This document shows positions 1 to 64,000 of a stretch of DNA of 64,000 nucleotides, piece by piece; the first letter of the stretch is position 1; every line of letters starts with the position of its first letter. Position numbers and translations under genes: made by a program. Below the pieces are notes generated by a model. The model did no database searches, was not told where the DNA came from, and saw only the letters and a list, made by a program, of their open reading frames with translations. Source of the stretch: Microtetraspora sp. NBRC 13810. GTDB lineage: Bacteria > Actinomycetota > Actinomycetes > Streptosporangiales > Streptosporangiaceae. The stretch is from contig NZ_BSRQ01000008.1 of NCBI RefSeq assembly GCF_030268685.1, positions 1-64,000 on the forward strand, written 5' to 3'.

Positions 1-112
1 CGGTTGTAGCGGTGGGGAAACACCCGGTTACATTCCGAACCCGGAAGTTAAGCCTTCCAGCGCCGATGGTACTGCACTGGGGACGGTGTGGGAGAGTAGG
101 TCACCGCCGGAC
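1..112 (+). rRNA. rrf: 5S ribosomal RNA, missing a few 5' bases
   Basis: The stretch has the conserved 5S core, including the CCGAACCCGGAAGTTAAGCC block, the GGTACTGC segment and the GGGAGAGTAGG block near the 3' end. The 3' strand of the terminal helix ends about base 112, and its 5' partner is only partly present at base 1, so the window cuts off the first few nucleotides. In actinobacteria the 5S gene is the last of a 16S-23S-5S operon, so 23S should lie just upstream. Two hairpins follow it. Confidence 0.95.
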
Positions 113-128
113 AATTTTTGTCTGTGGG

Positions 129-156
129 AAAGGGTCGCCCTTTGGGGCGGCCCTTT
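129..156 (+). terminator. rRNA operon terminator 1
   Basis: An 11-bp stem formed by AAGGGTCGCCC and GGGCGGCCCTT (one G-U wobble) around a short TTTG loop lies 17 bases after the 5S end and runs into T-rich sequence. It fits a rho-independent terminator of the rRNA operon. Confidence 0.85.
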
Positions 157-247
157 TCTGCGTTCTGGGGGGGTGTTTTCCTCCGCGTGTGGGGTTTGTT
201 TCCGCGGGGTGGGTGGTCGCTGGTCGTGGTGGGTTGGTGGTTGGTGT

Positions 248-276
248 GGGTCATCCGTGGCGGGTGGCCCTTTTTT
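248..276 (+). terminator. rRNA operon terminator 2
   Basis: GGGTCATCC (248-256) pairs over its full 9 bases with GGGTGGCCC (262-270), using G-U wobbles, and is followed by six T residues (271-276). This is a second, tandem rho-independent terminator. The rest of 157-317 is GT-rich with no gene seen. The convergent WYL regulator ends just beyond, at 318. Confidence 0.75.
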
Positions 277-317
277 GCGTTTGGGGGCTGCGTTCGAGGG
301 GGCTTGTGGTGGGGGCT

Positions 318-1343
318 CTATTGGGTTGTGGTTTCTTCGGGGCTGGTGCTGATGGGAGTGGATTCGGGGCGGGGGAGGGATGCGCCGGCTGACAGCAGTC
401 TCTTTGCCAGGGTGTGACAGCGTGGCCCGAGTTCTGGAGGGTCGAGTATCTCGAAGTCGTGTCCCAGGAGGAGCACGTGCATGAGGACGAAGTCGAGGCT
501 GCCGGCGCCACTGAGTACCTCGCAGGAGTCGCTCCCTCGCGGTCGTACGACGGCCGCCGATGCCGGGACCTGGGCGCGCACCGTGGCGGCCGGCGCGTGC
601 ACGAGGAAGCGTGCCCGGTGCGGGTAGACCCGGCTCGCCACACCCTCCTGCACGTACGACGCGGCGTCGGGGGCCGCGCGCGGGGTGAAGCGCCAGGTGC
701 GGGTGGACACTGCGGTCATCCGGTCGACGCGGAAGCTGCGCCAGTTGTCGCGTTCGAGGTCGTAGGCGAGGAGGTACCAGCGCCGGTCTGAGGCGACCAG
801 GCGGTAGGGCTCGACCCGTCGCCGTCGCACCTCGTTCCCCGACGGGTAGCCGAAGTCGGCCTCGACCTCGTCGCGGCAGGCTCTGGCCAGCGTCATCAGC
901 ACCTCGGGGTCCACCGGCGTACGGCCTCCGCCGAAGGACTCCACCGAGCCCGCCAGCGCGCTCACCTCGTTCCGCAACCGGGTGGGCAGCACCCGGTCGA
1001 GCTTGGTCAGCGCCCGCATGGCGGCGTCGCCGGCGCTCGCGACCGCGCCGCCCGCGCCGGCGAGCAGCGAGACCACGGTGGCGATCGCCTCCTCGTCGTC
1101 GAGAAGCAGCGGCGGCAGGTCCTGCCCCGGGCCGAGCTGGTAGCCGCCGCCCACACCCCGGTCGGCATGCACCGGATAGCCGAGCGTGCGCAGCCGCTCG
1201 ACGTCACGCCGCACCGTACGAGGCGTGACCCCGAGCCGGTCGGCGAGCTCTGGGCCGGCCCAGACCCGGCGTTGCTGCAGCAGCCCGAGCAGGCTGAGCA
1301 CCCGCTCCGTCGTACCCCGTTCGTCACTGTCGGCCACGCCCAT
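318..1343 (-). CDS. WYL-domain transcriptional regulator (YafY/DeoR-like)
   Basis: This 341-residue protein begins with a winged helix-turn-helix of the HTH_11/DeoR kind (about residues 10-65, with PRTVRRDVERLRTLGYPV) and has a WYL ligand-sensing domain in the middle (about 150-230, with the WYLLAYD stretch). The C-terminal part matches the WCX extension usual in this family. I start it at the ATG at 1343 because homologous sequence begins just there and the longer upstream reading is not family-like. WYL regulators usually control a divergent neighbour. Here that is the DinB/VOC pair starting at 1406, and the 62-base gap would hold the shared promoter. The ligand is unknown. Confidence 0.9.
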   Translation of the reverse strand: MGVADSDERGTTERVLSLLGLLQQRRVWAGPELADRLGVTPRTVRRDVERLRTLGYPVHADRGVGGGYQLGPGQDLPPLLLDDEEAIATVVSLLAGAGGAVASAGDAAMRALTKLDRVLPTRLRNEVSALAGSVESFGGGRTPVDPEVLMTLARACRDEVEADFGYPSGNEVRRRRVEPYRLVASDRRWYLLAYDLERDNWRSFRVDRMTAVSTRTWRFTPRAAPDAASYVQEGVASRVYPHRARFLVHAPAATVRAQVPASAAVVRPRGSDSCEVLSGAGSLDFVLMHVLLLGHDFEILDPPELGPRCHTLAKRLLSAGASLPRPESTPISTSPEETTTQ

Positions 1344-1405
1344 GGCGTCCACCCTGCCAGAGATTGCGGACCGATTCTTTCCGCTATGGGTGTCAGAATG
1401 CCGCC

Positions 1406-1993
1406 ATGGACACAGGCGGACACGACTGGAACCGGACACTGCGCGAGCAGTGGGAGTACCACTGGAACCATCAGCTCCGGGATCGGCTCGACGGCCTCAC
1501 CGACGACGAATACTTCTGGTCGCCGGTGCCGGACGCCTGGAGCGTGCGACCGCGCGGCGGTTCGACGGCGCCCGTGCGGTTGGGCGCCGGGGACTTCACG
1601 ATGGACTACGCCTTCCCCCAGCCGGTCCCCGCGGCCTTCACCACGATCGCCTGGCGACTCGGGCACGTCATCGTCGGCGTGCTCGCCATGCGCAACGCGG
1701 CGCACTTCGGCGCTCCCGCGACGTCGTACGAGACCTGGGAATACGCCGGCAGCGCGGCCACGGCGCTCGACCAGCTTGAGGCGGAGCTCGATGTCTGGAC
1801 GACCGGGGTGCGCGGGCTCGGCGAGGCCGGGCTCCTGATACCGGTCGGCGCGAAGGAGCCCTACCCCGAGGCGCCCATGGCCGATCTGGTCCAGCACATC
1901 CACCGCGAGCTGATCCACCACCTGGCCGAGGTCTGCCTGCTGCGCGACCTCTACCTGCACACGAAACCCGCTACGAAGGGGGAAATCCGATGA
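1406..1993 (+). CDS. DinB-like superfamily protein
   Basis: The 195-residue product resembles the DinB/YfiT-like four-helix metal-binding fold: an early WNRTLREQWEYHW stretch, a central WRLGHVIVGVLAMRN helix and a late HIHRELIHHLAEV helix whose histidines could bind a metal. Such proteins often act as thiol-dependent transferases, but no substrate can be read from the sequence. The ATG at 1406 is preferred to an upstream in-frame ATG because the family homology starts there. Its stop overlaps the next start (ATGA at 1990), so the two genes are translationally coupled. It is divergent from the WYL regulator, which probably controls it. Confidence 0.8.
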   Translation: MDTGGHDWNRTLREQWEYHWNHQLRDRLDGLTDDEYFWSPVPDAWSVRPRGGSTAPVRLGAGDFTMDYAFPQPVPAAFTTIAWRLGHVIVGVLAMRNAAHFGAPATSYETWEYAGSAATALDQLEAELDVWTTGVRGLGEAGLLIPVGAKEPYPEAPMADLVQHIHRELIHHLAEVCLLRDLYLHTKPATKGEIR

Positions 1994-2451
1994 GTCGCCA
2001 CATTCAGATCACCTTCGACGCCCACTACCCGCGGGCGCTGTCGTCCTTCTGGCGCGACGCACTCGGTTACGTCCACCCCGGCCCGCCCGGGGTGGACCTG
2101 CCCGAGGGCGCAGACCCGCTGGTCGCGTGGGACGACTTCCTCGCGCGGATCGGCGTACCGGAGGAGCAGCGCGACACGTCATCGGCCATCGAGGACCCGG
2201 ACGGGCACGGCCCCCGGCTGTTCTTCCAGCAGGTGCCGGAGGACAAGGTCGTCAAGAACCGCGTCCACCTCGACGTCCGCGCGGCTCCCGGACTGCGGGG
2301 GGAGGAGCGGATGGCGGCGCTGGAGGCCGAGTGCGACCGGCTCGTCGCGCTGGGGGCGACGCGGATGCGCCGCTTCGAGCCCGCTCCTCCGCTGAGCGCC
2401 GGTTTCATCGTGATGACCGACCCCGAGGGCAACGAGTTCTGCCTGGACTGA
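1990..2451 (+). CDS. VOC family (glyoxalase-like) protein
   Basis: A 153-residue protein with the beta-alpha-beta-beta-beta pattern of the vicinal oxygen chelate fold. It starts with MSRHIQITFDAHYP, has a central FFQQVPEDKVVKNRVHLDV strand pair and ends with FIVMTDPEGNEFCLD, the usual last strand carrying a metal-ligand glutamate. It belongs to the Glyoxalase_6-like group common in actinobacteria, whose substrates are mostly unknown. It overlaps the DinB-like gene by 4 bases and forms a two-gene operon with it. Confidence 0.88.
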   Translation: MSRHIQITFDAHYPRALSSFWRDALGYVHPGPPGVDLPEGADPLVAWDDFLARIGVPEEQRDTSSAIEDPDGHGPRLFFQQVPEDKVVKNRVHLDVRAAPGLRGEERMAALEAECDRLVALGATRMRRFEPAPPLSAGFIVMTDPEGNEFCLD

Positions 2452-2662
2452 CGCGTCTCCGGACGGTTGACGGTCAGGAGGCACCCTCCTGACGGCGGAC
2501 ACTCAGGAGGGCGTCTCGGGGGGAGCGGGCGTTCGGGAGGGCGTCTCGGGGGAGCGGGCGGTCAGGGAGCGGTTGGTCGGGAGGCGTCTCCCGGGGTGCG
2601 GGCGGTCGGGGAGCGGGGCTCGGGGAGCGGGGGTCAGGGGGCGGAGGTCAGGGGGGTCGGGG
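2452..2662 (+). repeat. G-rich degenerate repeat between convergent genes
   Basis: The 211 bases between the convergent VOC and glycosidase genes consist of degenerate units built on GGGCGTCTCGGGGGAGCGGG and GGTCAGGGGGCGGAGG. Many G3-G6 runs on the plus strand could fold into G-quadruplexes. No gene is seen. The repeat may act as a bidirectional terminator or simply be slippage-prone filler. Confidence 0.6.
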
Positions 2663-4141
2663 TCAGGGGGTGATGAAGAGGGCGTCGCCGATGGTGCGCT
2701 CCGCGCCGTCGGAGGGGGTGTTGACGAGCTTGTGCCGGACGACCATGGCGGTGGAGCCGCCGCCGTCCAGGTTGATGGCCTGGCGGGCGCCGAGCCAGCG
2801 CATGAGCTGGGCGGCCTCGACCATGCTGGCGCCCACCGTGGCGCCGGGCCTGCGGCCGTCGACCGTGGCGAGGATCAGGCCGCCGGACTTCGTCACGCCG
2901 ACCATCGTGCGCGGGTGACGGCGGAGCACCATGTTGACCGAGGCGTGGCCGTTCACCTTCGCGGTGACGTTGATCCGGCCGTTGCGGACCAGGCCGACGC
3001 CGCCGCCCACGATGTGCGTCTCGGGGGTGAGCGCGACCGTCTTCTGCGTCCGCAGGTCGGTCACCTTGGTGGACAGCCGCAGCGTGGCCCCCTCGGTGAC
3101 GTTGGCGAGCACCCAGTCGGCGGCGACGCCCCGGCCGTGCAGGACCCAGGTGCCGCGCGGCACGGCGTACCCGGCCTGCCGGATGGCGATCACCCGGCCG
3201 GAGGCGTCGATCACCGCTTCGGTGCCGTCGTCGGCCGGGGTCTTCTGGCCGAACTCCTCGGTGTAGACGACCAGTTCGTCGGTGGCCGCGGCCCGGTTGA
3301 CGCCCTGCACCGCGGTGGCGGTGCCGGTGCCGGTGTCCACCGTGGTCACCGAGGTCAGCTCGGTGATGGTCGCCTTGCGGCCCTTGAGCACCACGGCGCT
3401 GCGGCCCGGCACCGCCTCGCTGAGCAGCCGGCCGCCGACGACGGAGATGCCCACCGGGTCACCCTGGTAGTTCTTGGCCGTGTGGATGTTGAAGAAGCCG
3501 CCGTTGACCCCGGCGAGGGCCTTCAGCCTGCGCGACATCGACGACGTGGTCTCCCGCGCGGCGACGCTGGCGCCCACGCTAGCCTGGTAGGAGCCGCGGA
3601 ACGCGCCCGGATCGACCATGAGCACCCGCATGTCCCACGGCCCGGTGCTCTCGAAGCCGTCGTCGCCGAGGTAGTCGGTGATGGCCCTGATGCCGGCCTT
3701 CTTCAGCTCGGCGACGACCTTGTCCGCCTCGGCCTTCTGCTTCAGCGTCCACATCCCGACCCGCACCGCGTAGTACACCCGGGCGGGGTCGTCGGCCACC
3801 TCGGGGCGGGTGAACTCCAGCACGGTGGGCGACTGCCCGGCCGTCTGCACCTCGATGGCCTTGGCCTCGGCCTGCAGCTGGGTGCCGTGGTCGCGGCCGT
3901 TCGGCATGAGCACGGTGACCGTGTAGCCCTCGGTGGCCTTGCCGTGCCGTACCCGGAAGAGGTCGACGCCCGGAGCGACGGCGGACTGGGTGCGCACCGG
4001 CGCGGCCGGCGCCCCGAGCGGGAAACCGCTCGTGGGGAACGTCACGCGAGCCGGTGCCGCGGAGGCCGCCGGCGCGGCCGAGGCCACCAGTGCGGTGGCG
4101 ACGGAAAGCCCGACAATGCCGGCTGTACGGCGACGTGACAT
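2663..4141 (-). CDS. Secreted phosphodiester glycosidase (NAGPA-domain) with SPOR-like repeat
   Basis: This 492-residue protein starts with a Sec signal peptide (residues 1-29: MSRRR, a hydrophobic core, then AAPAASAAPA). Residues about 120-180 (VYYAVRVGMWTLKQKAEAD...) look like a SPOR-type peptidoglycan-binding repeat. The rest matches the phosphodiester glycosidase family (NAGPA), with VNGGFFN near the start of the domain and QAINLDGGGSTAMV near the end, both family hallmarks. It probably cleaves sugar phosphodiesters of the cell envelope, which is inferred from the family. A clear AGGAG ribosome-binding site lies 7 bases before the ATG at 4141. Confidence 0.88.
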   Translation of the reverse strand: MSRRRTAGIVGLSVATALVASAAPAASAAPARVTFPTSGFPLGAPAAPVRTQSAVAPGVDLFRVRHGKATEGYTVTVLMPNGRDHGTQLQAEAKAIEVQTAGQSPTVLEFTRPEVADDPARVYYAVRVGMWTLKQKAEADKVVAELKKAGIRAITDYLGDDGFESTGPWDMRVLMVDPGAFRGSYQASVGASVAARETTSSMSRRLKALAGVNGGFFNIHTAKNYQGDPVGISVVGGRLLSEAVPGRSAVVLKGRKATITELTSVTTVDTGTGTATAVQGVNRAAATDELVVYTEEFGQKTPADDGTEAVIDASGRVIAIRQAGYAVPRGTWVLHGRGVAADWVLANVTEGATLRLSTKVTDLRTQKTVALTPETHIVGGGVGLVRNGRINVTAKVNGHASVNMVLRRHPRTMVGVTKSGGLILATVDGRRPGATVGASMVEAAQLMRWLGARQAINLDGGGSTAMVVRHKLVNTPSDGAERTIGDALFITP

Positions 4142-4492
4142 CAATTTTCTCCTGGATCTTCCGGGTGCCGACCCACCATGCTGCCGATCATTGAGGCGCC
4201 AGGGGAGCGAAACACGCCAAAAAGACGAAGAAAGACAGGTTGCCTCAGGGGGTTGTGCGGATGACGGTAAAGAAACGGCGCATCGATCCGGACATGAAGC
4301 CTGATATCGCTCGATAGGGCTCGATCGACTTTGGTCAATCCGGGCCACTTCCGGTTGGTCATTCCGGGTGGGCTTGCGGGCCATTCCACGGTGATGCGGC
4401 TGGTTTCCCTGCGCGGAGCAGGGCGGACACGTTACGGTTCGACAGCCGCATTCCGCGGGAAGAAGCGGCACATCTTTCGAGAGGCAGCCGTC
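4142..4492. other. Intergenic region between divergent genes
   Basis: These 351 bases separate the glycosidase start (minus strand) from the small membrane protein start (plus strand) and should hold both promoters. I see no convincing ORF, RNA fold or named operator. Confidence 0.5.
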
Positions 4493-4627
4493 ATGGGGCT
4501 GAATATTCTCATCGTGATCGTCGCGAGCATGGTTCTGGGGTTGGTCCTCGGAGTGGTCATGGCGCACCCCCGTCGCTGGGATGTCCCGGCAGGCGCCGAC
4601 GACACCGTGCCCGAGCGACTCCGCTGA
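4493..4627 (+). CDS. Small single-span membrane protein, hypothetical
   Basis: This 44-residue ORF starts with MGLNILIVIVASMVLG, which gives one transmembrane helix at residues 3-23. A short soluble tail follows, ending DDTVPERLR. A GAGAGG element lies 8-13 bases before the ATG. A strong inverted repeat begins four bases after the stop, which supports its being a real, separately terminated gene. I recognise no family and infer no function beyond membrane association. Confidence 0.55.
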   Translation: MGLNILIVIVASMVLGLVLGVVMAHPRRWDVPAGADDTVPERLR

Positions 4628-4630
4628 GCG

Positions 4631-4672
4631 GGCGCAAGCCGTACGGCATCTGGGTCCCGTACGGCTTGCGCC
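4631..4672. terminator. Bidirectional terminator, perfect 16-bp hairpin
   Basis: GGCGCAAGCCGTACGG (4631-4646) and its exact reverse complement (4657-4672) flank a 10-base loop. The hairpin lies between the stops of the small membrane protein and the convergent PucR regulator. It has no T tract on either side. Two copies of CAACCGGCCTCAGCCGA follow within 4677-4730. Confidence 0.75.
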
Positions 4673-4739
4673 GACCCCAACCGGCCTCAGCCGATCCCAG
4701 CCAACCTCAACCGGCCTCAGCCGACCACAACAGGTCCGG

Positions 4740-6350
4740 TCAGCGGGCTTCGCGGCGGAAGGACTCCAGGGCCAGCAGGGCGACGTGCAGGGACAGGCAG
4801 GACTCTATGTCGTCCAGATCGGTGTCCAGGATGCGCTCCAGGCGGCGCAGCCGGTCGTAGAAGGCCGGGCGGGACAGGTGGGCCTTCTGCGCGGCGACCG
4901 CCTTGTTGCGGCCGGAGTCCAGATAGACGCGCAGGATCTTGGTGAGGTCGCCGCCGCGCTGGGCGTCGTGCGAGAGCAGCGGGGCCAGCTCGCGCTCGGC
5001 GAAGGTCTGCAGTCTGGCGTCGTCGCGCAGGAGGTGCAGCAGGCCGCGCAGGCGCAGGTCGGGAAGCCGGTAGAAGGCCCGGCCGTCGGGTTGCCGGACG
5101 GCGACGTCGGCGACCTGCTCGGCTTCGAGGAAGCTCCGCCGTACGTCCTTGATGGACTCGACCACGGAGCCCGCGGCGAGGACGAAGGCGCGCGGGTAGG
5201 ACATCCGCAGCCGGTCGGCCAGCGAGGTGAGCGCGCTCTCCGCGGCGGTGCGCGGAGGGAGCGGCAGCAGCGCGGCCACCCGGTTCTGGTCGAGCGCGCC
5301 GACCAGGGCGGGGAGCCGGGTCTCGCGGCAGGCGGCGGCGGTGGACTCGGCCAGCTCGCTGAGCCTGGCCTGGCCGTCCAGCGCGGTCTCCACCGGCTCG
5401 GTGAGCCGCAGGATCAGGCTGAGCAGCTTGCGCCCGGCGAGGGGCACGCCCATGGCGCGGGCGCGGGCGGCGGCCTCGTCGGGGTCGGAGTAGGCGTGGC
5501 TGAGGATGCCGGTGATGATGGTGCCGTGCGCCTGCCGTTCCAGGCTCTCCTGGTGGCGCTCCAGCAGGCGGCCGAGCGCGAGCGTGGTGGCGGCACGTTC
5601 CACGAGCACGATGTCGCGCGGCGTCGGGCGCTGGTCGCAGAAGAGGATCAGCCGTCCCCAGTCCTGGCCGCGGGCGCCGACCGTGGCCACCAGCCATCCG
5701 GTGGCGGCGTCGTAGCCGGTGCGCCGGCCCGGGGCGACCGCGCGGGACCTCGTCTCCCAGCTCGCCAGCAGCGAGCCGGTGTCCCGCCCGGCGCTCTCGA
5801 AGGCCAGCACCTGGTGCGCGAGGTTCTCCAGCAGCACCGGGCGGCCGGCCAGCCGGGCGACCTGGCTGAGCACGTCGGCCGGGGAGGCGCCTTCCACCGA
5901 CAGCTCGGTGAACACCTCGTGCAACTGCTCCGAGGCGCGCAGCTCCTCCAACTGGATGTCGATGATCCGCGCGTGCACCGACTCGGTGATCTGCACGAAC
6001 GGCGTCTCCCTGCTGAGCGCGATCAGCGGCAGCCCGTGCTGCTCGGCGGCCTTGACCACCAGCGGAGGTAACTCCCCGATGAACTTGCGGCCCAGCTCCA
6101 CGATCAGCCCCGAGGCGCCCACGGCGGCCAGGTCGCCGACGTAGTCGGCCACGCTCTCCGGGGCGTCGGGCAACGCGATGCCGGTGGTCAGCACCAGCTC
6201 GCCGCCGCGGAGCAACTGGGCGATGCCCGGAACCTCGGCCACGTGCACCCAGCGCACCCGCGTGTCCAGCCGGTCGGCACCGGCGACCACGTGAGGATCG
6301 CCCGCGCGGACGGCGTCAAGAGCGAGAATGTCGGCGACAGTGGGCAGCAC
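4740..6350 (-). CDS. PucR family transcriptional regulator
   Basis: The 536-residue protein has the PucR N-terminal domain (about 10-125: VADILAL, VRWVHVAEVP, RGGELVLTTG) and a central GGDEF-like CdaR region. A C-terminal helix-turn-helix of the HTH_30 type (about 465-530: YLDSGRNKAVAAQKAHLSRPAFYDRLRRLE) completes it. This order is standard for PucR/CdaR activators, which in actinomycetes commonly control purine, amino-acid or polyamine catabolism. The start is GTG at 6350. It lies 47 bases downstream of the acyl-CoA synthetase on the same strand, so it may be the third gene of a TetR-synthetase-PucR transcript. A second PucR gene sits at 20523. Confidence 0.92.
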   Translation of the reverse strand: MLPTVADILALDAVRAGDPHVVAGADRLDTRVRWVHVAEVPGIAQLLRGGELVLTTGIALPDAPESVADYVGDLAAVGASGLIVELGRKFIGELPPLVVKAAEQHGLPLIALSRETPFVQITESVHARIIDIQLEELRASEQLHEVFTELSVEGASPADVLSQVARLAGRPVLLENLAHQVLAFESAGRDTGSLLASWETRSRAVAPGRRTGYDAATGWLVATVGARGQDWGRLILFCDQRPTPRDIVLVERAATTLALGRLLERHQESLERQAHGTIITGILSHAYSDPDEAAARARAMGVPLAGRKLLSLILRLTEPVETALDGQARLSELAESTAAACRETRLPALVGALDQNRVAALLPLPPRTAAESALTSLADRLRMSYPRAFVLAAGSVVESIKDVRRSFLEAEQVADVAVRQPDGRAFYRLPDLRLRGLLHLLRDDARLQTFAERELAPLLSHDAQRGGDLTKILRVYLDSGRNKAVAAQKAHLSRPAFYDRLRRLERILDTDLDDIESCLSLHVALLALESFRREAR

Positions 6351-6397
6351 GCACCAGAGACTATCTGATCACGATGTTAATTTGTTTGACCGTACTG

Positions 6398-8092
6398 TTA
6401 CATGTTGTCATCATCAGGGAGATCCTCTTCGCGGAACTCGCCTGGTCCGGCGGGTCGTTCGCGTAGTTCCACTCTACGGATCTTGCCGGAGATCGTCTTC
6501 GGCAGCTCCCCGAACTCCAGCCGCCTGACCCTCTTGTACGGCGCCAGGTGACGGCGGGCGTAGGCCAGGATCGACCGGGCGGTCTTGGCGTCGGGGGCGA
6601 AGCCCGGCGCCAGTGTGACGTGCGCCTTGGGCACGGCCAGGCGCAGCGGGTCCGGCGCGGGGACCACGGCCGCCTCGGCCACCGCCTCGTGCTCCAGCAG
6701 CACGCTCTCCAGCTCGAACGGCGAGATGCGGTAGTCGCTGGCCTTGAAGACGTCGTCGGTGCGGCCGACATAGGTGATGTAGCCGTCGGCGTCACGCTTC
6801 GCCACGTCGCCCGTGTGGTAGAGGCCGTCCCGGGTGACCTCGGCCGTGCGCGCCGGGTCGTCGCGGTAGCCGGTCATCAGGCCGAGCGGCCGGTTGTCCA
6901 GCGGGAGGCAGATCTCCCCGTCGTCCCCGCGCTCCCCGGTCACCGGATCGACCAGCACGACCTCGTATCCGGGCAGCGGCCGGCCCATCGATCCTGGTCT
7001 GACCGGTTCGCCGGGCGGGTTGCCGATCTGGGCGGTGGTCTCGGTCTGCCCGTAGCCGTCCCTGACCGTGATGCCCCACGCCTCGGCCACCCGGTCGATG
7101 ATCTCCGGGTTGAGCGGCTCGCCCGCGGCGACGGCGGTGCGCAGCGACAGCGGCCACCGCGTCAGGTCCTCCTGGATCAGCATCCGCCACACCGTGGGCG
7201 GCGCGCAGAAGGTCGTCACGCCGTGGTCGCGCATCACGTCGAGCAGCCTGGGGGCGGAGAAGCGGGCGTAGTCGTGGACGAGCACGGTCGCCCCGGCGTT
7301 CCACGGCGCGAAGACGCTGCTCCAGGCGTGCTTGGCCCAGCCCGCGGAGGACACGTTCAGGTGCACGTCGCCGGGGCGCAGCCCGATCCAGAACATCGTG
7401 GACAGGTGCCCGATCGGGTAGGAGGCGTAGGTGTGCTCCACCAGTTTGGGCTCGGCCGTGGTGCCGGAGGTGAAGTAGAGCAGCAGGGTGTCGTCCGTCC
7501 TGGTCACGCCGCCGGGGTGGAAGACGTCGGAGGCGGTCCGCGAGCCCGCGTAGGACAGCCAGCCGTCGGCGTCGCCGCCGACCGCGATCCCGGTGCACGC
7601 GCGGGCGGTGAACCTCGCCGCCGCGGAGACCTCGGCGACCACGTGGTTCACCCGGCCGCGCCGCAGGCGGTCCGCGATGTCGGCCTCGGAGAGCAGCGTC
7701 GTCGCCGGGATGATCACGGCGCCGAGCTTCATCGCGGCGAGCATGGTCTCCCACAGCTCGACCCGGTTGCCGAGCATCAGCAGGATCCGGTCGCCCCGCC
7801 GTACGCCCTGGGCGCGCAGCCAGTTGGCCACCCGGTTGGAGGCGGCGGCCAGGCCGGCGAAGGTGTGGGCGGTCCAGGTGCCGTCGTCATCGACGATCTT
7901 CAAGGCGACAGCGTCGGGGGTCTCCCTGGCCGGGCCGTCGTCGAACCAGTCGAGCGCCCAGTTCCAGTCGGCCGGTCCCGGCCAGCGGAAGTCCCTTCGC
8001 GCCGTGGTGTGGTCGGCGGCGAGCAGGAGATCCCGGGCGGCACGAAAATCGGTCATCTCCACATGGTCCGTCGGCGGCTCGGCCGCGTCCAT
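6398..8092 (-). CDS. AMP-forming acyl-CoA synthetase
   Basis: A 564-residue adenylate-forming enzyme. It shows the P-loop-like motif YFTSGTTAEPK, the GYGQTET core motif, the YHTGDVAKRDADGYI motif and the final KTISGK lysine that acts in the thioesterification half-reaction. Overall it resembles medium-chain or aromatic acyl-CoA ligases (WNWALDWFDD near the N-terminus), so it activates a carboxylic acid to its CoA thioester with ATP. The substrate is unknown. The ATG at 8092 overlaps the TGA of the upstream TetR gene (TGATG), so synthesis is probably coupled to the repressor. An in-frame ATG at 8055 preceded by GTGGAG is an alternative start. Confidence 0.9.
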   Translation of the reverse strand: MDAAEPPTDHVEMTDFRAARDLLLAADHTTARRDFRWPGPADWNWALDWFDDGPARETPDAVALKIVDDDGTWTAHTFAGLAAASNRVANWLRAQGVRRGDRILLMLGNRVELWETMLAAMKLGAVIIPATTLLSEADIADRLRRGRVNHVVAEVSAAARFTARACTGIAVGGDADGWLSYAGSRTASDVFHPGGVTRTDDTLLLYFTSGTTAEPKLVEHTYASYPIGHLSTMFWIGLRPGDVHLNVSSAGWAKHAWSSVFAPWNAGATVLVHDYARFSAPRLLDVMRDHGVTTFCAPPTVWRMLIQEDLTRWPLSLRTAVAAGEPLNPEIIDRVAEAWGITVRDGYGQTETTAQIGNPPGEPVRPGSMGRPLPGYEVVLVDPVTGERGDDGEICLPLDNRPLGLMTGYRDDPARTAEVTRDGLYHTGDVAKRDADGYITYVGRTDDVFKASDYRISPFELESVLLEHEAVAEAAVVPAPDPLRLAVPKAHVTLAPGFAPDAKTARSILAYARRHLAPYKRVRRLEFGELPKTISGKIRRVELRERPAGPGEFREEDLPDDDNM

Positions 8093-8820
8093 CACAGGCG
8101 GGCGGCGAGACCGTCCAGCATGCATCCGAGCCCGTAGTCGAAGCGCTCCTCCTGGCCGGTCCGCGGGTCGATCGAGGGGCCTTTGCGGTCGTAGTGGGCG
8201 CGCAGCCGGGGCAGGTCGCGCAGCGCGGACCTGATCGCGGGCTCGTGCTGTGCCTGCCACTCCGCCGCGGACAGCTCGCCGGCGGACAGGGTCTCCAGCC
8301 AGCCGGCCTCGGCGGAGGCGATGCCGATGACGTAGGCCATCACGGTGGTCACGGCGTCGTCGATCTCGTCGGCGTGGAATCCGGCGTCGTCGAACAGTGT
8401 GTAGGTGCGCTCGGTGACCGCCATCGACCTGGGGCCGATGTTGGGGCGCCGGCCGAGGATGTGGAGGCTCCACGGATGGCGCAGCAGCGCCCGCCGCAGG
8501 CTGTGCGCGAAGACGCTCACCGCCTCCCGCCAGTCGATGAGGGCGCTCCCGGGCACCGCGATCTCGCCGAACACCTCGTCCAGGGCCAGGTCGAGCAGCT
8601 CGTTCTTGTTCGCGACGTACCAGTAGATGGACGTGGCGCCCATGCCGAGCCTGGTGCCCAGGGCGCGCATGCTCAGCGCGTCGAGCCCGCCGGCGTCGAG
8701 GATCTCCAGTGCGGCGCGGACGATCTGCTGCCTGCTCGGACCCCCGGCCCTGGCCGGCGGGCGGCTCTCCTCGGCGGCCTGGCGGGCCCACACGGACCCG
8801 TACTGCTGCTTCGCGGGCAC
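8092..8820 (-). CDS. TetR family repressor of the adjacent MFS exporter
   Basis: A 242-residue regulator with a TetR helix-turn-helix at about 33-80 (QIVRAALEILDAGG ... LGMGATSIYWYV) and a C-terminal ligand domain of the tetracycline-repressor kind. The start is GTG at 8820 with a GGGGAGG ribosome-binding site. It is transcribed divergently from an MFS exporter. The 70-base gap contains three copies of a 17-bp palindrome, the expected operators for autoregulation and efflux control. Its downstream overlap with an acyl-CoA synthetase suggests that this enzyme is induced by the same ligand. Confidence 0.92.
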   Translation of the reverse strand: MPAKQQYGSVWARQAAEESRPPARAGGPSRQQIVRAALEILDAGGLDALSMRALGTRLGMGATSIYWYVANKNELLDLALDEVFGEIAVPGSALIDWREAVSVFAHSLRRALLRHPWSLHILGRRPNIGPRSMAVTERTYTLFDDAGFHADEIDDAVTTVMAYVIGIASAEAGWLETLSAGELSAAEWQAQHEPAIRSALRDLPRLRAHYDRKGPSIDPRTGQEERFDYGLGCMLDGLAARL

Positions 8821-8853
8821 GACACCTCCCCTGTCCGCTCACAGGATAGGCGG

Positions 8854-8912
8854 CTCGCACAGTGTTCGAGCTTTGTCGTACACTGTGCGAGTGACCTCGA
8901 ACAGTGTACGAG
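8854..8912. promoter_or_regulatory. Triple TetR-type operator, 21-bp phased
   Basis: Three copies of the dyad CTCGNACAGTGTNCGAG (centre base G or C) lie at 8854-8870, 8875-8891 (one mismatch, outermost base) and 8896-8912. Their centres are exactly 21 bp apart, two helical turns, so three dimers would bind one DNA face. The site lies between the divergent TetR and MFS starts. The last copy is inside the first codons of the MFS gene if translation starts at 8891. Confidence 0.85.
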
Positions 8913-10393
8913 AGCCTCATCCGCGACGCTGGTGGATCCTCGGTGTCCTCTGCCTGAGCCTGCTGGTCCTCGTCGTGGACAACACGGTGCTGAACCTCGC
9001 GATCCCGTCGCTCATGCGCGATCTCGGCGCGTCCGCGAGCGACGTCCAGTGGATCATCGACTCCTACGTGCTGGTCTTCGCCGGCCTCCTGCTGACCGCC
9101 GGCAGCCTGTCCGACCGGTACGGCAGGCGCCGTTTCCTGATCATCGGGCTCGCCTTCTTCGGCGGCGCCTCGCTGGTCGCCGTCGCCGCCACCGAGCCGT
9201 GGCAGCTCATCGCGGCCCGCGCGCTGATGGGCGTGGGCGGCTCCATCCTCATGCCGAGCACCCTGTCCATCCTGATCACCACGTTCGACGAGAGCGAGCG
9301 CCGCAAGGCCATCGCCGCGTGGAGCGCGGTCTCCCTGACCGGGGTGATCGCCGGTCCCACCGTGGGCGGCTTCCTGCTGGAGCACTTCTGGTGGGGATCG
9401 GTCTTTCTGCTCAACGTGCCGGTCGCGGTCGTCGCGATCGCCGCCGCCGTGCTGATCATGCCCGAGTCGCGTGGCCCGGCCAGGAGGATCGACCCGCTCG
9501 GCGTGCTGCTGTCCGGCGCCGGGATGACCGCGCTGGTCTACTTCGTGATCTCCGGGCCGCACCAGGGCTGGACCTCGGCCGGGCCGCTGACCGCGCTGGC
9601 GCTGGCGGTGCTCGGGCTGGCCGGCTTCGTGCTCTGGGAGCGCAGGGCCGCCGAGCCGATGCTGCCGCTGAACCTCTTCAGGGAGCGCGACTTCAGCGGG
9701 GCGTCGTTCTCCATCGTGCTGCTGTCCTTCGGCAGCGGGGCGCTGCTGCTGATGCTGACCCAGTACCTGCAGTTCGTGCTCGGCTACGGCCCCATGCGGG
9801 CCGGACTGGCGCTGGTGCCCTACGCGGTGGCGGCGGCGATGTTCAACGCCGTGGGGGCGGGGCTCGGGCAGCGGGTGAGCAACCTCACGCTCATCGTGTC
9901 CGGACTGCTGGTGATGGGCGCGGGGTTCACGGTGCTGGCCTTCGTGACGCCGTCCAGCGGCTACGGCCTGCTCATCACCGGCCTGCTCGTCATGGGCGTC
10001 GGAGGCGGCCTGGTGGCGCCGTCCGCCTACACGACGCTGATGGGCGCGGTGCCGCCGGAGCACGCCGGGGTGGGCTCGGCGCTGAACGACACCGTGCAGC
10101 AGGTCGGCCTGGCGCTCAGCATCGCCGTGCTGGGCAGCGTGCTGGCCGGCGTCTACACGGCGTCGATGCCGGCGGACGCGCCGCAGGCGGCCAGGGAGTC
10201 CATCGGGGGCGCGTTCCGGCTCACCGATCCGGCCGTCCGGCAGGCGGCCAGGGAGGCGTTCGCGTCGGCGATGTCGCTCGGCGCCTGGGTGGGCGCCGCC
10301 GCCTCGGTCGCCGCCGCCCTGGTGGCGTTCGCCGTCCTGCGCCGTGCCGCGCCCCGGAAGCAGGTCGCGGACCCGGAGAAGGCGGTGGTTTGA
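8891..10393 (+). CDS. MFS drug exporter, DHA2 (EmrB/QacA) type
   Basis: A 500-residue membrane protein with about 14 predicted helices. It contains the antiporter motif around DNTVLNLAIPSLMRDLG, the SDRYGRRR loop between helices 2 and 3, and the late ALNDTVQQVGLALSIAVLGS helix usual for DHA2 exporters. It should pump a drug or other amphipathic compound out using the proton gradient. I place the start at GTG 8891 (GTG 8885 is an in-frame alternative). Neither has a visible ribosome-binding site, so the mRNA may be leaderless. Its promoter overlaps the triple operator, so the divergent TetR protein almost surely represses it. Confidence 0.9.
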   Translation: MTSNSVREPHPRRWWILGVLCLSLLVLVVDNTVLNLAIPSLMRDLGASASDVQWIIDSYVLVFAGLLLTAGSLSDRYGRRRFLIIGLAFFGGASLVAVAATEPWQLIAARALMGVGGSILMPSTLSILITTFDESERRKAIAAWSAVSLTGVIAGPTVGGFLLEHFWWGSVFLLNVPVAVVAIAAAVLIMPESRGPARRIDPLGVLLSGAGMTALVYFVISGPHQGWTSAGPLTALALAVLGLAGFVLWERRAAEPMLPLNLFRERDFSGASFSIVLLSFGSGALLLMLTQYLQFVLGYGPMRAGLALVPYAVAAAMFNAVGAGLGQRVSNLTLIVSGLLVMGAGFTVLAFVTPSSGYGLLITGLLVMGVGGGLVAPSAYTTLMGAVPPEHAGVGSALNDTVQQVGLALSIAVLGSVLAGVYTASMPADAPQAARESIGGAFRLTDPAVRQAAREAFASAMSLGAWVGAAASVAAALVAFAVLRRAAPRKQVADPEKAVV

Positions 10394-10398
10394 GGCCC

Positions 10399-10412
10399 TA
10401 TGTCATGACATA
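10399..10412. promoter_or_regulatory. Perfect palindrome upstream of aminotransferase operon
   Basis: TATGTCATGACATA is a perfect 14-bp palindrome six bases after the MFS stop. A related half-site, CTTATGT, follows at 10417-10423. It lies 102 bases before the aminotransferase start and is a candidate operator for the aminotransferase/mmsA operon. The regulator is not known; the PucR at 4740 is one candidate. Confidence 0.45.
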
Positions 10413-10513
10413 AGGTCTTATGTACGGCTTTGAGTCACTATGTAAGCTGTTTCGCCAGTAACCCGACAGATTGGCAGGTGGGAGCGGTGGCCGCTAACCG
10501 GGATACTCGGAGC

Positions 10514-11808
10514 ATGTCGGACCTTCTTGCGCGTCATCGCGCGATCATTCCCAACTGGGTGGCACTCAACTACAGCGAGCCCATCGAGATCGTCGGCGGA
10601 AAGGGCAGCCGGGTCGTCGACGCCTCGGGGAAGAGCTATCTCGACTTCTTCGTCGGCATCCTCACCAACATGATCGGATACGACGTCCCCGAGGTACGCG
10701 AGGCGGTCGAGCGCCAGCTCGCCACCGGAGTCGTGCACACCTCGACGGCCTACCTGCTGCGCGGGCAGGTCGAGCTGGCGGAGAAGATCGCGAAGCTGTC
10801 CGGCATCGAGAATCCCAAGGTCTTCTTCGTCAACTCCGGCACCGAGGCCAACGAGACCGCCCTCCTCCTCGCCACCTACGCGCGCCGGACGGACCAGGTG
10901 CTGGCCATGCGGCAGAGCTACCACGGCCGGTCCTTCGGCGCGATCTCGGTCACCGGCAACCGGGCGTGGAAGAACAGCTCGCTCTCCCCGCTGAACGTGC
11001 ACTACCTGCACGGCACCGACCGGCACCTCACGCAGTTCCGCGGCATGGGCGACGCCGACTACATCGCCGCCTGCGTCGACGACCTGCGGCACGTGCTCGC
11101 CACCGCGACCGGCGGCGACGTCGCCGCGCTGATCGCCGAGCCGATCCAGGGCGTCGGCGGGTTCACCATGGCGCCCGACGGGCTGTTCGCCGCCTACAAG
11201 GAGGTGCTGGACGAGCACGGCATCCTGTTCATCTCCGACGAGGTGCAGACCGGCTGGGGCCGCACCGGCAGCGCCTTCTTCGGCATCGCCAACCACGGCG
11301 TCACCCCCGACATGATGACCTTCGCCAAGGGGCTCGGCAACGGCTTCGCCATCGGCGGCGTCGTGGCCCGCGGCGAGCTCATGGACGCCCTGCCCGCGGT
11401 CGGCCTGTCCACCTTCGGCGGCAACCCCATCTCCACCGCCGCCGCCAACGCGACCCTCGACTACGTCCTCCAGCACGACCTCCAGGCCAACGCGCGGCGG
11501 ACCGGCACGATCATCCTCGACGGGCTCAGGGAGGCCGCCGCCCGGCTGCCGATCGTGCGCGAGGTGCGCGGCAAGGGCCTGATGTTCGCCGTCGAGCTAA
11601 CCGACCCGGCCACCGGCGGCCCCGCGCCGCAGCTCTGCGCGCGGTTCATGGAGGAGTCGAAGAAGGCCGGCCTGCTCGCCGGCAAGGGCGGCCTGTACGG
11701 CAGCGCCATCCGGATGGCGCCGCCGCTCACGCTCAGCGAGGACGAGGCCCGTGAGGGGCTCGGCATCATCGTCTCCACCCTGGAGCTGATCGACGCGGAG
11801 GTGGCGTC

Positions 11809-11812
<4 letters not shown>
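10514..11812 (+). CDS. Class III PLP aminotransferase (beta-alanine/GABA/omega-amine type)
   Basis: This 432-residue fold-type I enzyme has SGTEANE near the cofactor-binding loop, the ISDEVQTGWGRTG motif with the PLP-contacting Asp, and the Schiff-base lysine K272 in TFAKGLGNG. It transfers the amino group of an omega-amino acid or amine to a keto acid. Its partner MmsA oxidises malonate or methylmalonate semialdehyde, so beta-alanine or 3-aminoisobutyrate is the likeliest donor, as in reductive pyrimidine or valine breakdown; this is inference from context. The start at 10514 is chosen from homology; GTG 10487, with GGGAG before it, is possible. Its stop overlaps the next start by 4 bases. 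Confidence 0.88.
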
Positions 11813-13314
<1,502 letters not shown>

Positions 13315-13349
13315 CGGCCGCTCCCGCGCCGTCCCCGCATTCGCCGGTA

Positions 13350-13372
13350 GGCTCCCGGAGAGTCCGGGAGCC
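13350..13372 (+). terminator. Hairpin between mmsA and binding-protein gene
   Basis: GGCTCCCGG and CCGGGAGCC pair perfectly (9 bp) around the loop AGAGT, 35 bases after the mmsA stop. No T tract follows. It may terminate the aminotransferase operon or stabilise the 3' end. It lies 30 bases before the next gene. Confidence 0.55.
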
Positions 13373-13402
13373 GGCCGGTTCCCAGTGTGTGAGGGGGCCT
13401 TG

Positions 13403-14605
13403 ATGGCACGTGGCAGGCGTCTCGCGGCGCTCGTCGCGGTGGGCGGTCTCGCCCTCGCGGCCTGCGGCGGCACGAACGACGCGCCGGCCGGCCGTACGGT
13501 GTCGGTCGCGGTGCAGGGGGGCGCCGCGGCGCCGAGTCCGGCGGCGACGCCGACCGGGTCGCCCGGCCCGACGATCGGCGCGGGCGAGGGCCGGCTGTCG
13601 GTGCTCGCCTACCGGGGGTACGCCGAGTACGGCGGCAGCGACCCCAGGCTCAACTGGGTCGGCCCGTTCGAGAAGGAGACCGGCTGCCGGGTCGTCGTGC
13701 TCGACCAGGTGCGGACCCCCGGCGAGCTGGCCGAGCTCTGGCCGACGAAGCCCTACGACGTGGTGTCCGCCTCGCCGGAGCTGGCCGGGCAGCTCATCAG
13801 CGAGAAGAAGGTCGTGCCGATCGACACCTCGCTGGTGCCCGGCTACGACGAGATCCCCAAGTGGCTGCGCACCCTGCCCGCCTACGACCGCGACGGCAAG
13901 GTCTACGGCGTCCCGTTCCTGTGGCGGGTGAACGAGCTGCTCTACGACAGCTCCAAAGCCGGCTCGGCGAGCTGGGCGGACTTCTACCGGAGCGGGCAGG
14001 CGGCGATCGAGGACGACCCGCTGAGCATCGCGGACGCGGCGCTGGCGCTGAAGAAGTCCGATCCCGGCCTGGACATCGAGGACCCGTTCCAGCTCACGCA
14101 CAGGCAGCTCGACGCGGCGGTGGCGCTGATCGCCGGGCAGAAGGGCAACGGGCGGGAGTACTGGAAGGACCCGCTGGACGTGATCGAGGGGTTCGCCGCA
14201 GGGGCGCTGCGGATGGCGCTGGCCTCGCCGTACGACCAGGACCTGCTGCGCAGGGCGGGGCGGCCGGTGAAGGCGGTGGAGTCGGACCCGGGGACGGGGC
14301 GGGCGGACGCCTGGATGGTGTCCGCCGGCGCGGCGAGCCCCAACTGCGCCCGGCTGTGGCTGCGCTGGATGAGCACCCCGGAGGTGCAGCAGCAGGCGGT
14401 CGGCTGGACCGGCATGGCTCCCGCGAACCCCGGCGCGTGCGTCGGGCGGGCCAGGCGGGTGTGCGACACGTACCCGATGACCGACGACGCCTGGCTGGAC
14501 AAGGTTTCCTTTGCCGAAAGGCCGACGGGGGATTGCGGGGGCGATAATGGGGAATGTACGGAGTACACCGAGTGGGCGGCTCGATGGCAGGAGCTTGTGA
14601 AATGA
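13403..14605 (+). CDS. Extracellular solute-binding lipoprotein, polyamine-type, without permease genes
   Basis: The 400-residue product begins with a lipoprotein signal peptide (MARGRRLAALVAVGGLALAAC; lipobox LAAC), then a Ala/Pro/Thr linker. The rest is a type II periplasmic-binding domain resembling PotD (LSVLAYRGYAEYGG, YDVVSASPELAGQLI, VYGVPFLWRVNELLY), which binds spermidine or putrescine. It should capture a substrate outside the cell and hand it to an ABC permease, but no permease or ATPase gene lies nearby and a decayed transposase follows directly. The context of amine catabolism agrees with a polyamine ligand. The start at 13403 follows a GAGGGGG ribosome-binding site. Confidence 0.85.
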   Translation: MARGRRLAALVAVGGLALAACGGTNDAPAGRTVSVAVQGGAAAPSPAATPTGSPGPTIGAGEGRLSVLAYRGYAEYGGSDPRLNWVGPFEKETGCRVVVLDQVRTPGELAELWPTKPYDVVSASPELAGQLISEKKVVPIDTSLVPGYDEIPKWLRTLPAYDRDGKVYGVPFLWRVNELLYDSSKAGSASWADFYRSGQAAIEDDPLSIADAALALKKSDPGLDIEDPFQLTHRQLDAAVALIAGQKGNGREYWKDPLDVIEGFAAGALRMALASPYDQDLLRRAGRPVKAVESDPGTGRADAWMVSAGAASPNCARLWLRWMSTPEVQQQAVGWTGMAPANPGACVGRARRVCDTYPMTDDAWLDKVSFAERPTGDCGGDNGECTEYTEWAARWQELVK

Positions 14606-14639
14606 GCGGGGATTCCGTTACCTGCGTCTGAGCCACGCT

Positions 14640-15546
14640 TGACCTGGACCGCGGGCGTCCCTCCGTCCCCCCGTGGGGTGACGCCTGCTTCGCGGGCGCT
14701 CCGGGTGCTCCCCCCGACCCCGGAGCGCCCACTCGGTAGTACTCGGGCGAAATCCGGGCGGACGCGTCCGGGTGACAGCCTGCGGTGGTGGCGGCGTTCC
14801 CAAGGGTAGCGTTGATCTTGGGCGAGGCCGCGGGCCAGCAGGAGCTGGGTATAGGCGGCCAGCAGTACCCAGGTCCATCGCATGCCTGTTCCGGGTGGCG
14901 GAGGGCGACGTTCGTCCAGCTCAGCACGCTTTTCAAGGACTTCAGGTAGTGCTCGATGTCAAACCGGCGAAGATATGATCTCCAGCATCGGTCCAGGTCC
15001 GGGGCTCCATGACCGGACCAAAACAGCCACATCGGCTTCGGGGTGGGACGGCGTCCGCCGGGTAGCCGTTCAACCTGGACACAGATGACGGTCCCGGGCA
15101 GGATCGGCGCTTCGGCCCGGTGCGCAAAGTGATCCTTCTTCTCCAGCTTGGGGTGCAGACCGTCCCAGGCGGTCACGGTGACCCGGCCGTGGTGCTCGTC
15201 GGTGAGGATGAGCTGCTGGCCGGGCTCGCCCCAGGTAGCGGGCCGGGCGCAGGAAAACTGCTCGCCGTGACGGCAGGGCCGTCCCCCACGGCCTCAGATA
15301 CGGCAACGAGGTGATCGTCGGCGCCGACAACACCGCGTCAGTGAGCTCGAATAACGCATCCGCACGCGCGGTCAGGCAGGCATACCAGCCCGCACGGAAC
15401 TCTGCTATCCGCGCCATCGCCGACGAACTCGTCGATGCCACTCCCGCTCGTAGTGGCGCACCCGTCATACCGGACCCCGCGGCCATTGTTGTGATCGTCG
15501 TTCCTTTGCAGAACAGAAGATCGGCGATGGCCGTACTCATGTCACC
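14640..15546 (-). pseudogene. Decayed transposase remnant (IS701/DDE-like)
   Basis: Reading down the minus strand, a start region is visible (MARIAEFRAGWYACLTARADALFELTDAVL, at about 15340-15430). Then comes a jump to a middle part (GQQLILTDEHHGRVTVTAWDGLHPKLEKKDHFAHRAEAPILPG ... MWLFWSG ... RRFDIEHYLKSLKSVLSWTNVALRHPEQA) and, in another frame, a C-terminal part (RWTWVLLAAYTQLLLARGLAQD). These pieces are those of an actinobacterial DDE transposase of about 450 residues. At least two frame changes and a large internal deletion leave it non-functional. I could not define terminal inverted repeats. Confidence 0.8.
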
Positions 15547-15707
15547 ACGACGTGCCGCTGCGCCACCCAATCATGATCATCCAGGACGAGCGACTGTCCT
15601 GCGACAGCAAACCTTGGGCTGGTGTCATCGAAGCGTGAGCGACTCGGGGAAGCCGGGCGGTTGGCTTCGCGCTACCGCCGAGGGCGGCTGCTCATCTCAT
15701 CGAGACA

Positions 15708-16097
15708 TCAGGATCTGCCGGCCTCCGCGAGCAGATGGACGACACCGGCCGGGTTCTTGATCCAGTGGGTTCTGGAATCGAGGTTCTCCAGGGGCTCGAC
15801 CTCGTCACACGGGTGGACACCGATGTCGGCCAGTTTGCTCGCTGCCGCGTCCAGGTCATCGGTGTACAGCTGCAGCCACAGGTCGGGCTGGCTGTAGTTG
15901 TCGACACAGTCCAGCCACAGCGTATTGGGACCGAACCGCACCGAATGGGTTCTCGAGACGGTCGGAGCGTAGGAGACGTCGTCCTCTTTGACGTCGAAGC
16001 CCAGAGTATCGCGGTAGAAGGCCACGGTGGCCTCGTACTGCGCCTTGGGGATCTTCATGGCGATGTTCAGGCCGGCCGTGAATTCAGGCTTGCTCAT
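15708..16097 (-). CDS. VOC family protein
   Basis: A 129-residue glyoxalase/bleomycin-resistance-like protein. It has the first strand FTAGLNIAMKIPKA, the YRDTLGFDV turn, a central DLWLQLYTDDLDAAASKLADIG and a final IKNPAGVVHLLAE where a metal ligand normally sits. The substrate is unknown. It is the last gene of a three-gene minus-strand operon (SRPBCC-ArsR-VOC). Its ATG overlaps the ArsR stop by 4 bases, so it is probably controlled by the operator at 16891-16933. Confidence 0.85.
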   Translation of the reverse strand: MSKPEFTAGLNIAMKIPKAQYEATVAFYRDTLGFDVKEDDVSYAPTVSRTHSVRFGPNTLWLDCVDNYSQPDLWLQLYTDDLDAAASKLADIGVHPCDEVEPLENLDSRTHWIKNPAGVVHLLAEAGRS

Positions 16098-16456
16098 TGT
16101 TGCGTGACTCCTTGGTTCGTGTCAGTGGCGTCCAGTGCGCCTTCCAGCGCGGCCAGCCGGTCATCCCACCTGTTGGCGAGCCTGGCCAGCCACGCCTGGG
16201 CTGGGCGAATGGCGGCTGGTTCCAACCGGTAGGGATGGCGGCGGCCGGCCGGTTCGCCGGAGCTGATCAGGCCCGCTTCGGCGAGCTGGCCCAGGTGCTT
16301 GGCGATCGCCTGGCGGCTGATCGGCAACCGTTGCGCGAGATCAGTGACGGTTGCGGGCCCGGCGCGGGCGAGCTCCTCCAGTAGCGCCCGCCGCGTGGGA
16401 TCGGTGAGCGCCGCGAACACCGCAACGGCCTGGCCCTCCACATCAGGCGGTCGCAT
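16094..16456 (-). CDS. ArsR family winged-helix repressor
   Basis: A 120-residue regulator with the ArsR fold: LTDPTRRALLEELARAGPATVTDLAQRLP followed by the recognition helix ISRQAIAKHLGQLAEAGLI, and a C-terminal dimer helix. I see no metal-binding cysteine motif, so it probably senses something other than a metal or acts without a ligand. ArsR plus SRPBCC pairs are common in actinobacteria. The ATG at 16456 lies inside the end of the SRPBCC gene (14-base overlap), giving a coupled operon. The palindromic hairpin just upstream of the operon is its likely operator. Confidence 0.9.
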   Translation of the reverse strand: MRPPDVEGQAVAVFAALTDPTRRALLEELARAGPATVTDLAQRLPISRQAIAKHLGQLAEAGLISSGEPAGRRHPYRLEPAAIRPAQAWLARLANRWDDRLAALEGALDATDTNQGVTQQ

Positions 16457-16877
16457 CGAGGTAGGTCTCCAGGTCGACGAGCTCTGCGTCCCATCCCTGA
16501 CTGTTGGCCTTGCGGGCAGACTGGGCCACGTCGTCGGCGGCCTGGGCGAACCCGCTCTCCACCAGGCGCAGCCGGGTGCCGTCAGGTACGGGCTCCAGGG
16601 TGAATTCCACAAGCGTCTGGGGTGCGTCATCCTCCGGCAGGCCCTCGATTGCCCACCTGAACGCGAAACGGTGTGGTGGGTCGACCACCGCGATGGTGGC
16701 GACGGATTCCTCGTCGAGGTCGTCCCAACGGAAGAACGCTCGCCCGCCAGGCCGCAGATCTATCTCCGCCACCGAGCCGAACCACCGCGAGAGCCCTTCC
16801 GCGGTGGTCAGCGCTGCCCACACCCGCTCGATGGGGTGCCGCAGCACCGCCACACGTTCGATCGTGTCCGAAACCAT
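16443..16877 (-). CDS. SRPBCC (AHSA1-like) protein
   Basis: The 144-residue protein has the START/Bet v1-like helix-grip pattern of AHSA1 domains: an N-terminal RVAVLRHPIERVWAALTTAEGLSRWFG, the central GGRAFFRWDD, a strand pair around VEFTLEPVPDGTRLRLVESGF and a long C-terminal helix. Such proteins bind small hydrophobic ligands; the role here is unknown. The ATG at 16877 has a GAAGGAGGG ribosome-binding site and is preferred to an upstream ATG at 16910, which would lie inside the operator hairpin. First gene of the SRPBCC-ArsR-VOC operon. Confidence 0.88.
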   Translation of the reverse strand: MVSDTIERVAVLRHPIERVWAALTTAEGLSRWFGSVAEIDLRPGGRAFFRWDDLDEESVATIAVVDPPHRFAFRWAIEGLPEDDAPQTLVEFTLEPVPDGTRLRLVESGFAQAADDVAQSARKANSQGWDAELVDLETYLDATA

Positions 16878-16890
16878 GCCCGCCCTCCTT

Positions 16891-16933
16891 CGCAACCTGT
16901 AGGTTGCCAATCAATGGCAACCTACAGGTTGCG
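16891..16933. promoter_or_regulatory. ArsR-type operator: paired dyads forming a perfect 18-bp inverted repeat
   Basis: The arms 16891-16908 and 16916-16933 are exact reverse complements separated by AATCAAT. Each arm is itself a dyad, GCAACCT-N2-AGGTTGC, so the region offers two operator sites or one large hairpin. It lies 14 bases before the SRPBCC ATG, overlapping the expected promoter, and suits autorepression by the ArsR protein. Confidence 0.8.
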
Positions 16934-17324
16934 ATCGTCGCCTCGCAAGCCCTGGCACGGGGGGCGACTTACTACCCACCCGCACATGTGGCACCCCTCA
17001 CCGGCTTGGACCGCCACCCGCACAACCGGACCGGCGACATGATTGGGGCAGGGCATCCCTCTGCGCCAGGCTCAAGCTTCGCTGTCGCGGGATAGCGATC
17101 TTAAAACGCAAGAAACCAGGTCCTGGTGATTTCGCCTGCCCGTTCGAGCGGTTTCCCTCGTCGATCCCCTTGACTTCCGGGCCGGGCCTGGTGGCCGAAG
17201 GGGCTGTGGCCGCCACCCTCGAACTCGCCGGAGACTCGCCGGCCCCCTCCGCACAGCCGCCGACAACTGACCCCCACCTGTCACGGCAGCGCTCACGAGC
17301 CCACCTAGATCCCAACCTGGAACT
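16934..17324. other. Intergenic stretch without recognisable gene
   Basis: These 391 bases lie between the divergent SRPBCC and saccharopine-dehydrogenase-like genes. ORFs exist on the minus strand (up to 105 residues) but have no family features or good start. I see nothing else beyond the flanking operators. Confidence 0.5.
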
Positions 17325-17367
17325 CCGACTGAATGACCAGTCAGCTTCCGACTGAATGACCAGTCAG
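17325..17367. promoter_or_regulatory. Duplicated TetR-type operator upstream of saccharopine-dehydrogenase-like gene
   Basis: CCGACTGAATGACCAGTCAG occurs twice, at 17325-17344 and 17348-17367, with a 23-bp period. The inner part, ACTGA-N8-TCAGT, is an imperfect dyad of the TGACYNGTCA kind often bound by TetR proteins. The second copy ends 15 bases before the start codon at 17383. The cognate regulator is not identified; the TetR at 22005-22631 is a candidate. Confidence 0.65.
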
Positions 17368-17382
17368 TGTATGGTCGAGGGC

Positions 17383-18603
17383 ATGAGGATTCTTCTGGTC
17401 GGAGCCGGCGGGGTCGGCTCGGCCGTGCTGCCCATCGCCGCGCGGCGGGATTTCTTCGAGAGCATCGTGGTGGCCGACTACCAGCCGGAGCGGGCGGCCG
17501 AGGCGGTGGCCAGGGTCGGTGACCCGCGGTTCAGCGCGATCGCGCTCGACGCGGCGAACCGGCGGGAGGTGGCCGACGCGCTCCGCGAGCACCGGTGCGA
17601 CGTGCTGTTCAACGCGGTGGACCCGAGGTTCACCATGCCGTTGTTCCACGCCGCGCTGGACGCGGGGGTGCACTACCTCGACATGGCGATGTCGCTGTCC
17701 CGGCCGCATCCCAGCCGGCCGTACGAGGCGCCCGGGGTGAAGCTGGGGGACGAGCAGTTCGCGCTCGACCCGGCGTGGCGGGCCGCGGACCGGCTGGCGC
17801 TGGTCGGCATGGGCGTCGAGCCGGGTCTCTCCGACGTCTTCGCGCGCTATGCCGCGGACCACCTGTTCACCCGCATCGACGAGATCGGCATCCGGGACGG
17901 CGCGGACCTCGTCGTGGACGGGCACGGCTTCGCCCCCACCTTCTCCGTGTGGACGACCATCGAGGAGTGCCTGAACCCGCCGCTGATCTGGGAGGACGGC
18001 CGGTGGCGGACGACGGAGCCGTTCAGCGAGCCGGAGGTCTTCGAGTTCCCCGACGGCATCGGGGCGGTGGAGTGCGTCAACGTCGAGCACGAGGAGGTCG
18101 TCCTGGTGCCCCGCTGGGTGGACGCCAAGCGGGTGACGTTCAAGTACGGGCTGGGCGCGGAGTTCGTGGGCGTGCTGCGGACGCTGCGCAAGATCGGACT
18201 GGACAGCTCGGAGAAGATCGCCGTGGGCGGGGTGAAGGTGGCGCCGCGCGACGTGGTGGCCGCCCTGCTGCCCGACCCGGCCACCCTCGGCGACCGGATG
18301 CGCGGCAGGACCTGCGCGGGCACCTGGGTGAAGGGCGAGGGCAAGGACGGCGCCCCCCGGGAGGTCTACCTCTACCACGTGGTGGACAACGAGTGGTCGA
18401 TGCGGGAGTACGGCTCGCAGGCCGTGGTCTGGCAGACCGCGATCCATCCCGTCGTCGCGCTGGAACTCGTCGCGAGCGGGGTCTGGCGGGGCACGGGCGT
18501 GCTCGGGCCCGAGGCGTTCGACGCGGTGCCGTTCCTGGACCTGCTCAACGAGTACGGCTCGCCGTGGGGACTGCGCGAGCAGACGGTGTCGCTCGCGTCA
18601 TAG
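17383..18603 (+). CDS. Saccharopine dehydrogenase-like oxidoreductase
   Basis: This 406-residue enzyme begins with a Rossmann nucleotide-binding motif, MRILLVGAGGVGSAVLPIAA, followed by the acidic end of strand 2 (VVADYQ). It matches saccharopine dehydrogenase-like reductases (VLFNAVDPRFTMPLFHAALDAGVHYLDMA, LVGMGVEPGLSDVFARYA). Members include saccharopine and lysine 6-dehydrogenases and carboxy-polyamine dehydrogenases, so an amino acid or polyamine C-N bond is the likely target. The nearby gabT and PucR agree with this, but the substrate is inferred. The start at 17383 is chosen at the Rossmann motif; ATG 17371 is in frame. Confidence 0.85.
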   Translation: MRILLVGAGGVGSAVLPIAARRDFFESIVVADYQPERAAEAVARVGDPRFSAIALDAANRREVADALREHRCDVLFNAVDPRFTMPLFHAALDAGVHYLDMAMSLSRPHPSRPYEAPGVKLGDEQFALDPAWRAADRLALVGMGVEPGLSDVFARYAADHLFTRIDEIGIRDGADLVVDGHGFAPTFSVWTTIEECLNPPLIWEDGRWRTTEPFSEPEVFEFPDGIGAVECVNVEHEEVVLVPRWVDAKRVTFKYGLGAEFVGVLRTLRKIGLDSSEKIAVGGVKVAPRDVVAALLPDPATLGDRMRGRTCAGTWVKGEGKDGAPREVYLYHVVDNEWSMREYGSQAVVWQTAIHPVVALELVASGVWRGTGVLGPEAFDAVPFLDLLNEYGSPWGLREQTVSLAS

Positions 18604-18621
18604 CGGCCGGGGCGGGACCGC

Positions 18622-18876
18622 TCACGGGAACGCGGCGCTCGTGCGGACGTGGGCGGTCAGGACCTCCTCGGGTGGTGAGGGACACAGCGCCTCGGCGCAG
18701 TCGGGACACGCGAACACCCGCGCGCGGTTCGGCAGCGTGCCGACACGGATCCGCGGCCGGGGCCATTTCTTGTGGCACACCACGCAGGCGTCGCCGTCGC
18801 GTTGCGCGCCTGTCAGGCCCTCAGGGTCGAACGTCAACATGATCCGTGCCTTTTCGGTCGGATCCCAGCTCATCAT
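18622..18876 (-). CDS. Small putative zinc-ribbon protein
   Basis: An 84-residue protein with two cysteine pairs, CVVCHKKW and CPDC, 25-30 residues apart, which could bind one zinc ion. A GGGAG ribosome-binding site stands before the tandem ATG ATG start. The function is unknown. A near-palindrome, TTATACCGGAACCGTTATAA (18901-18920), lies 25-44 bases before the start and may regulate it. Confidence 0.65.
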   Translation of the reverse strand: MMSWDPTEKARIMLTFDPEGLTGAQRDGDACVVCHKKWPRPRIRVGTLPNRARVFACPDCAEALCPSPPEEVLTAHVRTSAAFP

Positions 18877-18900
18877 GCTCCCTGTGCTGATCGCCCAGCC

Positions 18901-18920
18901 TTATACCGGAACCGTTATAA
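18901..18920. promoter_or_regulatory. Near-palindrome upstream of zinc-ribbon gene
   Basis: TTATACCGGAACCGTTATAA is a 20-bp dyad with a single mismatched pair outside the central AA. It shares TTATACCGG with the perfect palindrome at 39964-39977 upstream of the CHAP gene. Both lie upstream of minus-strand genes, which suggests a common regulator. Confidence 0.45.
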
Positions 18921-18999
18921 CCCCGCCTCCCTCACTGATCGCTTAGCGCGGCGTCAAGGTGGGGTTAAATCACCGGAAGTACCCTTCCCGCAGAACGAC

Positions 19000-19031
19000 A
19001 AAAAGGGCACCAAGCAAGAAGCCGGGTGCCC
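19000..19031 (-). terminator. Rho-independent terminator of gabT
   Basis: Read on the minus strand, GGGCACC (from 19031) pairs with GGTGCCC (to 19005) around a 13-base loop and is followed by five T residues (19004-19000). It starts 14 bases after the gabT stop. Confidence 0.88.
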
Positions 19032-19044
19032 CATATGTCCGGAT

Positions 19045-20421
19045 CTAAACCTCGGTGATGGCCTTCTCCAGGATGCCGAGCCCCTCTTCGAGCAGGTGGT
19101 CGGGCATGACCAGCGGCGGAAGGAAGCGCAACACGTTGCCGTACGTGCCGGCCGTGAGCACGAGCAGGCCCTCCGCGTGGCAGCGCCTGGCCACCGCGGC
19201 GGTGGCGACCGGGTCGGGCTCCTTGGTGCCCGGCCTGACCAGCTCGATCGCGATCATCGCGCCGCGCCCGCGCACGTCCCCGACCAGCTCCGACCGCTCG
19301 GCGAGCGCGCGCAGCCGGGGCAGCATGACCGAGCCGATGTGCCGGGCCCGGCCCACGAGGTCGTCCCGCTCGATGGTCTCGAAGACGCCGAGCGCCGCCT
19401 CGCAGGCGAGCGGGTTGCCGCCGAAGGTGCCGCCGAGCCCGCTGACGTGCACGGAGTCCATCAGCTCCGCCCTGCCGGTCACCGCGGCGAGCGGCAGGCC
19501 GCCCGCGATGCCCTTGGCCGTGCAGATCAGGTCCGGCACGATGCCCTCGTCCTCGCAGGCGAACAGGTCGCCGGTCCTGGCGAAGCCGGTCTGCACCTCG
19601 TCGGCGACGAAGACGATGCCGTTGGCCCGGCAGAACTCCAGGACGCGCGGCAGGAACCCGCGCGCGGGCTCGATGAAGCCGCCCTCCCCGGCGATCGGCT
19701 CGATGACCACGGCGGCGACCTTCTCTGCCCCGATCTGCTTGGTGATCATGTCGATGGCCTGCGCGGCGGCCTCCTCCGCGCAGTTCTCCCTGCCGGTCGG
19801 CCAGCGGAACGGGTACGCCAGCGGCACCCGGTAGACCTCCGGAGCGAACGGCCCGAAGCCGTCCTTGTAGGGCATGTTCTTGGCGGTGAGCGTCATCGTC
19901 AGCAGGGTGCGGCCGTGGTAGCCGTGGTCGAAGACGACGACCGCCTGCCGCCCGGTGGCGTGCCTGGCCACCTTGACGGCGTTCTCCACCGCCTCCGCGC
20001 CGGAGTTCACCAGGAAGGTGCGCTTCTCGTGGTCGCCCGGGGTGAGCCGGTTCAGCGTCTCGCACACCTCGACGTACGACTCGTACGGCGTGACCATGAA
20101 ACAGGTGTGCGTGAAGTCGGCCACCTGCCTGGTGACCCGCTCGACCACCCGGGGGGCCGCGTTCCCCACGCTGGTGACCGCGATGCCGGAGCCGAAGTCG
20201 ATCAGCGAGTTGCCGTCGGCGTCCACGACCACGCCGCCGCCGGCCCTGGTGACGAACACCGGCAGCGTCGTGCCGATGCCCGGAGGCACCGCGGCCTGCT
20301 TGCGCGCGAGCAGCTCGCGCGACCTCGGACCGGGGATCTCGGTGCGCAGGCGCCGCTCCTGGGGGAGTGCCGGCCCGCCGTGCGTGTCGTTCGTGCCGCT
20401 CATACCGCTCTTACCGCTCAT
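19045..20421 (-). CDS. gabT: 4-aminobutyrate transaminase
   Basis: A 458-residue class III PLP aminotransferase of the GABA transaminase group. It contains LVNSGAEAVENAVKVAR, DHGYHGRTLLTMTLT, VIEPIAGEGGFI, the ADEVQTGFARTG motif and the PLP lysine K303 in TAKGIAGGLPLA. It converts GABA and 2-oxoglutarate to succinate semialdehyde and glutamate. Related enzymes also use 5-aminovalerate or beta-alanine. Two in-frame ATGs (20421 and 20403) have weak ribosome-binding sites, so the exact start is unsure; homology begins near PQERRLRTEIPGPRS. It is divergent from a PucR regulator, its likely activator, and an aldehyde dehydrogenase lies 2.4 kb away. Confidence 0.92.
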   Translation of the reverse strand: MSGKSGMSGTNDTHGGPALPQERRLRTEIPGPRSRELLARKQAAVPPGIGTTLPVFVTRAGGGVVVDADGNSLIDFGSGIAVTSVGNAAPRVVERVTRQVADFTHTCFMVTPYESYVEVCETLNRLTPGDHEKRTFLVNSGAEAVENAVKVARHATGRQAVVVFDHGYHGRTLLTMTLTAKNMPYKDGFGPFAPEVYRVPLAYPFRWPTGRENCAEEAAAQAIDMITKQIGAEKVAAVVIEPIAGEGGFIEPARGFLPRVLEFCRANGIVFVADEVQTGFARTGDLFACEDEGIVPDLICTAKGIAGGLPLAAVTGRAELMDSVHVSGLGGTFGGNPLACEAALGVFETIERDDLVGRARHIGSVMLPRLRALAERSELVGDVRGRGAMIAIELVRPGTKEPDPVATAAVARRCHAEGLLVLTAGTYGNVLRFLPPLVMPDHLLEEGLGILEKAITEV

Positions 20422-20482
20422 AAGTGCGACGCTACGGTCCCGGCCGCCCGGTGCCGATGCTGCACTATGGCAGACTGAAACC

Positions 20483-20513
20483 ATCCGGATTATCCAGAAC
20501 GTACAAGCCGGAT
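20483..20513. promoter_or_regulatory. Inverted repeat in gabT/PucR promoter region
   Basis: ATCCGG (20483-20488) and CCGGAT (20508-20513) are inverted about 19 bases apart in the gap between the divergent gabT and PucR genes. It is a weak candidate for the PucR operator. Confidence 0.3.
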
Positions 20514-20522
20514 ACCGGGGTG

Positions 20523-21995
20523 ATGGGCGTGACGCCTACGTTGCGGCGGGTGGTGGCGATCGTACCGCTCCGGCTGCGGGTGCTCACCGGCGCGGACGCG
20601 CTCGACCGGCCGGTGCGCTGGGTGGCCGTCAGCGAGCTGGAGGACCCCACGCCCTTCCTCGAAGGGGGCGAGCTGCTGCTCACCACCGGGATGCGGCTCA
20701 CCTCCGAGAACGCCGCGGCCTACGTGCGCAGGCTCGTCGCCCGCCAGGTGGCCGGGCTGGGCTTCGGCGTCGGGCTGGGCCACGAGGCGATCCCGGACGA
20801 GCTGGTACGCGTCGCGGCCGAGGCCGGCCTGCCGCTGGTGGAGGTGCCGCGGGAGATCCCGTTCGTCGCCGTCGGCAAGGCGGTCAGCGACCTGCTGGCC
20901 GCCGAGCAGCACGAGGAGCTCAGCCACGCCTTCGCCGCCCAGGGCAGGCTGACCAGGGCGGCGCTGCGGCCCGACGGCATGCGGGCGGTGGTGCGGCGGC
21001 TCGCCAGGGAGATCGGCGGCTGGGCCGTGCTGCTCGACCCCGGCGGAGCCGTGCTCGCCGCGGCCGGCGACGACCTCGACGAGGACTCGCCCGAGATCGG
21101 CGAACGGGTGGCGGACCTGCTGCCCGAGCTCGACCGGCTCAAGGACCGGCCCGGCAGCGTGGCCGTCTCCACCCCCGGCCAGCACGTGATCGCGCAACCG
21201 CTCGGCGGCGCCCGCAGGGTCCGCGGGTTCTTCGCCGTCGGGCTGGACCGCGCCTTCTCCCCGGTCGCGCACACCGTCGTGAACGTCGCCTGCTCCCTGC
21301 TCACCCTCGCCCTGGAACGCGAGGCGGAGGAACCCGCCGCCGAGCGCCGCGTGCGCTCCGCCGTACTGCGCCTGCTGCTGGCCGGGCAGCGGGAGGCCGC
21401 CTGCCACGCCCTCGCCGCCCTCGGCGACCGGCTGCCCGAGGGCGACGTCTCCGTCCTCGCCACCGCGGCGGACCAGGAGGCGGTGCGGGAGGAGGCCGCC
21501 GGGGTCTTCGCCGCCGCGCTGGACGGCATGACGGTCTTCGTCGTCCCGGCCGCGCGCGCCGGCCAGGTGGCCGAGGCGGTGGCCCGGCACGGGCCGGTCG
21601 GCGTCGGCGGGCCCGCTCCGCTGGACGGGCTGAGCGCCGGCCTGGACCGCGCCCGGCGCGCGCTCGCCGCCGCCCGCCGGGCCGGCACGCCGGTCATGAG
21701 CTTCGCCGACCTGCCCGGCCAGGGCCTGCTCGCCCTGCTCGACCCGGCCGCCGCGGACGCCTTCGCCGCCGCCCTGCTGGCCCCGCTCACCGAGTACGGC
21801 TCCCGCGCCGACCTGCTGGAGTCGCTGCGCGCCTACCTCGCCTGCAACGGCCACTGGGACGCCGCGGCCCAGCGGCTGGGCGTGCACCGGCACACCCTCC
21901 GCTACCGGATGCGCAAGGTCGCCGAACTCCTCGGCCGCGACCTCGACGACCCGGCCGCCCGCGCCGAACTCTGGATCGCCCTCAGCAGGCTCTGA
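20523..21995 (+). CDS. PucR family regulator, divergent from gabT
   Basis: A 490-residue regulator with the PucR N-terminal domain (LRVLTGADALDRPVRWVAVSELEDPTPF, EGGELLLTTGMRL), a variable middle and the C-terminal HTH_30 (LRAYLACNGHWDAAAQRLGVHRHTLRYRMRKVAELLGRDL). Divergent placement next to gabT is the usual arrangement for a GABA-responsive PucR activator. I chose ATG 20523, preceded by CCGGGGTG. It is shorter than the PucR at 4740 and differs in its middle region, so the two probably answer to different signals. Confidence 0.92.
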   Translation: MGVTPTLRRVVAIVPLRLRVLTGADALDRPVRWVAVSELEDPTPFLEGGELLLTTGMRLTSENAAAYVRRLVARQVAGLGFGVGLGHEAIPDELVRVAAEAGLPLVEVPREIPFVAVGKAVSDLLAAEQHEELSHAFAAQGRLTRAALRPDGMRAVVRRLAREIGGWAVLLDPGGAVLAAAGDDLDEDSPEIGERVADLLPELDRLKDRPGSVAVSTPGQHVIAQPLGGARRVRGFFAVGLDRAFSPVAHTVVNVACSLLTLALEREAEEPAAERRVRSAVLRLLLAGQREAACHALAALGDRLPEGDVSVLATAADQEAVREEAAGVFAAALDGMTVFVVPAARAGQVAEAVARHGPVGVGGPAPLDGLSAGLDRARRALAAARRAGTPVMSFADLPGQGLLALLDPAAADAFAAALLAPLTEYGSRADLLESLRAYLACNGHWDAAAQRLGVHRHTLRYRMRKVAELLGRDLDDPAARAELWIALSRL

Positions 21996-22004
21996 ACCGC
22001 GGGA

Positions 22005-22631
22005 TCAGCGCCGGTTGACGAGGTAACCGCAGATGGTGGCCGTGGTGACCGTGTCGTAGGTGGCCGGGCCGCGCAGGTGGCCGGCCCGCTCCAGGCTGAT
22101 GGCCCCCTGGGCGGCGGCCCAGAGCGCGTCGGCGATCTTGCGGGGCTGGGTCGGCGTGATGTAGCCGGCGGAGATGCAGTCGGCGATCGCCCGGTCCAGG
22201 ATGTTCAGCGCCGCCCTGGCCAGGGTGCGGGCCCGCTCGCTCGGCTCGAAGCCGGGGATCGCCTTCTCGAACATCAGGCTGTAGTAGACGGGCTCCTCCA
22301 GGCACGCCTCCCGGTAGGCCGGGCCGAGCGCCGTGAGGTACTCCAGCGGGTCCTTGCGCAGCGGCACGGCCTCCAGCCGGCGGCGGAACCGCTCGAAGCC
22401 CTCCAGGTACAACGCCTCGGCGAGGCCCTCCTTGCTGCCGAACATCGTGTAGATCACGGTCGTGGAACAGCCCGCCTCCGTGGCGATGCGGCGCATGGTG
22501 AGGCTGTCGGGGCCATGCGTGAGCAGCAGGTCCCCCGCGACGTCGAGAAGACGCTTGCGAAGCTCGTCGTGCGAGGTGCGCTCTCCGAGGAGGTAGGCGC
22601 CCTGGAGCCCGAGCGGCGCCGACGAGGTCAT
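22005..22631 (-). CDS. TetR family transcriptional regulator
   Basis: A 208-residue regulator with a TetR helix-turn-helix at about 22-68 (LRKRLLDVAGDLLLTHG ... AGCSTTVIYTMFGSKEGLAEALY) and a C-terminal domain carrying RAGHLRGPATYDTVTTATICGYL. It is convergent with PucR and divergent from the aldehyde dehydrogenase at 22859, which it may control across the 227-base gap. No clear dyad was found in that gap; the duplicated dyad at 17325 is another possible target. Confidence 0.88.
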   Translation of the reverse strand: MTSSAPLGLQGAYLLGERTSHDELRKRLLDVAGDLLLTHGPDSLTMRRIATEAGCSTTVIYTMFGSKEGLAEALYLEGFERFRRRLEAVPLRKDPLEYLTALGPAYREACLEEPVYYSLMFEKAIPGFEPSERARTLARAALNILDRAIADCISAGYITPTQPRKIADALWAAAQGAISLERAGHLRGPATYDTVTTATICGYLVNRR

Positions 22632-22858
22632 GAGGTCACGCCCTTCTGATCATGGGCCCGCACGTGACCCGCACCCGTTGACTTAACCAAGGCAGCGAAA
22701 GTTCAAACCGCTCTACATGAAGAAACATAGGGATAAGGGGTTGTTTTCGTTACAGCCCACGGCGGGGAAATATTCTTGTCCGTGGTGGTGCGCATAGGAC
22801 CGGGGATTGTGCGGTCTGGAGTAAAGCCGCCGGGCCGCCGGTGACATAGCGTCGGACC

Positions 22859-24286
22859 ATGGACGTACGCCCCTTCTGGCTCGCCGGTCGCCCCGCCACC
22901 GGTGACGGCGAGCTGACCGTGACCAACTCCCACGACGGCAGGGTCGTCGGGATCGCCTCCGTGCCGACCGCCGGCCAGGTCGAGCAGGCCGTCGCCGCCG
23001 CGGCGGCCGTGGCCGGGGAAGCCGCCGCGCTGCCGATCCACGTGCGGGCCGAGGCCCTCGCCCACGTGGCCCGCCGCATCGGCGAGCGGGCCGACGAGAT
23101 CGCCCGGCTCATCACGGAGGAGAACGGCAAACCGATCTTCTGGTCCCGCGGCGAGGTCAACCGGGCCGTCTCCACCTTCCGCTTCGCCGCCGAGGAGACC
23201 AGGCGGTTCTCCGGCGAGGTGCAGCGGCTCGACACCGAGGCCGCCGCGACCGGCCGGCTGGCCTACGTGTCCCGGGTGCCGCACGGCCCGGTGCTCGCGA
23301 TCACGCCCTTCAACTTCCCGCTGAACCTCGTCGCGCACAAGGTGGCCCCGGCCGTCGCCGTCGGCGCCCCGGTGATCGTCAAGCCCGCGCCCGCCACGCC
23401 GCTGTCGTCGCTGCTGCTCGGCGAGATCCTGGCCGAGACCGCGCTGCCCGAGGGGATGTTCTCGGTGCTCCCGGTGCCCAACGACCGCGCAGGCGACCTC
23501 GTCGCCGACCCCCGGCTGCCGGTCGTGTCGTTCACCGGCTCCGCGCCGGTCGGCTACGCGATCAGGGACCGCATCCCGGGCAAGCACGTCACCCTGGAGC
23601 TCGGCGGCAACGCGGCGGCGGTCGTGCTGGCCGACGCCGACCTCGACTGGGCGGCGTCGCGGATCGCGCTCTTCTCCAACTACCAGGCCGGGCAGAGCTG
23701 CATCGCGGTGCAGCGGGTGATCGTCGAGGACGCGGTCTACGACGCCTTCGTCGAGCGGCTCCTGCCCGCCGTCGGCGCCCTGGTCACCGGCGACCCGGCC
23801 GACGAGAAGACCCAGGTCGGCCCGATGGTGTCGGTGCAGGCCGCGGAGCGGGTCGAACAGTGGGTGGGCGAGGCGGTGGCCGCGGGCGCCAAGGTGCTCG
23901 CCGGAGGCACCCGTGACGGCGCGACCTTCGCGCCGACCGTCCTCGCCGACGTGCCCCGCGACGCCAAGGTCTGCCGCGAGGAGGTCTTCGGCCCGGTCAT
24001 GGCGCTGTCCAGGGTCTCCGGCGTGGACGAGGCGTTCGCCGAGGTCAACGACTCCAGGTACGGGCTCCAGGCCGGGGTGTTCACCCGCTCCCTCGACGTC
24101 GCCTTCCGCGCCAACCGCGAGCTGGAGGTCGGCGGCCTGATCATCGGCGACGTGCCGTCCTACCGGGCCGACCAGATGCCCTACGGCGGCGTGAAGGAGT
24201 CGGGGGCGGGCCGCGAGGGGCTGAGCTCCGCGATGGCCGACTACACCTACGAGAAGGTGATGGTCCTCACCGGCCTGGTCCTCTGA
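22859..24286 (+). CDS. NAD(P)-dependent aldehyde dehydrogenase
   Basis: The 475-residue enzyme shows the ALDH features: the ITPFNFPLNLVAHKVAPAVA segment, the base glutamate in LELGGNAA and catalytic Cys281 in GQSCIAVQRV. It resembles the broad group of phosphonoacetaldehyde and glyceraldehyde-type ALDHs rather than classical GabD. In this neighbourhood it is the natural candidate to oxidise the semialdehyde made by GabT, or an aminoaldehyde from polyamine breakdown; that link is inferred. The start ATG at 22859 is well placed at the family N-terminus. Confidence 0.88.
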   Translation: MDVRPFWLAGRPATGDGELTVTNSHDGRVVGIASVPTAGQVEQAVAAAAAVAGEAAALPIHVRAEALAHVARRIGERADEIARLITEENGKPIFWSRGEVNRAVSTFRFAAEETRRFSGEVQRLDTEAAATGRLAYVSRVPHGPVLAITPFNFPLNLVAHKVAPAVAVGAPVIVKPAPATPLSSLLLGEILAETALPEGMFSVLPVPNDRAGDLVADPRLPVVSFTGSAPVGYAIRDRIPGKHVTLELGGNAAAVVLADADLDWAASRIALFSNYQAGQSCIAVQRVIVEDAVYDAFVERLLPAVGALVTGDPADEKTQVGPMVSVQAAERVEQWVGEAVAAGAKVLAGGTRDGATFAPTVLADVPRDAKVCREEVFGPVMALSRVSGVDEAFAEVNDSRYGLQAGVFTRSLDVAFRANRELEVGGLIIGDVPSYRADQMPYGGVKESGAGREGLSSAMADYTYEKVMVLTGLVL

Positions 24287-24307
24287 TCCGGCCCGGCCAC
24301 GCGGCCC

Positions 24308-24343
24308 GGCGGCGAGGCGGCCGAACCCGCTCACCTCGCCGCC
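24308..24343. terminator. Bidirectional hairpin between convergent genes
   Basis: GGCGGCGAGG (24308-24317) and its exact complement CCTCGCCGCC (24334-24343) flank a 16-base loop between the stops of the aldehyde dehydrogenase and the first protease. There is no T tract. Confidence 0.6.
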
Positions 24344-24365
24344 GTCCGCCCGGGCCCCGCCGCGG

Positions 24366-25517
24366 TCACGCCCGCCCGGCGGTGGCGTAGAGCTCCTTCG
24401 CGGAGGCGCCGAAGTAGGGGCCGTACATGGTGCGGTGGTCGTTGCCGTACTTGAAGCTGCTCACCGACGTCACCGTGCCCCGGCCGCCCGCCGCGTCGAA
24501 GCCGGACAGCCACGGGCCGCCGCTGGACCCCGCCGTCATGTCACAGCCCAGGCCCTGGTCCTGCGTCCCCCCGTAGGGGTCCTGGCGGACCCGGCCCGCG
24601 CAGTAGATGAGCCGCCTGCCGTCGTAGGGCGGGTCGGCGGGGAAGCCGAAGCCGTAGGTCTGCTGGCCGCGCGGGCCGTTGAAGCCGATCTCCTGGAAGC
24701 CGACGACGTCGGCCACGTGCCTGCCCCTGTGGGTGTTGAGCGCCACCATGCCGACGTCGTGGCTGTCGTCGCCCTTGCCCGACCACTGCTTGGCGACGAA
24801 CATCCGGCGCGCGGTGAACGTGCCGTAGGGCTTAGCGCCCTCCTGGTAACCGGGGACGAAGGTCCAGTTCTCGGCCCACGGGCCGGTGCCGTCCTTCAGG
24901 CAGTGGCCGGCGGTGACGACGAGGTCGCGGTTGCGGCTGCGGATCGTGCTGGCCGAGCAGACGAAGTCGACGCCGGACATGGTGAGGAAGACCCGGCCGG
25001 TGGTGCGGGTCACCGCCCCGCCCGCGCTCCACCGGGTGCCCGAGCTGACCGCGCCGGGCCGTTCCGCCCGCGCGTGCTCCCGCCCGCCGATGGCGAGGCG
25101 CGACGCCCGCGCGGACGGCACGGGCACGCCGAGGCCCCCGGCGACGCCGCGCGCCGTCTCACCCGCCGTGTCATCGGACATGTCACCGGCCACGTGCCCG
25201 GTGCGCCCGAACGCGCCGGACAGGTCGATCGGGACGGCGGCCGCGATCCGCCGGGGCGTCCAGTAGGCGCGCACGCGGCGCTGCTCCGATCTGCTGACCG
25301 CGGCCAGGTGCTCGACGACGTGCCCGGCGACACTTCCGGTGAGGTGCTCGGCGACGTGGCGCACGGGACCGGCCTTGGACCGCTGCACGGAGGGATGCGG
25401 GGCGGAGACGCGGGCGAGACGCTGCCCGTCGGGCTCGGCGGCGGGCCGGCCCTCGGGGGCGCCCACCAGACCGGCGAGGAGCGCCGCGGCCGCAAGCAGG
25501 GGGAGGCTCGTGGTCAT
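24366..25517 (-). CDS. Secreted trypsin-like serine protease 1
   Basis: A 383-residue secreted chymotrypsin-fold protease. Residues 1-25 form a Sec signal (MTTSLPLLAAAALLAGLVGA) and about 26-160 a propeptide-like region. The catalytic domain carries His205 in VTAGHC, Asp254 in SHDVGMVAL and Ser332 in AGSSGGPW. Cysteines near His205 (FVCSAST, GHC) and around IYCAGR/GLGCDM suggest disulfides. The C-terminal YGPYFGASAKELY matches the second protease (FAPYFGPEAKAVY), so the two are paralogues in tandem. The start ATG at 25517 directly precedes the signal peptide. Confidence 0.9.
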   Translation of the reverse strand: MTTSLPLLAAAALLAGLVGAPEGRPAAEPDGQRLARVSAPHPSVQRSKAGPVRHVAEHLTGSVAGHVVEHLAAVSRSEQRRVRAYWTPRRIAAAVPIDLSGAFGRTGHVAGDMSDDTAGETARGVAGGLGVPVPSARASRLAIGGREHARAERPGAVSSGTRWSAGGAVTRTTGRVFLTMSGVDFVCSASTIRSRNRDLVVTAGHCLKDGTGPWAENWTFVPGYQEGAKPYGTFTARRMFVAKQWSGKGDDSHDVGMVALNTHRGRHVADVVGFQEIGFNGPRGQQTYGFGFPADPPYDGRRLIYCAGRVRQDPYGGTQDQGLGCDMTAGSSGGPWLSGFDAAGGRGTVTSVSSFKYGNDHRTMYGPYFGASAKELYATAGRA

Positions 25518-25564
25518 ACGACCCGAGTATGGACTACGCAAAGTGTCCGTGCCGCTACTTCACG

Positions 25565-26683
25565 TCAGGTCGCGCCGTCACGCTGGGCGGCGTCGTAGAC
25601 CGCCTTGGCCTCGGGGCCGAAGTAGGGGGCGAACATCCAGTCCTGGGCGAAGTTGTACTTGAAGCTGTTCACCGAGTTCTGCGTGCCCAGCCCCGTCGAC
25701 TCGTCGAACCCGAGGAACCACGGGCCGCCGCTGGAGCCGCCGGTCATCGCGCAGGTCAGGCCGAGCCCGCGGGACAGCAGGAAGTCGTCGAACGCCCGTC
25801 CCGAGCAGTAGGTCAGCCGGGAGCCGTCGTACGGGCTCGCCGCCGGGTAGCCGAAGGAGTGCATCTGCCTGCGGCGTCCCTGGTTGAAGGCGACGCCCTG
25901 GCCGCCGACCACCTCGGTCAGCGACCGCCCGTCCAGCGGCGCGACCACGGCGGCGGCGAGGTCGTGGTCGACGTTCTCGTCGTCGCTCCACTGCGGCGTG
26001 GTGAGCAGCCTGGTGGCCACCCAGGTGCCGTACGGCCGGCTGCCCCGGTCGTACCCGGGGACGAAGACCCAGTTGCCGTGGAAGACGCCGCCCATCTTCA
26101 CGCAGTGGCCCGCCGTGATCACCACGCTCTTGTTCGCGCTGGTCACGGCGCTGCCCGAGCAGGAGGCGTTGCGTCCCTGGTAGGTGAAGAAGACCCGGCC
26201 GGTGGTCTTCGCGACCGCGCCGCCCCTGGTCCACGTCGCGCCCGGCGTCGCCCTGGCGGCGGCCAGGGCCTGGCTCTGGCTCTGGGCCTGGCTCTGGGCC
26301 TGGGGCTGCTGGCTCTGGGCCTGGGGCTGCTGGGTCTGGGCCTGGGGGGCCGTTCCGGCCGCCTTGCCGGGCGCGGTCGGCGGGATGGTCACCGGGGCGC
26401 CGGTGGGCGGGAGCGCCCGGGAGGCGGTGGGGCCGGTCGAGGGGGACAGGCGGGCGCGGGGCGTCTTGCGGGCGGGGAGGTCGAGCGGTCGCGCCGCCTC
26501 CATCTTCGCGGGCGTCCAGTACTTCCGGACCGTCCGCTGCTCCGGACCGCTGTCCGCCGCCGCCCTCGCGATCGGCTTCGGAGCCTGCGCGCCGTACGCG
26601 GTCCCGGCGGGGAGCAGGGCCGCTCCCAGGGCGCCTCCCACGGCGAGCGAGACGATGGGCACGAGACGTGCCGTGCGGTGCAT
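25565..26683 (-). CDS. Secreted trypsin-like serine protease 2 with Q/A/S-rich linker
   Basis: A 372-residue paralogue of the neighbouring protease. It has a signal peptide (MHRTARLVPIVSLAVGGALGAALLPAGTAYGAQA), a pro-region with RKYWTPAKMEAARPLD, then a low-complexity linker of Gln/Ala/Ser/Pro (about 113-138, PQAQTQQPQAQSQQPQAQSQ and so on). The catalytic domain has His193 (ITAGHC), Asp241 (DHDLAAAVV) and Ser318 (GGSSGGPW). The linker, encoded by a short tandem DNA repeat at about 26265-26345, is absent from protease 1. It lies 47 bases upstream of protease 1 on the same strand. Confidence 0.9.
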   Translation of the reverse strand: MHRTARLVPIVSLAVGGALGAALLPAGTAYGAQAPKPIARAAADSGPEQRTVRKYWTPAKMEAARPLDLPARKTPRARLSPSTGPTASRALPPTGAPVTIPPTAPGKAAGTAPQAQTQQPQAQSQQPQAQSQAQSQSQALAAARATPGATWTRGGAVAKTTGRVFFTYQGRNASCSGSAVTSANKSVVITAGHCVKMGGVFHGNWVFVPGYDRGSRPYGTWVATRLLTTPQWSDDENVDHDLAAAVVAPLDGRSLTEVVGGQGVAFNQGRRRQMHSFGYPAASPYDGSRLTYCSGRAFDDFLLSRGLGLTCAMTGGSSGGPWFLGFDESTGLGTQNSVNSFKYNFAQDWMFAPYFGPEAKAVYDAAQRDGAT

Positions 26684-26930
26684 GGATTTACCTCCCGATA
26701 CGCGGATTGCTGGGTTCGGAAGGTAGTAGGCCCCTTATCCCGATTTCTCAAGATTTACAGAGATAGATATGGGCAAGTTCTGGCATAAACCACATGGAGA
26801 TCAATAGTCACAGGAGTTCTCTTTTTTCATACTGACCTTTTCGGATCGCTGGAAAACGGGCCTTCTGTGTGCTTGGGGATGTCCCTCCGGCGGGGCTGCG
26901 CACAACGGGACTGTGGGGGACAATGGGGCG

Positions 26931-28139
26931 ATGCACCCACACTCCGCACGTTCTGTTGTCCTGCTGGGCTCTACCGGCTCGATCGGTACCCAGGCCCTCG
27001 ACGTGATCGCGCGCAACCCCGGCAGGTTCCGGGTCTCCGGGCTGGCGGCGGGAGGGGCGCGGGTGGACCTGCTGGCCCGCCAGGCGGCCGAGTTCGGGGT
27101 CGAGGTCGTGGCCGTGGCCGACCCCACGGCGGTGCCCGCGCTGCGTGAGGCGCTCGCCGCGCTCGGGTCGCGGGCCGAGGTGCTCGCCGGTCCCGAAGGC
27201 GTCGCGGAGGCGGCCTCCTGGCCGTGCGACGTGGTGCTCAACGGCATCGACGGCGCCCTCGGGCTCGCCTCGACGCTGGCCGCGCTGGAGGCGGGCAGGG
27301 TGCTCGCGCTCGCCAACAAGGAGTCCCTGATCATGGGTGGGCCGCTGGTCAAGCGGCTCGCCAAGCCCGGCATGCTGCTGCCCGTCGACTCCGAGCACTC
27401 CGCGCTGGCCCAGTGCCTGTGGGCGGTCGGCCCGGACGGCGCGCCCATGCCGCCGGGGCGCGAGGTGAGCCGGCTGATCGTGACCGCCAGCGGCGGCCCG
27501 TTCCGCGGCCGGTCGCGGGCCGACCTCGCGGACGTGACGCCCGAGCAGGCGGCGGCCCATCCCACCTGGTCGATGGGCCCGGTGATCACGATCAACTCCG
27601 CGACGCTGGTCAACAAGGGCCTGGAGGTCATCGAGGCCCACCTGCTCTACGACATCGGCTTCGACCGGATCACCGTGGTGGTGCACCCGCAGTCCGTGAT
27701 CCACTCCATGGTGGAGTTCGCGGACGGGTCGGTGATCGCCCAGGCCAGCCCGCCCGACATGCGGCTGCCCATCTCGCTCGCCCTCGGCTGGCCCGAGCGG
27801 GTGCCGGACGCCGCGCCCGCCGTCGACTGGACCACCGCCCACTCCTGGACCTTCGAGCCGCTCGACGACGAGGCGTTCCCCTCGGTGCAGCTCGCCCGCC
27901 AGGTCGGTACGGCGGGCGGCACCGCCCCCGCCGTGTACAACGCGGCCAACGAGGTGTGCGTGGAGGCGTTCCGGGCGGGCCGCCTGCCGTTCCTCGGCAT
28001 CGTCGACACCGTCGCCGACGTCGTCGCCGAGCACGCGCCGACCCCCGCGGAGAGCGTGGAGGAGATCCTCGCCGCCGACGCCTGGGCGCGCGCCCGGGCC
28101 GCCGAACTGACCGCCCGGCACGCCGCGACGGGCGCCTGA
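26931..28139 (+). CDS. dxr: 1-deoxy-D-xylulose 5-phosphate reductoisomerase
   Basis: The 402-residue enzyme catalyses the second step of the MEP isoprenoid pathway, turning DXP into MEP with NADPH. It has the N-terminal NADPH motif [18 protein letters not shown], the metal-site signature [10 protein letters not shown] ... [13 protein letters not shown], and SGGPFRG ... [31 protein letters not shown]. The ATG at 26931 is chosen at the family start. In most actinobacteria a site-2 protease gene lies between dxr and ispG. Here the two are only 197 bases apart with nothing between. Confidence 0.96.
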
Positions 28140-28336
28140 CCGCCCCGGCGTGGCAGGCGCCTGACCGCCGCGAACCGCGCATATTGCGCGAAGTTGTGGC
28201 GGGAAGGGCACGAACGCATGGCGGGCCGGTGGCCAGGCGGACAACGGCGGCGCCGCCCGCCCGCCACTACTTACACTGGTGGGGTCGGAAGATGCGGCTG
28301 AGGTCCGGTCGCCCGCCTAACATGCAAGGTGTTGTG

Positions 28337-29500
28337 ATGTCTGTTGATCTTGGGATTCCCGCCGTGCGTTCCCGGCCGCTCGCCGAGCGCAGGAGGTCTC
28401 GTCAGATCATGGTCGGTTCCGTCCCGGTGGGCGGCGACGCTCCGGTGACGGTGCAGTCCATGACCACCACCGTCACGGCAGACATCAACGCCACGTTGCA
28501 GCAGATCGCGGAGCTGACGGCCTCCGGCTGCCAGATCGTCCGGGTGGCCGTGCCCTCCCAGGACGACGCCGACGCGCTGCCGGTGATCGCCCGCAAGTCG
28601 CAGATCCCGGTGATCGCGGACATCCACTTCCAGCCGAAGTACGTGTTCGCCGCCATCGAGGCCGGATGCGCGGCGGTCCGGGTCAACCCGGGCAACATCA
28701 AGAAGTTCGACGACAAGGTGGGCGAGATCGCGCGGGCCGCGGCCGACCACGGCGTCCCGATCCGGATCGGCGTCAACGCGGGCTCCCTCGACCCCCGCCT
28801 GCTGCAGAAGTACGGCAAGGCCACCCCGGAGGCGCTGGTCGAGTCGGCGCTGTGGGAGTGCTCGCTGTTCGAGGAGCACGACTTCCGGGACATCAAGATC
28901 TCCGTCAAGCACCACGACCCGGTCGTCATGATCCAGGCATACCGGCTGCTCGCCGAGAAGTGCGACTACCCGCTGCACCTCGGCGTCACCGAGGCCGGAC
29001 CGGCCTTCCAGGGCACGGTCAAGTCCGCGGTCGCCTTCGGCGCGCTGCTCGCCGAGGGCATCGGCGACACGATCAGGGTCTCGCTGTCCGCCCCGCCGGT
29101 CGAGGAGGTCAAGGTCGGCATCGGCATCCTGGAGTCGCTCAACCTGCGCGAGCGCGGCCTGGAGATCGTCTCCTGCCCGTCGTGCGGCCGGGCCCAGGTC
29201 GACGTCTACACGCTGGCCGAGCAGGTGCACGCGGGTCTCGACGGCCTCAAGGTGCCGCTGCGGGTGGCCGTCATGGGCTGCGTCGTCAACGGCCCGGGCG
29301 AGGCCCGCGAGGCCGACCTCGGCGTCGCCTCCGGCAACGGCAAGGGGCAGATCTTCGTCAAGGGCAAGGTCGTCAAGACCGTGCCGGAGTCCCAGATCGT
29401 GGAGACCCTCATCGAGGAGGCCATGCGCCTGGCCGAGGAGATGGGCGTCGAGATCGACTTCGACGACGACGCCTCCGGTCCCGAGGTCGTCGTGCGCTGA
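28337..29500 (+). CDS. ispG: (E)-4-hydroxy-3-methylbut-2-enyl-diphosphate synthase
   Basis: A 387-residue iron-sulfur enzyme of the MEP pathway that reduces MEcPP to HMBPP. It has the TIM-barrel part ([40 protein letters not shown]) and a C-terminal [4Fe-4S] domain with ligands Cys280 and Cys283 (CPSCGR) and Cys315 ([10 protein letters not shown]). The start is the ATG at 28337, with GGTGTTGTG before it. It follows dxr on the same strand and is likely co-expressed. Confidence 0.96.
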
Positions 29501-29632
29501 CCGTCCGCCAGACGGCTACAGATGGCAACGTGTTGATTACAGGTTGGCAATCAGTGGCCTTGATTCTTCGTGACGCGATCCTCGCTTGGTGGAACATCGC
29601 CTCTGTCCTATGAGCAGAGGGGGAGTCACCGA

Positions 29633-31228
29633 GTGAAGAGGGTCATCGGGATCGTCAGCGGGTTGTCGTTGCTGGCCGTCGGGGCAGACGGCGCGGCGGC
29701 GTACGCCGGGGAGGCCGCGCCGGGGGAGCGGCCGTCCTCGGCGCCGCGCGCCTCCGTCGTGTGGGGGCCGTGCGGTGAGGGCAAGAAGCCGGGGGAGGGT
29801 TCCGGCGGCGAAGCCCGCGGCGTCGAATGCGGCAACGTGCGGGTGCCCCTCGACTACCGCACGCCGGGCGGCCAGACGATCCAGCTCGCGCTGAAGCGGG
29901 TCAGGGGCACCGCCTCACGCGACCACAACCACCTGGGCGTGCTGCTCGTCAATCCCGGCGGCCCCGGCGCCTCCGGCCTCGACCTCGGCCCGCAGGTCGC
30001 CGCCGCCCTCCCGGCCGAGGTCGCCGCGCGGTACGACGTGATCGGCTTCGACCCGCGCGGCGTCGGGTCCAGCGAGCCCGCGCTGACCTGCGTGGACGCG
30101 AAGAAGTACTACGAGCCGCCGCGGCTGGACGCCGTCCCGGCGAACGCGGCGGAGGAGCGCGCGCTCGTCAACAGGGCCAGGGGTTACGCGCAGGCGTGCG
30201 CCAACCGGTGGTCCTGGATGCTCCCGCACATCAACACCGAGAACTCCGCGCGGGACCTCGACGTGATCCGCATGGCGCTGGGCGAGGAGAAGATCAGCTA
30301 CCTGGGCTACTCCTACGGCTCCTACCTCGGCGCCGTCTACGCCACGCTGTACCCGAGCCGGGTGCGCAGGCTCGTCCTGGACAGCGTGGTGGACCCGGCC
30401 GGCCGCTGGTACGAGTCGAACATCGCTCAGAACCACGCCTTCGAGCGCAGGCACGCCGACTTCCTCGCCTGGGTGGCCCGGCACGACGACGTCTACCGGC
30501 TCGGCGCCGACGCCCGCGCCGTCCGCTTCGCCTGGTACTCGATGCGCGACCGGGTGCGCAGGCGTCCCGCGGCCGGCGTCGTCGGCCCGAGCGAGCTGGA
30601 CGACACCTTCATGATCGCCGGATACACCGCCACCGTGTGGCCGCAGCTCGCCGAGGCGTTCTCCGGGTACGCGCGCAGAGGGGAGACCCGCGGCCTGGTC
30701 GCCGCCTTCCGCCAGCACGGCGAGAACGACGCGGAGGACGAGAACAACTACGCCGTCTACCTGAGCGTGCAGTGCCGCGACGCCCCCTGGCCGCGCGACT
30801 GGCGGCGCTGGCACGCCGACATGACCGCCTCGCACCGCAGCTCCCGCTTCCTCACCTGGCCGAACGCCTGGTACAACGCCCCGTGCGCCTTCTGGCCGGA
30901 GCGCGGCGGCACGCCGGTGCCGATCAAGTCGTCCCCCAAGCTGCCGCCCATCCTCATGCTCCAGTCCGAGCGCGACGCCGCCACGCCGTACGCGGGGGCG
31001 CTGCGCATGCGGCGGGTGCTGCCGAGCGCGCGGCTGGTCACCGAGCCCGGCGGCAACCACGGCGTCTCGCTCGGCGGGAACACCTGCGTGGACCGGCACC
31101 TCGTGCAGTACCTGCGTGACGGCAGCCTGCCCGGCGGGCGGGCCCGCACGTCGGGGACGCTGCCGGACCTGAAGTGCCCCGGGGTCCCGGCGCCGCGGCC
31201 GGCGGCGGCACAGGCGGGCGGTCGCTGA
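29633..31228 (+). CDS. Secreted alpha/beta hydrolase, tripeptidyl-aminopeptidase (TAP) type
   Basis: A 531-residue exported hydrolase. The signal region (VKRVIGIVSGLSLLAVGADGAAAYA) is followed by a VECGNVRVPLDYRTPGG motif typical of secreted peptidases of this family. The oxyanion region is VNPGGPGASG, and nucleophile Ser227 lies in GYSYGSYLG. The Asp and His lie in SERDAATPYA and GGNHGVSL within a TAP-like C-terminal domain. These enzymes release short peptides from protein N-termini; the specificity here is inferred. The GTG start at 29633 follows a GAGGGGGAG ribosome-binding site. Confidence 0.9.
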   Translation: MKRVIGIVSGLSLLAVGADGAAAYAGEAAPGERPSSAPRASVVWGPCGEGKKPGEGSGGEARGVECGNVRVPLDYRTPGGQTIQLALKRVRGTASRDHNHLGVLLVNPGGPGASGLDLGPQVAAALPAEVAARYDVIGFDPRGVGSSEPALTCVDAKKYYEPPRLDAVPANAAEERALVNRARGYAQACANRWSWMLPHINTENSARDLDVIRMALGEEKISYLGYSYGSYLGAVYATLYPSRVRRLVLDSVVDPAGRWYESNIAQNHAFERRHADFLAWVARHDDVYRLGADARAVRFAWYSMRDRVRRRPAAGVVGPSELDDTFMIAGYTATVWPQLAEAFSGYARRGETRGLVAAFRQHGENDAEDENNYAVYLSVQCRDAPWPRDWRRWHADMTASHRSSRFLTWPNAWYNAPCAFWPERGGTPVPIKSSPKLPPILMLQSERDAATPYAGALRMRRVLPSARLVTEPGGNHGVSLGGNTCVDRHLVQYLRDGSLPGGRARTSGTLPDLKCPGVPAPRPAAAQAGGR

Positions 31229-31325
31229 CGGCCGCTTTCCGGGGGAGTTTCCGCGTGCGGTGATGAAGCGGGGGTCTGCGTCGGTTCCTGCTAAATTCGG
31301 GGAGGTCGCGTACGCTTGGCGCGTG

Positions 31326-32168
31326 ATGCTGCGCACAACGGCGTCGCGCGTGCTGGACGACAACGACCGCGAAGAGGTGCTCGCCCTCCTCGACGCCGAT
31401 CCTGTCGCCAACGTCTTCGTCGCCTCCCGTGTCCGGTCCGTAGGGCTGCACCCCGCCAGGCTCGGCGGGCAGATGTGGGGGTTCGGATCACGCGGGGCGC
31501 TCACCTCTCTGTGTTATGCCGGGGCGAACCTGGTGCCCGTGAACGCGGGCACCGAGGCCGTGCACGCGTTCGCCGACAGGGCGCGCAGACAGGGCCGGCG
31601 TTGCTCGTCCATCGTCGGCCCCGCGGACGCCGTGACCGAGCTGTGGCGCCTCCTTGAGCCGCACTGGGGGCCGGCCCGCGCGATCCGCTGGGCGCAGCCG
31701 GTCATGACGATCTCCTCCCGGCCGCTGGTGACCCCCGATCCGCTGGTCCGGCGGGTCCGCAGCGAGGAGTTCGAGATCGTGCTCCCCGCGTGCGTGGCGA
31801 TGTTCACCGAGGAGGTCGGCGTCTCACCGGACACCGGCGACGGCGGCGCGCTCTACCGGACCCGGGTGGCCGAGCTGATCCGGATCGGCCGCTCGTACGC
31901 GCGGATCGACGGCCGGCAGGTGGTCTTCAAGGCCGAGATCGGCGCGGTCACCCCGCAGGCCTGCCAGATCCAGGGCGTCTGGGTGCACCCCGACCGCCGC
32001 GGCGAGGGCCACGCCACCGCGGGCATGGCCGCCGTCGTCGCCGCCGCCCTGGACTGCTTCGCCCCGGTCGTCAGCCTCTACGTCAACGACTTCAACGCCC
32101 CCGCCCGCGCGGTCTACACGAAGGTCGGCTTCGAACAGGTCGGCACGTTCACATCCGTCCTGTTCTGA
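31326..32168 (+). CDS. GNAT family N-acetyltransferase with DUF4081 N-terminus
   Basis: The 280-residue protein has an N-terminal DUF4081 part (about 1-140) and a C-terminal GNAT domain, with the acetyl-CoA site around QIQGVWVHPDRRGEGHATAGMAAVV and the final strand SLYVNDFNAPARAVYTKVGFEQVGTF. In actinobacteria this gene commonly lies after ispG. The acetyl acceptor is unknown. ATG 31326 is chosen; GTG 31323 directly before it is possible. The stop is 10 bases from that of the convergent DUF3037 gene. Confidence 0.88.
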   Translation: MLRTTASRVLDDNDREEVLALLDADPVANVFVASRVRSVGLHPARLGGQMWGFGSRGALTSLCYAGANLVPVNAGTEAVHAFADRARRQGRRCSSIVGPADAVTELWRLLEPHWGPARAIRWAQPVMTISSRPLVTPDPLVRRVRSEEFEIVLPACVAMFTEEVGVSPDTGDGGALYRTRVAELIRIGRSYARIDGRQVVFKAEIGAVTPQACQIQGVWVHPDRRGEGHATAGMAAVVAAALDCFAPVVSLYVNDFNAPARAVYTKVGFEQVGTFTSVLF

Positions 32169-32177
32169 CCGGCGGGC

Positions 32178-32561
32178 TCAGAGGCGGGCGGTCCTGACCA
32201 ACTGGGCGAACAGCCTGCCGAGCTCGGCCTCCGGGTCGGCGGTCAGGCCGGCGTGGACCGGACCGCTCTGCACGATGGTGCTGCGCGGCGCGGTCAGCCA
32301 GCGGAACCGCTCACCCGGCGACTCCTCCGCCAGCGGGCCGAGGCTCCCCTCGCACGCCTTCGTGTACGCCTCCAGCGACCGGCGCACCGCCTCGGTGTCC
32401 GCGTGCGGGTCGAGGGCGCGCAGCCGTACGGCGTCCAGCTCGACCTTCGCGCACAGGAAGTCGCGCGGCTGGCAGTAGACGATCACGCCCGCGTTGATCA
32501 GCTCGCCGCGCTCGATCCTCGGGATGACCCGGATCACCGCGTACTCGTAGACCGCCTTCAC
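32178..32561 (-). CDS. DUF3037 domain protein, partner of HipA-like kinase
   Basis: A 127-residue protein matching DUF3037 (YEYAVIRVIPRIERGELINAGVIVYCQPRDFLCAKVELD). The family has no established biochemical role. The GTG start overlaps the HipA-like kinase stop by 4 bases (GTGA), so the two are translated together. The pairing recurs in bacteria and suggests that the proteins act together, perhaps with DUF3037 as substrate or modulator of the kinase; this is inference. Confidence 0.85.
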   Translation of the reverse strand: MKAVYEYAVIRVIPRIERGELINAGVIVYCQPRDFLCAKVELDAVRLRALDPHADTEAVRRSLEAYTKACEGSLGPLAEESPGERFRWLTAPRSTIVQSGPVHAGLTADPEAELGRLFAQLVRTARL

Positions 32562-33358
32562 CGGGATTCCTTCCAGAACGGCACGCCGGGGCCGCCCGTA
32601 CGGCGCGGCGCGGTGGGATCGGGCAGCCACCCGCGCGGACCGTGCGCGCGGGCCAGCAGGTGTTCGACATACGCCTCGCGGACCGCGGCCGGCGAGCCGA
32701 AGCCGGACTCGCCGGCCAGCCACTCGTCGGGCACCTCGGCGGTCGCCTTCTCCAGCAGTTCCCGGGTGATCCGGCCGGACAGCTCGGCATCCGCCTCGGG
32801 CAGCTCGGTGGCGAACGGCGCGAGCACGTGGTCGCCGCCGTCGAAGGGCCGCTGCGGGTCGGCCGTGCGCCAGTTGTGGTGGAACCAGAGCGCCGCGCCG
32901 TGGTCGATGAGCCAGATGTCGCCGTGCCAGACGAGCAGGTTGGGGTTGCGCCAGCTCCGATCCACGTTGTGGATCAGCGCGTCGAACCAGAGCAGCCGGG
33001 AGGCCAGGCCGGGATCCGGGGTCATCGCCAGCGGCTCGAACCCCAGCGCCCCCGGCAGGAAGTCCACCGCCAGGTTGTGCCCCTCGCTGGCCTTGAGCAG
33101 GTCCTGGATCTCCTCGTCCGGTTCCCGGGCGCCGAGCTGGGGGTCGATGTCGATGATCTTCAGGTCGGGCGTGCGGAAGCCGAGCCCGCGGGCCAGCTCC
33201 GCGCAGATGATCTCCGCGACCAGCACCCGCACACCCTGCCCGGCCCCCCGGAACTTCACCGCATACGTACCGAGATCCTCGGCCTCGACGACCCCCGGCA
33301 GCGAACCGCCCTCCCGGAGCGGCACCACATACCGAGTCCCCGTGATCACATCCAACAC
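32558..33358 (-). CDS. HipA-like kinase family protein
   Basis: A 266-residue protein resembling the compact HipA-type kinase domain (HipA_2 group). It retains an ATP-site lysine, K35 in TYAVKFRG, a catalytic loop with H130-N131-x-D133 and N138/N140 (ALIHNVDRSWRNPN), and a metal aspartate D152 in WLIDHGAALW. These are the active-site features of HipA, which phosphorylates glutamyl-tRNA synthetase in E. coli. No HipB-like antitoxin is nearby; the coupled neighbour is DUF3037 instead. Whether it is a toxin, a regulator or a metabolic kinase cannot be told. Confidence 0.82.
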   Translation of the reverse strand: MLDVITGTRYVVPLREGGSLPGVVEAEDLGTYAVKFRGAGQGVRVLVAEIICAELARGLGFRTPDLKIIDIDPQLGAREPDEEIQDLLKASEGHNLAVDFLPGALGFEPLAMTPDPGLASRLLWFDALIHNVDRSWRNPNLLVWHGDIWLIDHGAALWFHHNWRTADPQRPFDGGDHVLAPFATELPEADAELSGRITRELLEKATAEVPDEWLAGESGFGSPAAVREAYVEHLLARAHGPRGWLPDPTAPRRTGGPGVPFWKESR

Positions 33359-33574
33359 CCCGAAAGGCTATCGGCTCCCGGCATGGGAGAGCGTCGGGAG
33401 AACGGCCGGTTCGCATGACCGGGCCGCCGCCGCGTGCCCGCTCCCGCGGGGCGTTACTTCCCCCGGTGGCCGAGATGGCTGTCCCGGGGAGCACATCACT
33501 GTCACGCGCATGGCTAGATACGGCCGCTGTCCGTTGACGCACGGGTTTCGCTCCCCTTGAGTGGAGTGGACGGA

Positions 33575-36277
33575 ATGAGTGGCGGCGAGGGGAGGCTGCT
33601 TGTGCCGCAGGCGCAGCCGCTCAAACTGGGGGATCCCGCACGGCTCGGTGAGTACGAGCTCGTGGGGCGCCTCGGCGCGGGCGGGCAGGGAGTGGTCTAT
33701 CTCGCGTTCCATCCGCGGGCGGGAGCGGACCACTATGCGGTCAAGCTGCTGCACCAGAGCGTGGGGGACGACGCCGCCGACTTCCTGCGGGAGGTGGAGC
33801 TCGCCAAACAGGTCGCGAGGTTCTGCACCGCCCAGGTGATCGGCGCAGGGGTGGCCGAGGGGCAGCCCTACATCGTCAGCGAGTACGTCGACGGGCCGTC
33901 GCTGCACCAGGAGGTCGCGCTGGCCGGCCCGCGTTCCGGCGGCGCGCTGGAACGGCTGGCGATCAGCACCGCCACCGCGCTCGCCGCGATCCACCAGGCC
34001 GGGATCGTGCACCGCGACTTCAAGCCGCACAACGTGCTCCTCGGACCGGACGGCCCCCGGGTCATCGACTTCGGGCTGGCCCGCGCGCTCGACGCCGCCG
34101 CCACGCTCAGCGGGCGCGGCGCCGGCACCCCCGCCTACATGGCCCCGGAACAGGTCAGCGCCTCGGAGATCACCCCGGCCGCCGACGTCTTCGCCTGGGG
34201 CGCCACGATGTGCTTCGCCGCCAGCGGCCACGCGCCGTTCGGCCAGGACTCGATCCCCGCCGTCCTGCACCGCATCCTCACCGCCCGCCCCGACACCGCC
34301 CGGATCGGCGGACGCCTGCGCGACCTCGTGGAATCCTGCCTCGCCAAAGCCCCCTCCGCCCGCCCCACCAGCCGAGACCTCCTCCTCCACCTCCTCAGCG
34401 CCTCCCCACCGGGCACCCCCCTCCCGCTTCCCCCGGACGCCGCGCCTCCGAGAGATGTCGCCCCTCCCGCGGACACCATCCCTTCTGCGGGTGCCGTCCC
34501 TCCTGTGGGCTTTGTATCTCCTGTGGGTGTTGTTCCTTCTGCGGATGCTGTTCCTTCTGTGGGCGTTGTTCCTTCTGCGGGTGCCGTCCCTCCTGTGGGC
34601 GTTGTGCCGCCCGCTGTGGCGAGCCTTCTCGTTCCGCCGCCCTCCTGGTCCAGGCCGGAGCCCTCCTCGCCCCCGGTCTCCTCCTCCGCCTCCTTTTCCC
34701 CGGTCTCCTCACCCGCGGCCTCGTCCTGGCCCGGACACTCCACCCCGCCGGTGGCTCCGGTGTCCTCGTCGAGGCCGGAAGGCTCCTTCCCGCCGCCGGG
34801 ATCGGCTGCCGCGTCCGGGCCGGAAGGGTCCTCGCCGCCGGTCTCCTCTTCTCCGGTCTCCGCGTCCTGGCCTGGGCACTCCGTCCCGCCGGTGGCTCCG
34901 CTCAACGCCTCCGGGCCGGAGCGCTCCTTCCCGCCGTACCCGGTGCCTGAGCCGTACCCGGCTTCCGAGCCGTACCCGGTGCCGGAGCCCTCGGCCTGGC
35001 GGTCCGGCTCCGCGACTTCGGGTGAGGGACCGGTATGGACGGGCGCCGATGAGCCTGCCGGTCATCCGGGGTGGTCGCAGGGGGGCGTGTCCTCCCGCGA
35101 GCAGTCGGGCCCTTCCGAGTGGTCGTCAGGCTCTTCCGCGTTGTCGTCGGGCGGCGGGACGCAGGGGGCGTCCGAAGGTTCGTGGCCCTCCGAGGGGCCG
35201 TGGTCCTCCGGGGAGCGGACGGGGCGGTCGAGGGGCGTCGCGGAGGAGGAGGCGGGGCGGACGCATCCCGGCCGGGCCGCGACCAGGGCAGGCGTGGCGG
35301 TCTCCGGGTCGCTGTTGGTCAGCGCGGCCGTCCTGGTGGCCGTACTCGTGCCTGCGCTCACCTCGGCGGACCGGCGGGAGGTGGACGAGCAGGCCGTACG
35401 GCAGCCGCCCGCGACGAGCGCGCCCCTCGAACCCGACCTCACCCCCTCCCAGGCGGACGAGACCCGGGTCCCGGAGGAGGAACCGCAGCCCATAGCCCAG
35501 CAGCCCGCCCCGCCCCGGTCAGCCGCGGTCGTGACCGTACAGGTGCCCGAGCTGATCGGGATGGACCGTGCCACGGCCGAACGCGCCATCAAGCGCGCCG
35601 GGCTGGTCCTGGGCGACGCCGACGCGGTCGACTCGCCCGAGAAGATCGGCCGCGTGCTCGCCGCCCTCCCGGCCCCGGGCGACCGGGTGACGAAGGGTTC
35701 CAAGGTGAGCCTTGAGGTGTCGGCCGGCCTGAAGGTGCCCGAGGTGGCCGGACTGCGGCGCTCGGCGGCCGAATCGGCGCTGACCGGCGCAGGTCTGAGC
35801 GTCGGCCAACTGAGCAGGGTATGCGCCACGGACGCCGAAACCGGTCAGGTGGTCGCCAGCGACCCCGCCGCCGGGCAGCGGGTGCCGGGCGGCGCCCCGG
35901 TCTCCCTGACCGTCGCCCAGCGCGGCACGCCGGTGCCGCCGGTGGTCGGCGCCGGCCAGGCGGAGGCTCGGCGAAGCCTGCGCGCCGCCGGGCTCGCCGT
36001 ACGCGTCCAGGCGCGGATCGTCGACACCGCCGACCGGTTCGGCTCCGTGATCGGCCAGGACCCCGCCCCCGGCGCCTGCGGCACCCGCGGCACCACCGTC
36101 ACGATCACCGTGGCCGTCGAAGGCACCACCCTCCCCATCCCCGGCAGGGAACCCAGCCCCGGCCAGAACGGCGACGACGTCAGCGAGGAACCCCCCGAAA
36201 CACTCCCGGAGGCCACCACCGGCACCACGACCGGCGCCACCGCGGGCGCGACCACCGGCGCACCGGCCACCCCGTGA
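33575..36277 (+). CDS. Membrane Ser/Thr protein kinase with PASTA repeats
   Basis: A 900-residue receptor kinase. The kinase domain (about 25-285) has the glycine loop GAGGQG, ATP lysine K57, catalytic D148 in HRDFKPHN, the DFG aspartate D165 and MAPEQ, so it should be active. Residues about 290-560 are a Pro/Ser/Val-rich low-complexity juxtamembrane region, including a VVPSAGAV-type tandem repeat. A single transmembrane helix lies at about 572-595. The extracellular part has three PASTA-like repeats (about 650-850: VQVPELIGMDRATAERAI; GLKVPEVAGLRRSAAESAL; PVPPVVGAGQAEARRSL), which bind peptidoglycan fragments in relatives, and a Thr/Gly/Ala tail. It probably senses wall status during growth or sporulation. 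Confidence 0.92.
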   Translation: MSGGEGRLLVPQAQPLKLGDPARLGEYELVGRLGAGGQGVVYLAFHPRAGADHYAVKLLHQSVGDDAADFLREVELAKQVARFCTAQVIGAGVAEGQPYIVSEYVDGPSLHQEVALAGPRSGGALERLAISTATALAAIHQAGIVHRDFKPHNVLLGPDGPRVIDFGLARALDAAATLSGRGAGTPAYMAPEQVSASEITPAADVFAWGATMCFAASGHAPFGQDSIPAVLHRILTARPDTARIGGRLRDLVESCLAKAPSARPTSRDLLLHLLSASPPGTPLPLPPDAAPPRDVAPPADTIPSAGAVPPVGFVSPVGVVPSADAVPSVGVVPSAGAVPPVGVVPPAVASLLVPPPSWSRPEPSSPPVSSSASFSPVSSPAASSWPGHSTPPVAPVSSSRPEGSFPPPGSAAASGPEGSSPPVSSSPVSASWPGHSVPPVAPLNASGPERSFPPYPVPEPYPASEPYPVPEPSAWRSGSATSGEGPVWTGADEPAGHPGWSQGGVSSREQSGPSEWSSGSSALSSGGGTQGASEGSWPSEGPWSSGERTGRSRGVAEEEAGRTHPGRAATRAGVAVSGSLLVSAAVLVAVLVPALTSADRREVDEQAVRQPPATSAPLEPDLTPSQADETRVPEEEPQPIAQQPAPPRSAAVVTVQVPELIGMDRATAERAIKRAGLVLGDADAVDSPEKIGRVLAALPAPGDRVTKGSKVSLEVSAGLKVPEVAGLRRSAAESALTGAGLSVGQLSRVCATDAETGQVVASDPAAGQRVPGGAPVSLTVAQRGTPVPPVVGAGQAEARRSLRAAGLAVRVQARIVDTADRFGSVIGQDPAPGACGTRGTTVTITVAVEGTTLPIPGREPSPGQNGDDVSEEPPETLPEATTGTTTGATAGATTGAPATP

Positions 36278-36681
36278 ACACCAGTGGGTTCGCGGGGCGT
36301 CTCGGTACGGGGTGTGGGTTCGCGGGGCGTTTCGGCAGTGGGCGTGGGGTGCCGGGTGCTTGAGCGTCGGGGGGCGGTGTCGCTGGGTAGGAGCGTGCCG
36401 GGCGACGGGGGGTGACGGCTCTCGGGAACGGCGGGTTGCGCGTCCGTCGGCGGACGGCTGTCGGCTGAGGCGAGACGGTCCGTGCCGGGGGCGGCGGGGG
36501 CGGACGCTCACCGCGGAGCCACGGTCGTGTCCGGGGCCGTGGCCAGGGGACAAGCATGCGCTAGTTTGTGCTGACGGATCCCGGCGCGGGCCGGTCCTCC
36601 CTCCGCCTGCCGTACCCGGAACGCGGGCCCCGACTCCCACGTTGAACGGCCGGGTGATGCCATGAACGCCAAGGGGTGCAC
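36278..36681 (+). repeat. Intergenic region with a direct repeat
   Basis: This 404-base gap holds two copies of GTGGGTTCGCGGGGCGTNTCGG at 36284-36305 and 36314-36335 (30-bp period), just after the kinase stop. The rest is G/C-rich with no gene or clear terminator. The promoter of the acyl-CoA dehydrogenase should lie near its end. Confidence 0.55.
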
Positions 36682-37788
36682 GTGAACTCCGCCTTCACCG
36701 ACGACCAGCTCGCGCTCGCCGCCGCCGTGCGCGACATCCTCCGTGTCCACTGCCCGCCGCGCGCCGCGCGCACCGGGCGGGACCGCCGCCCCGGCTGGGC
36801 GCAGCTCGCCGGGGCAGGCTTCTTCGGCCTGCTCGTCCCGGTCGAGTACGGGGGCCGGGGGATGGGGCTCGCGGGTGCCGTCCTCGCGCTGGAGGAGACC
36901 GGGTGGGCGGCCATGCCGGGGCCGGTCGCCGAGACGATGGCCGCCGCGCCCGCGCTGCTCGCCGGTGAGCCCGGCCTGCTCGTCGGGCTGGCGGCCGGTA
37001 CGACGTGCGTGAGCCTGCGGCTGGGCGGCCAGGTCTACGTCCCCGACGCCGACCTGGCCGACGTGCTCGTACTCGACGCGGGCACCCGTCCTTACGTGCT
37101 GGACGCGGCCGACGTGCGGCTCGTCCACCAGGCCGGGATGGATCCGGTGCGCCGGCTGTTCACCGCCGCCTTCGAGCCCGCCGCCGCCCGGCCGGTCGGC
37201 CCCGGCGCCGACCCGGTCACGGCTCTGCGCAGGGTCACGGTCGCCACCGCCGCCCAACTCGTCGGCACCGCCCGCCGCCTGCTCGACCTCACCGCCGCCC
37301 ACGCGGGCAGACCGGCATGGGCGGACACCTCCGTCGCCTACCCGGCCCCCTTACGACCGGATCACGCTACGTGGAAGGGCGTCATGCATCAGCTCGGCGA
37401 CGTGGCCGTGGCCGTGGAGTTCGCCACGCCGCTGGTGCACCGGGCGGCGCTGGCGGTGGACGAGGGGCTGCCCGGCGCCGACCGCGAGGTGAGCGCCGCC
37501 AAGGCCGCGGCGGGCGAGGCCGCCGGGCGCGCGGCCCGTACGGCGTTGCGGGTGCACGGGGCCATCGGGTACGCCGCGGATCCCGACCTGCGGCTGTGGC
37601 TCGCCCGCGTGTGGTCGTTGTCCGCCGCCTACGGGGACACGGCCCTGCACCGCGCCCGCCTCAGGGACACCCTCCTCGCCTCCGGCCCGCGCACCCGGCC
37701 ACCCGCCCCTCTCCCCGCCGCCCGCACCGCGCCCGACCTCGTCTCCGGCCGCCAGGATCTGCCCACCGGCCGCGAACCCGCCGTCTGA
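36682..37788 (+). CDS. Acyl-CoA dehydrogenase family protein
   Basis: A 368-residue flavoprotein-like enzyme with an N-terminal helical domain (FTDDQLALAAAVRDILRVHC; FFGLLVPVEYGGRGMGL) and a C-terminal helical bundle ending near LRVHGAIGYAADPDLRLWLARVWSL, the usual FAD/adenine contact region. The middle beta domain is short and divergent. It resembles the partner subunits of two-component acyl-CoA dehydrogenases in actinobacteria, but no second subunit is adjacent. The substrate is unknown. GTG 36682 has AAGGGG at good distance; GTG 36676 is in frame. Confidence 0.82.
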   Translation: MNSAFTDDQLALAAAVRDILRVHCPPRAARTGRDRRPGWAQLAGAGFFGLLVPVEYGGRGMGLAGAVLALEETGWAAMPGPVAETMAAAPALLAGEPGLLVGLAAGTTCVSLRLGGQVYVPDADLADVLVLDAGTRPYVLDAADVRLVHQAGMDPVRRLFTAAFEPAAARPVGPGADPVTALRRVTVATAAQLVGTARRLLDLTAAHAGRPAWADTSVAYPAPLRPDHATWKGVMHQLGDVAVAVEFATPLVHRAALAVDEGLPGADREVSAAKAAAGEAAGRAARTALRVHGAIGYAADPDLRLWLARVWSLSAAYGDTALHRARLRDTLLASGPRTRPPAPLPAARTAPDLVSGRQDLPTGREPAV

Positions 37789-37850
37789 GCGGTCGCCTGC
37801 GCCGGTGTGAAAGGGGCCGGGTGCTGCGTGGGCATCGCCGGTTTGCCCGT

Positions 37851-39695
37851 TCACCTCCGGCGGTGGCGGCCGTGGGGTGTGGCGGTCCTGCCGGGGTCAC
37901 CGGACTGTTCCGGGCCGTGGGGGGCGTCGTGCTTGTCTTGTGGTGCCTTCGGGGGTGAGGCGGGAGCGAACCAGGAGGTGTGGTCGGTGGGCTGCTCCTG
38001 GGAGGGGGCGCCTGGTTCGGCGAGACGGCGTCGGCCGCGTGGGGTATCGCCGGGCGTGAACGTGCTGATCTCCTCGATCAGGCGGTCCTTGCGTCTGCGG
38101 CCTCGGTAGGGGAGGGCCGCCGCCTCGGTGGTGGTCGCCGGTTCCGTGGTGATCGCCGGGTCGGTGGTGGTTGTCGGGTCTGTGGTGGTCGTCGGCCTGG
38201 AGTCGGGGGCGGTGGCCGTGGTCGTGACGGCTGTCGACGTGAGGTGGGCGGGCGTGCCGGGGTTGTGCGTCGTGGACGGGGTGGTTGCGGTGTGGGTGGC
38301 CGTGGGGTCCGTTGTGGGGGGCTTTAGTGCCGTCGTGGTGGCGGGTGTCGGTTCCGTTGTCGTCGTGACCGTGGTGACGGGGGTGCGGCGGCGCCTGGCG
38401 CGGCGCTTGCCCGCCGTACGGCGTAGCCTGCCGGGCCGGCGCTCGGCCGGGCCTGCCGTACGCGGGCCCGTCGCCTGGGATGTCGCCTGGCCCGTCGCCG
38501 GAGAGAGCGCCTGGGACAGTGCCTGGGATGTCTCCTGTTCCCCGGCCCTCTGGGATGTGGTTGCCGGTGAGATGGTCGCGGACGCCCTGTTCCCGTACGT
38601 TGCCGGTGGTTTTCCGGCGCCCGAGGTGAGGGACGTCACGAGACGGCCCCGGAGCTGGCGGGTTCTGGCGTGGGCCACGACCGCCATGGCGGCGAGCAGG
38701 GCTGGGGCGATGACGGCCGGGCTGCCTAGCGTGGGCACGCCGTCGTACATCGGGAACACGGCGGAAACCGGGACGCCGGCCAGCGCCACGGTGTCGTGCG
38801 GCGCGACCCCGCCGCTGTCGCTACCCGACCGGGGCGTGACGGACGAGCCACCGGGGGTTGCGATGCTCGTGACGGGCGAGTTGTAGGGGGCGGCGGCGCT
38901 CGTGACGGGGGAGTTGTAGGCGGCGGCGAGGCTCGTGACGGTCGCCGGGGAGGAGGTGGCGGCGTTCGTGCTGGTGCCGGAGGGGGCGACGGTGCTTACA
39001 GCGGGGGCCGTTGTGGTGCTCGCGGCGGTGCTGGTGCGAAGGGTGGAGTCGTTGCCGGAGGTGGAGGCGGCGGCGGGGGAGAACGCGGCGGTGGCCGGGG
39101 TCGTGGTGGTGGACGCCTGGGAAGCCGCGGGGGCTGGTACGGCGGGGGCGGGGGTGCCGGGGGAGGGGGTGGGGGGTGCCGTGGTGGTGGAGGGGGTTTT
39201 GGTGGCGTTGAGGAGTTCCTGTTTGCGGTCCAGGCGTTCCTTGATCTTCTCGGGGTAGCCGTAGCCGACCACGAAGTTCTGGTCGCGGACCTTGCGGGCG
39301 GCGACGCCGCCGTCGATGTTGCCCTCGATCGTGTGGATCTTGTCGCCGTCGACCTTGGTCACGACGCCGACGTGGTCGATGCCCTCGACGCTCTTGCCGC
39401 CGCTCCAGTCGTAGAACACGAGCGCGCCCGGCTCGGGGGTCGTACCCCAGGCGTCGTGCTCCTGGAACCACTGGGCGTGCGCGACGGTGTAGGAGAACTG
39501 GCCGATCCAGTCCTGGTAGCCGAGCTTGTCGGCCGCCCAGGAGATGAACATGTCGCACCAGGGCTGGTTGGAGTAGTCGGAGTCGTGCTCGACGTTGTTG
39601 TACCAGGCGCCGAACTTGGTGTATCCGCCGCTCTTCTCCGCGTAACCGAGGTCCTTTTCGAGAAGCTTGATGAACTTTTCGATCTCTGGGCTCAT
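37851..39695 (-). CDS. CHAP-domain membrane protein with Thr/Ala-rich tail
   Basis: A 614-residue protein that starts directly with a CHAP (NlpC/P60-like) amidase domain (about 1-150), with catalytic Cys47 in NQPWCDMF, His108 in IDHVGVV and a polar third position near IEGN126. No signal peptide precedes it. Residues about 160-310 are Thr/Ala/Ser/Pro-rich, then one hydrophobic helix lies at about 317-337 (SPAVIAPALLAAMAVVAHA) followed by RTRQLRGR. A long disordered Thr-rich and Arg-rich tail ends the protein. If the helix is an anchor, the positive-inside rule puts CHAP outside and the tail inside. A peptidoglycan-cleaving role is inferred from the domain. Confidence 0.82.
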   Translation of the reverse strand: MSPEIEKFIKLLEKDLGYAEKSGGYTKFGAWYNNVEHDSDYSNQPWCDMFISWAADKLGYQDWIGQFSYTVAHAQWFQEHDAWGTTPEPGALVFYDWSGGKSVEGIDHVGVVTKVDGDKIHTIEGNIDGGVAARKVRDQNFVVGYGYPEKIKERLDRKQELLNATKTPSTTTAPPTPSPGTPAPAVPAPAASQASTTTTPATAAFSPAAASTSGNDSTLRTSTAASTTTAPAVSTVAPSGTSTNAATSSPATVTSLAAAYNSPVTSAAAPYNSPVTSIATPGGSSVTPRSGSDSGGVAPHDTVALAGVPVSAVFPMYDGVPTLGSPAVIAPALLAAMAVVAHARTRQLRGRLVTSLTSGAGKPPATYGNRASATISPATTSQRAGEQETSQALSQALSPATGQATSQATGPRTAGPAERRPGRLRRTAGKRRARRRRTPVTTVTTTTEPTPATTTALKPPTTDPTATHTATTPSTTHNPGTPAHLTSTAVTTTATAPDSRPTTTTDPTTTTDPAITTEPATTTEAAALPYRGRRRKDRLIEEISTFTPGDTPRGRRRLAEPGAPSQEQPTDHTSWFAPASPPKAPQDKHDAPHGPEQSGDPGRTATPHGRHRRR

Positions 39696-40090
39696 AGACG
39701 TCCGGGGGACCCGCCCGAAGCCCTCGGGGGTCGCGCCGCCTCGCGACCGGGCTACCGGTGGTCGGTTCGTTCGATGGCACGGGTGCACGCGCTGACTCCG
39801 GGGAGCTCGATCGCGTACGGGCGGTGCCGTAGGTCTCTGGTGACGAGCGAGACTACTCGGACAAAAGCGCAGGTCAAGCGGGTCCAAAGGGGCACCCAAG
39901 GGAAATCTCTGCACCCTGCGCCGACAAAAGCCCTGGTCAGAGCATGTTCCGCTTTATCCACCTTTATACCGGTATAACGTAAAAAATCTACCTTACGGTG
40001 TTTGGGGGGATCGGTGGATGCGGCCCTGGCGGGGTCTCACTCGGCGGACTCCGGCGCCACGTAGCAGAACGTGCTTCTAGCATGGTCGGC
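39696..40090. promoter_or_regulatory. Long leader of the CHAP gene with a palindrome at 39964-39977
   Basis: The gap between the divergent CHAP and thioesterase genes holds the perfect palindrome TTATACCGGTATAA (39964-39977) and an A/T-rich patch just after it, about 270 bases before the CHAP start. The intervening leader is long and GC-rich. I looked for a cyclic-di-AMP (ydaO) riboswitch, common before actinobacterial wall hydrolases, but did not find its conserved core. Confidence 0.5.
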
Positions 40091-40738
40091 ATGTCGCTCG
40101 ATCTCGCCGACGCCGAGGACTTCGGAGCCGGCACCGCCCAGCCCTCCTCGACGGCCTCCGCGCACGTCACCCTCGCCGAGCGGACCCGCGAGCTCATTGA
40201 CGCGGTCGCGCTCACCGACGTGCCCGAGGCCGAACTCGCCGCCGTCGCCGCGGAGGTCGCAGCACTCACCGAGCGGCTGAACGCGATCAGGTTCGACGGG
40301 CCGCGCCCCTTCGAGCTCGCCCCCGACGGCACCTTCCGGCACCTGGTCAACGCGGTCACCGGCGAGTACAACCCGCACGCGCTGCCCCTGGTCGTCGAGC
40401 CGGATCCGGCCGGCGGGGTCCGGGCCGACCTGTGCTTCCGCGCCGTCCACGAAGGGCCGCCGTCCTACGTGCACGGCGGGGTGAGCGCGATGATCCTGGA
40501 CCACCTGCTCGGGCAGGCGGCGGCGATGGCCGGGTTCCGCGGCGTCACCGGCACCCTCTCGATCCGGTACGTGCGCCCGGTGCCGCTCGGCAGGCCGGTG
40601 GTCGGCAGGGCCGCCGTGACCAGGTCGGAGGGCCGCAAGACCTGGGTGGACGGCGGCATCGCCCTGCCGGACGGCACGCCGCTGGTCGAGGCCACCGGCC
40701 TGTTCATCGTCCCGTCCGCCTGGAAGACCGGCGAGTAG
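40091..40738 (+). CDS. PaaI/THEM4-like hotdog thioesterase
   Basis: A 215-residue protein with a C-terminal hotdog fold: SYVHGGVSAMILDHLLGQAAAMAG holds the active-site helix (HGG and Asp), followed by TGTLSIRYVRPVPLGRPVVGRA and a last strand EATGLFIVP. It should hydrolyse an acyl-CoA thioester. The first 70 residues are an N-terminal helical extension. ATG 40091 is chosen; ATG 40082 is in frame. No linked acyl-CoA gene is adjacent. Confidence 0.87.
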   Translation: MSLDLADAEDFGAGTAQPSSTASAHVTLAERTRELIDAVALTDVPEAELAAVAAEVAALTERLNAIRFDGPRPFELAPDGTFRHLVNAVTGEYNPHALPLVVEPDPAGGVRADLCFRAVHEGPPSYVHGGVSAMILDHLLGQAAAMAGFRGVTGTLSIRYVRPVPLGRPVVGRAAVTRSEGRKTWVDGGIALPDGTPLVEATGLFIVPSAWKTGE

Positions 40739-40906
40739 CAGGAGCGGGACGGTCGCGACCGGCGGCCGAGGCCGGTTCGGCCGACGAGCGGAGGGAGGCG
40801 AGGAGGGCGCGGGCAGGGGCAGGAGGTCCCTGTTCGACGGCGTTCCGCGACTCGCCGAAGCGGCCAGGAGGCGGTCGCCCGTCAAGCTGGCGAACGCTTG
40901 CTCGTC

Positions 40907-43114
40907 TCACAGGAGCCCGTCGTCCGCCGGCGGCTCCGCGACCGCAGGCAGATCGCCCACCGGCCCGGCCCCGTCCTCGGGGTCGCCCGCCTCCCCGGAC
41001 CTCGGCGCCTCGGCGGTCCGGGGCGCGTCCCAGGTCCGGGGCGCGTCCCCGGTCTGCGGGGTCTCCTTGGTCTGCAGTGCGTCCGCGGTCCCTGGCGGCT
41101 CGTCCGGTGGCGGGGTCTCGCCGCCGCCGGTCTCGCTCGTCTCGTCCGGCTCACCGGGGGTGGGGCGCGGGCAGGCGGGACCGTCCAGCACGGCCTCGCT
41201 CACCTGGGGGCCGTTCGCGGCGGCCCGGCTGGTGGTCACCACGACGCCGAGATGTGCCCGCCTGCCGCAGGCGACCGCGCCGGGCTCACCGGCCAGCGCG
41301 ACGGTGTAGGTCCTGCTGCCCTTGAGCGTCCGGGTCTCGGTGTCCCTGGTCCTGGCCAGGCCGTCGTCGTCGCGCCGGGTGTAGGACACGCTCAGCCGTA
41401 CCGGGCCGGTGCCGTCCACCGTCACCCGGACCGTGCCCGCCGAGCCGTTCCACGCGACCACCCGCACGTCGCGCACGGCGGGCGCGGAACACGGCACGCC
41501 CGCGACCGTCGTGGTCCTGGACGCGGTGCCGCCGCCCGGCGACGTGGTCACGGTGAGCCGCCGGTAGAGGGTCGTCCCGCACGGCGGCGCGGCGTACGCG
41601 TGTGCCACCACCGGGGCGTAGGCGCTGGAACCGGACAGCGTGAAGGTCTGCGCGGGCGCCTCCACCAGCCGGTCCGGGGCCGGCCCCTCGGCGAACCGCG
41701 CCGTCACGGTCACCCTGGTGGCCGCCCCGGCGCGCAGGTTGATCGTCCCCTTGCCGCCGTCGAAGGAGGCGATGCTCAGCGCGCTCACCCCCTGCGCGGC
41801 CCCGGCGGGCCGGCCGCCGGTGGGCGCGGGCGAGGCCGCTCCGGAGGTGGGACGCGGGGTGTCCGTCGGCCGCTGGGGAGCGGCGGTGGTGGCCTCGGGG
41901 GCCGGCGCCGTCCGCTCGCCGGGCTCCTCTCCGGCGTCGCCGCCCGTGGGCAGGGCCGGGTCGCCGTCGTGGGGTTCGCGCGGCGGAGGCGCGAGGAAGG
42001 TGTCCGGCACGCCGTCCGAGGGACCGCGGTCGGCGGACAGCAGCACCGCGGTGGCCGCGACCGCCGCCAGCGTCGCCATGATCGCGAAGCGCGGCTTCGG
42101 CCGGTACGGCGCCCGCGTCCGCGGCAGCCGACGCGCCCCGCCCACCCGGCGGGCCCACCTCCCCGCGGCGGACCTCTCGCCCGGCCCCGTGCCGGCAGCC
42201 GCACCCGGCCCGGAGGAGGATCCGGACTCCGGGACGGGCTCGATCCTGGGGTGCGCCCGGGAAGCCTGGCCGCGGCGGGACGCGGCGGCCGAGGCGCGGG
42301 CGCCCGGCGCGGCGTTGGCCAGCGGGAAGCGCAGCGCGAGCATGGTGGCCAGCTCCGCGAGGTGCCGCCGCCCGCGCTTCTCCCACGCGGGCCCGTACGC
42401 CGCCCGCGCCGCCTCCTCCAGGTCCTCCACGAACGCCCGCCCGTCCAGCGGGCGCGGCGGTCCGGCGGCGGGCGGGACGGCCAGGCCGGCGGCGACCAGG
42501 GCGCGCACCGAGCTTGGCACGTTCCCCGCCGGGTCCTCCTCGCGTGGCGGGCGGCCGGTGAGGCACTCCACGAAGACGCACGTCGCCATGTACAGGTCGG
42601 CCGCCCGCTCGCCCAGCCCGGCCCCGCCGGACGGCATCGGGTACGGCGGCGGCCCGCCCGGCATGGCCAGGCCGAAGTCCGCGATCTTGGAAGTGCCGTC
42701 CGCCTGGACGTAGACGTTCTCCGGCTTGACCGCCCGGTGCGCCACCCCGGTGTCGTGCGCCGCCGACAGCCCCAGCAGCGCGCCCTTGAACAGCGTCAGC
42801 GCCGCCTCGGGGCTCATCGTGCGGTGCTCGGTCAGGATGACGCGCAGCGACACCCCGTCGACCAGCTCCGTGACGAGCGCCGCGCTGGTCGGCGTCTCGA
42901 CGTACTCGTGTAATCGCACGACGTGCGGGTTCTCCAGCTCGACCAGGTGGTGCGCCTCGCCGCGGAACCTGGCGAGGAACTCCGGATCGGCCCACAACAT
43001 GGGCCGCAGGAACCTGATCGCCACATAGGCCCCCGTGGCCGTGTACGTCGCGAGGACCACGCGGCCCGCGCCTCCCGTGCCGAGCTGACGAACTTCGCGG
43101 TATCCAGGTACCAT
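40907..43114 (-). CDS. Ser/Thr kinase-like membrane protein, predicted pseudokinase
   Basis: A 735-residue protein with an N-terminal kinase-like domain (1-265) of the actinobacterial type. The ATP lysine of strand 3 is Arg (R34 in VAIRFL, codon AGG) and the catalytic Asp of HRD is Ala (A128 in HRAVKPENV, codon GCG). The DFG aspartate D146 is present and the glycine loop is GTGGAG. The domain is therefore probably catalytically dead or much weakened. A basic stretch, a transmembrane helix (about 343-360, FAIMATLAAVAATAVLL) and an extracellular part with two Ig-like segments (about 450-650) follow, then a Pro/Glu/Thr-rich tail. It may work as a scaffold or sensor. Confidence 0.85.
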   Translation of the reverse strand: MVPGYREVRQLGTGGAGRVVLATYTATGAYVAIRFLRPMLWADPEFLARFRGEAHHLVELENPHVVRLHEYVETPTSAALVTELVDGVSLRVILTEHRTMSPEAALTLFKGALLGLSAAHDTGVAHRAVKPENVYVQADGTSKIADFGLAMPGGPPPYPMPSGGAGLGERAADLYMATCVFVECLTGRPPREEDPAGNVPSSVRALVAAGLAVPPAAGPPRPLDGRAFVEDLEEAARAAYGPAWEKRGRRHLAELATMLALRFPLANAAPGARASAAASRRGQASRAHPRIEPVPESGSSSGPGAAAGTGPGERSAAGRWARRVGGARRLPRTRAPYRPKPRFAIMATLAAVAATAVLLSADRGPSDGVPDTFLAPPPREPHDGDPALPTGGDAGEEPGERTAPAPEATTAAPQRPTDTPRPTSGAASPAPTGGRPAGAAQGVSALSIASFDGGKGTINLRAGAATRVTVTARFAEGPAPDRLVEAPAQTFTLSGSSAYAPVVAHAYAAPPCGTTLYRRLTVTTSPGGGTASRTTTVAGVPCSAPAVRDVRVVAWNGSAGTVRVTVDGTGPVRLSVSYTRRDDDGLARTRDTETRTLKGSRTYTVALAGEPGAVACGRRAHLGVVVTTSRAAANGPQVSEAVLDGPACPRPTPGEPDETSETGGGETPPPDEPPGTADALQTKETPQTGDAPRTWDAPRTAEAPRSGEAGDPEDGAGPVGDLPAVAEPPADDGLL

Positions 43115-43248
43115 CCCGCCCCCATGAGTGCCGTCAACTCATCGACGGTCTCACCCCCCGTACCGGTTGTCACGAATGCGGATATTTCGCGCTTAGTCGG
43201 TTGGATATCGCTGTGTGTGACGGCCGGCGCCCGAGGTGAGGGGAGAGG

Positions 43249-44511
43249 TCACAGGGAGTCGTAGACCGCCTGGGCGAGGTGGTAGGCGCGCAGGCCGCCG
43301 GAGGCGGTGCTGGACATCCGGTTCATCACGTAGCCCAGGCCGAGACCGTGTTCGACGTCGCCGAGGCCGAGGAAGCCGCCCATCCCGGTGTGGCCGAAGG
43401 CGGTCCGCGCCCCCCTCTGCGGGGTCATGAAGGTCAGGGCCGGGCGCATGTACCCCAGGCCGAAGGCGCTGTCCACGATCAGCACCCGGTCCGGCCCGCT
43501 CACCCGGAGCCGGGTCGCGTCGCGCAGGGTCTCCGGCGTGACGATCCGGCCCGCGACGAGCTCACGGTAGAAGCCGGCCAGGCCGCGGGCCGTGGTGACG
43601 GCGCCGAGCGCGGGCCAGCCCGCCCGCAGGATCACCGGATGGTTGGCGCCGCCCTTGAGCCTGCTCATCGGCGGGTTGCCGAGCGCCCGGTTCATCAGGC
43701 TGTCACGATCGGCCGCAGCGGCGGCCATCGCGGCCATCAGGTCACCCCCGGCGCCCGCCACCGCCACGTTCGCCCCGGCCGACGCCGCGGCCGGTTCCCC
43801 GGTGGAGCCGGAGCCGGGGCCGGAGTCGGAGTCGGGGCCTGAGTTGGGGCCGGGGTCCGACGCGGCGGCACGGTCGCCGGCGGACAGGTGGGCGGCTCGG
43901 GCGGCCACGTCGCCGGGGGCGCCGAGCCAGAGTTCCAGGTCGTGCGGCCCCGCTATCTCGGCCGCGACGACCTCGCCCACCGTCTTGCCGGAGACCCGCC
44001 GGATCACCTCGCCGACCAGGAAGCCGTAGGTGATGGCGTGGTAGCCGTGCGCGGTGCCGGGTTCCCAGATCGGCGCCTGGCGGGCCAGCCGGTCCGCGAT
44101 GGCCGGCTGGTCCTCGAACTCCTCCACCGGCACGGCCTCCTCCAGCGCGGGCAGGCCCGCCTGGTGGGTGAGCAGGTGCTCCACGGTGACCTCCGCCTTG
44201 CCCGCCGCGGCGAACTCCGGCCAGTAGGCCGCCACCGGCGCGGTCACGTCCACCAGCCCGCGCTCGGCGAGCAGCAGCAACGCGGTGGCCGTGACCGCCT
44301 TGGTGCACGAGTAGGCCAGGGCGGGAGTGTCACGTTCCCACGGCCGCCCGGTGTGCCGGTCGGCCACGCCACCCCACAGATCCACCACTGTGCGGCCCTC
44401 GTGGCTGACCGCGAAGGCCGCGCCGAACTCCACGCCTCGGGCGAAGTGCTTCTCGAACACCTCGCGTACCGGGGCGAACCGCGGATCGCAGTGGCCGTGG
44501 ACGACCGTCAT
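43249..44511 (-). CDS. Serine hydrolase, class C beta-lactamase/EstB type
   Basis: A 420-residue hydrolase of the penicillin-binding-protein fold. It has the nucleophile motif S68-C-T-K71 and the YHAITYG region that supplies the active-site tyrosine. A late FGHTGMGGFLGLGD takes the place of the KTG triad. EstB-type enzymes act on esters or peptides, and the natural substrate here is unknown. Residues about 213-253 are a Gly/Pro/Ser/Asp-rich insertion (DPGPNSGPDSDSGPGSGS and on) in the middle of the catalytic domain. There is no signal peptide, so it is probably cytoplasmic. Confidence 0.87.
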   Translation of the reverse strand: MTVVHGHCDPRFAPVREVFEKHFARGVEFGAAFAVSHEGRTVVDLWGGVADRHTGRPWERDTPALAYSCTKAVTATALLLLAERGLVDVTAPVAAYWPEFAAAGKAEVTVEHLLTHQAGLPALEEAVPVEEFEDQPAIADRLARQAPIWEPGTAHGYHAITYGFLVGEVIRRVSGKTVGEVVAAEIAGPHDLELWLGAPGDVAARAAHLSAGDRAAASDPGPNSGPDSDSGPGSGSTGEPAAASAGANVAVAGAGGDLMAAMAAAAADRDSLMNRALGNPPMSRLKGGANHPVILRAGWPALGAVTTARGLAGFYRELVAGRIVTPETLRDATRLRVSGPDRVLIVDSAFGLGYMRPALTFMTPQRGARTAFGHTGMGGFLGLGDVEHGLGLGYVMNRMSSTASGGLRAYHLAQAVYDSL

Positions 44512-44689
44512 GGCAGACCTCCGCCTGAGAAGGAGAACATAGCTCTGGTGCGAGCCTAGCGATTAGGGACAATTCGGCCTAGATGCCTCGCTGACCCCAC
44601 GAGTAGCTCGGCGAAGGAGCGTCGGCTCCGGCCCGGAAGAGGACGGCCGGCGGTGACGTGACGGTGACGTGTGGCGGTCGGTCCGGAGG

Positions 44690-44896
44690 TCAGCCGGACG
44701 GGTCGAACTCACCGTCCTTGGCCGCTTGGAGGAAGGCGCCCCACGCCGCCGTCCCGAACGTCAGTATCTCGCCCCCCGGCATTTTGGAGTCCCGCACACC
44801 GATGACGCCATCGGCCTCCGCGACCTCGACGCAATTGCCGGCGTCGCCGCTGTGAGAACTCCTACGCCAGCAGGCGTGGGTTAATTCGGCTGTCAT
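44690..44896 (-). CDS. DUF397 domain protein
   Basis: A 68-residue DUF397 protein with the typical CWRRSSHSGDAGNCVEVAE start, the VRDSK centre and WGAFLQAAKDGEFD end. A GAAGGGG ribosome-binding site precedes the ATG. Such proteins are encoded beside XRE regulators of the WhiJ kind in sporulating actinomycetes and modulate development or antibiotic production, as BldB/WhiJ studies in Streptomyces show. It lies 18 bases after the XRE gene. Confidence 0.92.
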   Translation of the reverse strand: MTAELTHACWRRSSHSGDAGNCVEVAEADGVIGVRDSKMPGGEILTFGTAAWGAFLQAAKDGEFDPSG

Positions 44897-44914
44897 CGCC
44901 GCCCCTTCACATGA

Positions 44915-45760
44915 TCAGGTGATACGACCTGCCATGTCGTGAATCAGGTTCCTGGACTCGGAGACGTTCAGCGCGGCCGCCCGCAGATGGTCGAAGACCA
45001 CCCCTCCGGCCGTCGTCTGAGCCGAGTCCTCCAGGTAGATGCAGCCCATGAGATGCTCCAGGTAGAGCACGTCCGGATAGCCGTCGAACGTGAGCAGCAC
45101 GAACGGGCCGTCGATCGCCCGATGCACGCCCACGCCGAACGGCAGGACCTGCAACGAGACGTTCGCCAGCTCGCTCATCGCGATCAGGTGCTTGAACTGC
45201 TGCCGCATCGTGTTCGAGTCGCCCACCCGGCGATGGAGCGCCCCCTCCTCGATGATCTGCCACACGTCGAGCCGGTCGTCCCCCGAGACGACCCGCGACT
45301 GGCGGGCCAGCCGTACGTGCGTGGCACGCTCCACTTCCTCGCCCGTGCGCGGCCGGGTGGCGCGCAGCACGGCCCGGGCGTAGTCGCCGGTCTGGAACAG
45401 CCCCGGGATCACCTGCGTCTCATAGCTGCGGTAGGTCGTCGCCTCCGCCTCGAAGTTGAGGTATTGGCTGAAACCCGTCTTCAGCACGTCGCGGTAGGGA
45501 TGCCACCAGCCCTGCCGACGTGCTTCGCGCGCGATCTGGACCAGTGCGGTACGGGCGTCGCCGTCCACGGAGTAGGCGTCGCACAGCTCCATCACCTCGC
45601 GCGAGGTGATGCGCATACGCGCGGTCTCCATGCGACTGATCTTCGACTGGTCCCAGCCGAGCAGGTTCGCAGCCTGCTCGCCGCTGAGGCCGCACTGCTC
45701 CCTGATGCGCCGCAGTTCATGCGCGAGACGCCGCCCGCGCACCGTGGGAACGTATGGCAT
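44915..45760 (-). CDS. XRE-family regulator with DUF5753 domain (WhiJ-like)
   Basis: A 281-residue DNA-binding protein with an N-terminal helix-turn-helix at about 12-65 (LAHELRRIREQCGLSGEQAANLLGWDQSKISRMETARMRI) and a DUF5753 domain (YETQVIPGLFQTGDYARAVL ... RQQFKHLIAMSELANVSLQVLPF). It is the classical partner of the following DUF397 gene. The ATG at 45760 is preceded by GGGGAAGC. WhiJ-type pairs control developmental genes; the target is unknown. Confidence 0.92.
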   Translation of the reverse strand: MPYVPTVRGRRLAHELRRIREQCGLSGEQAANLLGWDQSKISRMETARMRITSREVMELCDAYSVDGDARTALVQIAREARRQGWWHPYRDVLKTGFSQYLNFEAEATTYRSYETQVIPGLFQTGDYARAVLRATRPRTGEEVERATHVRLARQSRVVSGDDRLDVWQIIEEGALHRRVGDSNTMRQQFKHLIAMSELANVSLQVLPFGVGVHRAIDGPFVLLTFDGYPDVLYLEHLMGCIYLEDSAQTTAGGVVFDHLRAAALNVSESRNLIHDMAGRIT

Positions 45761-45958
45761 TGCTTCCCCGCATAATGGTCCGATTGCCATGTAGCACCAT
45801 CGATGGCGCGACAATGTGTAACCATACGACTACACAGTACGGCCTGTGGTGAGTTTCGGCGGAGAAGTTATGGGCAGGGCTAGCGAGGCGATCTTCACAT
45901 GTGGTAGTGGCCGTTGCTCTCGGGTTCGGCGCTCATCCGGGCGCGGGCCGTTCCGGGC

Positions 45959-46567
45959 TCAGGCGGGCGAGCCCGACGCCAGCGAGGGGCGCACGTCGAT
46001 GACCCGCATCCCGGCCGCGAGCGCCGCGGTCATCCCCTCGTCGGTGTCCTCGTACGCCACGCACTCCCCGGGACGCGTCCCGAGCCGCTCGGCGGCCAGC
46101 AGGTAGACGTCCGGCGCCGGTTTGCCGCGTGCCACGTCGTCCTTGGTCACCACGATCGGGAAGAGCTCCTGCACGCCGGCCGCCCGCAGGCTCGCCTCCA
46201 CCGCCGCCCGCGTCCCGCCGGAGGCGACCGCCAGCGGCACCCGGCCGTGGTTCGCCCGCGCGATCGCGACCACCGGGGCCTGCGGCAGCACGGTGTCGAC
46301 CAGCCAGCCGAAGGCGTCCAGCATGGCCGCCCGCACCGCCGCCCGGTCCAGCGGCTCCCCGGTCAGCGCCTCCAGCTCGGCGAGCAGCAGATCCGCCGAC
46401 AGGCCGGTCCGCTCGCGGTACCAGGCGGTGTCCAGTTCGATGCCCCAGTCGGCCAGTGCCTGCCGCCAGGCTTTCTCGTTCGCCGGGCCGCTGTCGACGA
46501 GGGTGCCGTCGCAGTCGAAGATCAGGGCGGAGTACGGCGGGACGGGCTGAAGTCGTGGATCGAGCAT
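45959..46567 (-). CDS. HAD family hydrolase (phosphoglycolate-phosphatase-like)
   Basis: A 202-residue HAD subfamily IA protein with motif I LIFDCDGTLVDSG (nucleophile and acid Asp), motif II serine in LAVASGG, motif III lysine in DDVARGKPAPDVYLLAAERLG, and motif IV CVAYEDTDEGMTAA. The cap is helical. It should act as a phosphatase on a small sugar phosphate or related compound; the substrate cannot be told. Confidence 0.92.
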   Translation of the reverse strand: MLDPRLQPVPPYSALIFDCDGTLVDSGPANEKAWRQALADWGIELDTAWYRERTGLSADLLLAELEALTGEPLDRAAVRAAMLDAFGWLVDTVLPQAPVVAIARANHGRVPLAVASGGTRAAVEASLRAAGVQELFPIVVTKDDVARGKPAPDVYLLAAERLGTRPGECVAYEDTDEGMTAALAAGMRVIDVRPSLASGSPA

Positions 46568-46642
46568 GGCTGCCTAACGGGAAGCGGACTGATTGATCTT
46601 TGACAGCCTATAAGCGGATGCTGCGGCGTTATCCTGCCGATC

Positions 46643-47503
46643 ATGACCGCCGGTTTCCTGTTCTGCGCAGATCCGCTCCGTCCGCGCCGGGTCGATCCGC
46701 ATTTCGCCGCCCAGGCGGCAGCCGTACGGGAGCTGGGCGGCGTGCCGGCGCTGATCGACCACGACGCGGCGGCGGCGGGCCGGGCCGTGCAGGCGGTGGC
46801 CGGGGTGCCGGAGGGGTTCGGGGCGGCGTGGTACCGGGGGTGGATGCTGCCGGCCGATCGCTACCGGGAGCTGGCCGGCGCGCTGGCGGCCCGGGGCTGC
46901 CACCTGGTCACGGACGCCCCCGCCTACCGGGCCGGGCACGAACTGCCCGGCTGGATCGGCCACTTCCGCGACCTGACGCCGGAGACGGCCGTGCTGCCGA
47001 TGGAACCGGGCGAGGCGGCCCCGGATGCCGGGCGCCTCGCCCAGGTCGCGGCCGGCCTGGGGAACGACGGTTTCGTGGTGAAGGACTACGTCAAGTCGCG
47101 CAAGCACGAGTGGGAGGAGGCGTGCCACGCGCCCGACCTCGCCGCCCTCGCCCGGGTGGCCGCGCGGTTCGTCGAGCTCCAGGGGGAGGACCTCACCGGC
47201 GGCCTGGTCATCCGCCGGTTCGAGGACTTCGGCGACCGCCAGGTGCGCGTCTGGTGGGTCCGCGGCGAGCCCGTGGCCACCGGCCCGCACCCCGACCACC
47301 CCGCCGACCGGCTGGAACCGCCCGGCCTGGACCTGGTCCGCGCGGCGGTGCGCCGGCTCGGCCTCCCCTTCGTCACCACCGACCTGGTACGGCGGGCCGA
47401 CGGCGTCTGGCGGGTGATCGAGGTCGGCGACGGCCAGGTCAGCGACTGGCCCGCCGGAGTCGACCCGGCACCGCTGTTCGCCGCGCTGCTCCACGCCGGG
47501 TAG
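46643..47503 (+). CDS. ATP-grasp domain protein
   Basis: A 286-residue protein whose central and C-terminal parts look like ATP-grasp: FVVKDYVKSRKHEWEEACHA, LVIRRFEDFGDRQVRVWWVRG and a metal-site-like WRVIEVGDGQVSDWP at the end. The group (DUF4343-like) has members of unknown ligase activity. It is divergent from the HAD gene by 75 bases. The substrate is unknown. Confidence 0.75.
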   Translation: MTAGFLFCADPLRPRRVDPHFAAQAAAVRELGGVPALIDHDAAAAGRAVQAVAGVPEGFGAAWYRGWMLPADRYRELAGALAARGCHLVTDAPAYRAGHELPGWIGHFRDLTPETAVLPMEPGEAAPDAGRLAQVAAGLGNDGFVVKDYVKSRKHEWEEACHAPDLAALARVAARFVELQGEDLTGGLVIRRFEDFGDRQVRVWWVRGEPVATGPHPDHPADRLEPPGLDLVRAAVRRLGLPFVTTDLVRRADGVWRVIEVGDGQVSDWPAGVDPAPLFAALLHAG

Positions 47504-47580
47504 CGCCCGGCCAGGCCGATCGTCAAGCCGCGGGCGGCGTCACCAGGCCAGCCCTCCGGCCGTCCCCGGCCCTGCCGACG

Positions 47581-48297
47581 TCAGACCGTCGGGCCCGCGT
47601 CGCGGACGAGAAGGGCCGCCTGGACCCGGTTGGCGCAGCCGAGCTTGGCCAGGATCCGGCTCACGTACGTCTTGATGGTCGTCTCGCTCATGCTCAGGCG
47701 GCGGCCGATGTCGGCGTTGGACAGCCCCTCGGCCACCAGGTCCAGCACCTGCGACTCGCGGGACGTCAGGACGGCCAGCCGTTCGGCCGCCTCCCGCCTG
47801 CGCCGCGCCTCCACCGGAGTGATCATCCCGAGCACCAGCCGGGCCACCGCCGGGGAGAGGTAGGCGTCCCCGGCGTGCGCGGCCCGCACCGCCCGGACCA
47901 GCTCCTCCGGCGTGCAGTTCTTGAGCACGAACCCGGCCGCGCCGCTCTGCAGGGCGCGCAGCACGTTCGGCTCGGCGCCGAAGGACGTCAGCACCACGGT
48001 CCGCAGCCCGGGCACCCGCCGCCTCAGCTCCTCGATCGCGCTCAGCCCGTCCAGCACCGGCATCTTGATGTCCACCAGCGCCACATCCGCACGGCGGCCG
48101 ACGGCCTCGTCCACCGCCGCCCTGCCGTTCTCCGCCTGCGCCACGACCTCGATCCCGGGCACCGACTCCAGCACGGTACGGATCCCCGCCGCGATCAGCG
48201 GCTCGTCGTCCACGATGAGCACCCGGATGACCGCGCCACCCCCGCCGGCGGTCACGGCGTTCCCACCGGGGGTCACGGCGTCCCCGCCCGTGGTCAC
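47581..48297 (-). CDS. LuxR (NarL)-type response regulator
   Basis: A 238-residue response regulator with a receiver domain (VLIVDDEPLIAAGI; phosphoacceptor Asp76 in VALVDIKMP; Lys near FVLKNCTP) and a C-terminal LuxR helix-turn-helix (LTSRESQVLDLVAEGLSNADIGRRLSMSETTIKTYVSRIL). The first 21 residues come from a triplicated 21-bp repeat, each unit beginning with GTG in frame, so three GTG codons could serve as starts. The annotated GTG overlaps the kinase stop. It forms a two-component system with the kinase. Confidence 0.93.
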   Translation of the reverse strand: MTTGGDAVTPGGNAVTAGGGGAVIRVLIVDDEPLIAAGIRTVLESVPGIEVVAQAENGRAAVDEAVGRRADVALVDIKMPVLDGLSAIEELRRRVPGLRTVVLTSFGAEPNVLRALQSGAAGFVLKNCTPEELVRAVRAAHAGDAYLSPAVARLVLGMITPVEARRRREAAERLAVLTSRESQVLDLVAEGLSNADIGRRLSMSETTIKTYVSRILAKLGCANRVQAALLVRDAGPTV

Positions 48298-48306
48298 GGC
48301 GTTCCC
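48232..48306. repeat. 21-bp tandem repeat at the kinase/regulator junction
   Basis: On the minus strand three units of GTGACCNCNGGNGGGNNCGCC begin the response regulator, and the end of the kinase (GGAACGCCGTGA) looks like a fourth partial copy. Each unit carries an in-frame GTG. Confidence 0.7.
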
Positions 48307-49622
48307 AGCAGGAAGCCGGCGGGCACCAGCATCAGCATGCCGACCGCGGCCGCGACGCCGATCGCGCTCGTGCGCACCCGCTCGCCCACCGTCAGCTCGC
48401 CGACCGTCAGCTCGCCCGGCTCCGCCGCCTCCGGGGTGGCGGGCAGCATCGCGAAGAGCCGGAAACCGTCTCCGGACCGGCCGTGATCGATGAACCCGCC
48501 GGCCGGCCGCACCCGCTCACCCAGACCGGCCAGCCCATGCCCCGCCCGCCCATGTCCCCCCAGCCCATGTCCCCCCAGCCCCTGTCCCGCCCGCCCGCCG
48601 TCCCCGGTGGGCCGCTCGCCGGACAGGCCGCGGCCCGCGGGCGGCGCGGGCGCGACCGATCGCTCCTCCGGCGGGAGCGGGTTGGTGACACTGAGCAGGA
48701 GCGCGTCCTGCTCCCACTCGACGGTCACCGTGACCGGGCGGCCGGGCGCGTGCTTCGCCGCGTTCGTCAGCCCCTCCTCGACCACCCGGTACGCCGCCCG
48801 CCCCGCGGCCCCGGACAGCGGCAGCGGCTCGCCACGCCGTTCCAGCGTCACCGGCACCCCCGCCGCCCGGAACTCCGCCACCACCACGCCCACCGCCTCC
48901 ACACCGGGCGCGCGGGCGTCCGGCTCGTCCTCCGCCCGCAGCGCGCCGACCAGTTCGTGCAACTCGTCCAGGGCGCCCCGTGCGGCACCGGCCAGCCGCC
49001 GCACGGCCAGGTCGTGCGCCGGCGGCAACCCCGACACCTCCAGCGCGGCGGCCTGCACCGAGACCAGGCCGAGCCGGTGGCCGAGCGAGTCGTGCAGCTC
49101 GCGGGCGATCCTGAGCCGCTCGCGCAGCCGCTCCCGCTCGGCGACGAGCTCCCTGTTCCAGCGCAGCTCCCGGTTGCGCTGGTCGAGCGCCGCCACCAGC
49201 CGCCCGTGCTGCGCGAGATAGCGGCCGACCAGCAACGGCAGCACCACGAACACGAGATGGATCGTCACGAACTGGGGGACGGCACGCGGCTCGGCCGGCC
49301 GTACCGCGAGCTGCAGCCCGAGACCGCCCAGCGTCACCCCGGCCAGCGCCGCGGTGCCCCGCCGCGACACCACGGCCCGCCCGGTCCGGTACGCGGTCCA
49401 CAGCGTCAGCACGTAAGGACCGCCGGCCACCGCGCTGAGCGCGAGCGCGGACCCGAGCGCCGGCACCGGCCACCGCCGGCCCAGCACGACCACCAGCGCC
49501 GCGGCCGCCACGTACCCGGCCATCCCCCACGAAGGCGGGCCGCCCCGATGCGAAGCCGCCATCAGAGCGGAATCCGCGACGACCACCAGGACGGCGAGGA
49601 CGGCGAAAAGGTGTCGGCCCAT
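48294..49622 (-). CDS. Sensor histidine kinase (HisKA_3 type)
   Basis: A 442-residue membrane kinase. Four or five hydrophobic helices lie in residues 1-140. A HisKA_3 dimer domain follows with the phosphohistidine in RIARELHDSLGHRLGLVSVQ, then an HATPase domain (VVEEGLTNAAKHAPGRPVTVTVEW, NPLPPEERS, then HGLAGLGERVRPAGG). A Gly/His-rich insertion (GQGLGGHGLGGHGRAGHG) lies just before the G box, encoded by a short tandem repeat. A further hydrophobic helix (SAIGVAAAVGMLMLVPAGFLL) ends the protein. It phosphorylates the overlapping LuxR regulator. It is divergent by 99 bases from the ABC exporter, the likely target. Confidence 0.9.
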   Translation of the reverse strand: MGRHLFAVLAVLVVVADSALMAASHRGGPPSWGMAGYVAAAALVVVLGRRWPVPALGSALALSAVAGGPYVLTLWTAYRTGRAVVSRRGTAALAGVTLGGLGLQLAVRPAEPRAVPQFVTIHLVFVVLPLLVGRYLAQHGRLVAALDQRNRELRWNRELVAERERLRERLRIARELHDSLGHRLGLVSVQAAALEVSGLPPAHDLAVRRLAGAARGALDELHELVGALRAEDEPDARAPGVEAVGVVVAEFRAAGVPVTLERRGEPLPLSGAAGRAAYRVVEEGLTNAAKHAPGRPVTVTVEWEQDALLLSVTNPLPPEERSVAPAPPAGRGLSGERPTGDGGRAGQGLGGHGLGGHGRAGHGLAGLGERVRPAGGFIDHGRSGDGFRLFAMLPATPEAAEPGELTVGELTVGERVRTSAIGVAAAVGMLMLVPAGFLLGTP

Positions 49623-49721
49623 GCCCAGGAGGTTACTTTCCCGGCGACGTCCACTTTGGTCACCGGAAGACGCGACTTTGGAGGACTGCCCGCGGGCGAC
49701 GCCGTTCCTAGCGTTGGTCCG

Positions 49722-50633
49722 GTGATCGAAGTACGTGACCTCAGCAAGAGTTTCGGGGACACCGTCGCCGTGGACGGGCTCTCCTTCGTGCTGCGTCCCG
49801 GCCGGGTGACCGGGTTCCTCGGACCGAACGGAGCAGGCAAGACGACGACGATGCGGATGATGCTCGGCCTCGACCGTCCCACCGCAGGCGAGGTCCTCCT
49901 CGACGGCCTGCCGTACCGGCGGCTCGCCCGCCCGCTGCTGCGGGTCGGCGCCCTGCTGAACGCCGGAGCCGTGCACGGCGGCCGGACCGCCTGCCACCAC
50001 CTGTGGTGGCAGGCCCGCAGCAACGGGATCCCGCGGACCCGGGTGGCCGAGGTACTGGAGCTGACCGGCCTGACCGGCGTGGCCCGGCGGCGGGTACGCG
50101 GCTTCTCGCTCGGCATGACCCAGCGGCTCGGGCTCGCCGCGGCGTTGCTCGGCGACCCGCCGGTGCTTCTCCTCGACGAACCGGTCAACGGGCTCGACCC
50201 CGAAGGCGTCCTGTGGATCAGGAACCTGCTCAAGGGCCTGGCCGCGGAGGGGCGCACGGTCTTCGTCTCCAGCCACCTGATGAGCGAGATGGCGCTCACC
50301 GCGGAACACCTCATCGTCATCGGCCGCGGCCGGCTCCTCGCCGACACCACGGTCCGCGAGTTCGTCGAGTCCGGCAGCCGGTCCCACGTCCTCATCCGCA
50401 CCCCGGACCCCGCGCGGATGCGCGAGACGCTCGCCGCCGCCGGCATCCCCACCGAGCAGACCCCCGACGGCGCCCTCGCGGCCCACGGCACCGAGCCCGC
50501 CAGGATCGGCGAACTTGCCGCCGCGCACGGCCTGACCGTGCACGAGATCACCACCCGGCCGGCCTCCCTGGAGGAGGCGTTCCTCCGCCTCGTCGGCGAC
50601 GCCGCCGAATACCGAGGCGAGGGCACGCGATGA
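49722..50633 (+). CDS. ABC transporter ATP-binding protein
   Basis: A 303-residue ATPase of the drug- or peptide-export (CcmA/BcrA-like) group: Walker A GPNGAGKT, signature FSLGMTQRL, Walker B VLLLDEP and the His switch VFVSSHLM. A C-terminal region follows (FVESGSRSHVLIRTPDP...). The start is GTG at 49722; the stop overlaps the permease ATG (ATGA). It is divergent from the sensor kinase. Such kinase-regulator-ABC groups often respond to cell-envelope antibiotics. Confidence 0.93.
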   Translation: MIEVRDLSKSFGDTVAVDGLSFVLRPGRVTGFLGPNGAGKTTTMRMMLGLDRPTAGEVLLDGLPYRRLARPLLRVGALLNAGAVHGGRTACHHLWWQARSNGIPRTRVAEVLELTGLTGVARRRVRGFSLGMTQRLGLAAALLGDPPVLLLDEPVNGLDPEGVLWIRNLLKGLAAEGRTVFVSSHLMSEMALTAEHLIVIGRGRLLADTTVREFVESGSRSHVLIRTPDPARMRETLAAAGIPTEQTPDGALAAHGTEPARIGELAAAHGLTVHEITTRPASLEEAFLRLVGDAAEYRGEGTR

Positions 50634-51418
50634 GCGCGCTCGCCGAAGGACGCGGAACCATGCGGGACGTCGTCGCCGCGGAATGGATCAAGATCCGGAC
50701 GGTGCGCTCGACAGGCTGGACGATGCTGCTGACCGTGGCCCTCGGCACCGGCCTCGGTGCCCTGGTCGGCCTCTCCTTCCGGAACGCCCCGGCGCGGCCG
50801 GGCTTCTTCGATCCGCTCTTCGCCGCCTTCTACAGCCTCACGCTGGCCCAGCTCCCGCTGGTGGTCTTCGGCGTCGTCACGGTCACCGCCGAGTACACCT
50901 CCGGCACGATCCACGCCTCGCTGGCGGCCGTGCCGCGCAGGGGCGTCTTCTACGCGGGCAAACTGCTCGGCTGCCTGCCGCTGGTGCTCGGTGTCTCGGT
51001 GGCCACCGTCCTCGGATCCTTCTTCGCCTCCCAGGCGACGCTCGGCCCGGACGGCGTCGGCCTCGGCGCGCCGGGCGTGTCCGAGGCGGTGATCGGCTGC
51101 TCCCTCTACCTGACCCTCATGTGCCTCTTCGCCGCCGGGCTCGGGATGCTGCTGCGCAGTTCGACGGTCTCCCTCGCCATCCTGCTGCCCCTGCTGTTCC
51201 TCGGCTCGCAGGGGCTCGGCAACGTTCCTGGGCTGAAGACCTTCCTGCAATACCTGCCGGACCAGGCCGGCGCGGTCATGCTGCACCTCACCGGCCCGCC
51301 CGGCGACCCGCAGTTCGGCCGCGACTACGGCGCCTGGACGGGCCTGGCCATCCTCACCCTCTGGACCGCCGCCGCCCTCCTCGCCGGCCACCTGACCCTG
51401 CGCCGCAGAGACGCCTGA
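50630..51418 (+). CDS. ABC-2 type permease
   Basis: A 262-residue permease with about six hydrophobic helices. It has the features of ABC-2 exporters linked to BcrA-like ATPases: VVAAEWIKIRTVRSTGW at the start, VTVTAEYTSGTIHASLAAVPRRG after the second helix, and a final helix LTLWTAAALLAGHLTL. It overlaps the ATPase by 4 bases and pairs with it to export a lipid, peptide or antibiotic. Confidence 0.9.
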   Translation: MSALAEGRGTMRDVVAAEWIKIRTVRSTGWTMLLTVALGTGLGALVGLSFRNAPARPGFFDPLFAAFYSLTLAQLPLVVFGVVTVTAEYTSGTIHASLAAVPRRGVFYAGKLLGCLPLVLGVSVATVLGSFFASQATLGPDGVGLGAPGVSEAVIGCSLYLTLMCLFAAGLGMLLRSSTVSLAILLPLLFLGSQGLGNVPGLKTFLQYLPDQAGAVMLHLTGPPGDPQFGRDYGAWTGLAILTLWTAAALLAGHLTLRRRDA

Positions 51419-51434
51419 GAACCGGCCCGCCGGG

Positions 51435-51782
51435 TCACGGGGCGAGCCACAGGCGGCCGGCTTCGTACCGGGCGACCGAGGGGGAGACCTTCTCCGGCGT
51501 CCGCGCCACCTCCTCCTCCAGATCGCTCAGCACCCGCCGGGCCTGGTTCCTGAGCCGCCGCCGATAAGCGTCGAGATCGTCGCCGAACCGCCGCGCCGCC
51601 GGCCCCACCCAGACGGCCCGCCCGGTGAACTGCCCGAACGGCTGATCCAGCGCGGCCTCCAACTGCGCCACATGCCGCCGGACCGCGGCCAGCGTCTGCT
51701 GGAGCGCCTGACGGCGCGGATTCGGCACGAGGGCCGGCTCGACGGGCATGGCTGTCACCGGGTCAGCTCCCTGTTTCGTCAT
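51435..51782 (-). CDS. Small WXG-like helical protein
   Basis: A 115-residue protein with a helix (LQQTLAAVRRHVAQLEAAL), a W58-V-G60 turn (RAVWVGPAARRFGDDL) and a second helix (DAYRRRLRNQARRVLSDLEEEVA). This is the helix-WXG-helix hairpin of the ESAT-6/WXG100 superfamily. The N-terminal 20 residues form an extension. Relatives often go with ESX secretion, but no ESX genes are in the window. The large helical protein (52317-54404) is encoded on the same strand, separated by a plus-strand lipoprotein gene. Confidence 0.72.
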   Translation of the reverse strand: MTKQGADPVTAMPVEPALVPNPRRQALQQTLAAVRRHVAQLEAALDQPFGQFTGRAVWVGPAARRFGDDLDAYRRRLRNQARRVLSDLEEEVARTPEKVSPSVARYEAGRLWLAP

Positions 51783-51858
51783 AGAGGGTACGGCGGCGGC
51801 GACGGACCGGACAGGATGAGACCGACCGCTCGACCCCGAGCAGACGGAGGAGATCCCG

Positions 51859-52302
51859 GTGCGGCTTCCTGTGTGGCGTTGCCTGATGGCATCCGCCGTC
51901 CTCACCCTGTCCACAGCCTGCACCCAAAGCACCTCGGGGCCGACGGCGACCCAGGCGGGGGAGACCTTGAAGACGCATATCACGCAGTTGATGGCCGAAA
52001 CCGATCTGCGGGACGTGAAGGTCGTCGACGCGGGTGGGAAGGACGTCGCCTGTGGCGAAGGGGGGACCAAACGCACTTATGCCGTGCAGGTGCAAATGCC
52101 GTACGAGCGTCCAAGCCTCATTGGCCAGATGGCCGGTGCTCTCTCCCGGATCTGGGGCTATGAGGTGACCGAAGTGTTCGGTGGTTCGGAGAAGACGATT
52201 CTCCGGCTCGAGTCCGCTCGCACGAACCTCACACTCGACATGCCGGACGTCAGGCTGGCCACGGTGGCGGGTGAGACCGATTGTGTGCCCGCGCCGGATT
52301 AG
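51859..52302 (+). CDS. Hypothetical lipoprotein
   Basis: A 147-residue protein with a lipoprotein signal peptide (VRLPVWRCLMASAVLTLSTAC, lipobox STAC) and a small soluble domain containing KDVACGEGGTKRTY and a final Cys in TDCVPAPD. I do not recognise its family. It lies between, and opposite in strand to, the WXG-like and large helical protein genes. The start is GTG at 51859. Confidence 0.72.
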   Translation: MRLPVWRCLMASAVLTLSTACTQSTSGPTATQAGETLKTHITQLMAETDLRDVKVVDAGGKDVACGEGGTKRTYAVQVQMPYERPSLIGQMAGALSRIWGYEVTEVFGGSEKTILRLESARTNLTLDMPDVRLATVAGETDCVPAPD

Positions 52303-52316
52303 GACATGTGCCGTCA

Positions 52317-54404
52317 TCAATCCTTGCCAATCACGATCTTCTCGAGCTGAGGGTCGGCGCCCGTGAGAAAGGTCTCCATACGCGTTTTGTTGCCGGAGAA
52401 GGCGTCCGCGGTGCCGAAGAGCACTTTGCCGAAGGTCCGCCGGTCTGCGTCCATATTGGTGCTCCCGTTGGCCTTCAGCCACTCCAGAAGGGCGGTCATC
52501 TTCTTCGGATCCTTGTCGAACTCCTGAAATTTGCGCAGCCGGCCTTCACCGTCGACGATCAGCGGGTCGGTAGGCGGTTTGAAGGCCACCGGGTCGCCTT
52601 TCATCGTGTAGCCGTGGGAAAGGAGGCCCGAAGCGATCTCGTGAATGGTCACCCGTGCCGCGGCGAACTCCTTGGCATTGACCTTCGGTAGTTTCGGGTC
52701 CGACTCGAAAACGGCCTCCAGGCCGCCCTTCGCGATCCAGCCGAATACCGTCCAGGCCAGCGCGGACGGATAAGCGCCGGTCGGGACGCTGAGCATGACC
52801 AGGTCGCCGCCCTTGTCGATCATCTGTCCGATGACCTCCCCCGCCTCCTCGTTCCGTATGTCCTCCGAACCCAGGACGAGTTTCTGGGCGGATAGCTCCA
52901 TCCCGGCGACCTGGCCCAGCCGGGCCATCGCCTGCTGGACGGCGAGTTCCGCCTGCAACCCGCCGGGAGGCGGGTTCGCGATGCGGTCCTTGTCGATCCG
53001 GATCCCTTCGGCGAACAGCCGGCTCGCGAGCCCCGCCATGGCCTTGTCGAAGGGTTTGAGGTGCGCGTCCGTGTCGGCGAACGTCTGCAGATAGCGATAT
53101 GCGTCCATGATCGACAGCCTGAACGCCGGGTGGGTGCCCGCCAGTTGGTCGTCGAAGGCGCCGAACCGGCTGGGCTGCTGGGAGTCCGGATCGGAGTATT
53201 CGGCCCCGGCCGTGATCTCGGTGACGTAGGAGGCGGCTGTTTCGGAGAGGTGGATGCGCATGTTGTCGTGCAAGGAGAAGGATGGGGCCGTGGTGAGGAC
53301 GGTGAAGGCGAACTTCGCGGCGGCCGGGGTGTGGGCGCCGTCCTTTTCGTCGTAGGCGCCTGAGGCGGCGGCGAGCAGTTTGCCGAAGGCTTCGCCGAGG
53401 CGGGCGTCGTCGGACGCGCTCGCGCTCATCGTGGTCAGCACGGAGCCGAGGGGGGCGCGGAGGGGCGGGTCGACGGGGGAGGTGGCGGCGGGGTGCCAGT
53501 CCTGGGCGAGGGCGGTCACGGCGAGGCGGGCGGCGGCGGGGTTGGCGGCCAGGGCGTTGAGGAAGCGGGCCGTGGTGCCGTGCAGCTTGTGCGGGAACGG
53601 CACCGCGTCGCGGGCCATGGGCAGTACGGCGTGCCGGCGGGCGACGTCGGCGAGCCAGACGGCGGGGAAGTCGCCGGAGAGGACCAGCCAGGACAGGGCT
53701 TCGGCGTCACCGTCGCGGGCGAGGTCGTCCATCACCTTCTGGATGCCCTTGACCCGTGGGACGGCGGCCGCCGCGGACGAGAAGGCGGTGCCCAGCTCGA
53801 CGAGCCTGGCGTCCACCGCCTGGGCGTCCTCGGCGCTCACCCGGGTCTGGACCGGGCCGCCCCACGCCCGCCTGATCTGTTCGGGTAGGGCCGCGATGGC
53901 GGTCGCGCCGAGTTCGGCGAAGAACGAGGCGGTGTAGTCGCCGTCGGCCCGGTGCGCCAGCAGCCGGCCCAGCAGGTCGCGGCTGCGGGCGTCCAGCTCC
54001 GCCTGGGAGAGGTCCCCCGGCTGCCGGAACCGGGCGGCCAGCGCGGCGCCCGCCCGGCGGGACTCCTCGGGTGAGGTGGTGAGCGCGCCCTCGTCGTACG
54101 AGACCAGGCCGGTGGGCAGGGAGCCGGGCCGCCAGTCGCCCGTCTGCCTGGTGATCGTCTGGTGCCTGGCGCGGAGCTCGGGGAGCTGCCTGCCGACCCA
54201 GTCCTCGATCTCCTTGAGCGGCGTCAGCGCGGACGCGTCCGCGCTGACCCGGTCCAGCTCGCGGCGGAGGGTGGCCGACTGCTCGCCGATCACGCCGTGG
54301 GCGCGTTCCACGGCGGCGATGAACTGCTCCATCAGCGCCGGGTCGATGCCCGACAGATCGGGGTTCAGCGGTCCCGTACCAGGTGGCATCGCCGGTTGCG
54401 ACAC
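52317..54404 (-). CDS. Large alpha-helical protein, DUF6571-like
   Basis: A 695-residue protein, helix-rich throughout, beginning with VSQPAMPPGTGPLNPDLSGI and a helical hairpin (MEQFIAAVERAHGVIGEQ ... DWVGRQLPELRARH). It resembles a family of large actinobacterial proteins (DUF6571-like) of unknown function often encoded beside WXG100 proteins. I see no catalytic motif, signal peptide or clear membrane helix. The GTG at 54404 has an AGGGAGGGG ribosome-binding site. It might be a secretion substrate or partner of the WXG-like protein; this is inference. Confidence 0.7.
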   Translation of the reverse strand: MSQPAMPPGTGPLNPDLSGIDPALMEQFIAAVERAHGVIGEQSATLRRELDRVSADASALTPLKEIEDWVGRQLPELRARHQTITRQTGDWRPGSLPTGLVSYDEGALTTSPEESRRAGAALAARFRQPGDLSQAELDARSRDLLGRLLAHRADGDYTASFFAELGATAIAALPEQIRRAWGGPVQTRVSAEDAQAVDARLVELGTAFSSAAAAVPRVKGIQKVMDDLARDGDAEALSWLVLSGDFPAVWLADVARRHAVLPMARDAVPFPHKLHGTTARFLNALAANPAAARLAVTALAQDWHPAATSPVDPPLRAPLGSVLTTMSASASDDARLGEAFGKLLAAASGAYDEKDGAHTPAAAKFAFTVLTTAPSFSLHDNMRIHLSETAASYVTEITAGAEYSDPDSQQPSRFGAFDDQLAGTHPAFRLSIMDAYRYLQTFADTDAHLKPFDKAMAGLASRLFAEGIRIDKDRIANPPPGGLQAELAVQQAMARLGQVAGMELSAQKLVLGSEDIRNEEAGEVIGQMIDKGGDLVMLSVPTGAYPSALAWTVFGWIAKGGLEAVFESDPKLPKVNAKEFAAARVTIHEIASGLLSHGYTMKGDPVAFKPPTDPLIVDGEGRLRKFQEFDKDPKKMTALLEWLKANGSTNMDADRRTFGKVLFGTADAFSGNKTRMETFLTGADPQLEKIVIGKD

Positions 54405-54473
54405 GCGTCGCCCCTCCCTGTGCACGCGCCGATTCGTCTTCGACTGTGCCACAAGGCGCACCCGGCGTCAGGA

Positions 54474-55649
54474 TCAACGCTCAAATGAGACCAGACGGGG
54501 GTGCAGGGAGAGGGCCTCGTCGCCGAGGAGTTCGAGGGCGGCCAGCCAGGCGGCGGCGGACGCGCCGTCCCCGGCTACGGTGACGGCGGCGTCCCAGCGT
54601 TCCCGCACCAGGTCCCTCACCGCCTGCCGTACCGGGCCTGGGCTGGTCAGGACGCTGCCGGCGAGGACGACGGGGGTGCGCTCGCCGGGGGGACGGACGG
54701 CGGCGACGGTGTCGGTCAGCAGGCGGGCCGCCTCCCCGGCGATGCGCAGGGCGACCGCGTCACCTTCGGCGGCGGCCCGGCTCACCAGCGGGGCGAGCGC
54801 GGCGAGCTCCAGCGGCGGCCGGCTCTGCGCCACGGTGATCAGCCGGTTGGCCAGCGCCCGCCCGGCGACCCCGCCGATGCCCCCTTCGCCGGTGCCGCCC
54901 GCCTCCCCGCCGCCCCCTGAGGGCGAACCGGCCGCGACGCCCCCGGGACCCGCACCGGTGCCGCCGGCTGCTGGAGGGCCCGGTGGGGCAGCGCCGCCGA
55001 GCAGCGGGGAGCCCGGTGGGGTGGTGCGGTCAGGGGGGTGAGGGCTGGGGGCGGGGGTGTGGAGGATGGTTTCGGCGACCGGGGTGGTGAGGGAGGTGGC
55101 GGGGGCGCCGGTGGCGAGGGCGGTGACCACCGCCTGGGCGGCGCGGCGGCCGATCCAGTAGCCGGAGCCGTGGTCGCCGAGCAGCCAGCCGAGGCCGTCG
55201 GCGAGCGGGCCGAGCCCGCGGTCCTCGATGGCGGCGGCCACCGCGCCGGTGCCGGAGATGAGCACGGTGCCCGACGGCTCCGCCGTACCCGCGGCGAACG
55301 CCACCGGGACGTCGCCGATCTGCCGGACGGGCACCCCGGGCGGCACGCCGAGCTCCGCGAGGACGCGGTCGAAGGCCGCCTTGCCCGCGCCGGTCCGCAG
55401 CGGGTCGCCGCCCGCGACGCCCGCCACCAGGGCGCGGACCTGCGCGCCCGCGGCGCCGTAGGCGGCCAGGGCCGTGCCGACGGCGTGCGCGATGGCGGCG
55501 CAGGACGCGGCGACGCCGTGCGCGGTGGGGTTGCCGCCTGCGGCTTGGCCGCGGGCGGCGCGGGTGCCGTCGAGCGAGGCGACCACGGCACGGGTGGAGG
55601 TGCCACCGGCGTCCACCCCGACGACGACTCCTGACGCGTGGTCGTTCAC
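54474..55649 (-). CDS. BadF/BadG/HgdA-type sugar kinase (N-acetylglucosamine kinase-like)
   Basis: A 391-residue protein with the ASKHA ATPase motifs: VVVGVDAGGTSTRAVV (phosphate 1), VLISGTGAVAAA (phosphate 2), GWLLGDHGSGYWIGRRA and VVLAGSVLTS (adenosine). The group includes N-acetylglucosamine and N-acetylmuramic kinases. Here the divergent RpiR, SIS and ngcEFG genes make an aminosugar the probable substrate. Residues about 198-260 are a Gly/Pro/Ala-rich insertion splitting the domain. The GTG start at 55649 shares a control region with the RpiR gene. Confidence 0.87.
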   Translation of the reverse strand: MNDHASGVVVGVDAGGTSTRAVVASLDGTRAARGQAAGGNPTAHGVAASCAAIAHAVGTALAAYGAAGAQVRALVAGVAGGDPLRTGAGKAAFDRVLAELGVPPGVPVRQIGDVPVAFAAGTAEPSGTVLISGTGAVAAAIEDRGLGPLADGLGWLLGDHGSGYWIGRRAAQAVVTALATGAPATSLTTPVAETILHTPAPSPHPPDRTTPPGSPLLGGAAPPGPPAAGGTGAGPGGVAAGSPSGGGGEAGGTGEGGIGGVAGRALANRLITVAQSRPPLELAALAPLVSRAAAEGDAVALRIAGEAARLLTDTVAAVRPPGERTPVVLAGSVLTSPGPVRQAVRDLVRERWDAAVTVAGDGASAAAWLAALELLGDEALSLHPRLVSFER

Positions 55650-55691
55650 ATGGACATCTTGGGCCTTGACTCCGATCGTTGCAAGAATTAT

Positions 55692-55718
55692 TTTCACCGA
55701 GTCGTCACATTGGTGAAA
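55692..55718. promoter_or_regulatory. Candidate RpiR operator between divergent genes
   Basis: TTTCACC (55692-55698) and GGTGAAA (55712-55718) form a 7-bp inverted repeat with a 13-base spacer in the gap between the sugar kinase and RpiR starts. RpiR/MurR proteins bind such dyads and respond to sugar phosphates; the assignment is inferred. Confidence 0.5.
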
Positions 55719-55727
55719 GGAATAGTT

Positions 55728-56600
55728 GTGACAGGAGGCCCGCTCGGACGTATCCAGACCGAGCTGCCGGGGCTGCCCGAGGCGTTGCGCCGGGTCGGCG
55801 AGCAGATCCTGGCGGATCCGGGGGAGGCCGCACGATCGACGATCATCGCGCTGGCGGAGCGCAGCGGCAGCTCGCCGGCGACCGTGACGCGGTTCTGCCG
55901 GACGTTCGGGTTCATGGGGTACGCCGAGCTGCGGGTGGCCCTGGCCACCGAGACCGGGCGGGCGGCGCAGGCCAACTGGGGCGCGGGGATCGGCAGGGAG
56001 ATCGGCCCCACCGATCCGATCGACTCGGTGATCGAGACGATGGCCGCGGTGGACGCCAGGCTCATCCAGGAGACGGCCGGGCAGCTCGACGCCGACGTGG
56101 TGGCCAAGGTGGCCGAGGCGATCGTGGCGGCCGAGCGGGTGCTGCTCTTCGGGGTGTCGATCAGCGGGGCCGTCGCGGGCATGCTGGAGGCCCGGTTGCG
56201 CCGGATCAAGGTGCCCTGCTGGAGCCACACCGACGCGCACGAGGCGCTCGCCGACGCCGCGCTGCTGGGCTCGGGCGACGTCGCCGTCGGCATCTCGCAC
56301 CGGGGCCGCACCCGCGAGGTGCTGGAGGCGCTGGGCGAGGCGGGCGGGCACGGCGCGACGCTGGTGGCGGTCACCTCCTTCGCCCGCTCCCCGCTGGCCG
56401 AGCTGGCGGACCTGGTCCTCACCACCGCGGGCAGGGAGATGGAGACCTTCCGCCCCGGCGGCCTGTCCGCCGTGCACTCGCAGCTGTTCGTGCTGGACGC
56501 CGTCTACGTCGCCGTCGCCCAGCGCACCTACGAACGCGCCAGGAACGCCTACGAGCTGACCATCAACGCCGTCGAGAGCCATCGTGTGGAGAGGGGCTGA
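55728..56600 (+). CDS. MurR/RpiR family transcriptional regulator
   Basis: A 290-residue regulator with an RpiR helix-turn-helix at about 25-75 (TIIALAERSGSSPATVTRFCRTFGFMGYAELR) and a SIS sugar-phosphate domain at about 130-270 (LLFGVSISGAVAGMLEARL ... VAVGISHRGRTREVLEAL). It probably senses an aminosugar phosphate and controls the kinase, the SIS protein and ngcEFG. The GTG 55728 has AAAGGA at 7 bases. It overlaps or abuts the SIS gene. Confidence 0.92.
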   Translation: MTGGPLGRIQTELPGLPEALRRVGEQILADPGEAARSTIIALAERSGSSPATVTRFCRTFGFMGYAELRVALATETGRAAQANWGAGIGREIGPTDPIDSVIETMAAVDARLIQETAGQLDADVVAKVAEAIVAAERVLLFGVSISGAVAGMLEARLRRIKVPCWSHTDAHEALADAALLGSGDVAVGISHRGRTREVLEALGEAGGHGATLVAVTSFARSPLAELADLVLTTAGREMETFRPGGLSAVHSQLFVLDAVYVAVAQRTYERARNAYELTINAVESHRVERG

Positions 56601-56607
56601 TCGGGTC

Positions 56608-57360
56608 GTGGACGTCGGGGCCGCCGCCTACGTGCGGCGGATCGAGGAGCTGGTGGACGAGGTCGCGCGGACACAGGCGGAGCCGGTACGGCGGGCCGCC
56701 GCGATCCTCACGGAGTCGCTGCGGGCCGGCGGGGTGATCAACGCCTTCGGTTCCGGGCACTCCGAGGCCATCGCGATGGAGATCGCCGGCCGGGCCGGCG
56801 GGCTGGTCCCGACCAACCGGCTGGCGCTGCGCGACATCGTGATCTACGGGGGCGAGACGGCCGGCGTGCTCAGCGCCGCGGAGCTCGAACGCGACCCCTC
56901 GGTGGCCCGCCGGATCTACGACCTCGCGCCGATCGAGCCGCAGGACGCGTTCGTGCTCGTCTCCAGCTCCGGCGTGAACGGGTCCGTGGTCGAGCTGGCC
57001 TCCATCGTCAAGGACCGCGGCCACCCGCTGATCGCCCTCACCTCGGTACGGCACAGCACCGAGATGACCTCGCGCCACCCGTCGGGACGCAGGCTGATGG
57101 ACCTCGCCGACGTGGTCCTGGACAACGGGGCGCCCTACGGGGACGCGATCCTGCCGCTGCCCGGCGGGGCGGCCTTCGGGGCGGTCTCCACCATCACCTC
57201 GGCCCTGCTCGCCCAGATGGTGGTCGCCGAGGTGGTCCGCGCCCTGACCGAGGCGGGCGAGGATCCGCCGCTGTACCTGTCGGCCAACGTGGCCGGCGGC
57301 GACGAGCACAACCGAGCACTGGAGAGCCGCTACGCGGGGCGGATCCGCAGAGGAGCCTGA
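56608..57360 (+). CDS. SIS domain sugar-phosphate protein
   Basis: A 250-residue SIS protein (AFGSGHSEAIAMEIAGRAGGLVP ... DAFVLVSSSGVNGSVVELASIVKDRG) of the UPF0309 kind, related to N-acetylmuramic-acid-6-phosphate etherase and phosphosugar isomerases. It likely acts on the phosphorylated sugar made by the kinase, such as MurNAc-6P; this is inferred. GTG 56608 follows a GAGAGGGG run; GTG 56584 is in frame and would overlap the RpiR gene. A 49-base gap leads to ngcE. Confidence 0.88.
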   Translation: MDVGAAAYVRRIEELVDEVARTQAEPVRRAAAILTESLRAGGVINAFGSGHSEAIAMEIAGRAGGLVPTNRLALRDIVIYGGETAGVLSAAELERDPSVARRIYDLAPIEPQDAFVLVSSSGVNGSVVELASIVKDRGHPLIALTSVRHSTEMTSRHPSGRRLMDLADVVLDNGAPYGDAILPLPGGAAFGAVSTITSALLAQMVVAEVVRALTEAGEDPPLYLSANVAGGDEHNRALESRYAGRIRRGA

Positions 57361-57409
57361 CCCCGAGCCCGCCCGAACGTCCGATCAGGAGATCCCCCCA
57401 GGAGGATTC

Positions 57410-58834
57410 ATGGCACACACCCCCTTCACCCGGCGCGAGCTGCTGCGCAGCGCCGTGCTCGCGGGCGTCCTGCTGCCCGCCGCCGGTGCCCTCTCCGCCT
57501 GCGCGACTCCGGTGCAGGAACCCGCCACCCCCCAGGCGCCCGCCGCCGGGGCCAAGAGCGCGACCAACCCGCTGGGCATCGCGCCGGACAAGCCGGTGGA
57601 GATCGTGATCTTCGACGGCGGCTTCGGCGAGAAGTACGCCACCGACATCCACGAGCCGCTCCTCAAGAGCCTGCACCCGGGCGTCGAGATCAAGCACTCG
57701 GCCACCAAGGAGATCGCCAAGACGCTCCAGCCGAGGTTCGCCGGCGGCAACCCGCCGGAGTTCATCAACAACTCGGGCGACAACGCGATGGACATCGGGG
57801 CGCTCGCCGCGGACGGCCAGCTCTACGACCTCGGCCCGCTGCTCGACGCGCCGAGCTGGGACGACCCGAACGTCAAGGTGCGTGACACGATCCTGCCCTC
57901 GGCGATCGAGCTGGGCAGCTACAACGGCACGTTCAGCGTGCTGCCCTACGCCAACACGGTGTGGGGGCTCTGGTACTCCAGCAAGCTCTTCAACGACGAG
58001 GGCTGGCAGGTGCCGAAGACCTGGGCCGAGTTCACCGCCCTGCTGGACACGATCCAGAAGCAGGGCAAGATGGCGCCCTTCACCTACGCGGGCAAGCACC
58101 CCTTCTACATCTACGAGACGATCCTCACCCTGGCCGCCAAGATCGGCGGGGTGGACGTGGTGAAGAACATCGACAACCTGGAGCCCGGCGCCTGGACGGC
58201 GGAGCCGGTGATGACCTCGGCGACCGCCTGGGCCGAGATCGGGGCGAAGTACCTGATGCAGGGCACGGCCGGGCTCGACCACATCCAGACCCAGATCGCC
58301 CACAACAAGGGCGAGGTGGCGATCCTGCCGAACGGGTCCTGGGTGGAGAACGAGCAGAAGGACACCACGCCGGCGGACTTCGGCTACGCGATGTTCCCGC
58401 TGCCCGACTTCTCCTCGTCGGACGCCCTGCCGTACGGGACGGTCCACTCCCGGCCGGGGGAGGAGTACCTGGTGGCGGCCAAGTCGGCGAACCCGCTGGC
58501 CGGGGTGGAGTACATGCGGGCGATGCTCTCGGTGAAGGGGGCGGGCCGGTTCATGGAGATGGTCAGCACGCCCACGATCGTCAAGGGGGCGGGCGACGGT
58601 CTCACGCTGTCGCCCGGCCTGCAGAGCGTGGCCGACGCGCTGAAGGCGGCGGGCACGAACACCACCTACTTCCGGTTCCGCCAGTGGTACCTGCCGCTGC
58701 ACGACGAGGTGGCCGCGGCGACCGGGCAGCTGATGAACGGCCGGCTCACGCCCAAGCAGTGGGCGGAGCGGATCGAGAAGAAGGCCGCCGACATCAAGGG
58801 CGACTCCTCGGTCGTGAAGTTCACGCGTACCTGA
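57410..58834 (+). CDS. ngcE: N-acetylglucosamine/chitobiose ABC transporter binding lipoprotein
   Basis: A 474-residue lipoprotein with a twin-arginine-like leader (TRRELLRSAVLAGVLLPAAG) and lipobox LSAC. The mature part is a family 1 solute-binding protein resembling NgcE of Streptomyces (EIVIFDGGFGEKYATDIHEPLL, FINNSGDNAMDIGALAADGQLYDLG, PNGSWVENEQ). It captures GlcNAc or (GlcNAc)2 outside the cell for the following permeases. It has a strong CCAGGAGG ribosome-binding site. Confidence 0.92.
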   Translation: MAHTPFTRRELLRSAVLAGVLLPAAGALSACATPVQEPATPQAPAAGAKSATNPLGIAPDKPVEIVIFDGGFGEKYATDIHEPLLKSLHPGVEIKHSATKEIAKTLQPRFAGGNPPEFINNSGDNAMDIGALAADGQLYDLGPLLDAPSWDDPNVKVRDTILPSAIELGSYNGTFSVLPYANTVWGLWYSSKLFNDEGWQVPKTWAEFTALLDTIQKQGKMAPFTYAGKHPFYIYETILTLAAKIGGVDVVKNIDNLEPGAWTAEPVMTSATAWAEIGAKYLMQGTAGLDHIQTQIAHNKGEVAILPNGSWVENEQKDTTPADFGYAMFPLPDFSSSDALPYGTVHSRPGEEYLVAAKSANPLAGVEYMRAMLSVKGAGRFMEMVSTPTIVKGAGDGLTLSPGLQSVADALKAAGTNTTYFRFRQWYLPLHDEVAAATGQLMNGRLTPKQWAERIEKKAADIKGDSSVVKFTRT

Positions 58835-58867
58835 CGAAGAACGGCCGAGGGAAGGGGTGAGTGACCG

Positions 58868-59770
58868 ATGAGGCATGGCAGGGCGCGGTTCGTCACGGGT
58901 TTTCTGCTGGCTCCGGTGGCGCTCTATCTGATCTACGTCATCTCGCCTTACGCCCAGGCGTTCTACATCGCCACCACCAACTGGCGAGGGGTGAACGCCT
59001 CGCCGCAGTTCATCGGGCTGGAGAACTTCCGGCGGCTGCTCGCTGACGACATCTTCTGGCAGGCGGTGCTGCACAACATCCTGCTGCTGGTGCTGATGCC
59101 GCTGCTGACCATCGGCATCGCGCTGTTCTTCGCCTTCCTGCTCAACGCGGGCGGCCGGAGCGGGACCGGCGGCATCTGGGGGTCGAGGTTCTACCGGGTG
59201 GTGTTCTTCTTCCCCCAGGTGCTGGCCATCTCGATCGTGGCCGTGCTGTTCCAGCAGGTGTTCCGGCCGGACTCCGGCGGCATGCTCAACGGGCCGCTCA
59301 TCGCGCTCGGCCTGCCGCCGGTCGGGTTCCTGTCCGACCCGGACGTCGCGCTGTGGTCGGTCCTCGGGGTGCTGGTCTGGCAGGCGGTCGGCTTCTACGT
59401 GGTGCTGTTCTCGGCGGGCATGGCCTCGATCCCGCGGGACATGTTCGAGGCGGCGGCCATCGACGGCGCCGGCCGGGTCCAGCTCTTCTTCCGGGTGACG
59501 CTGCCGCTGCTGCGGGACACCGTGCAGGTCGGCTGGGTGTACCTGGGCATCGCCGCGCTGGACGTCTTCGCCGTCGTCTGGGTGATGACCCTGGAACAGG
59601 GCGGTCCCGACTCCTCGACGACCGTGATGGCCGCCGAGATCTACCGCAACGCCTTCGAGTACTTCAGGTTCGGCTACGCCTCGGCGATGGGCGTCGTGCT
59701 GTTCTTCTTCACCGTCGCCTTCGCGGCGCTGGCCCTGCGGCTGTCGCGGCGTGAGCGGCTCGAATACTAG
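58868..59770 (+). CDS. ngcF: Sugar ABC transporter permease NgcF-like
   Basis: A 300-residue permease with six membrane helices and the EAA loop (MFEAAAIDGAGRVQLFFRVTLPLLRDT) that contacts the ATPase. It fits the NgcF subunit, the first permease of the aminosugar transporter. The ATPase is not encoded here; actinomycetes usually supply a shared MsiK. Confidence 0.92.
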   Translation: MRHGRARFVTGFLLAPVALYLIYVISPYAQAFYIATTNWRGVNASPQFIGLENFRRLLADDIFWQAVLHNILLLVLMPLLTIGIALFFAFLLNAGGRSGTGGIWGSRFYRVVFFFPQVLAISIVAVLFQQVFRPDSGGMLNGPLIALGLPPVGFLSDPDVALWSVLGVLVWQAVGFYVVLFSAGMASIPRDMFEAAAIDGAGRVQLFFRVTLPLLRDTVQVGWVYLGIAALDVFAVVWVMTLEQGGPDSSTTVMAAEIYRNAFEYFRFGYASAMGVVLFFFTVAFAALALRLSRRERLEY

Positions 59771-59786
59771 GTCGGGAGTCACCTTG

Positions 59787-60695
59787 GTGTCTGGAACCGT
59801 GCCGATCTCGCGGGCAGAGCTCCGCGAGCGGCGGCGCGCTCGGCTCGGCCCGCTCCAGGGGCTGTCCCATCTCGCGCTGGTGCTGTGGACCGTCATGGTG
59901 GTGGTCCCGATCGTGTGGACCTTCCTCGCCTCGGTCAAGAGCGAGGACGAGATCTTCGGCGAGGCGTGGTCGCTGCCCGCGACGCTGCGCCTCGACAACT
60001 GGGCCCGCGCCTGGACCGAGGCGCACATCGGGCAGTACCTGCTCAACAGCGTGGTCGTGGTGGCCTTCGGCACGCTGGGCACGATGGTGCTGGGCTCGAT
60101 GGCCGCCTACGTGCTGGCCAGGTACGAGTTCCGCGGCGGCCGGGCGATCTACCTGCTGTTCGTGTCCGGGCTGGCCTTCCCGGTCTACCTGGCGCTCACG
60201 CCGTTGTTCTTCGTGGTGCAGAACATGGGCCGGGTGCCGGTCGTCGGGCCCTTCATCGGGCTCAACACCTACGCCGGGGTGGTCCTGGTCTACATCGCCT
60301 ATTCACTGCCGTTCACCGTGTTCTTCCTGGCGGCGTTCTTCCGCACGCTGCCGGGCGCGGTCGCGGAGGCGGCGTTCGTGGACGGGGCCTCGCACAGCAG
60401 GGTCTTCTTCCAGATCATGGTGCCGATGGCCCGGCCGGGCCTGGTCAGCGTCACGATCTTCAACATCCTCGGCCAGTGGAACCAGTACCAGATCCCGCTG
60501 GTGCTGCTCGCCGGGGCCAAGGAGAAATGGGTGATGACCCAGGGCATCGCCGAGATCTCCACCTCGGCCGGCTACGACGCCGACTGGGGGGCGCTCTTCG
60601 CCGCGCTGAGCATCTCGATCCTGCCCATGATCATCACGTACACGATCTTCCAGCGGCAGATCCAGGCCGGGCTGACCGCGGGGGCCCTCAAGTGA
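59787..60695 (+). CDS. ngcG: Sugar ABC transporter permease NgcG-like
   Basis: A 302-residue permease with six helices, a long cytoplasmic N-terminus and the EAA loop (VAEAAFVDGASHSRVFFQIMVPMARPG). It completes the membrane pair of the NgcEFG transporter. GTG 59787 has GGGAG at the right distance. Its 3' end overlaps the convergent DNA-glycosylase-like gene by 8 bases. Confidence 0.92.
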   Translation: MSGTVPISRAELRERRRARLGPLQGLSHLALVLWTVMVVVPIVWTFLASVKSEDEIFGEAWSLPATLRLDNWARAWTEAHIGQYLLNSVVVVAFGTLGTMVLGSMAAYVLARYEFRGGRAIYLLFVSGLAFPVYLALTPLFFVVQNMGRVPVVGPFIGLNTYAGVVLVYIAYSLPFTVFFLAAFFRTLPGAVAEAAFVDGASHSRVFFQIMVPMARPGLVSVTIFNILGQWNQYQIPLVLLAGAKEKWVMTQGIAEISTSAGYDADWGALFAALSISILPMIITYTIFQRQIQAGLTAGALK

Positions 60696-61401
60696 CGGGC
60701 ACGTTCTTCAGGGCCTCGCGGCGGCTCAGCCCGGCGATGCCCTTGTGCCGGATGTAGCGGACCACCTCGTCGGCGTCGGTCTTGGCGTACTCGCGCAGCG
60801 CCCAGCCGATGGCCTTGCGGGCGAAGAAGTCGGTGTCGGACAGGCTCGGCTCGATGCACGCGTAGAGCAGCCCGAGGTCGGTGCGCTCCTTGAACCTGTT
60901 CTGGCACAGGATCGAGGTGCGCCGCTTCCACAGGTCGGCGTCGTTGGCCCACTCCAGCATGAGCGGGCGCATCGTCTCGGGATAGGCGGCCAGCAGCCCG
61001 CCCACCCGGTGCACGGCCAGCTCGTCCACGTAGTCCCACCAGGCGCCGGTGACGATCATCTCCTCGTACATCGGCAGGGTGTAGAGCGTCTGCCAGGGCC
61101 GGTAGAACCGGAAGCCGGTCAGCTCTATGGCGGCGTAACGCTCCTCGCGGTAGGCAGCGTCCCGCCAGATGCCGAGGACCGCCCTGCGCCACTCGGGCGC
61201 GCTGTCGATCCGGTGGTCGGCGAAGACCTGCTTCAGCGCGGTACGGCGGCGCGACGCCTGGACGCCGAGGAAGGGCAGCGCGGACTTCATGTAGGACCGC
61301 ATCGCCTCGGCCTTGGCGGGCTCGGCGGCCGACGTGAGGGCGTAGAGCACCGCCTCCTGCAGAGGACTGCGGCCGGCCTGGGGGGTGTCGACGGGGCTCA
61401 T
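60688..61401 (-). CDS. DNA alkylation repair (AlkD-like) protein
   Basis: A 237-residue HEAT-repeat protein of the AlkD group: MRSYMKSALPFLGVQASRRRTALKQVF and DFFARKAIGWALREYAKTDADEVVRYI are typical. AlkD enzymes remove 3- and 7-alkylated purines without base flipping. The ATG at 61401 overlaps the stop of the upstream TetR gene (ATGA), so the two are co-translated. It is unrelated to the aminosugar genes around it. Confidence 0.9.
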   Translation of the reverse strand: MSPVDTPQAGRSPLQEAVLYALTSAAEPAKAEAMRSYMKSALPFLGVQASRRRTALKQVFADHRIDSAPEWRRAVLGIWRDAAYREERYAAIELTGFRFYRPWQTLYTLPMYEEMIVTGAWWDYVDELAVHRVGGLLAAYPETMRPLMLEWANDADLWKRRTSILCQNRFKERTDLGLLYACIEPSLSDTDFFARKAIGWALREYAKTDADEVVRYIRHKGIAGLSRREALKNVPVT

Positions 61402-62090
61402 GCGCGCTGGCTGGTCCGCTCTCCGGTGGCCAGGCCGTCGAACAGGACCGTGATGTAGTGCTCCGCGAGGGCGGTGGTGTTGAGCCGGCCGCCGGGCCGG
61501 AACCACCGCACCGCGACCCAGATCGTGTCGCGGATCATCCGGTAGGTGAGCTTGGGATCGACGTCGGGGCGGAACTGCCCGGCCGCCTGGCCGCGCTTGA
61601 TCTGGTCGATCCACAGCCGCTCGACCTCGTCCTCGGCCTTGACCAGGTAGTCGAAACGGCCGCCGGGCAGGGAGCGCAGGTAACTCCAGTCGTTCTGCAT
61701 CACGGTGATGGCCGCCCGGTGCGGCTCCAGCGTGCCGAAACCGATGCGCACCATCTCGGCCAGCACGGCCCGCGGCTCGCGGTCCCCCTCCAGCGCCGCG
61801 CGGTAGCGGCCGACGAGGTCGGACAGGAAGTGGGACAGCACCTCGTCGACGATCGTCTCTTTGGAGTCGAAGTGGTGGTAAAGACTTCCCGAGAGTATCC
61901 CGGCCTCCTGCGCGATCTCCCTTACGGTGGTGGCCTGGAAGCCCTTGCGCGCGAAGATCTCGGCGGCGAGCTTGACGAGGTGATCGCGGCGCTCGGAGGC
62001 GGCGCCCGGCGCGGGAGTGGTCCGTTTCGTGGCTCCCGCCCGTTTCGGCGACGTGGTCGCGGTGCCGCCGGAGTTCTTTCGCGTGTTCAC
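61398..62090 (-). CDS. TetR family regulator, KstR2-like
   Basis: A 230-residue regulator with a TetR helix-turn-helix at about 38-82 (LVKLAAEIFARKGFQATTVREIAQEAGILSGSLYHHFDSKETI) followed by a KstR2-like ligand domain (VDEVLSHFLSDLVGRYRAAL). The first 35 residues are a basic/Thr-rich extension. KstR2 in Mycobacterium controls cholesterol CD-ring breakdown with HIP-CoA as inducer; the ligand here is unproven. Two sites fitting the KstR2 operator lie upstream at 62112-62125 and 62164-62177. The start is GTG at 62090. Confidence 0.88.
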   Translation of the reverse strand: MNTRKNSGGTATTSPKRAGATKRTTPAPGAASERRDHLVKLAAEIFARKGFQATTVREIAQEAGILSGSLYHHFDSKETIVDEVLSHFLSDLVGRYRAALEGDREPRAVLAEMVRIGFGTLEPHRAAITVMQNDWSYLRSLPGGRFDYLVKAEDEVERLWIDQIKRGQAAGQFRPDVDPKLTYRMIRDTIWVAVRWFRPGGRLNTTALAEHYITVLFDGLATGERTSQRA

Positions 62091-62111
62091 GCCCTACATT
62101 ATGGCCTCTTG

Positions 62112-62177
62112 CGCAATCGCTTGTTCGCCATACCGAGCCAGCTCATGCGGCTGATCATCCAGGACCAAGCGCTTGCT
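62112..62177. promoter_or_regulatory. Two KstR2-like operators
   Basis: The sequence 62164-62177 (ACCAAGCGCTTGCT) fits the KstR2 consensus AnCAAGnnCTTGnT fully. The sequence 62112-62125 (CGCAATCGCTTGTT) fits with two mismatches. Both lie between the divergent TetR and PhoD-like genes, so the TetR protein likely autoregulates and may repress the PhoD gene. Confidence 0.7.
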
Positions 62178-62261
62178 AACAAAGCCGCGCCGCGTCACTC
62201 TTCCTGTCAAACACCCCTGAAACGGACCCGTCGGATATCTCTATACGCCACCATCCTGAAC

Positions 62262-63668
62262 ATGGCGAATCTCGGCTATCCGTTCACGCTGGGCGTCGCG
62301 TCGGGAGAACCGGCGCCCGACGGCGTCATCATCTGGACCCGGCTGGCGCCGGACCCGCTCGGGCTGGACCCCGGCAGACCCGGCGGCATGCCGCGGCAGG
62401 AGGTCCCGGTGCGCTGGCAGGTCGCCGAGGACCAGGGCTTCAGCAAAATCGTCAGACAGGGGACCGCGCACGCCCAGCACGCCTGGGGGCACAGCGTGCA
62501 CGTGCGGGTGGACGGGCTGCGGCCGGGGCGGGAGTACTTCTACCGGTTCTCCGCGGACGCCCCCTTCGCCACGCCGGACAACCCGGCCACCAGCCCGGTC
62601 GGCCGCACCAGGACCGCGCCCGCCGCGGACTCCGGCGCGGCCGTCAGCTTCGCGGTCGTCTCCTGCCAGCGGTTCGAGCACGGCTACTACACCGCCCACC
62701 GCCACCTCGCGGTCGAGCGGCCCGACGTGGTCTTCCACCTGGGCGACTACATCTACGAGTACGGCCGTCCCGCCGCCCCCGCGCCCGGCCGCTACGTGCG
62801 CCCGCTGGAGGCGCCCGCCCGGGAGTGCACGACGCTGCACGACTACCGCAACCGTTACGCGAAGTACCGGATGGACGGGGACCTGCGGGCCGCGCACGCC
62901 GCGGCGCCCTGGGTGACCACCTGGGACGACCACGAGGTGGAGGACAACTACGCCGGGACGCGCCCCGCCGACGGCTCGGACCCGGCCGCCTTCGCGCGCC
63001 GCCGCACCGCCGCCTACCGCGCCTACTTCGAGCACCTGCCGCTGCGGATCCGGCCGGACGGCGACGGGCTGCAGATGTACCGCTGGCGGCCCTACGGCAC
63101 GGTGGCCGACTTCCTGGTCCTCGACTCGCGGCAGCACCGCACCGGGACCGACATGCTCGGACCGGCCCAGGAGCAGTGGCTGATCAACCGGCTGCGCTCC
63201 TCCAGGGCGCGATGGAAGGTGCTGGTGCAGCCGCTGTTCTTCGCCGAGCGGATCTTCCCCGGGCCGCCGCCGGCCGTCGGCAGGGACGCCTGGGACGCGT
63301 TCAAGGAGCAGCGGGCCCGGATCATGGCCGCCGCGGGCGAGGGCCTGGTGGTGCTGAGCGGGGACGTGCACAACCACTGGGCCGGGGAACTCGCCTTCGA
63401 CGGGACCGGGAACTCGCTCGGCGCGGAGTTCGTCTGCTCCTCGGTCAGCAGCGCGCCTTCCGGTACCGACAACGCGGCCGTGCTCGCCGCCAACCCGCAC
63501 CTCAAGTACTTCGACGGGCACCGCGGCTACCTCACGGGGACGGTGACCAGGGACCGGTTCGAGGTGTCCTTCCGCACGGTGGACTTCGTGGACCGCCCCG
63601 GCGCGCCGGTGAGCACGAGCGCGGTGTTCGGCGTGGAGGGCGGGCGTCTGCGGCGGCTCGACGTGTGA
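62262..63668 (+). CDS. PhoD-like alkaline phosphatase family protein, no signal peptide
   Basis: A 468-residue protein with the N-terminal PhoD domain (YPFTLGVASGEPAPDGVIIWTRLAP) and the metallophosphatase domain (VVSCQRFEHGYYTAHRHL, HLGDYIYEYG, TWDDHEVEDNY, LSGDVHNHW). It should hydrolyse phosphomono- or diesters with metal ions. Related enzymes usually carry a twin-arginine signal. Here the ATG at 62262 begins right at the PhoD domain and no signal appears in frame upstream. The start lacks a clear ribosome-binding site. Confidence 0.88.
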   Translation: MANLGYPFTLGVASGEPAPDGVIIWTRLAPDPLGLDPGRPGGMPRQEVPVRWQVAEDQGFSKIVRQGTAHAQHAWGHSVHVRVDGLRPGREYFYRFSADAPFATPDNPATSPVGRTRTAPAADSGAAVSFAVVSCQRFEHGYYTAHRHLAVERPDVVFHLGDYIYEYGRPAAPAPGRYVRPLEAPARECTTLHDYRNRYAKYRMDGDLRAAHAAAPWVTTWDDHEVEDNYAGTRPADGSDPAAFARRRTAAYRAYFEHLPLRIRPDGDGLQMYRWRPYGTVADFLVLDSRQHRTGTDMLGPAQEQWLINRLRSSRARWKVLVQPLFFAERIFPGPPPAVGRDAWDAFKEQRARIMAAAGEGLVVLSGDVHNHWAGELAFDGTGNSLGAEFVCSSVSSAPSGTDNAAVLAANPHLKYFDGHRGYLTGTVTRDRFEVSFRTVDFVDRPGAPVSTSAVFGVEGGRLRRLDV

Positions 63669-63687
63669 AGACCCCACTAGCGGACAA

Positions 63688-63696
63688 GAAAGTTTC
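63688..63696. promoter_or_regulatory. GAAAGTTTC dyad upstream of GH3 gene
   Basis: GAAAGTTTC is a perfect 9-base dyad 36 bases before the GH3 start. GAAA-N-TTTC sites are typical RpiR-type operators in actinobacteria, so the enzyme may be under aminosugar control. Confidence 0.4.
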
Positions 63697-63732
63697 CTAT
63701 TAGATTGGCGGCATGCTCAAGAGCGGTGACGC

Positions 63733-64000
63733 ATGAGCCGGCGCGGGGACGAGTTGCTGCGCCTGGCCGACGGGGTTCTCCTTCCGGGGTTCGAGGGCAC
63801 GACGCCGCCCGACTGGGTGCGGCGCCGGCTCGCCGGCGGGCTGGCGGGCGTGGTGCTGTTCTCCCGCAACATCGTGCCGGGGGACCCCGGGCAGGTGGCC
63901 GCGCTGACGGCGGCGCTCAAGGCGGAGAACCCGGACGCCGTCGTGGGCATCGACGAGGAGTCGGGGGAGGTGACCCGGCTGGAGGCCGCCTCGGGCAGCA
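63733..64000 (+). CDS. Glycoside hydrolase family 3 beta-N-acetylhexosaminidase (NagZ-like), 5' part
   Basis: The first 89 residues of a GH3 enzyme: MSRRGDELLRLADGVLLPGF, then GGLAGVVLFSRNI and VVGIDEESGEVTRLE, the usual NagZ-type start with the early substrate-site acid. NagZ-like enzymes remove terminal GlcNAc from chitin or wall fragments, which fits the NgcEFG importer and kinase upstream. The window ends before the catalytic His/Asp and the rest of the protein. It starts at ATG 63733; a short upstream reading (63714-63737) overlaps it. Confidence 0.88.
   Translation, partial: MSRRGDELLRLADGVLLPGFEGTTPPDWVRRRLAGGLAGVVLFSRNIVPGDPGQVAALTAALKAENPDAVVGIDEESGEVTRLEAASGS

Follow-up and report, generated by a model that had tools for sequence, protein, structure and literature searches.

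A predicted transmembrane pseudokinase of Microtetraspora belongs to a clade sharing replacement of the catalytic lysine and aspartate and a strongly constrained N-lobe

Bacterial pseudokinases are known and are largely unexplored by experiment; a review published in 2025 names seven families (PMC12599244). In the family descriptions given there, all three catalytic residues are changed in ActPs1, and about 60% of its members lack helix G. ActPs2 proteins are actinobacterial and have a C-terminal transmembrane region; their strand-3 Lys is replaced by Arg and their HRD Asp by Asn, DFG is mostly deleted, and insertions of 32 and 250 residues are present in about 90% of them. ActPs3, the MviN family of mycobacteria, is likewise actinobacterial and membrane located, with a deletion in the activation loop and constraint on the N-lobe; its motifs are completely degraded, and the MviN domain binds neither ATP nor Mg. 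The membrane-associated DYD family has Arg for Lys, no helix-C Glu and the motif from which it takes its name. The same source places the MviN pseudokinase domain in a transmembrane protein involved in peptidoglycan synthesis and reports that it forms a back-to-back dimer, with family-specific constraints at the N-lobe interface; EssB/YukC is described there as a membrane pseudokinase scaffold (PMC12599244). The active kinase PknB also makes back-to-back dimers, which are proposed to be allosteric (PMC6333020, PMC6428115). Among eukaryotic pseudokinases, KSR1 and EphB6 carry the Lys-to-Arg change and retain binding of ATP or another ligand (PMC12599244).

Here, we describe a kinase-like receptor candidate encoded in a 64,000-nucleotide stretch of the Microtetraspora sp. 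NBRC 13810 genome (contig NZ_BSRQ01000008.1, positions 1 to 64,000), referred to below as the window. The gene and the landmarks of its cytoplasmic and membrane parts are as follows.

40907..43114, minus strand: coding sequence of the predicted transmembrane pseudokinase, 735 aa, ATG start (ORF list; frames open in clade orthologues)
42830..43114, minus strand: N-lobe, residues 1-95, together with the tail the most constrained part (72/95 sites invariant in six clade members)
43013..43015, minus strand: codon AGG of R34, which replaces the strand-3 lysine (Arg in 7/7 clade members, Lys in 102/102 intact rows)
42716..42739, minus strand: catalytic loop HRAVKPEN, with A128 encoded by GCG at 42731-42733 and N133 kept (position 128 is Ala in 5/7 and Ser in 2/7 clade members)
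42671..42679, minus strand: intact DFG motif, D146-F147-G148 (sequence)
42599..42670, minus strand: eroded and shortened activation segment, GTPxYMAPE lost (alignment; pLDDT <50 at residues 148-168)
42515..42547, minus strand: site of a deleted stretch expected to hold helix G of the intact orthologues (alignment)
42323..42409, minus strand: tail after the kinase domain, residues 236-264, common to active orthologues (23/29 sites invariant in six clade members)
42032..42088, minus strand: transmembrane segment at residues 343-361, following basic residues (hydropathy)

The preliminary description of this gene had reported Arg for the strand-3 Lys and Ala for the HRD Asp, with the glycine loop and DFG remaining, and all of this was confirmed, the two substitutions at the codon level; inspection of the sequence also showed E53, K130 and N133 to be present. 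Two of the three catalytic residues are thus replaced, in this protein and in all seven members of the clade described below, in agreement with the sequence definition of a bacterial pseudokinase, which asks for at least one such replacement shared by orthologues. Lys, the HRD Asp and APE, as expected of an active Hanks-type Ser/Thr kinase, are absent, and DFG is present. The kinase fold itself is recognized by Pfam PF00069 at 93 bits (cut-off 31.7). However, the match covers residues 5-150 only, which correspond to model positions 1-145 of 263, because the activation segment is short (by about 7 residues in the alignment with orthologues), GTPxYMAPE is replaced by GPPPYPMPSG, and the stretch that we take, from the general kinase fold, to hold helix G is missing. 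The earlier view of an otherwise well-preserved domain is therefore wrong for the C-lobe. A WNK-like relocated lysine was considered and rejected, as residues 1-98 contain no Lys in the window protein and five other clade members (the diverged member L124 lay outside this check). The transmembrane helix reported previously corresponds to a 19-residue hydrophobic stretch (residues 343-361; mean Kyte-Doolittle hydropathy, 2.17) that follows a basic stretch. The tail between the kinase domain and the membrane carries the motif YGPxWExRGRRHLAELATxLALxFPLA (42323-42409, minus strand), which is conserved in intact and catalytically altered members alike.

To place the protein among its relatives, a DNA search was run over 297 genomes drawn from the larger family that includes the window genome and Nonomuraea; some match was found in 296, many of these weak. 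The six top genomes, namely, that of the window and five others, fall into genus groups g1, g34, g70 and g74 (three genomes), and all six combine Arg34, HRA or HRS, and DFG with a shortened activation segment and loss of helix G. A seventh genome (G011, genus group g12, locus L124) belongs with them and has further changes, E53 to D, K130 to G and N133 to S. Because kinase domains were scored for the best matches only (29 loci of other genomes and 80 further loci), the clade could be larger. Altogether, 130 family rows were scored, paralogues included, with the window's own genus group represented by the window genome alone. Lys, the HRD Asp and the DFG Asp are all kept in 118 of the 130. Four paralogues in the window genome (L058, L067, L068 and L069) retain these three residues and are candidate partners of the window protein. 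The 12 altered rows comprise the seven members of this clade, three rows with HRG and an intact Lys (L062, L146 and L159), the paralogue L061, in which only Lys is changed, to Arg, and L188, with GFG. Given Arg at position 34 in every clade member versus Lys in every intact orthologue row, the substitution at this site is more than chance.

A tree was built from 66 of the 130 rows after removal of the trait columns; these rows include 45 intact ones chosen at random and one row added by choice. In this tree, the seven altered members, each from a different genome and together spanning five genus groups, fall into a single clade (support, 100/99). Its sister, at 99/95, is a group of 16 rows with Lys and the HRD Asp, Nonomuraea gerenzanensis among them. 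L124, the most diverged member, has a long terminal branch, and its precise position is uncertain. We infer a single catalytic loss that precedes the divergence of the five genus groups. The preliminary description had held that intact orthologues would point to a recent local mutation. Orthologues with both residues do exist, in other genera, and this is the one observation on the side of a recent mutation, a pseudogene or a sequencing error. Against it stand seven genomes with the same changes in a single old clade, Arg34 and Ala or Ser128 being common to all seven when related genera are aligned. The frames are open in the whole-gene loci of six members, and the seventh has an open frame of 572 aa; to this is added the strong constraint on the N-lobe described below. 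Mutation or decay of recent date is refuted by the tree, the scoring of the family rows and the constraint, and this explanation is exceedingly improbable: the loss is older than the clade.

A protein search of annotated plasmid records identified Nonomuraea gerenzanensis (an 11.9-Mb record) and, farther off, plasmids of Streptomyces and Kitasatospora, all of these matches having Lys, HRD, and APE or PPE; a scan of genome contigs for relatives matched only two distant kinases. The N. gerenzanensis protein (L033:9001-11082) is a positional orthologue with 51% identity overall to the window protein. Intact orthologues share with the window protein the order of kinase domain, tail, membrane segment and extracellular part; in contrast to it, they carry Lys34, HRD and GTPxYMAPE, and the N. 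gerenzanensis protein lacks extracellular domain 1.

Other members of the family have also changed at conserved kinase positions. In the Nonomuraea-type sister group, 27 of 31 rows have Asp instead of the helix-C Glu and 5 have Thr instead of Lys130, whereas Lys34, the HRD Asp and the DFG Asp stand. The HRG rows sit elsewhere in the tree: L062 and L146 (genus group g6) pair at 100/100, and L159 (g64) pairs with the intact L095 at 100/98. Because L159 adjoins an intact row and lies apart from the other pair, the HRD Asp was probably lost at least two more times in the family, as judged from these sequences. The tree tool counts a single HRG change, since unlabelled intact rows such as L095 are omitted from its count, so two is our own reading; the pattern may instead reflect one loss followed by a regain.

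The clade was further analysed to determine which parts of the protein are under constraint. Rates were estimated pairwise (NG86) and are given as medians over 14 clade pairs, 366 pairs of the sister group, 2237 pairs of other active rows and 4698 pairs of all active rows, between-group pairs included; the pairs lack independence, and divergence at synonymous sites is large. In that order, N-lobe dN divided by the dS of the whole domain is 0.14, 0.21, 0.35 and 0.40, and only 2.9% of all active pairs reach a value as low as that of the clade. The C-lobe dN/dS values are 0.56, 0.32, 0.42 and 0.55; taken alone, therefore, the C-lobe rate of the clade is not special in comparison with all active pairs. 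The ratio of N-lobe to C-lobe substitution is independent of dS; it amounts to 0.25 in the clade versus 0.65, 0.82 and 0.72, and 0.3% of the 4698 active pairs reach a value as low as that of the clade. For the catalytic stretch (residues 96-150), the values are 0.29, 0.26, 0.19 and 0.30, and for the tail they are 0.15, 0.14, 0.20 and 0.20. Counts of sites give a similar picture: those invariant in six clade members number 72 of 95 in the N-lobe, 32 of 55 in the catalytic stretch, 25 of 85 in the C-lobe and 23 of 29 in the tail.

Invariance in six of the seven members extends to Gly12, Gly14, Gly17, E53, N133 and D146, and DFG is intact in all seven. Eight signature sites, all in the N-lobe (34, 38, 41, 42, 64, 69, 77 and 80), are invariant in these six and have the same residue in fewer than 10% of intact rows; for example, Trp41 replaces the Arg or Lys of intact rows. 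L124 shares the signature at sites 34, 38, 42, 69 and 80 and lacks W41, H64 and S77. We read this constraint as that of a gene in use, rather than one that is decaying.

These observations bear on two alternative accounts of the kinase domain. It could be a passenger, the selected function being extracellular and the cytoplasmic part a folded anchor in slow decay; the variable C-lobe, with less than a third of its sites invariant, would suit such an anchor, as would the tendency of the family to lose catalytic residues (HRG in L062/L146 and L159, Asp for the helix-C Glu in the sister group). However, N-lobe dN is the lowest of all regions, extracellular domains included, in four of five clade pairs (the exception is one pair with a slightly lower value for the catalytic stretch), and the tail is conserved. 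A mere anchor would not show such constraint, which makes a passenger role rather unlikely. Alternatively, the domain might bind ATP and retain weak or altered catalysis, through Arg34 and a displaced base or as another nucleotidyl transfer, in which case it would not be a true pseudokinase. SelO and SidJ are pseudokinases with new enzymatic activities (PMC12599244), six of the seven members have kept the glycine loop, Glu53, Asn133 and DFG without change, and the catalytic stretch is at most mildly relaxed. Yet Lys and Asp are both gone with no other N-lobe Lys to serve, the activation segment and the helix-G stretch are missing, and L124 has lost Glu53 and Asn133. We consider residual catalysis fairly improbable.

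The extracellular region comprises two segments.

41480..41779, minus strand: extracellular domain 1, probably a beta-sandwich, residues 446-545, with conserved Cys512/Cys542 (alignment; low-confidence model)
41150..41470, minus strand: extracellular domain 2, probably a beta-sandwich, residues 549-655, with conserved Cys616/Cys648 (alignment; low-confidence model)

The two are weakly alike (29% over 84 residues; E, 3e-4), and the Cys pairs of both are kept in six clade members and the intact L078; in L076 and L062, domain 2 has no such pair. No Pfam match was found in the extracellular part. Folded alone from its single sequence, this part gave a model of pLDDT 65 in which each domain has seven strands (14 in all), and a Foldseek search with the model returned weak matches (TM of about 0.3) that include RbmA, transglutaminases and the fibronectin domains of Tie2. 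In this low-confidence model, the region is probably two tandem beta-sandwich domains, which may be of the Ig/FN3 type, as the Ig-like region proposed earlier would suggest; neither the model nor its matches are strong enough to assign a fold family. For the kinase domain, AlphaFold2 run with four sequences gave pLDDT of 76-90 in 10-residue blocks over residues 1-90 of the N-lobe and low confidence in the C-lobe, and the first Foldseek matches of the model among solved structures are the mycobacterial PknA, PknB, PknE and PknI.

The gene neighbourhoods of 16 records (six from the clade, three HRG and seven intact) were also compared. Two neighbours in the window are of particular relevance.

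37851..39914, minus strand: CHAP-domain protein, a candidate cell-wall hydrolase and the steadiest neighbour (16/16 neighbourhoods)
33557..36277, plus strand: Ser/Thr kinase with PASTA domains, its K and D intact, a long-standing neighbour that is not specific to the pseudokinase

A CHAP-domain gene lies nearby on the same strand in every neighbourhood, and thioesterase and beta-lactamase-fold genes are each found in 8 of 16. The pseudokinase clade and the seven intact orthologues checked occupy the same locus, and the constant CHAP neighbour may link the receptor family to the cell wall. The CHAP-domain protein of the window carries a long tail rich in Thr, Pro and Ala.

The preliminary description had placed an active PASTA kinase 4.6 kb away and suggested it as a partner. 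The distance (from the ORF end at 36277 to the pseudokinase ORF) is correct, and the kinase has K and D in place. A pseudokinase dedicated to activating or restraining this neighbour would agree with the PASTA kinase orthologue found in four of the six other clade neighbourhoods, where it lies to the same side of the gene but on the opposite strand, at 6-29 kb. However, the orthologue occurs in the same arrangement in 10 of the 16 records, about 6 to 29 kb away, and six of these are non-clade records (five of seven intact and one of three HRG, the last by a 66-residue match), at about 9-29 kb. Not all stretches reached far enough to exclude a more distant copy in the remaining records; for the two clade records concerned, the G075 contig ends about 3 kb past the gene, and G011 was viewed over about 20 kb only. 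Because the arrangement is also found beside intact orthologues, it predates the catalytic loss. Furthermore, the two genes in the window are convergent, with other genes between them. The window protein itself scores 124 bits against the PASTA kinase model NCBIfam NF033483, below its cut-off of 450, and a profile search found no PASTA match in the whole protein or in its extracellular part. A dedicated PASTA partnership is decidedly unlikely. The earlier proposal of a pseudokinase receptor is supported, and is strengthened by the double substitution being common to one monophyletic clade that spans seven genomes and five genus groups; the special partner is not supported, and the C-lobe is not well preserved.

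Taken together, the sequences make it moderately likely that the protein is a retained, noncatalytic descendant of an active transmembrane Ser/Thr kinase, which would take part in receptor signaling without phosphotransfer through its N-lobe. The sequences show that the orthologous kinase of the clade has Arg34, Ala or Ser128, a short activation segment and no helix-G stretch, that its gene stayed open, and that the N-lobe, tail, membrane segment and two extracellular domains were kept. Under this explanation, a cell-surface ligand would be recognized by the outer domains, with assembly of the protein relaying the signal inward; the N-lobe would bind and allosterically control a partner, either another copy or an active kinase of the same cell. 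Binding of ATP might persist in a structural role, as cofactor or switch, without phosphotransfer. Such binding is possible in six of the seven members because the glycine loop, Glu53, Asn133 and DFG are kept; L124, without E53, K130, N133, W41, H64 and S77, implies that nucleotide binding and those residues are not essential in all.

The surface used for such assembly would differ from that of PknB. At the positions that we presume to match the PknB back-to-back contacts R10, L33 and D76 (the offset is our assumption), the window protein has G4, T27 and E70. Only the acid is kept, and a literal PknB back-to-back interface was rejected; another surface must therefore serve if the reading of N-lobe assembly is right. 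In a narrower version of the favored explanation, the protein would be an allosteric subunit whose N-lobe switches an active Hanks-type kinase when an outside ligand binds, with bound ATP as the switch. KSR acts in this way on RAF in animals. We regard this version as possible and clearly less probable than the general one.

Loss of catalytic residues is not confined to this locus in the genome. The kinome was counted as 69 kinase matches, two of them under the family cut-off, and 59 keep Lys, the HRD Asp and the DFG Asp. Besides the window protein, six loci are altered; L235, L237 and L240 gave short alignments only and fell outside judgement. L226 has VRLL with an intact HRD, thus a change of Lys to Arg alone, L232 has HQGFTPHN, and L233 has VVVR with HGD and NFG. 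In L238 (HTALTPDH) and L239 (HLCLRPDK, under the Pfam cut-off), the Lys column is unaligned. The sixth, L234 (G000:C1:156805-157368), is likely a second pseudokinase, with Arg for the strand-3 Lys and HRA (VIRLF, HRALSPGN and DVG); its sequence looks clearly different from that of the window protein, suggesting an independent origin of these two changes. Kinase-like proteins with missing catalytic residues are thus not exceptional in this genome.

The present system provides a single orthologous set, at one locus where checked, that holds intact kinases, probably three losses of the HRD Asp and one conserved clade without the catalytic residues, in which the N-lobe is more constrained relative to the C-lobe than in active relatives. 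With such matched active and inactive orthologues, the role of a dead bacterial kinase, and the part of it that is responsible, becomes testable, and the change from an enzyme to a nonenzymatic signaling protein can be studied in bacteria. Among the titles and opening lines of abstracts in the pseudokinase papers searched, no paper pointed to this clade and none paired a pseudokinase with Nonomuraea.

The four families outlined at the start were compared with the window protein by their descriptions in the review, and membership in each was rejected on motifs. The window protein resembles ActPs2 in its actinobacterial origin, strand-3 Arg and transmembrane region; it differs in Ala or Ser at the HRD Asp, an intact DFG and no such insertions, so that the strand-3 Arg is the only one of the ActPs2 motif changes that it has. 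It shares with ActPs3 the membrane location, the shortened activation loop and the constraint on the N-lobe, whereas its glycine loop, HRxxKPEN frame and DFG remain. MviN itself is a lipid flippase. The absence of helix G recalls ActPs1, in which DFG is changed as well, and the Arg and membrane association recall DYD, from which the clade differs by the helix-C Glu (Glu53 in 6/7 members) and DFG (7/7). The likeness to KSR1 and EphB6, which belong to an unrelated eukaryotic lineage, is one of logic only. As judged from the sequences and these descriptions, the combination of Arg, HR(A/S), intact DFG, helix-C Glu and no helix G fits none of the four families compared (ActPs1 to ActPs3 and DYD, with GLW, CP1 and DLHK of the seven lying outside the comparison) and would mark a pseudokinase clade distinct from each of them.
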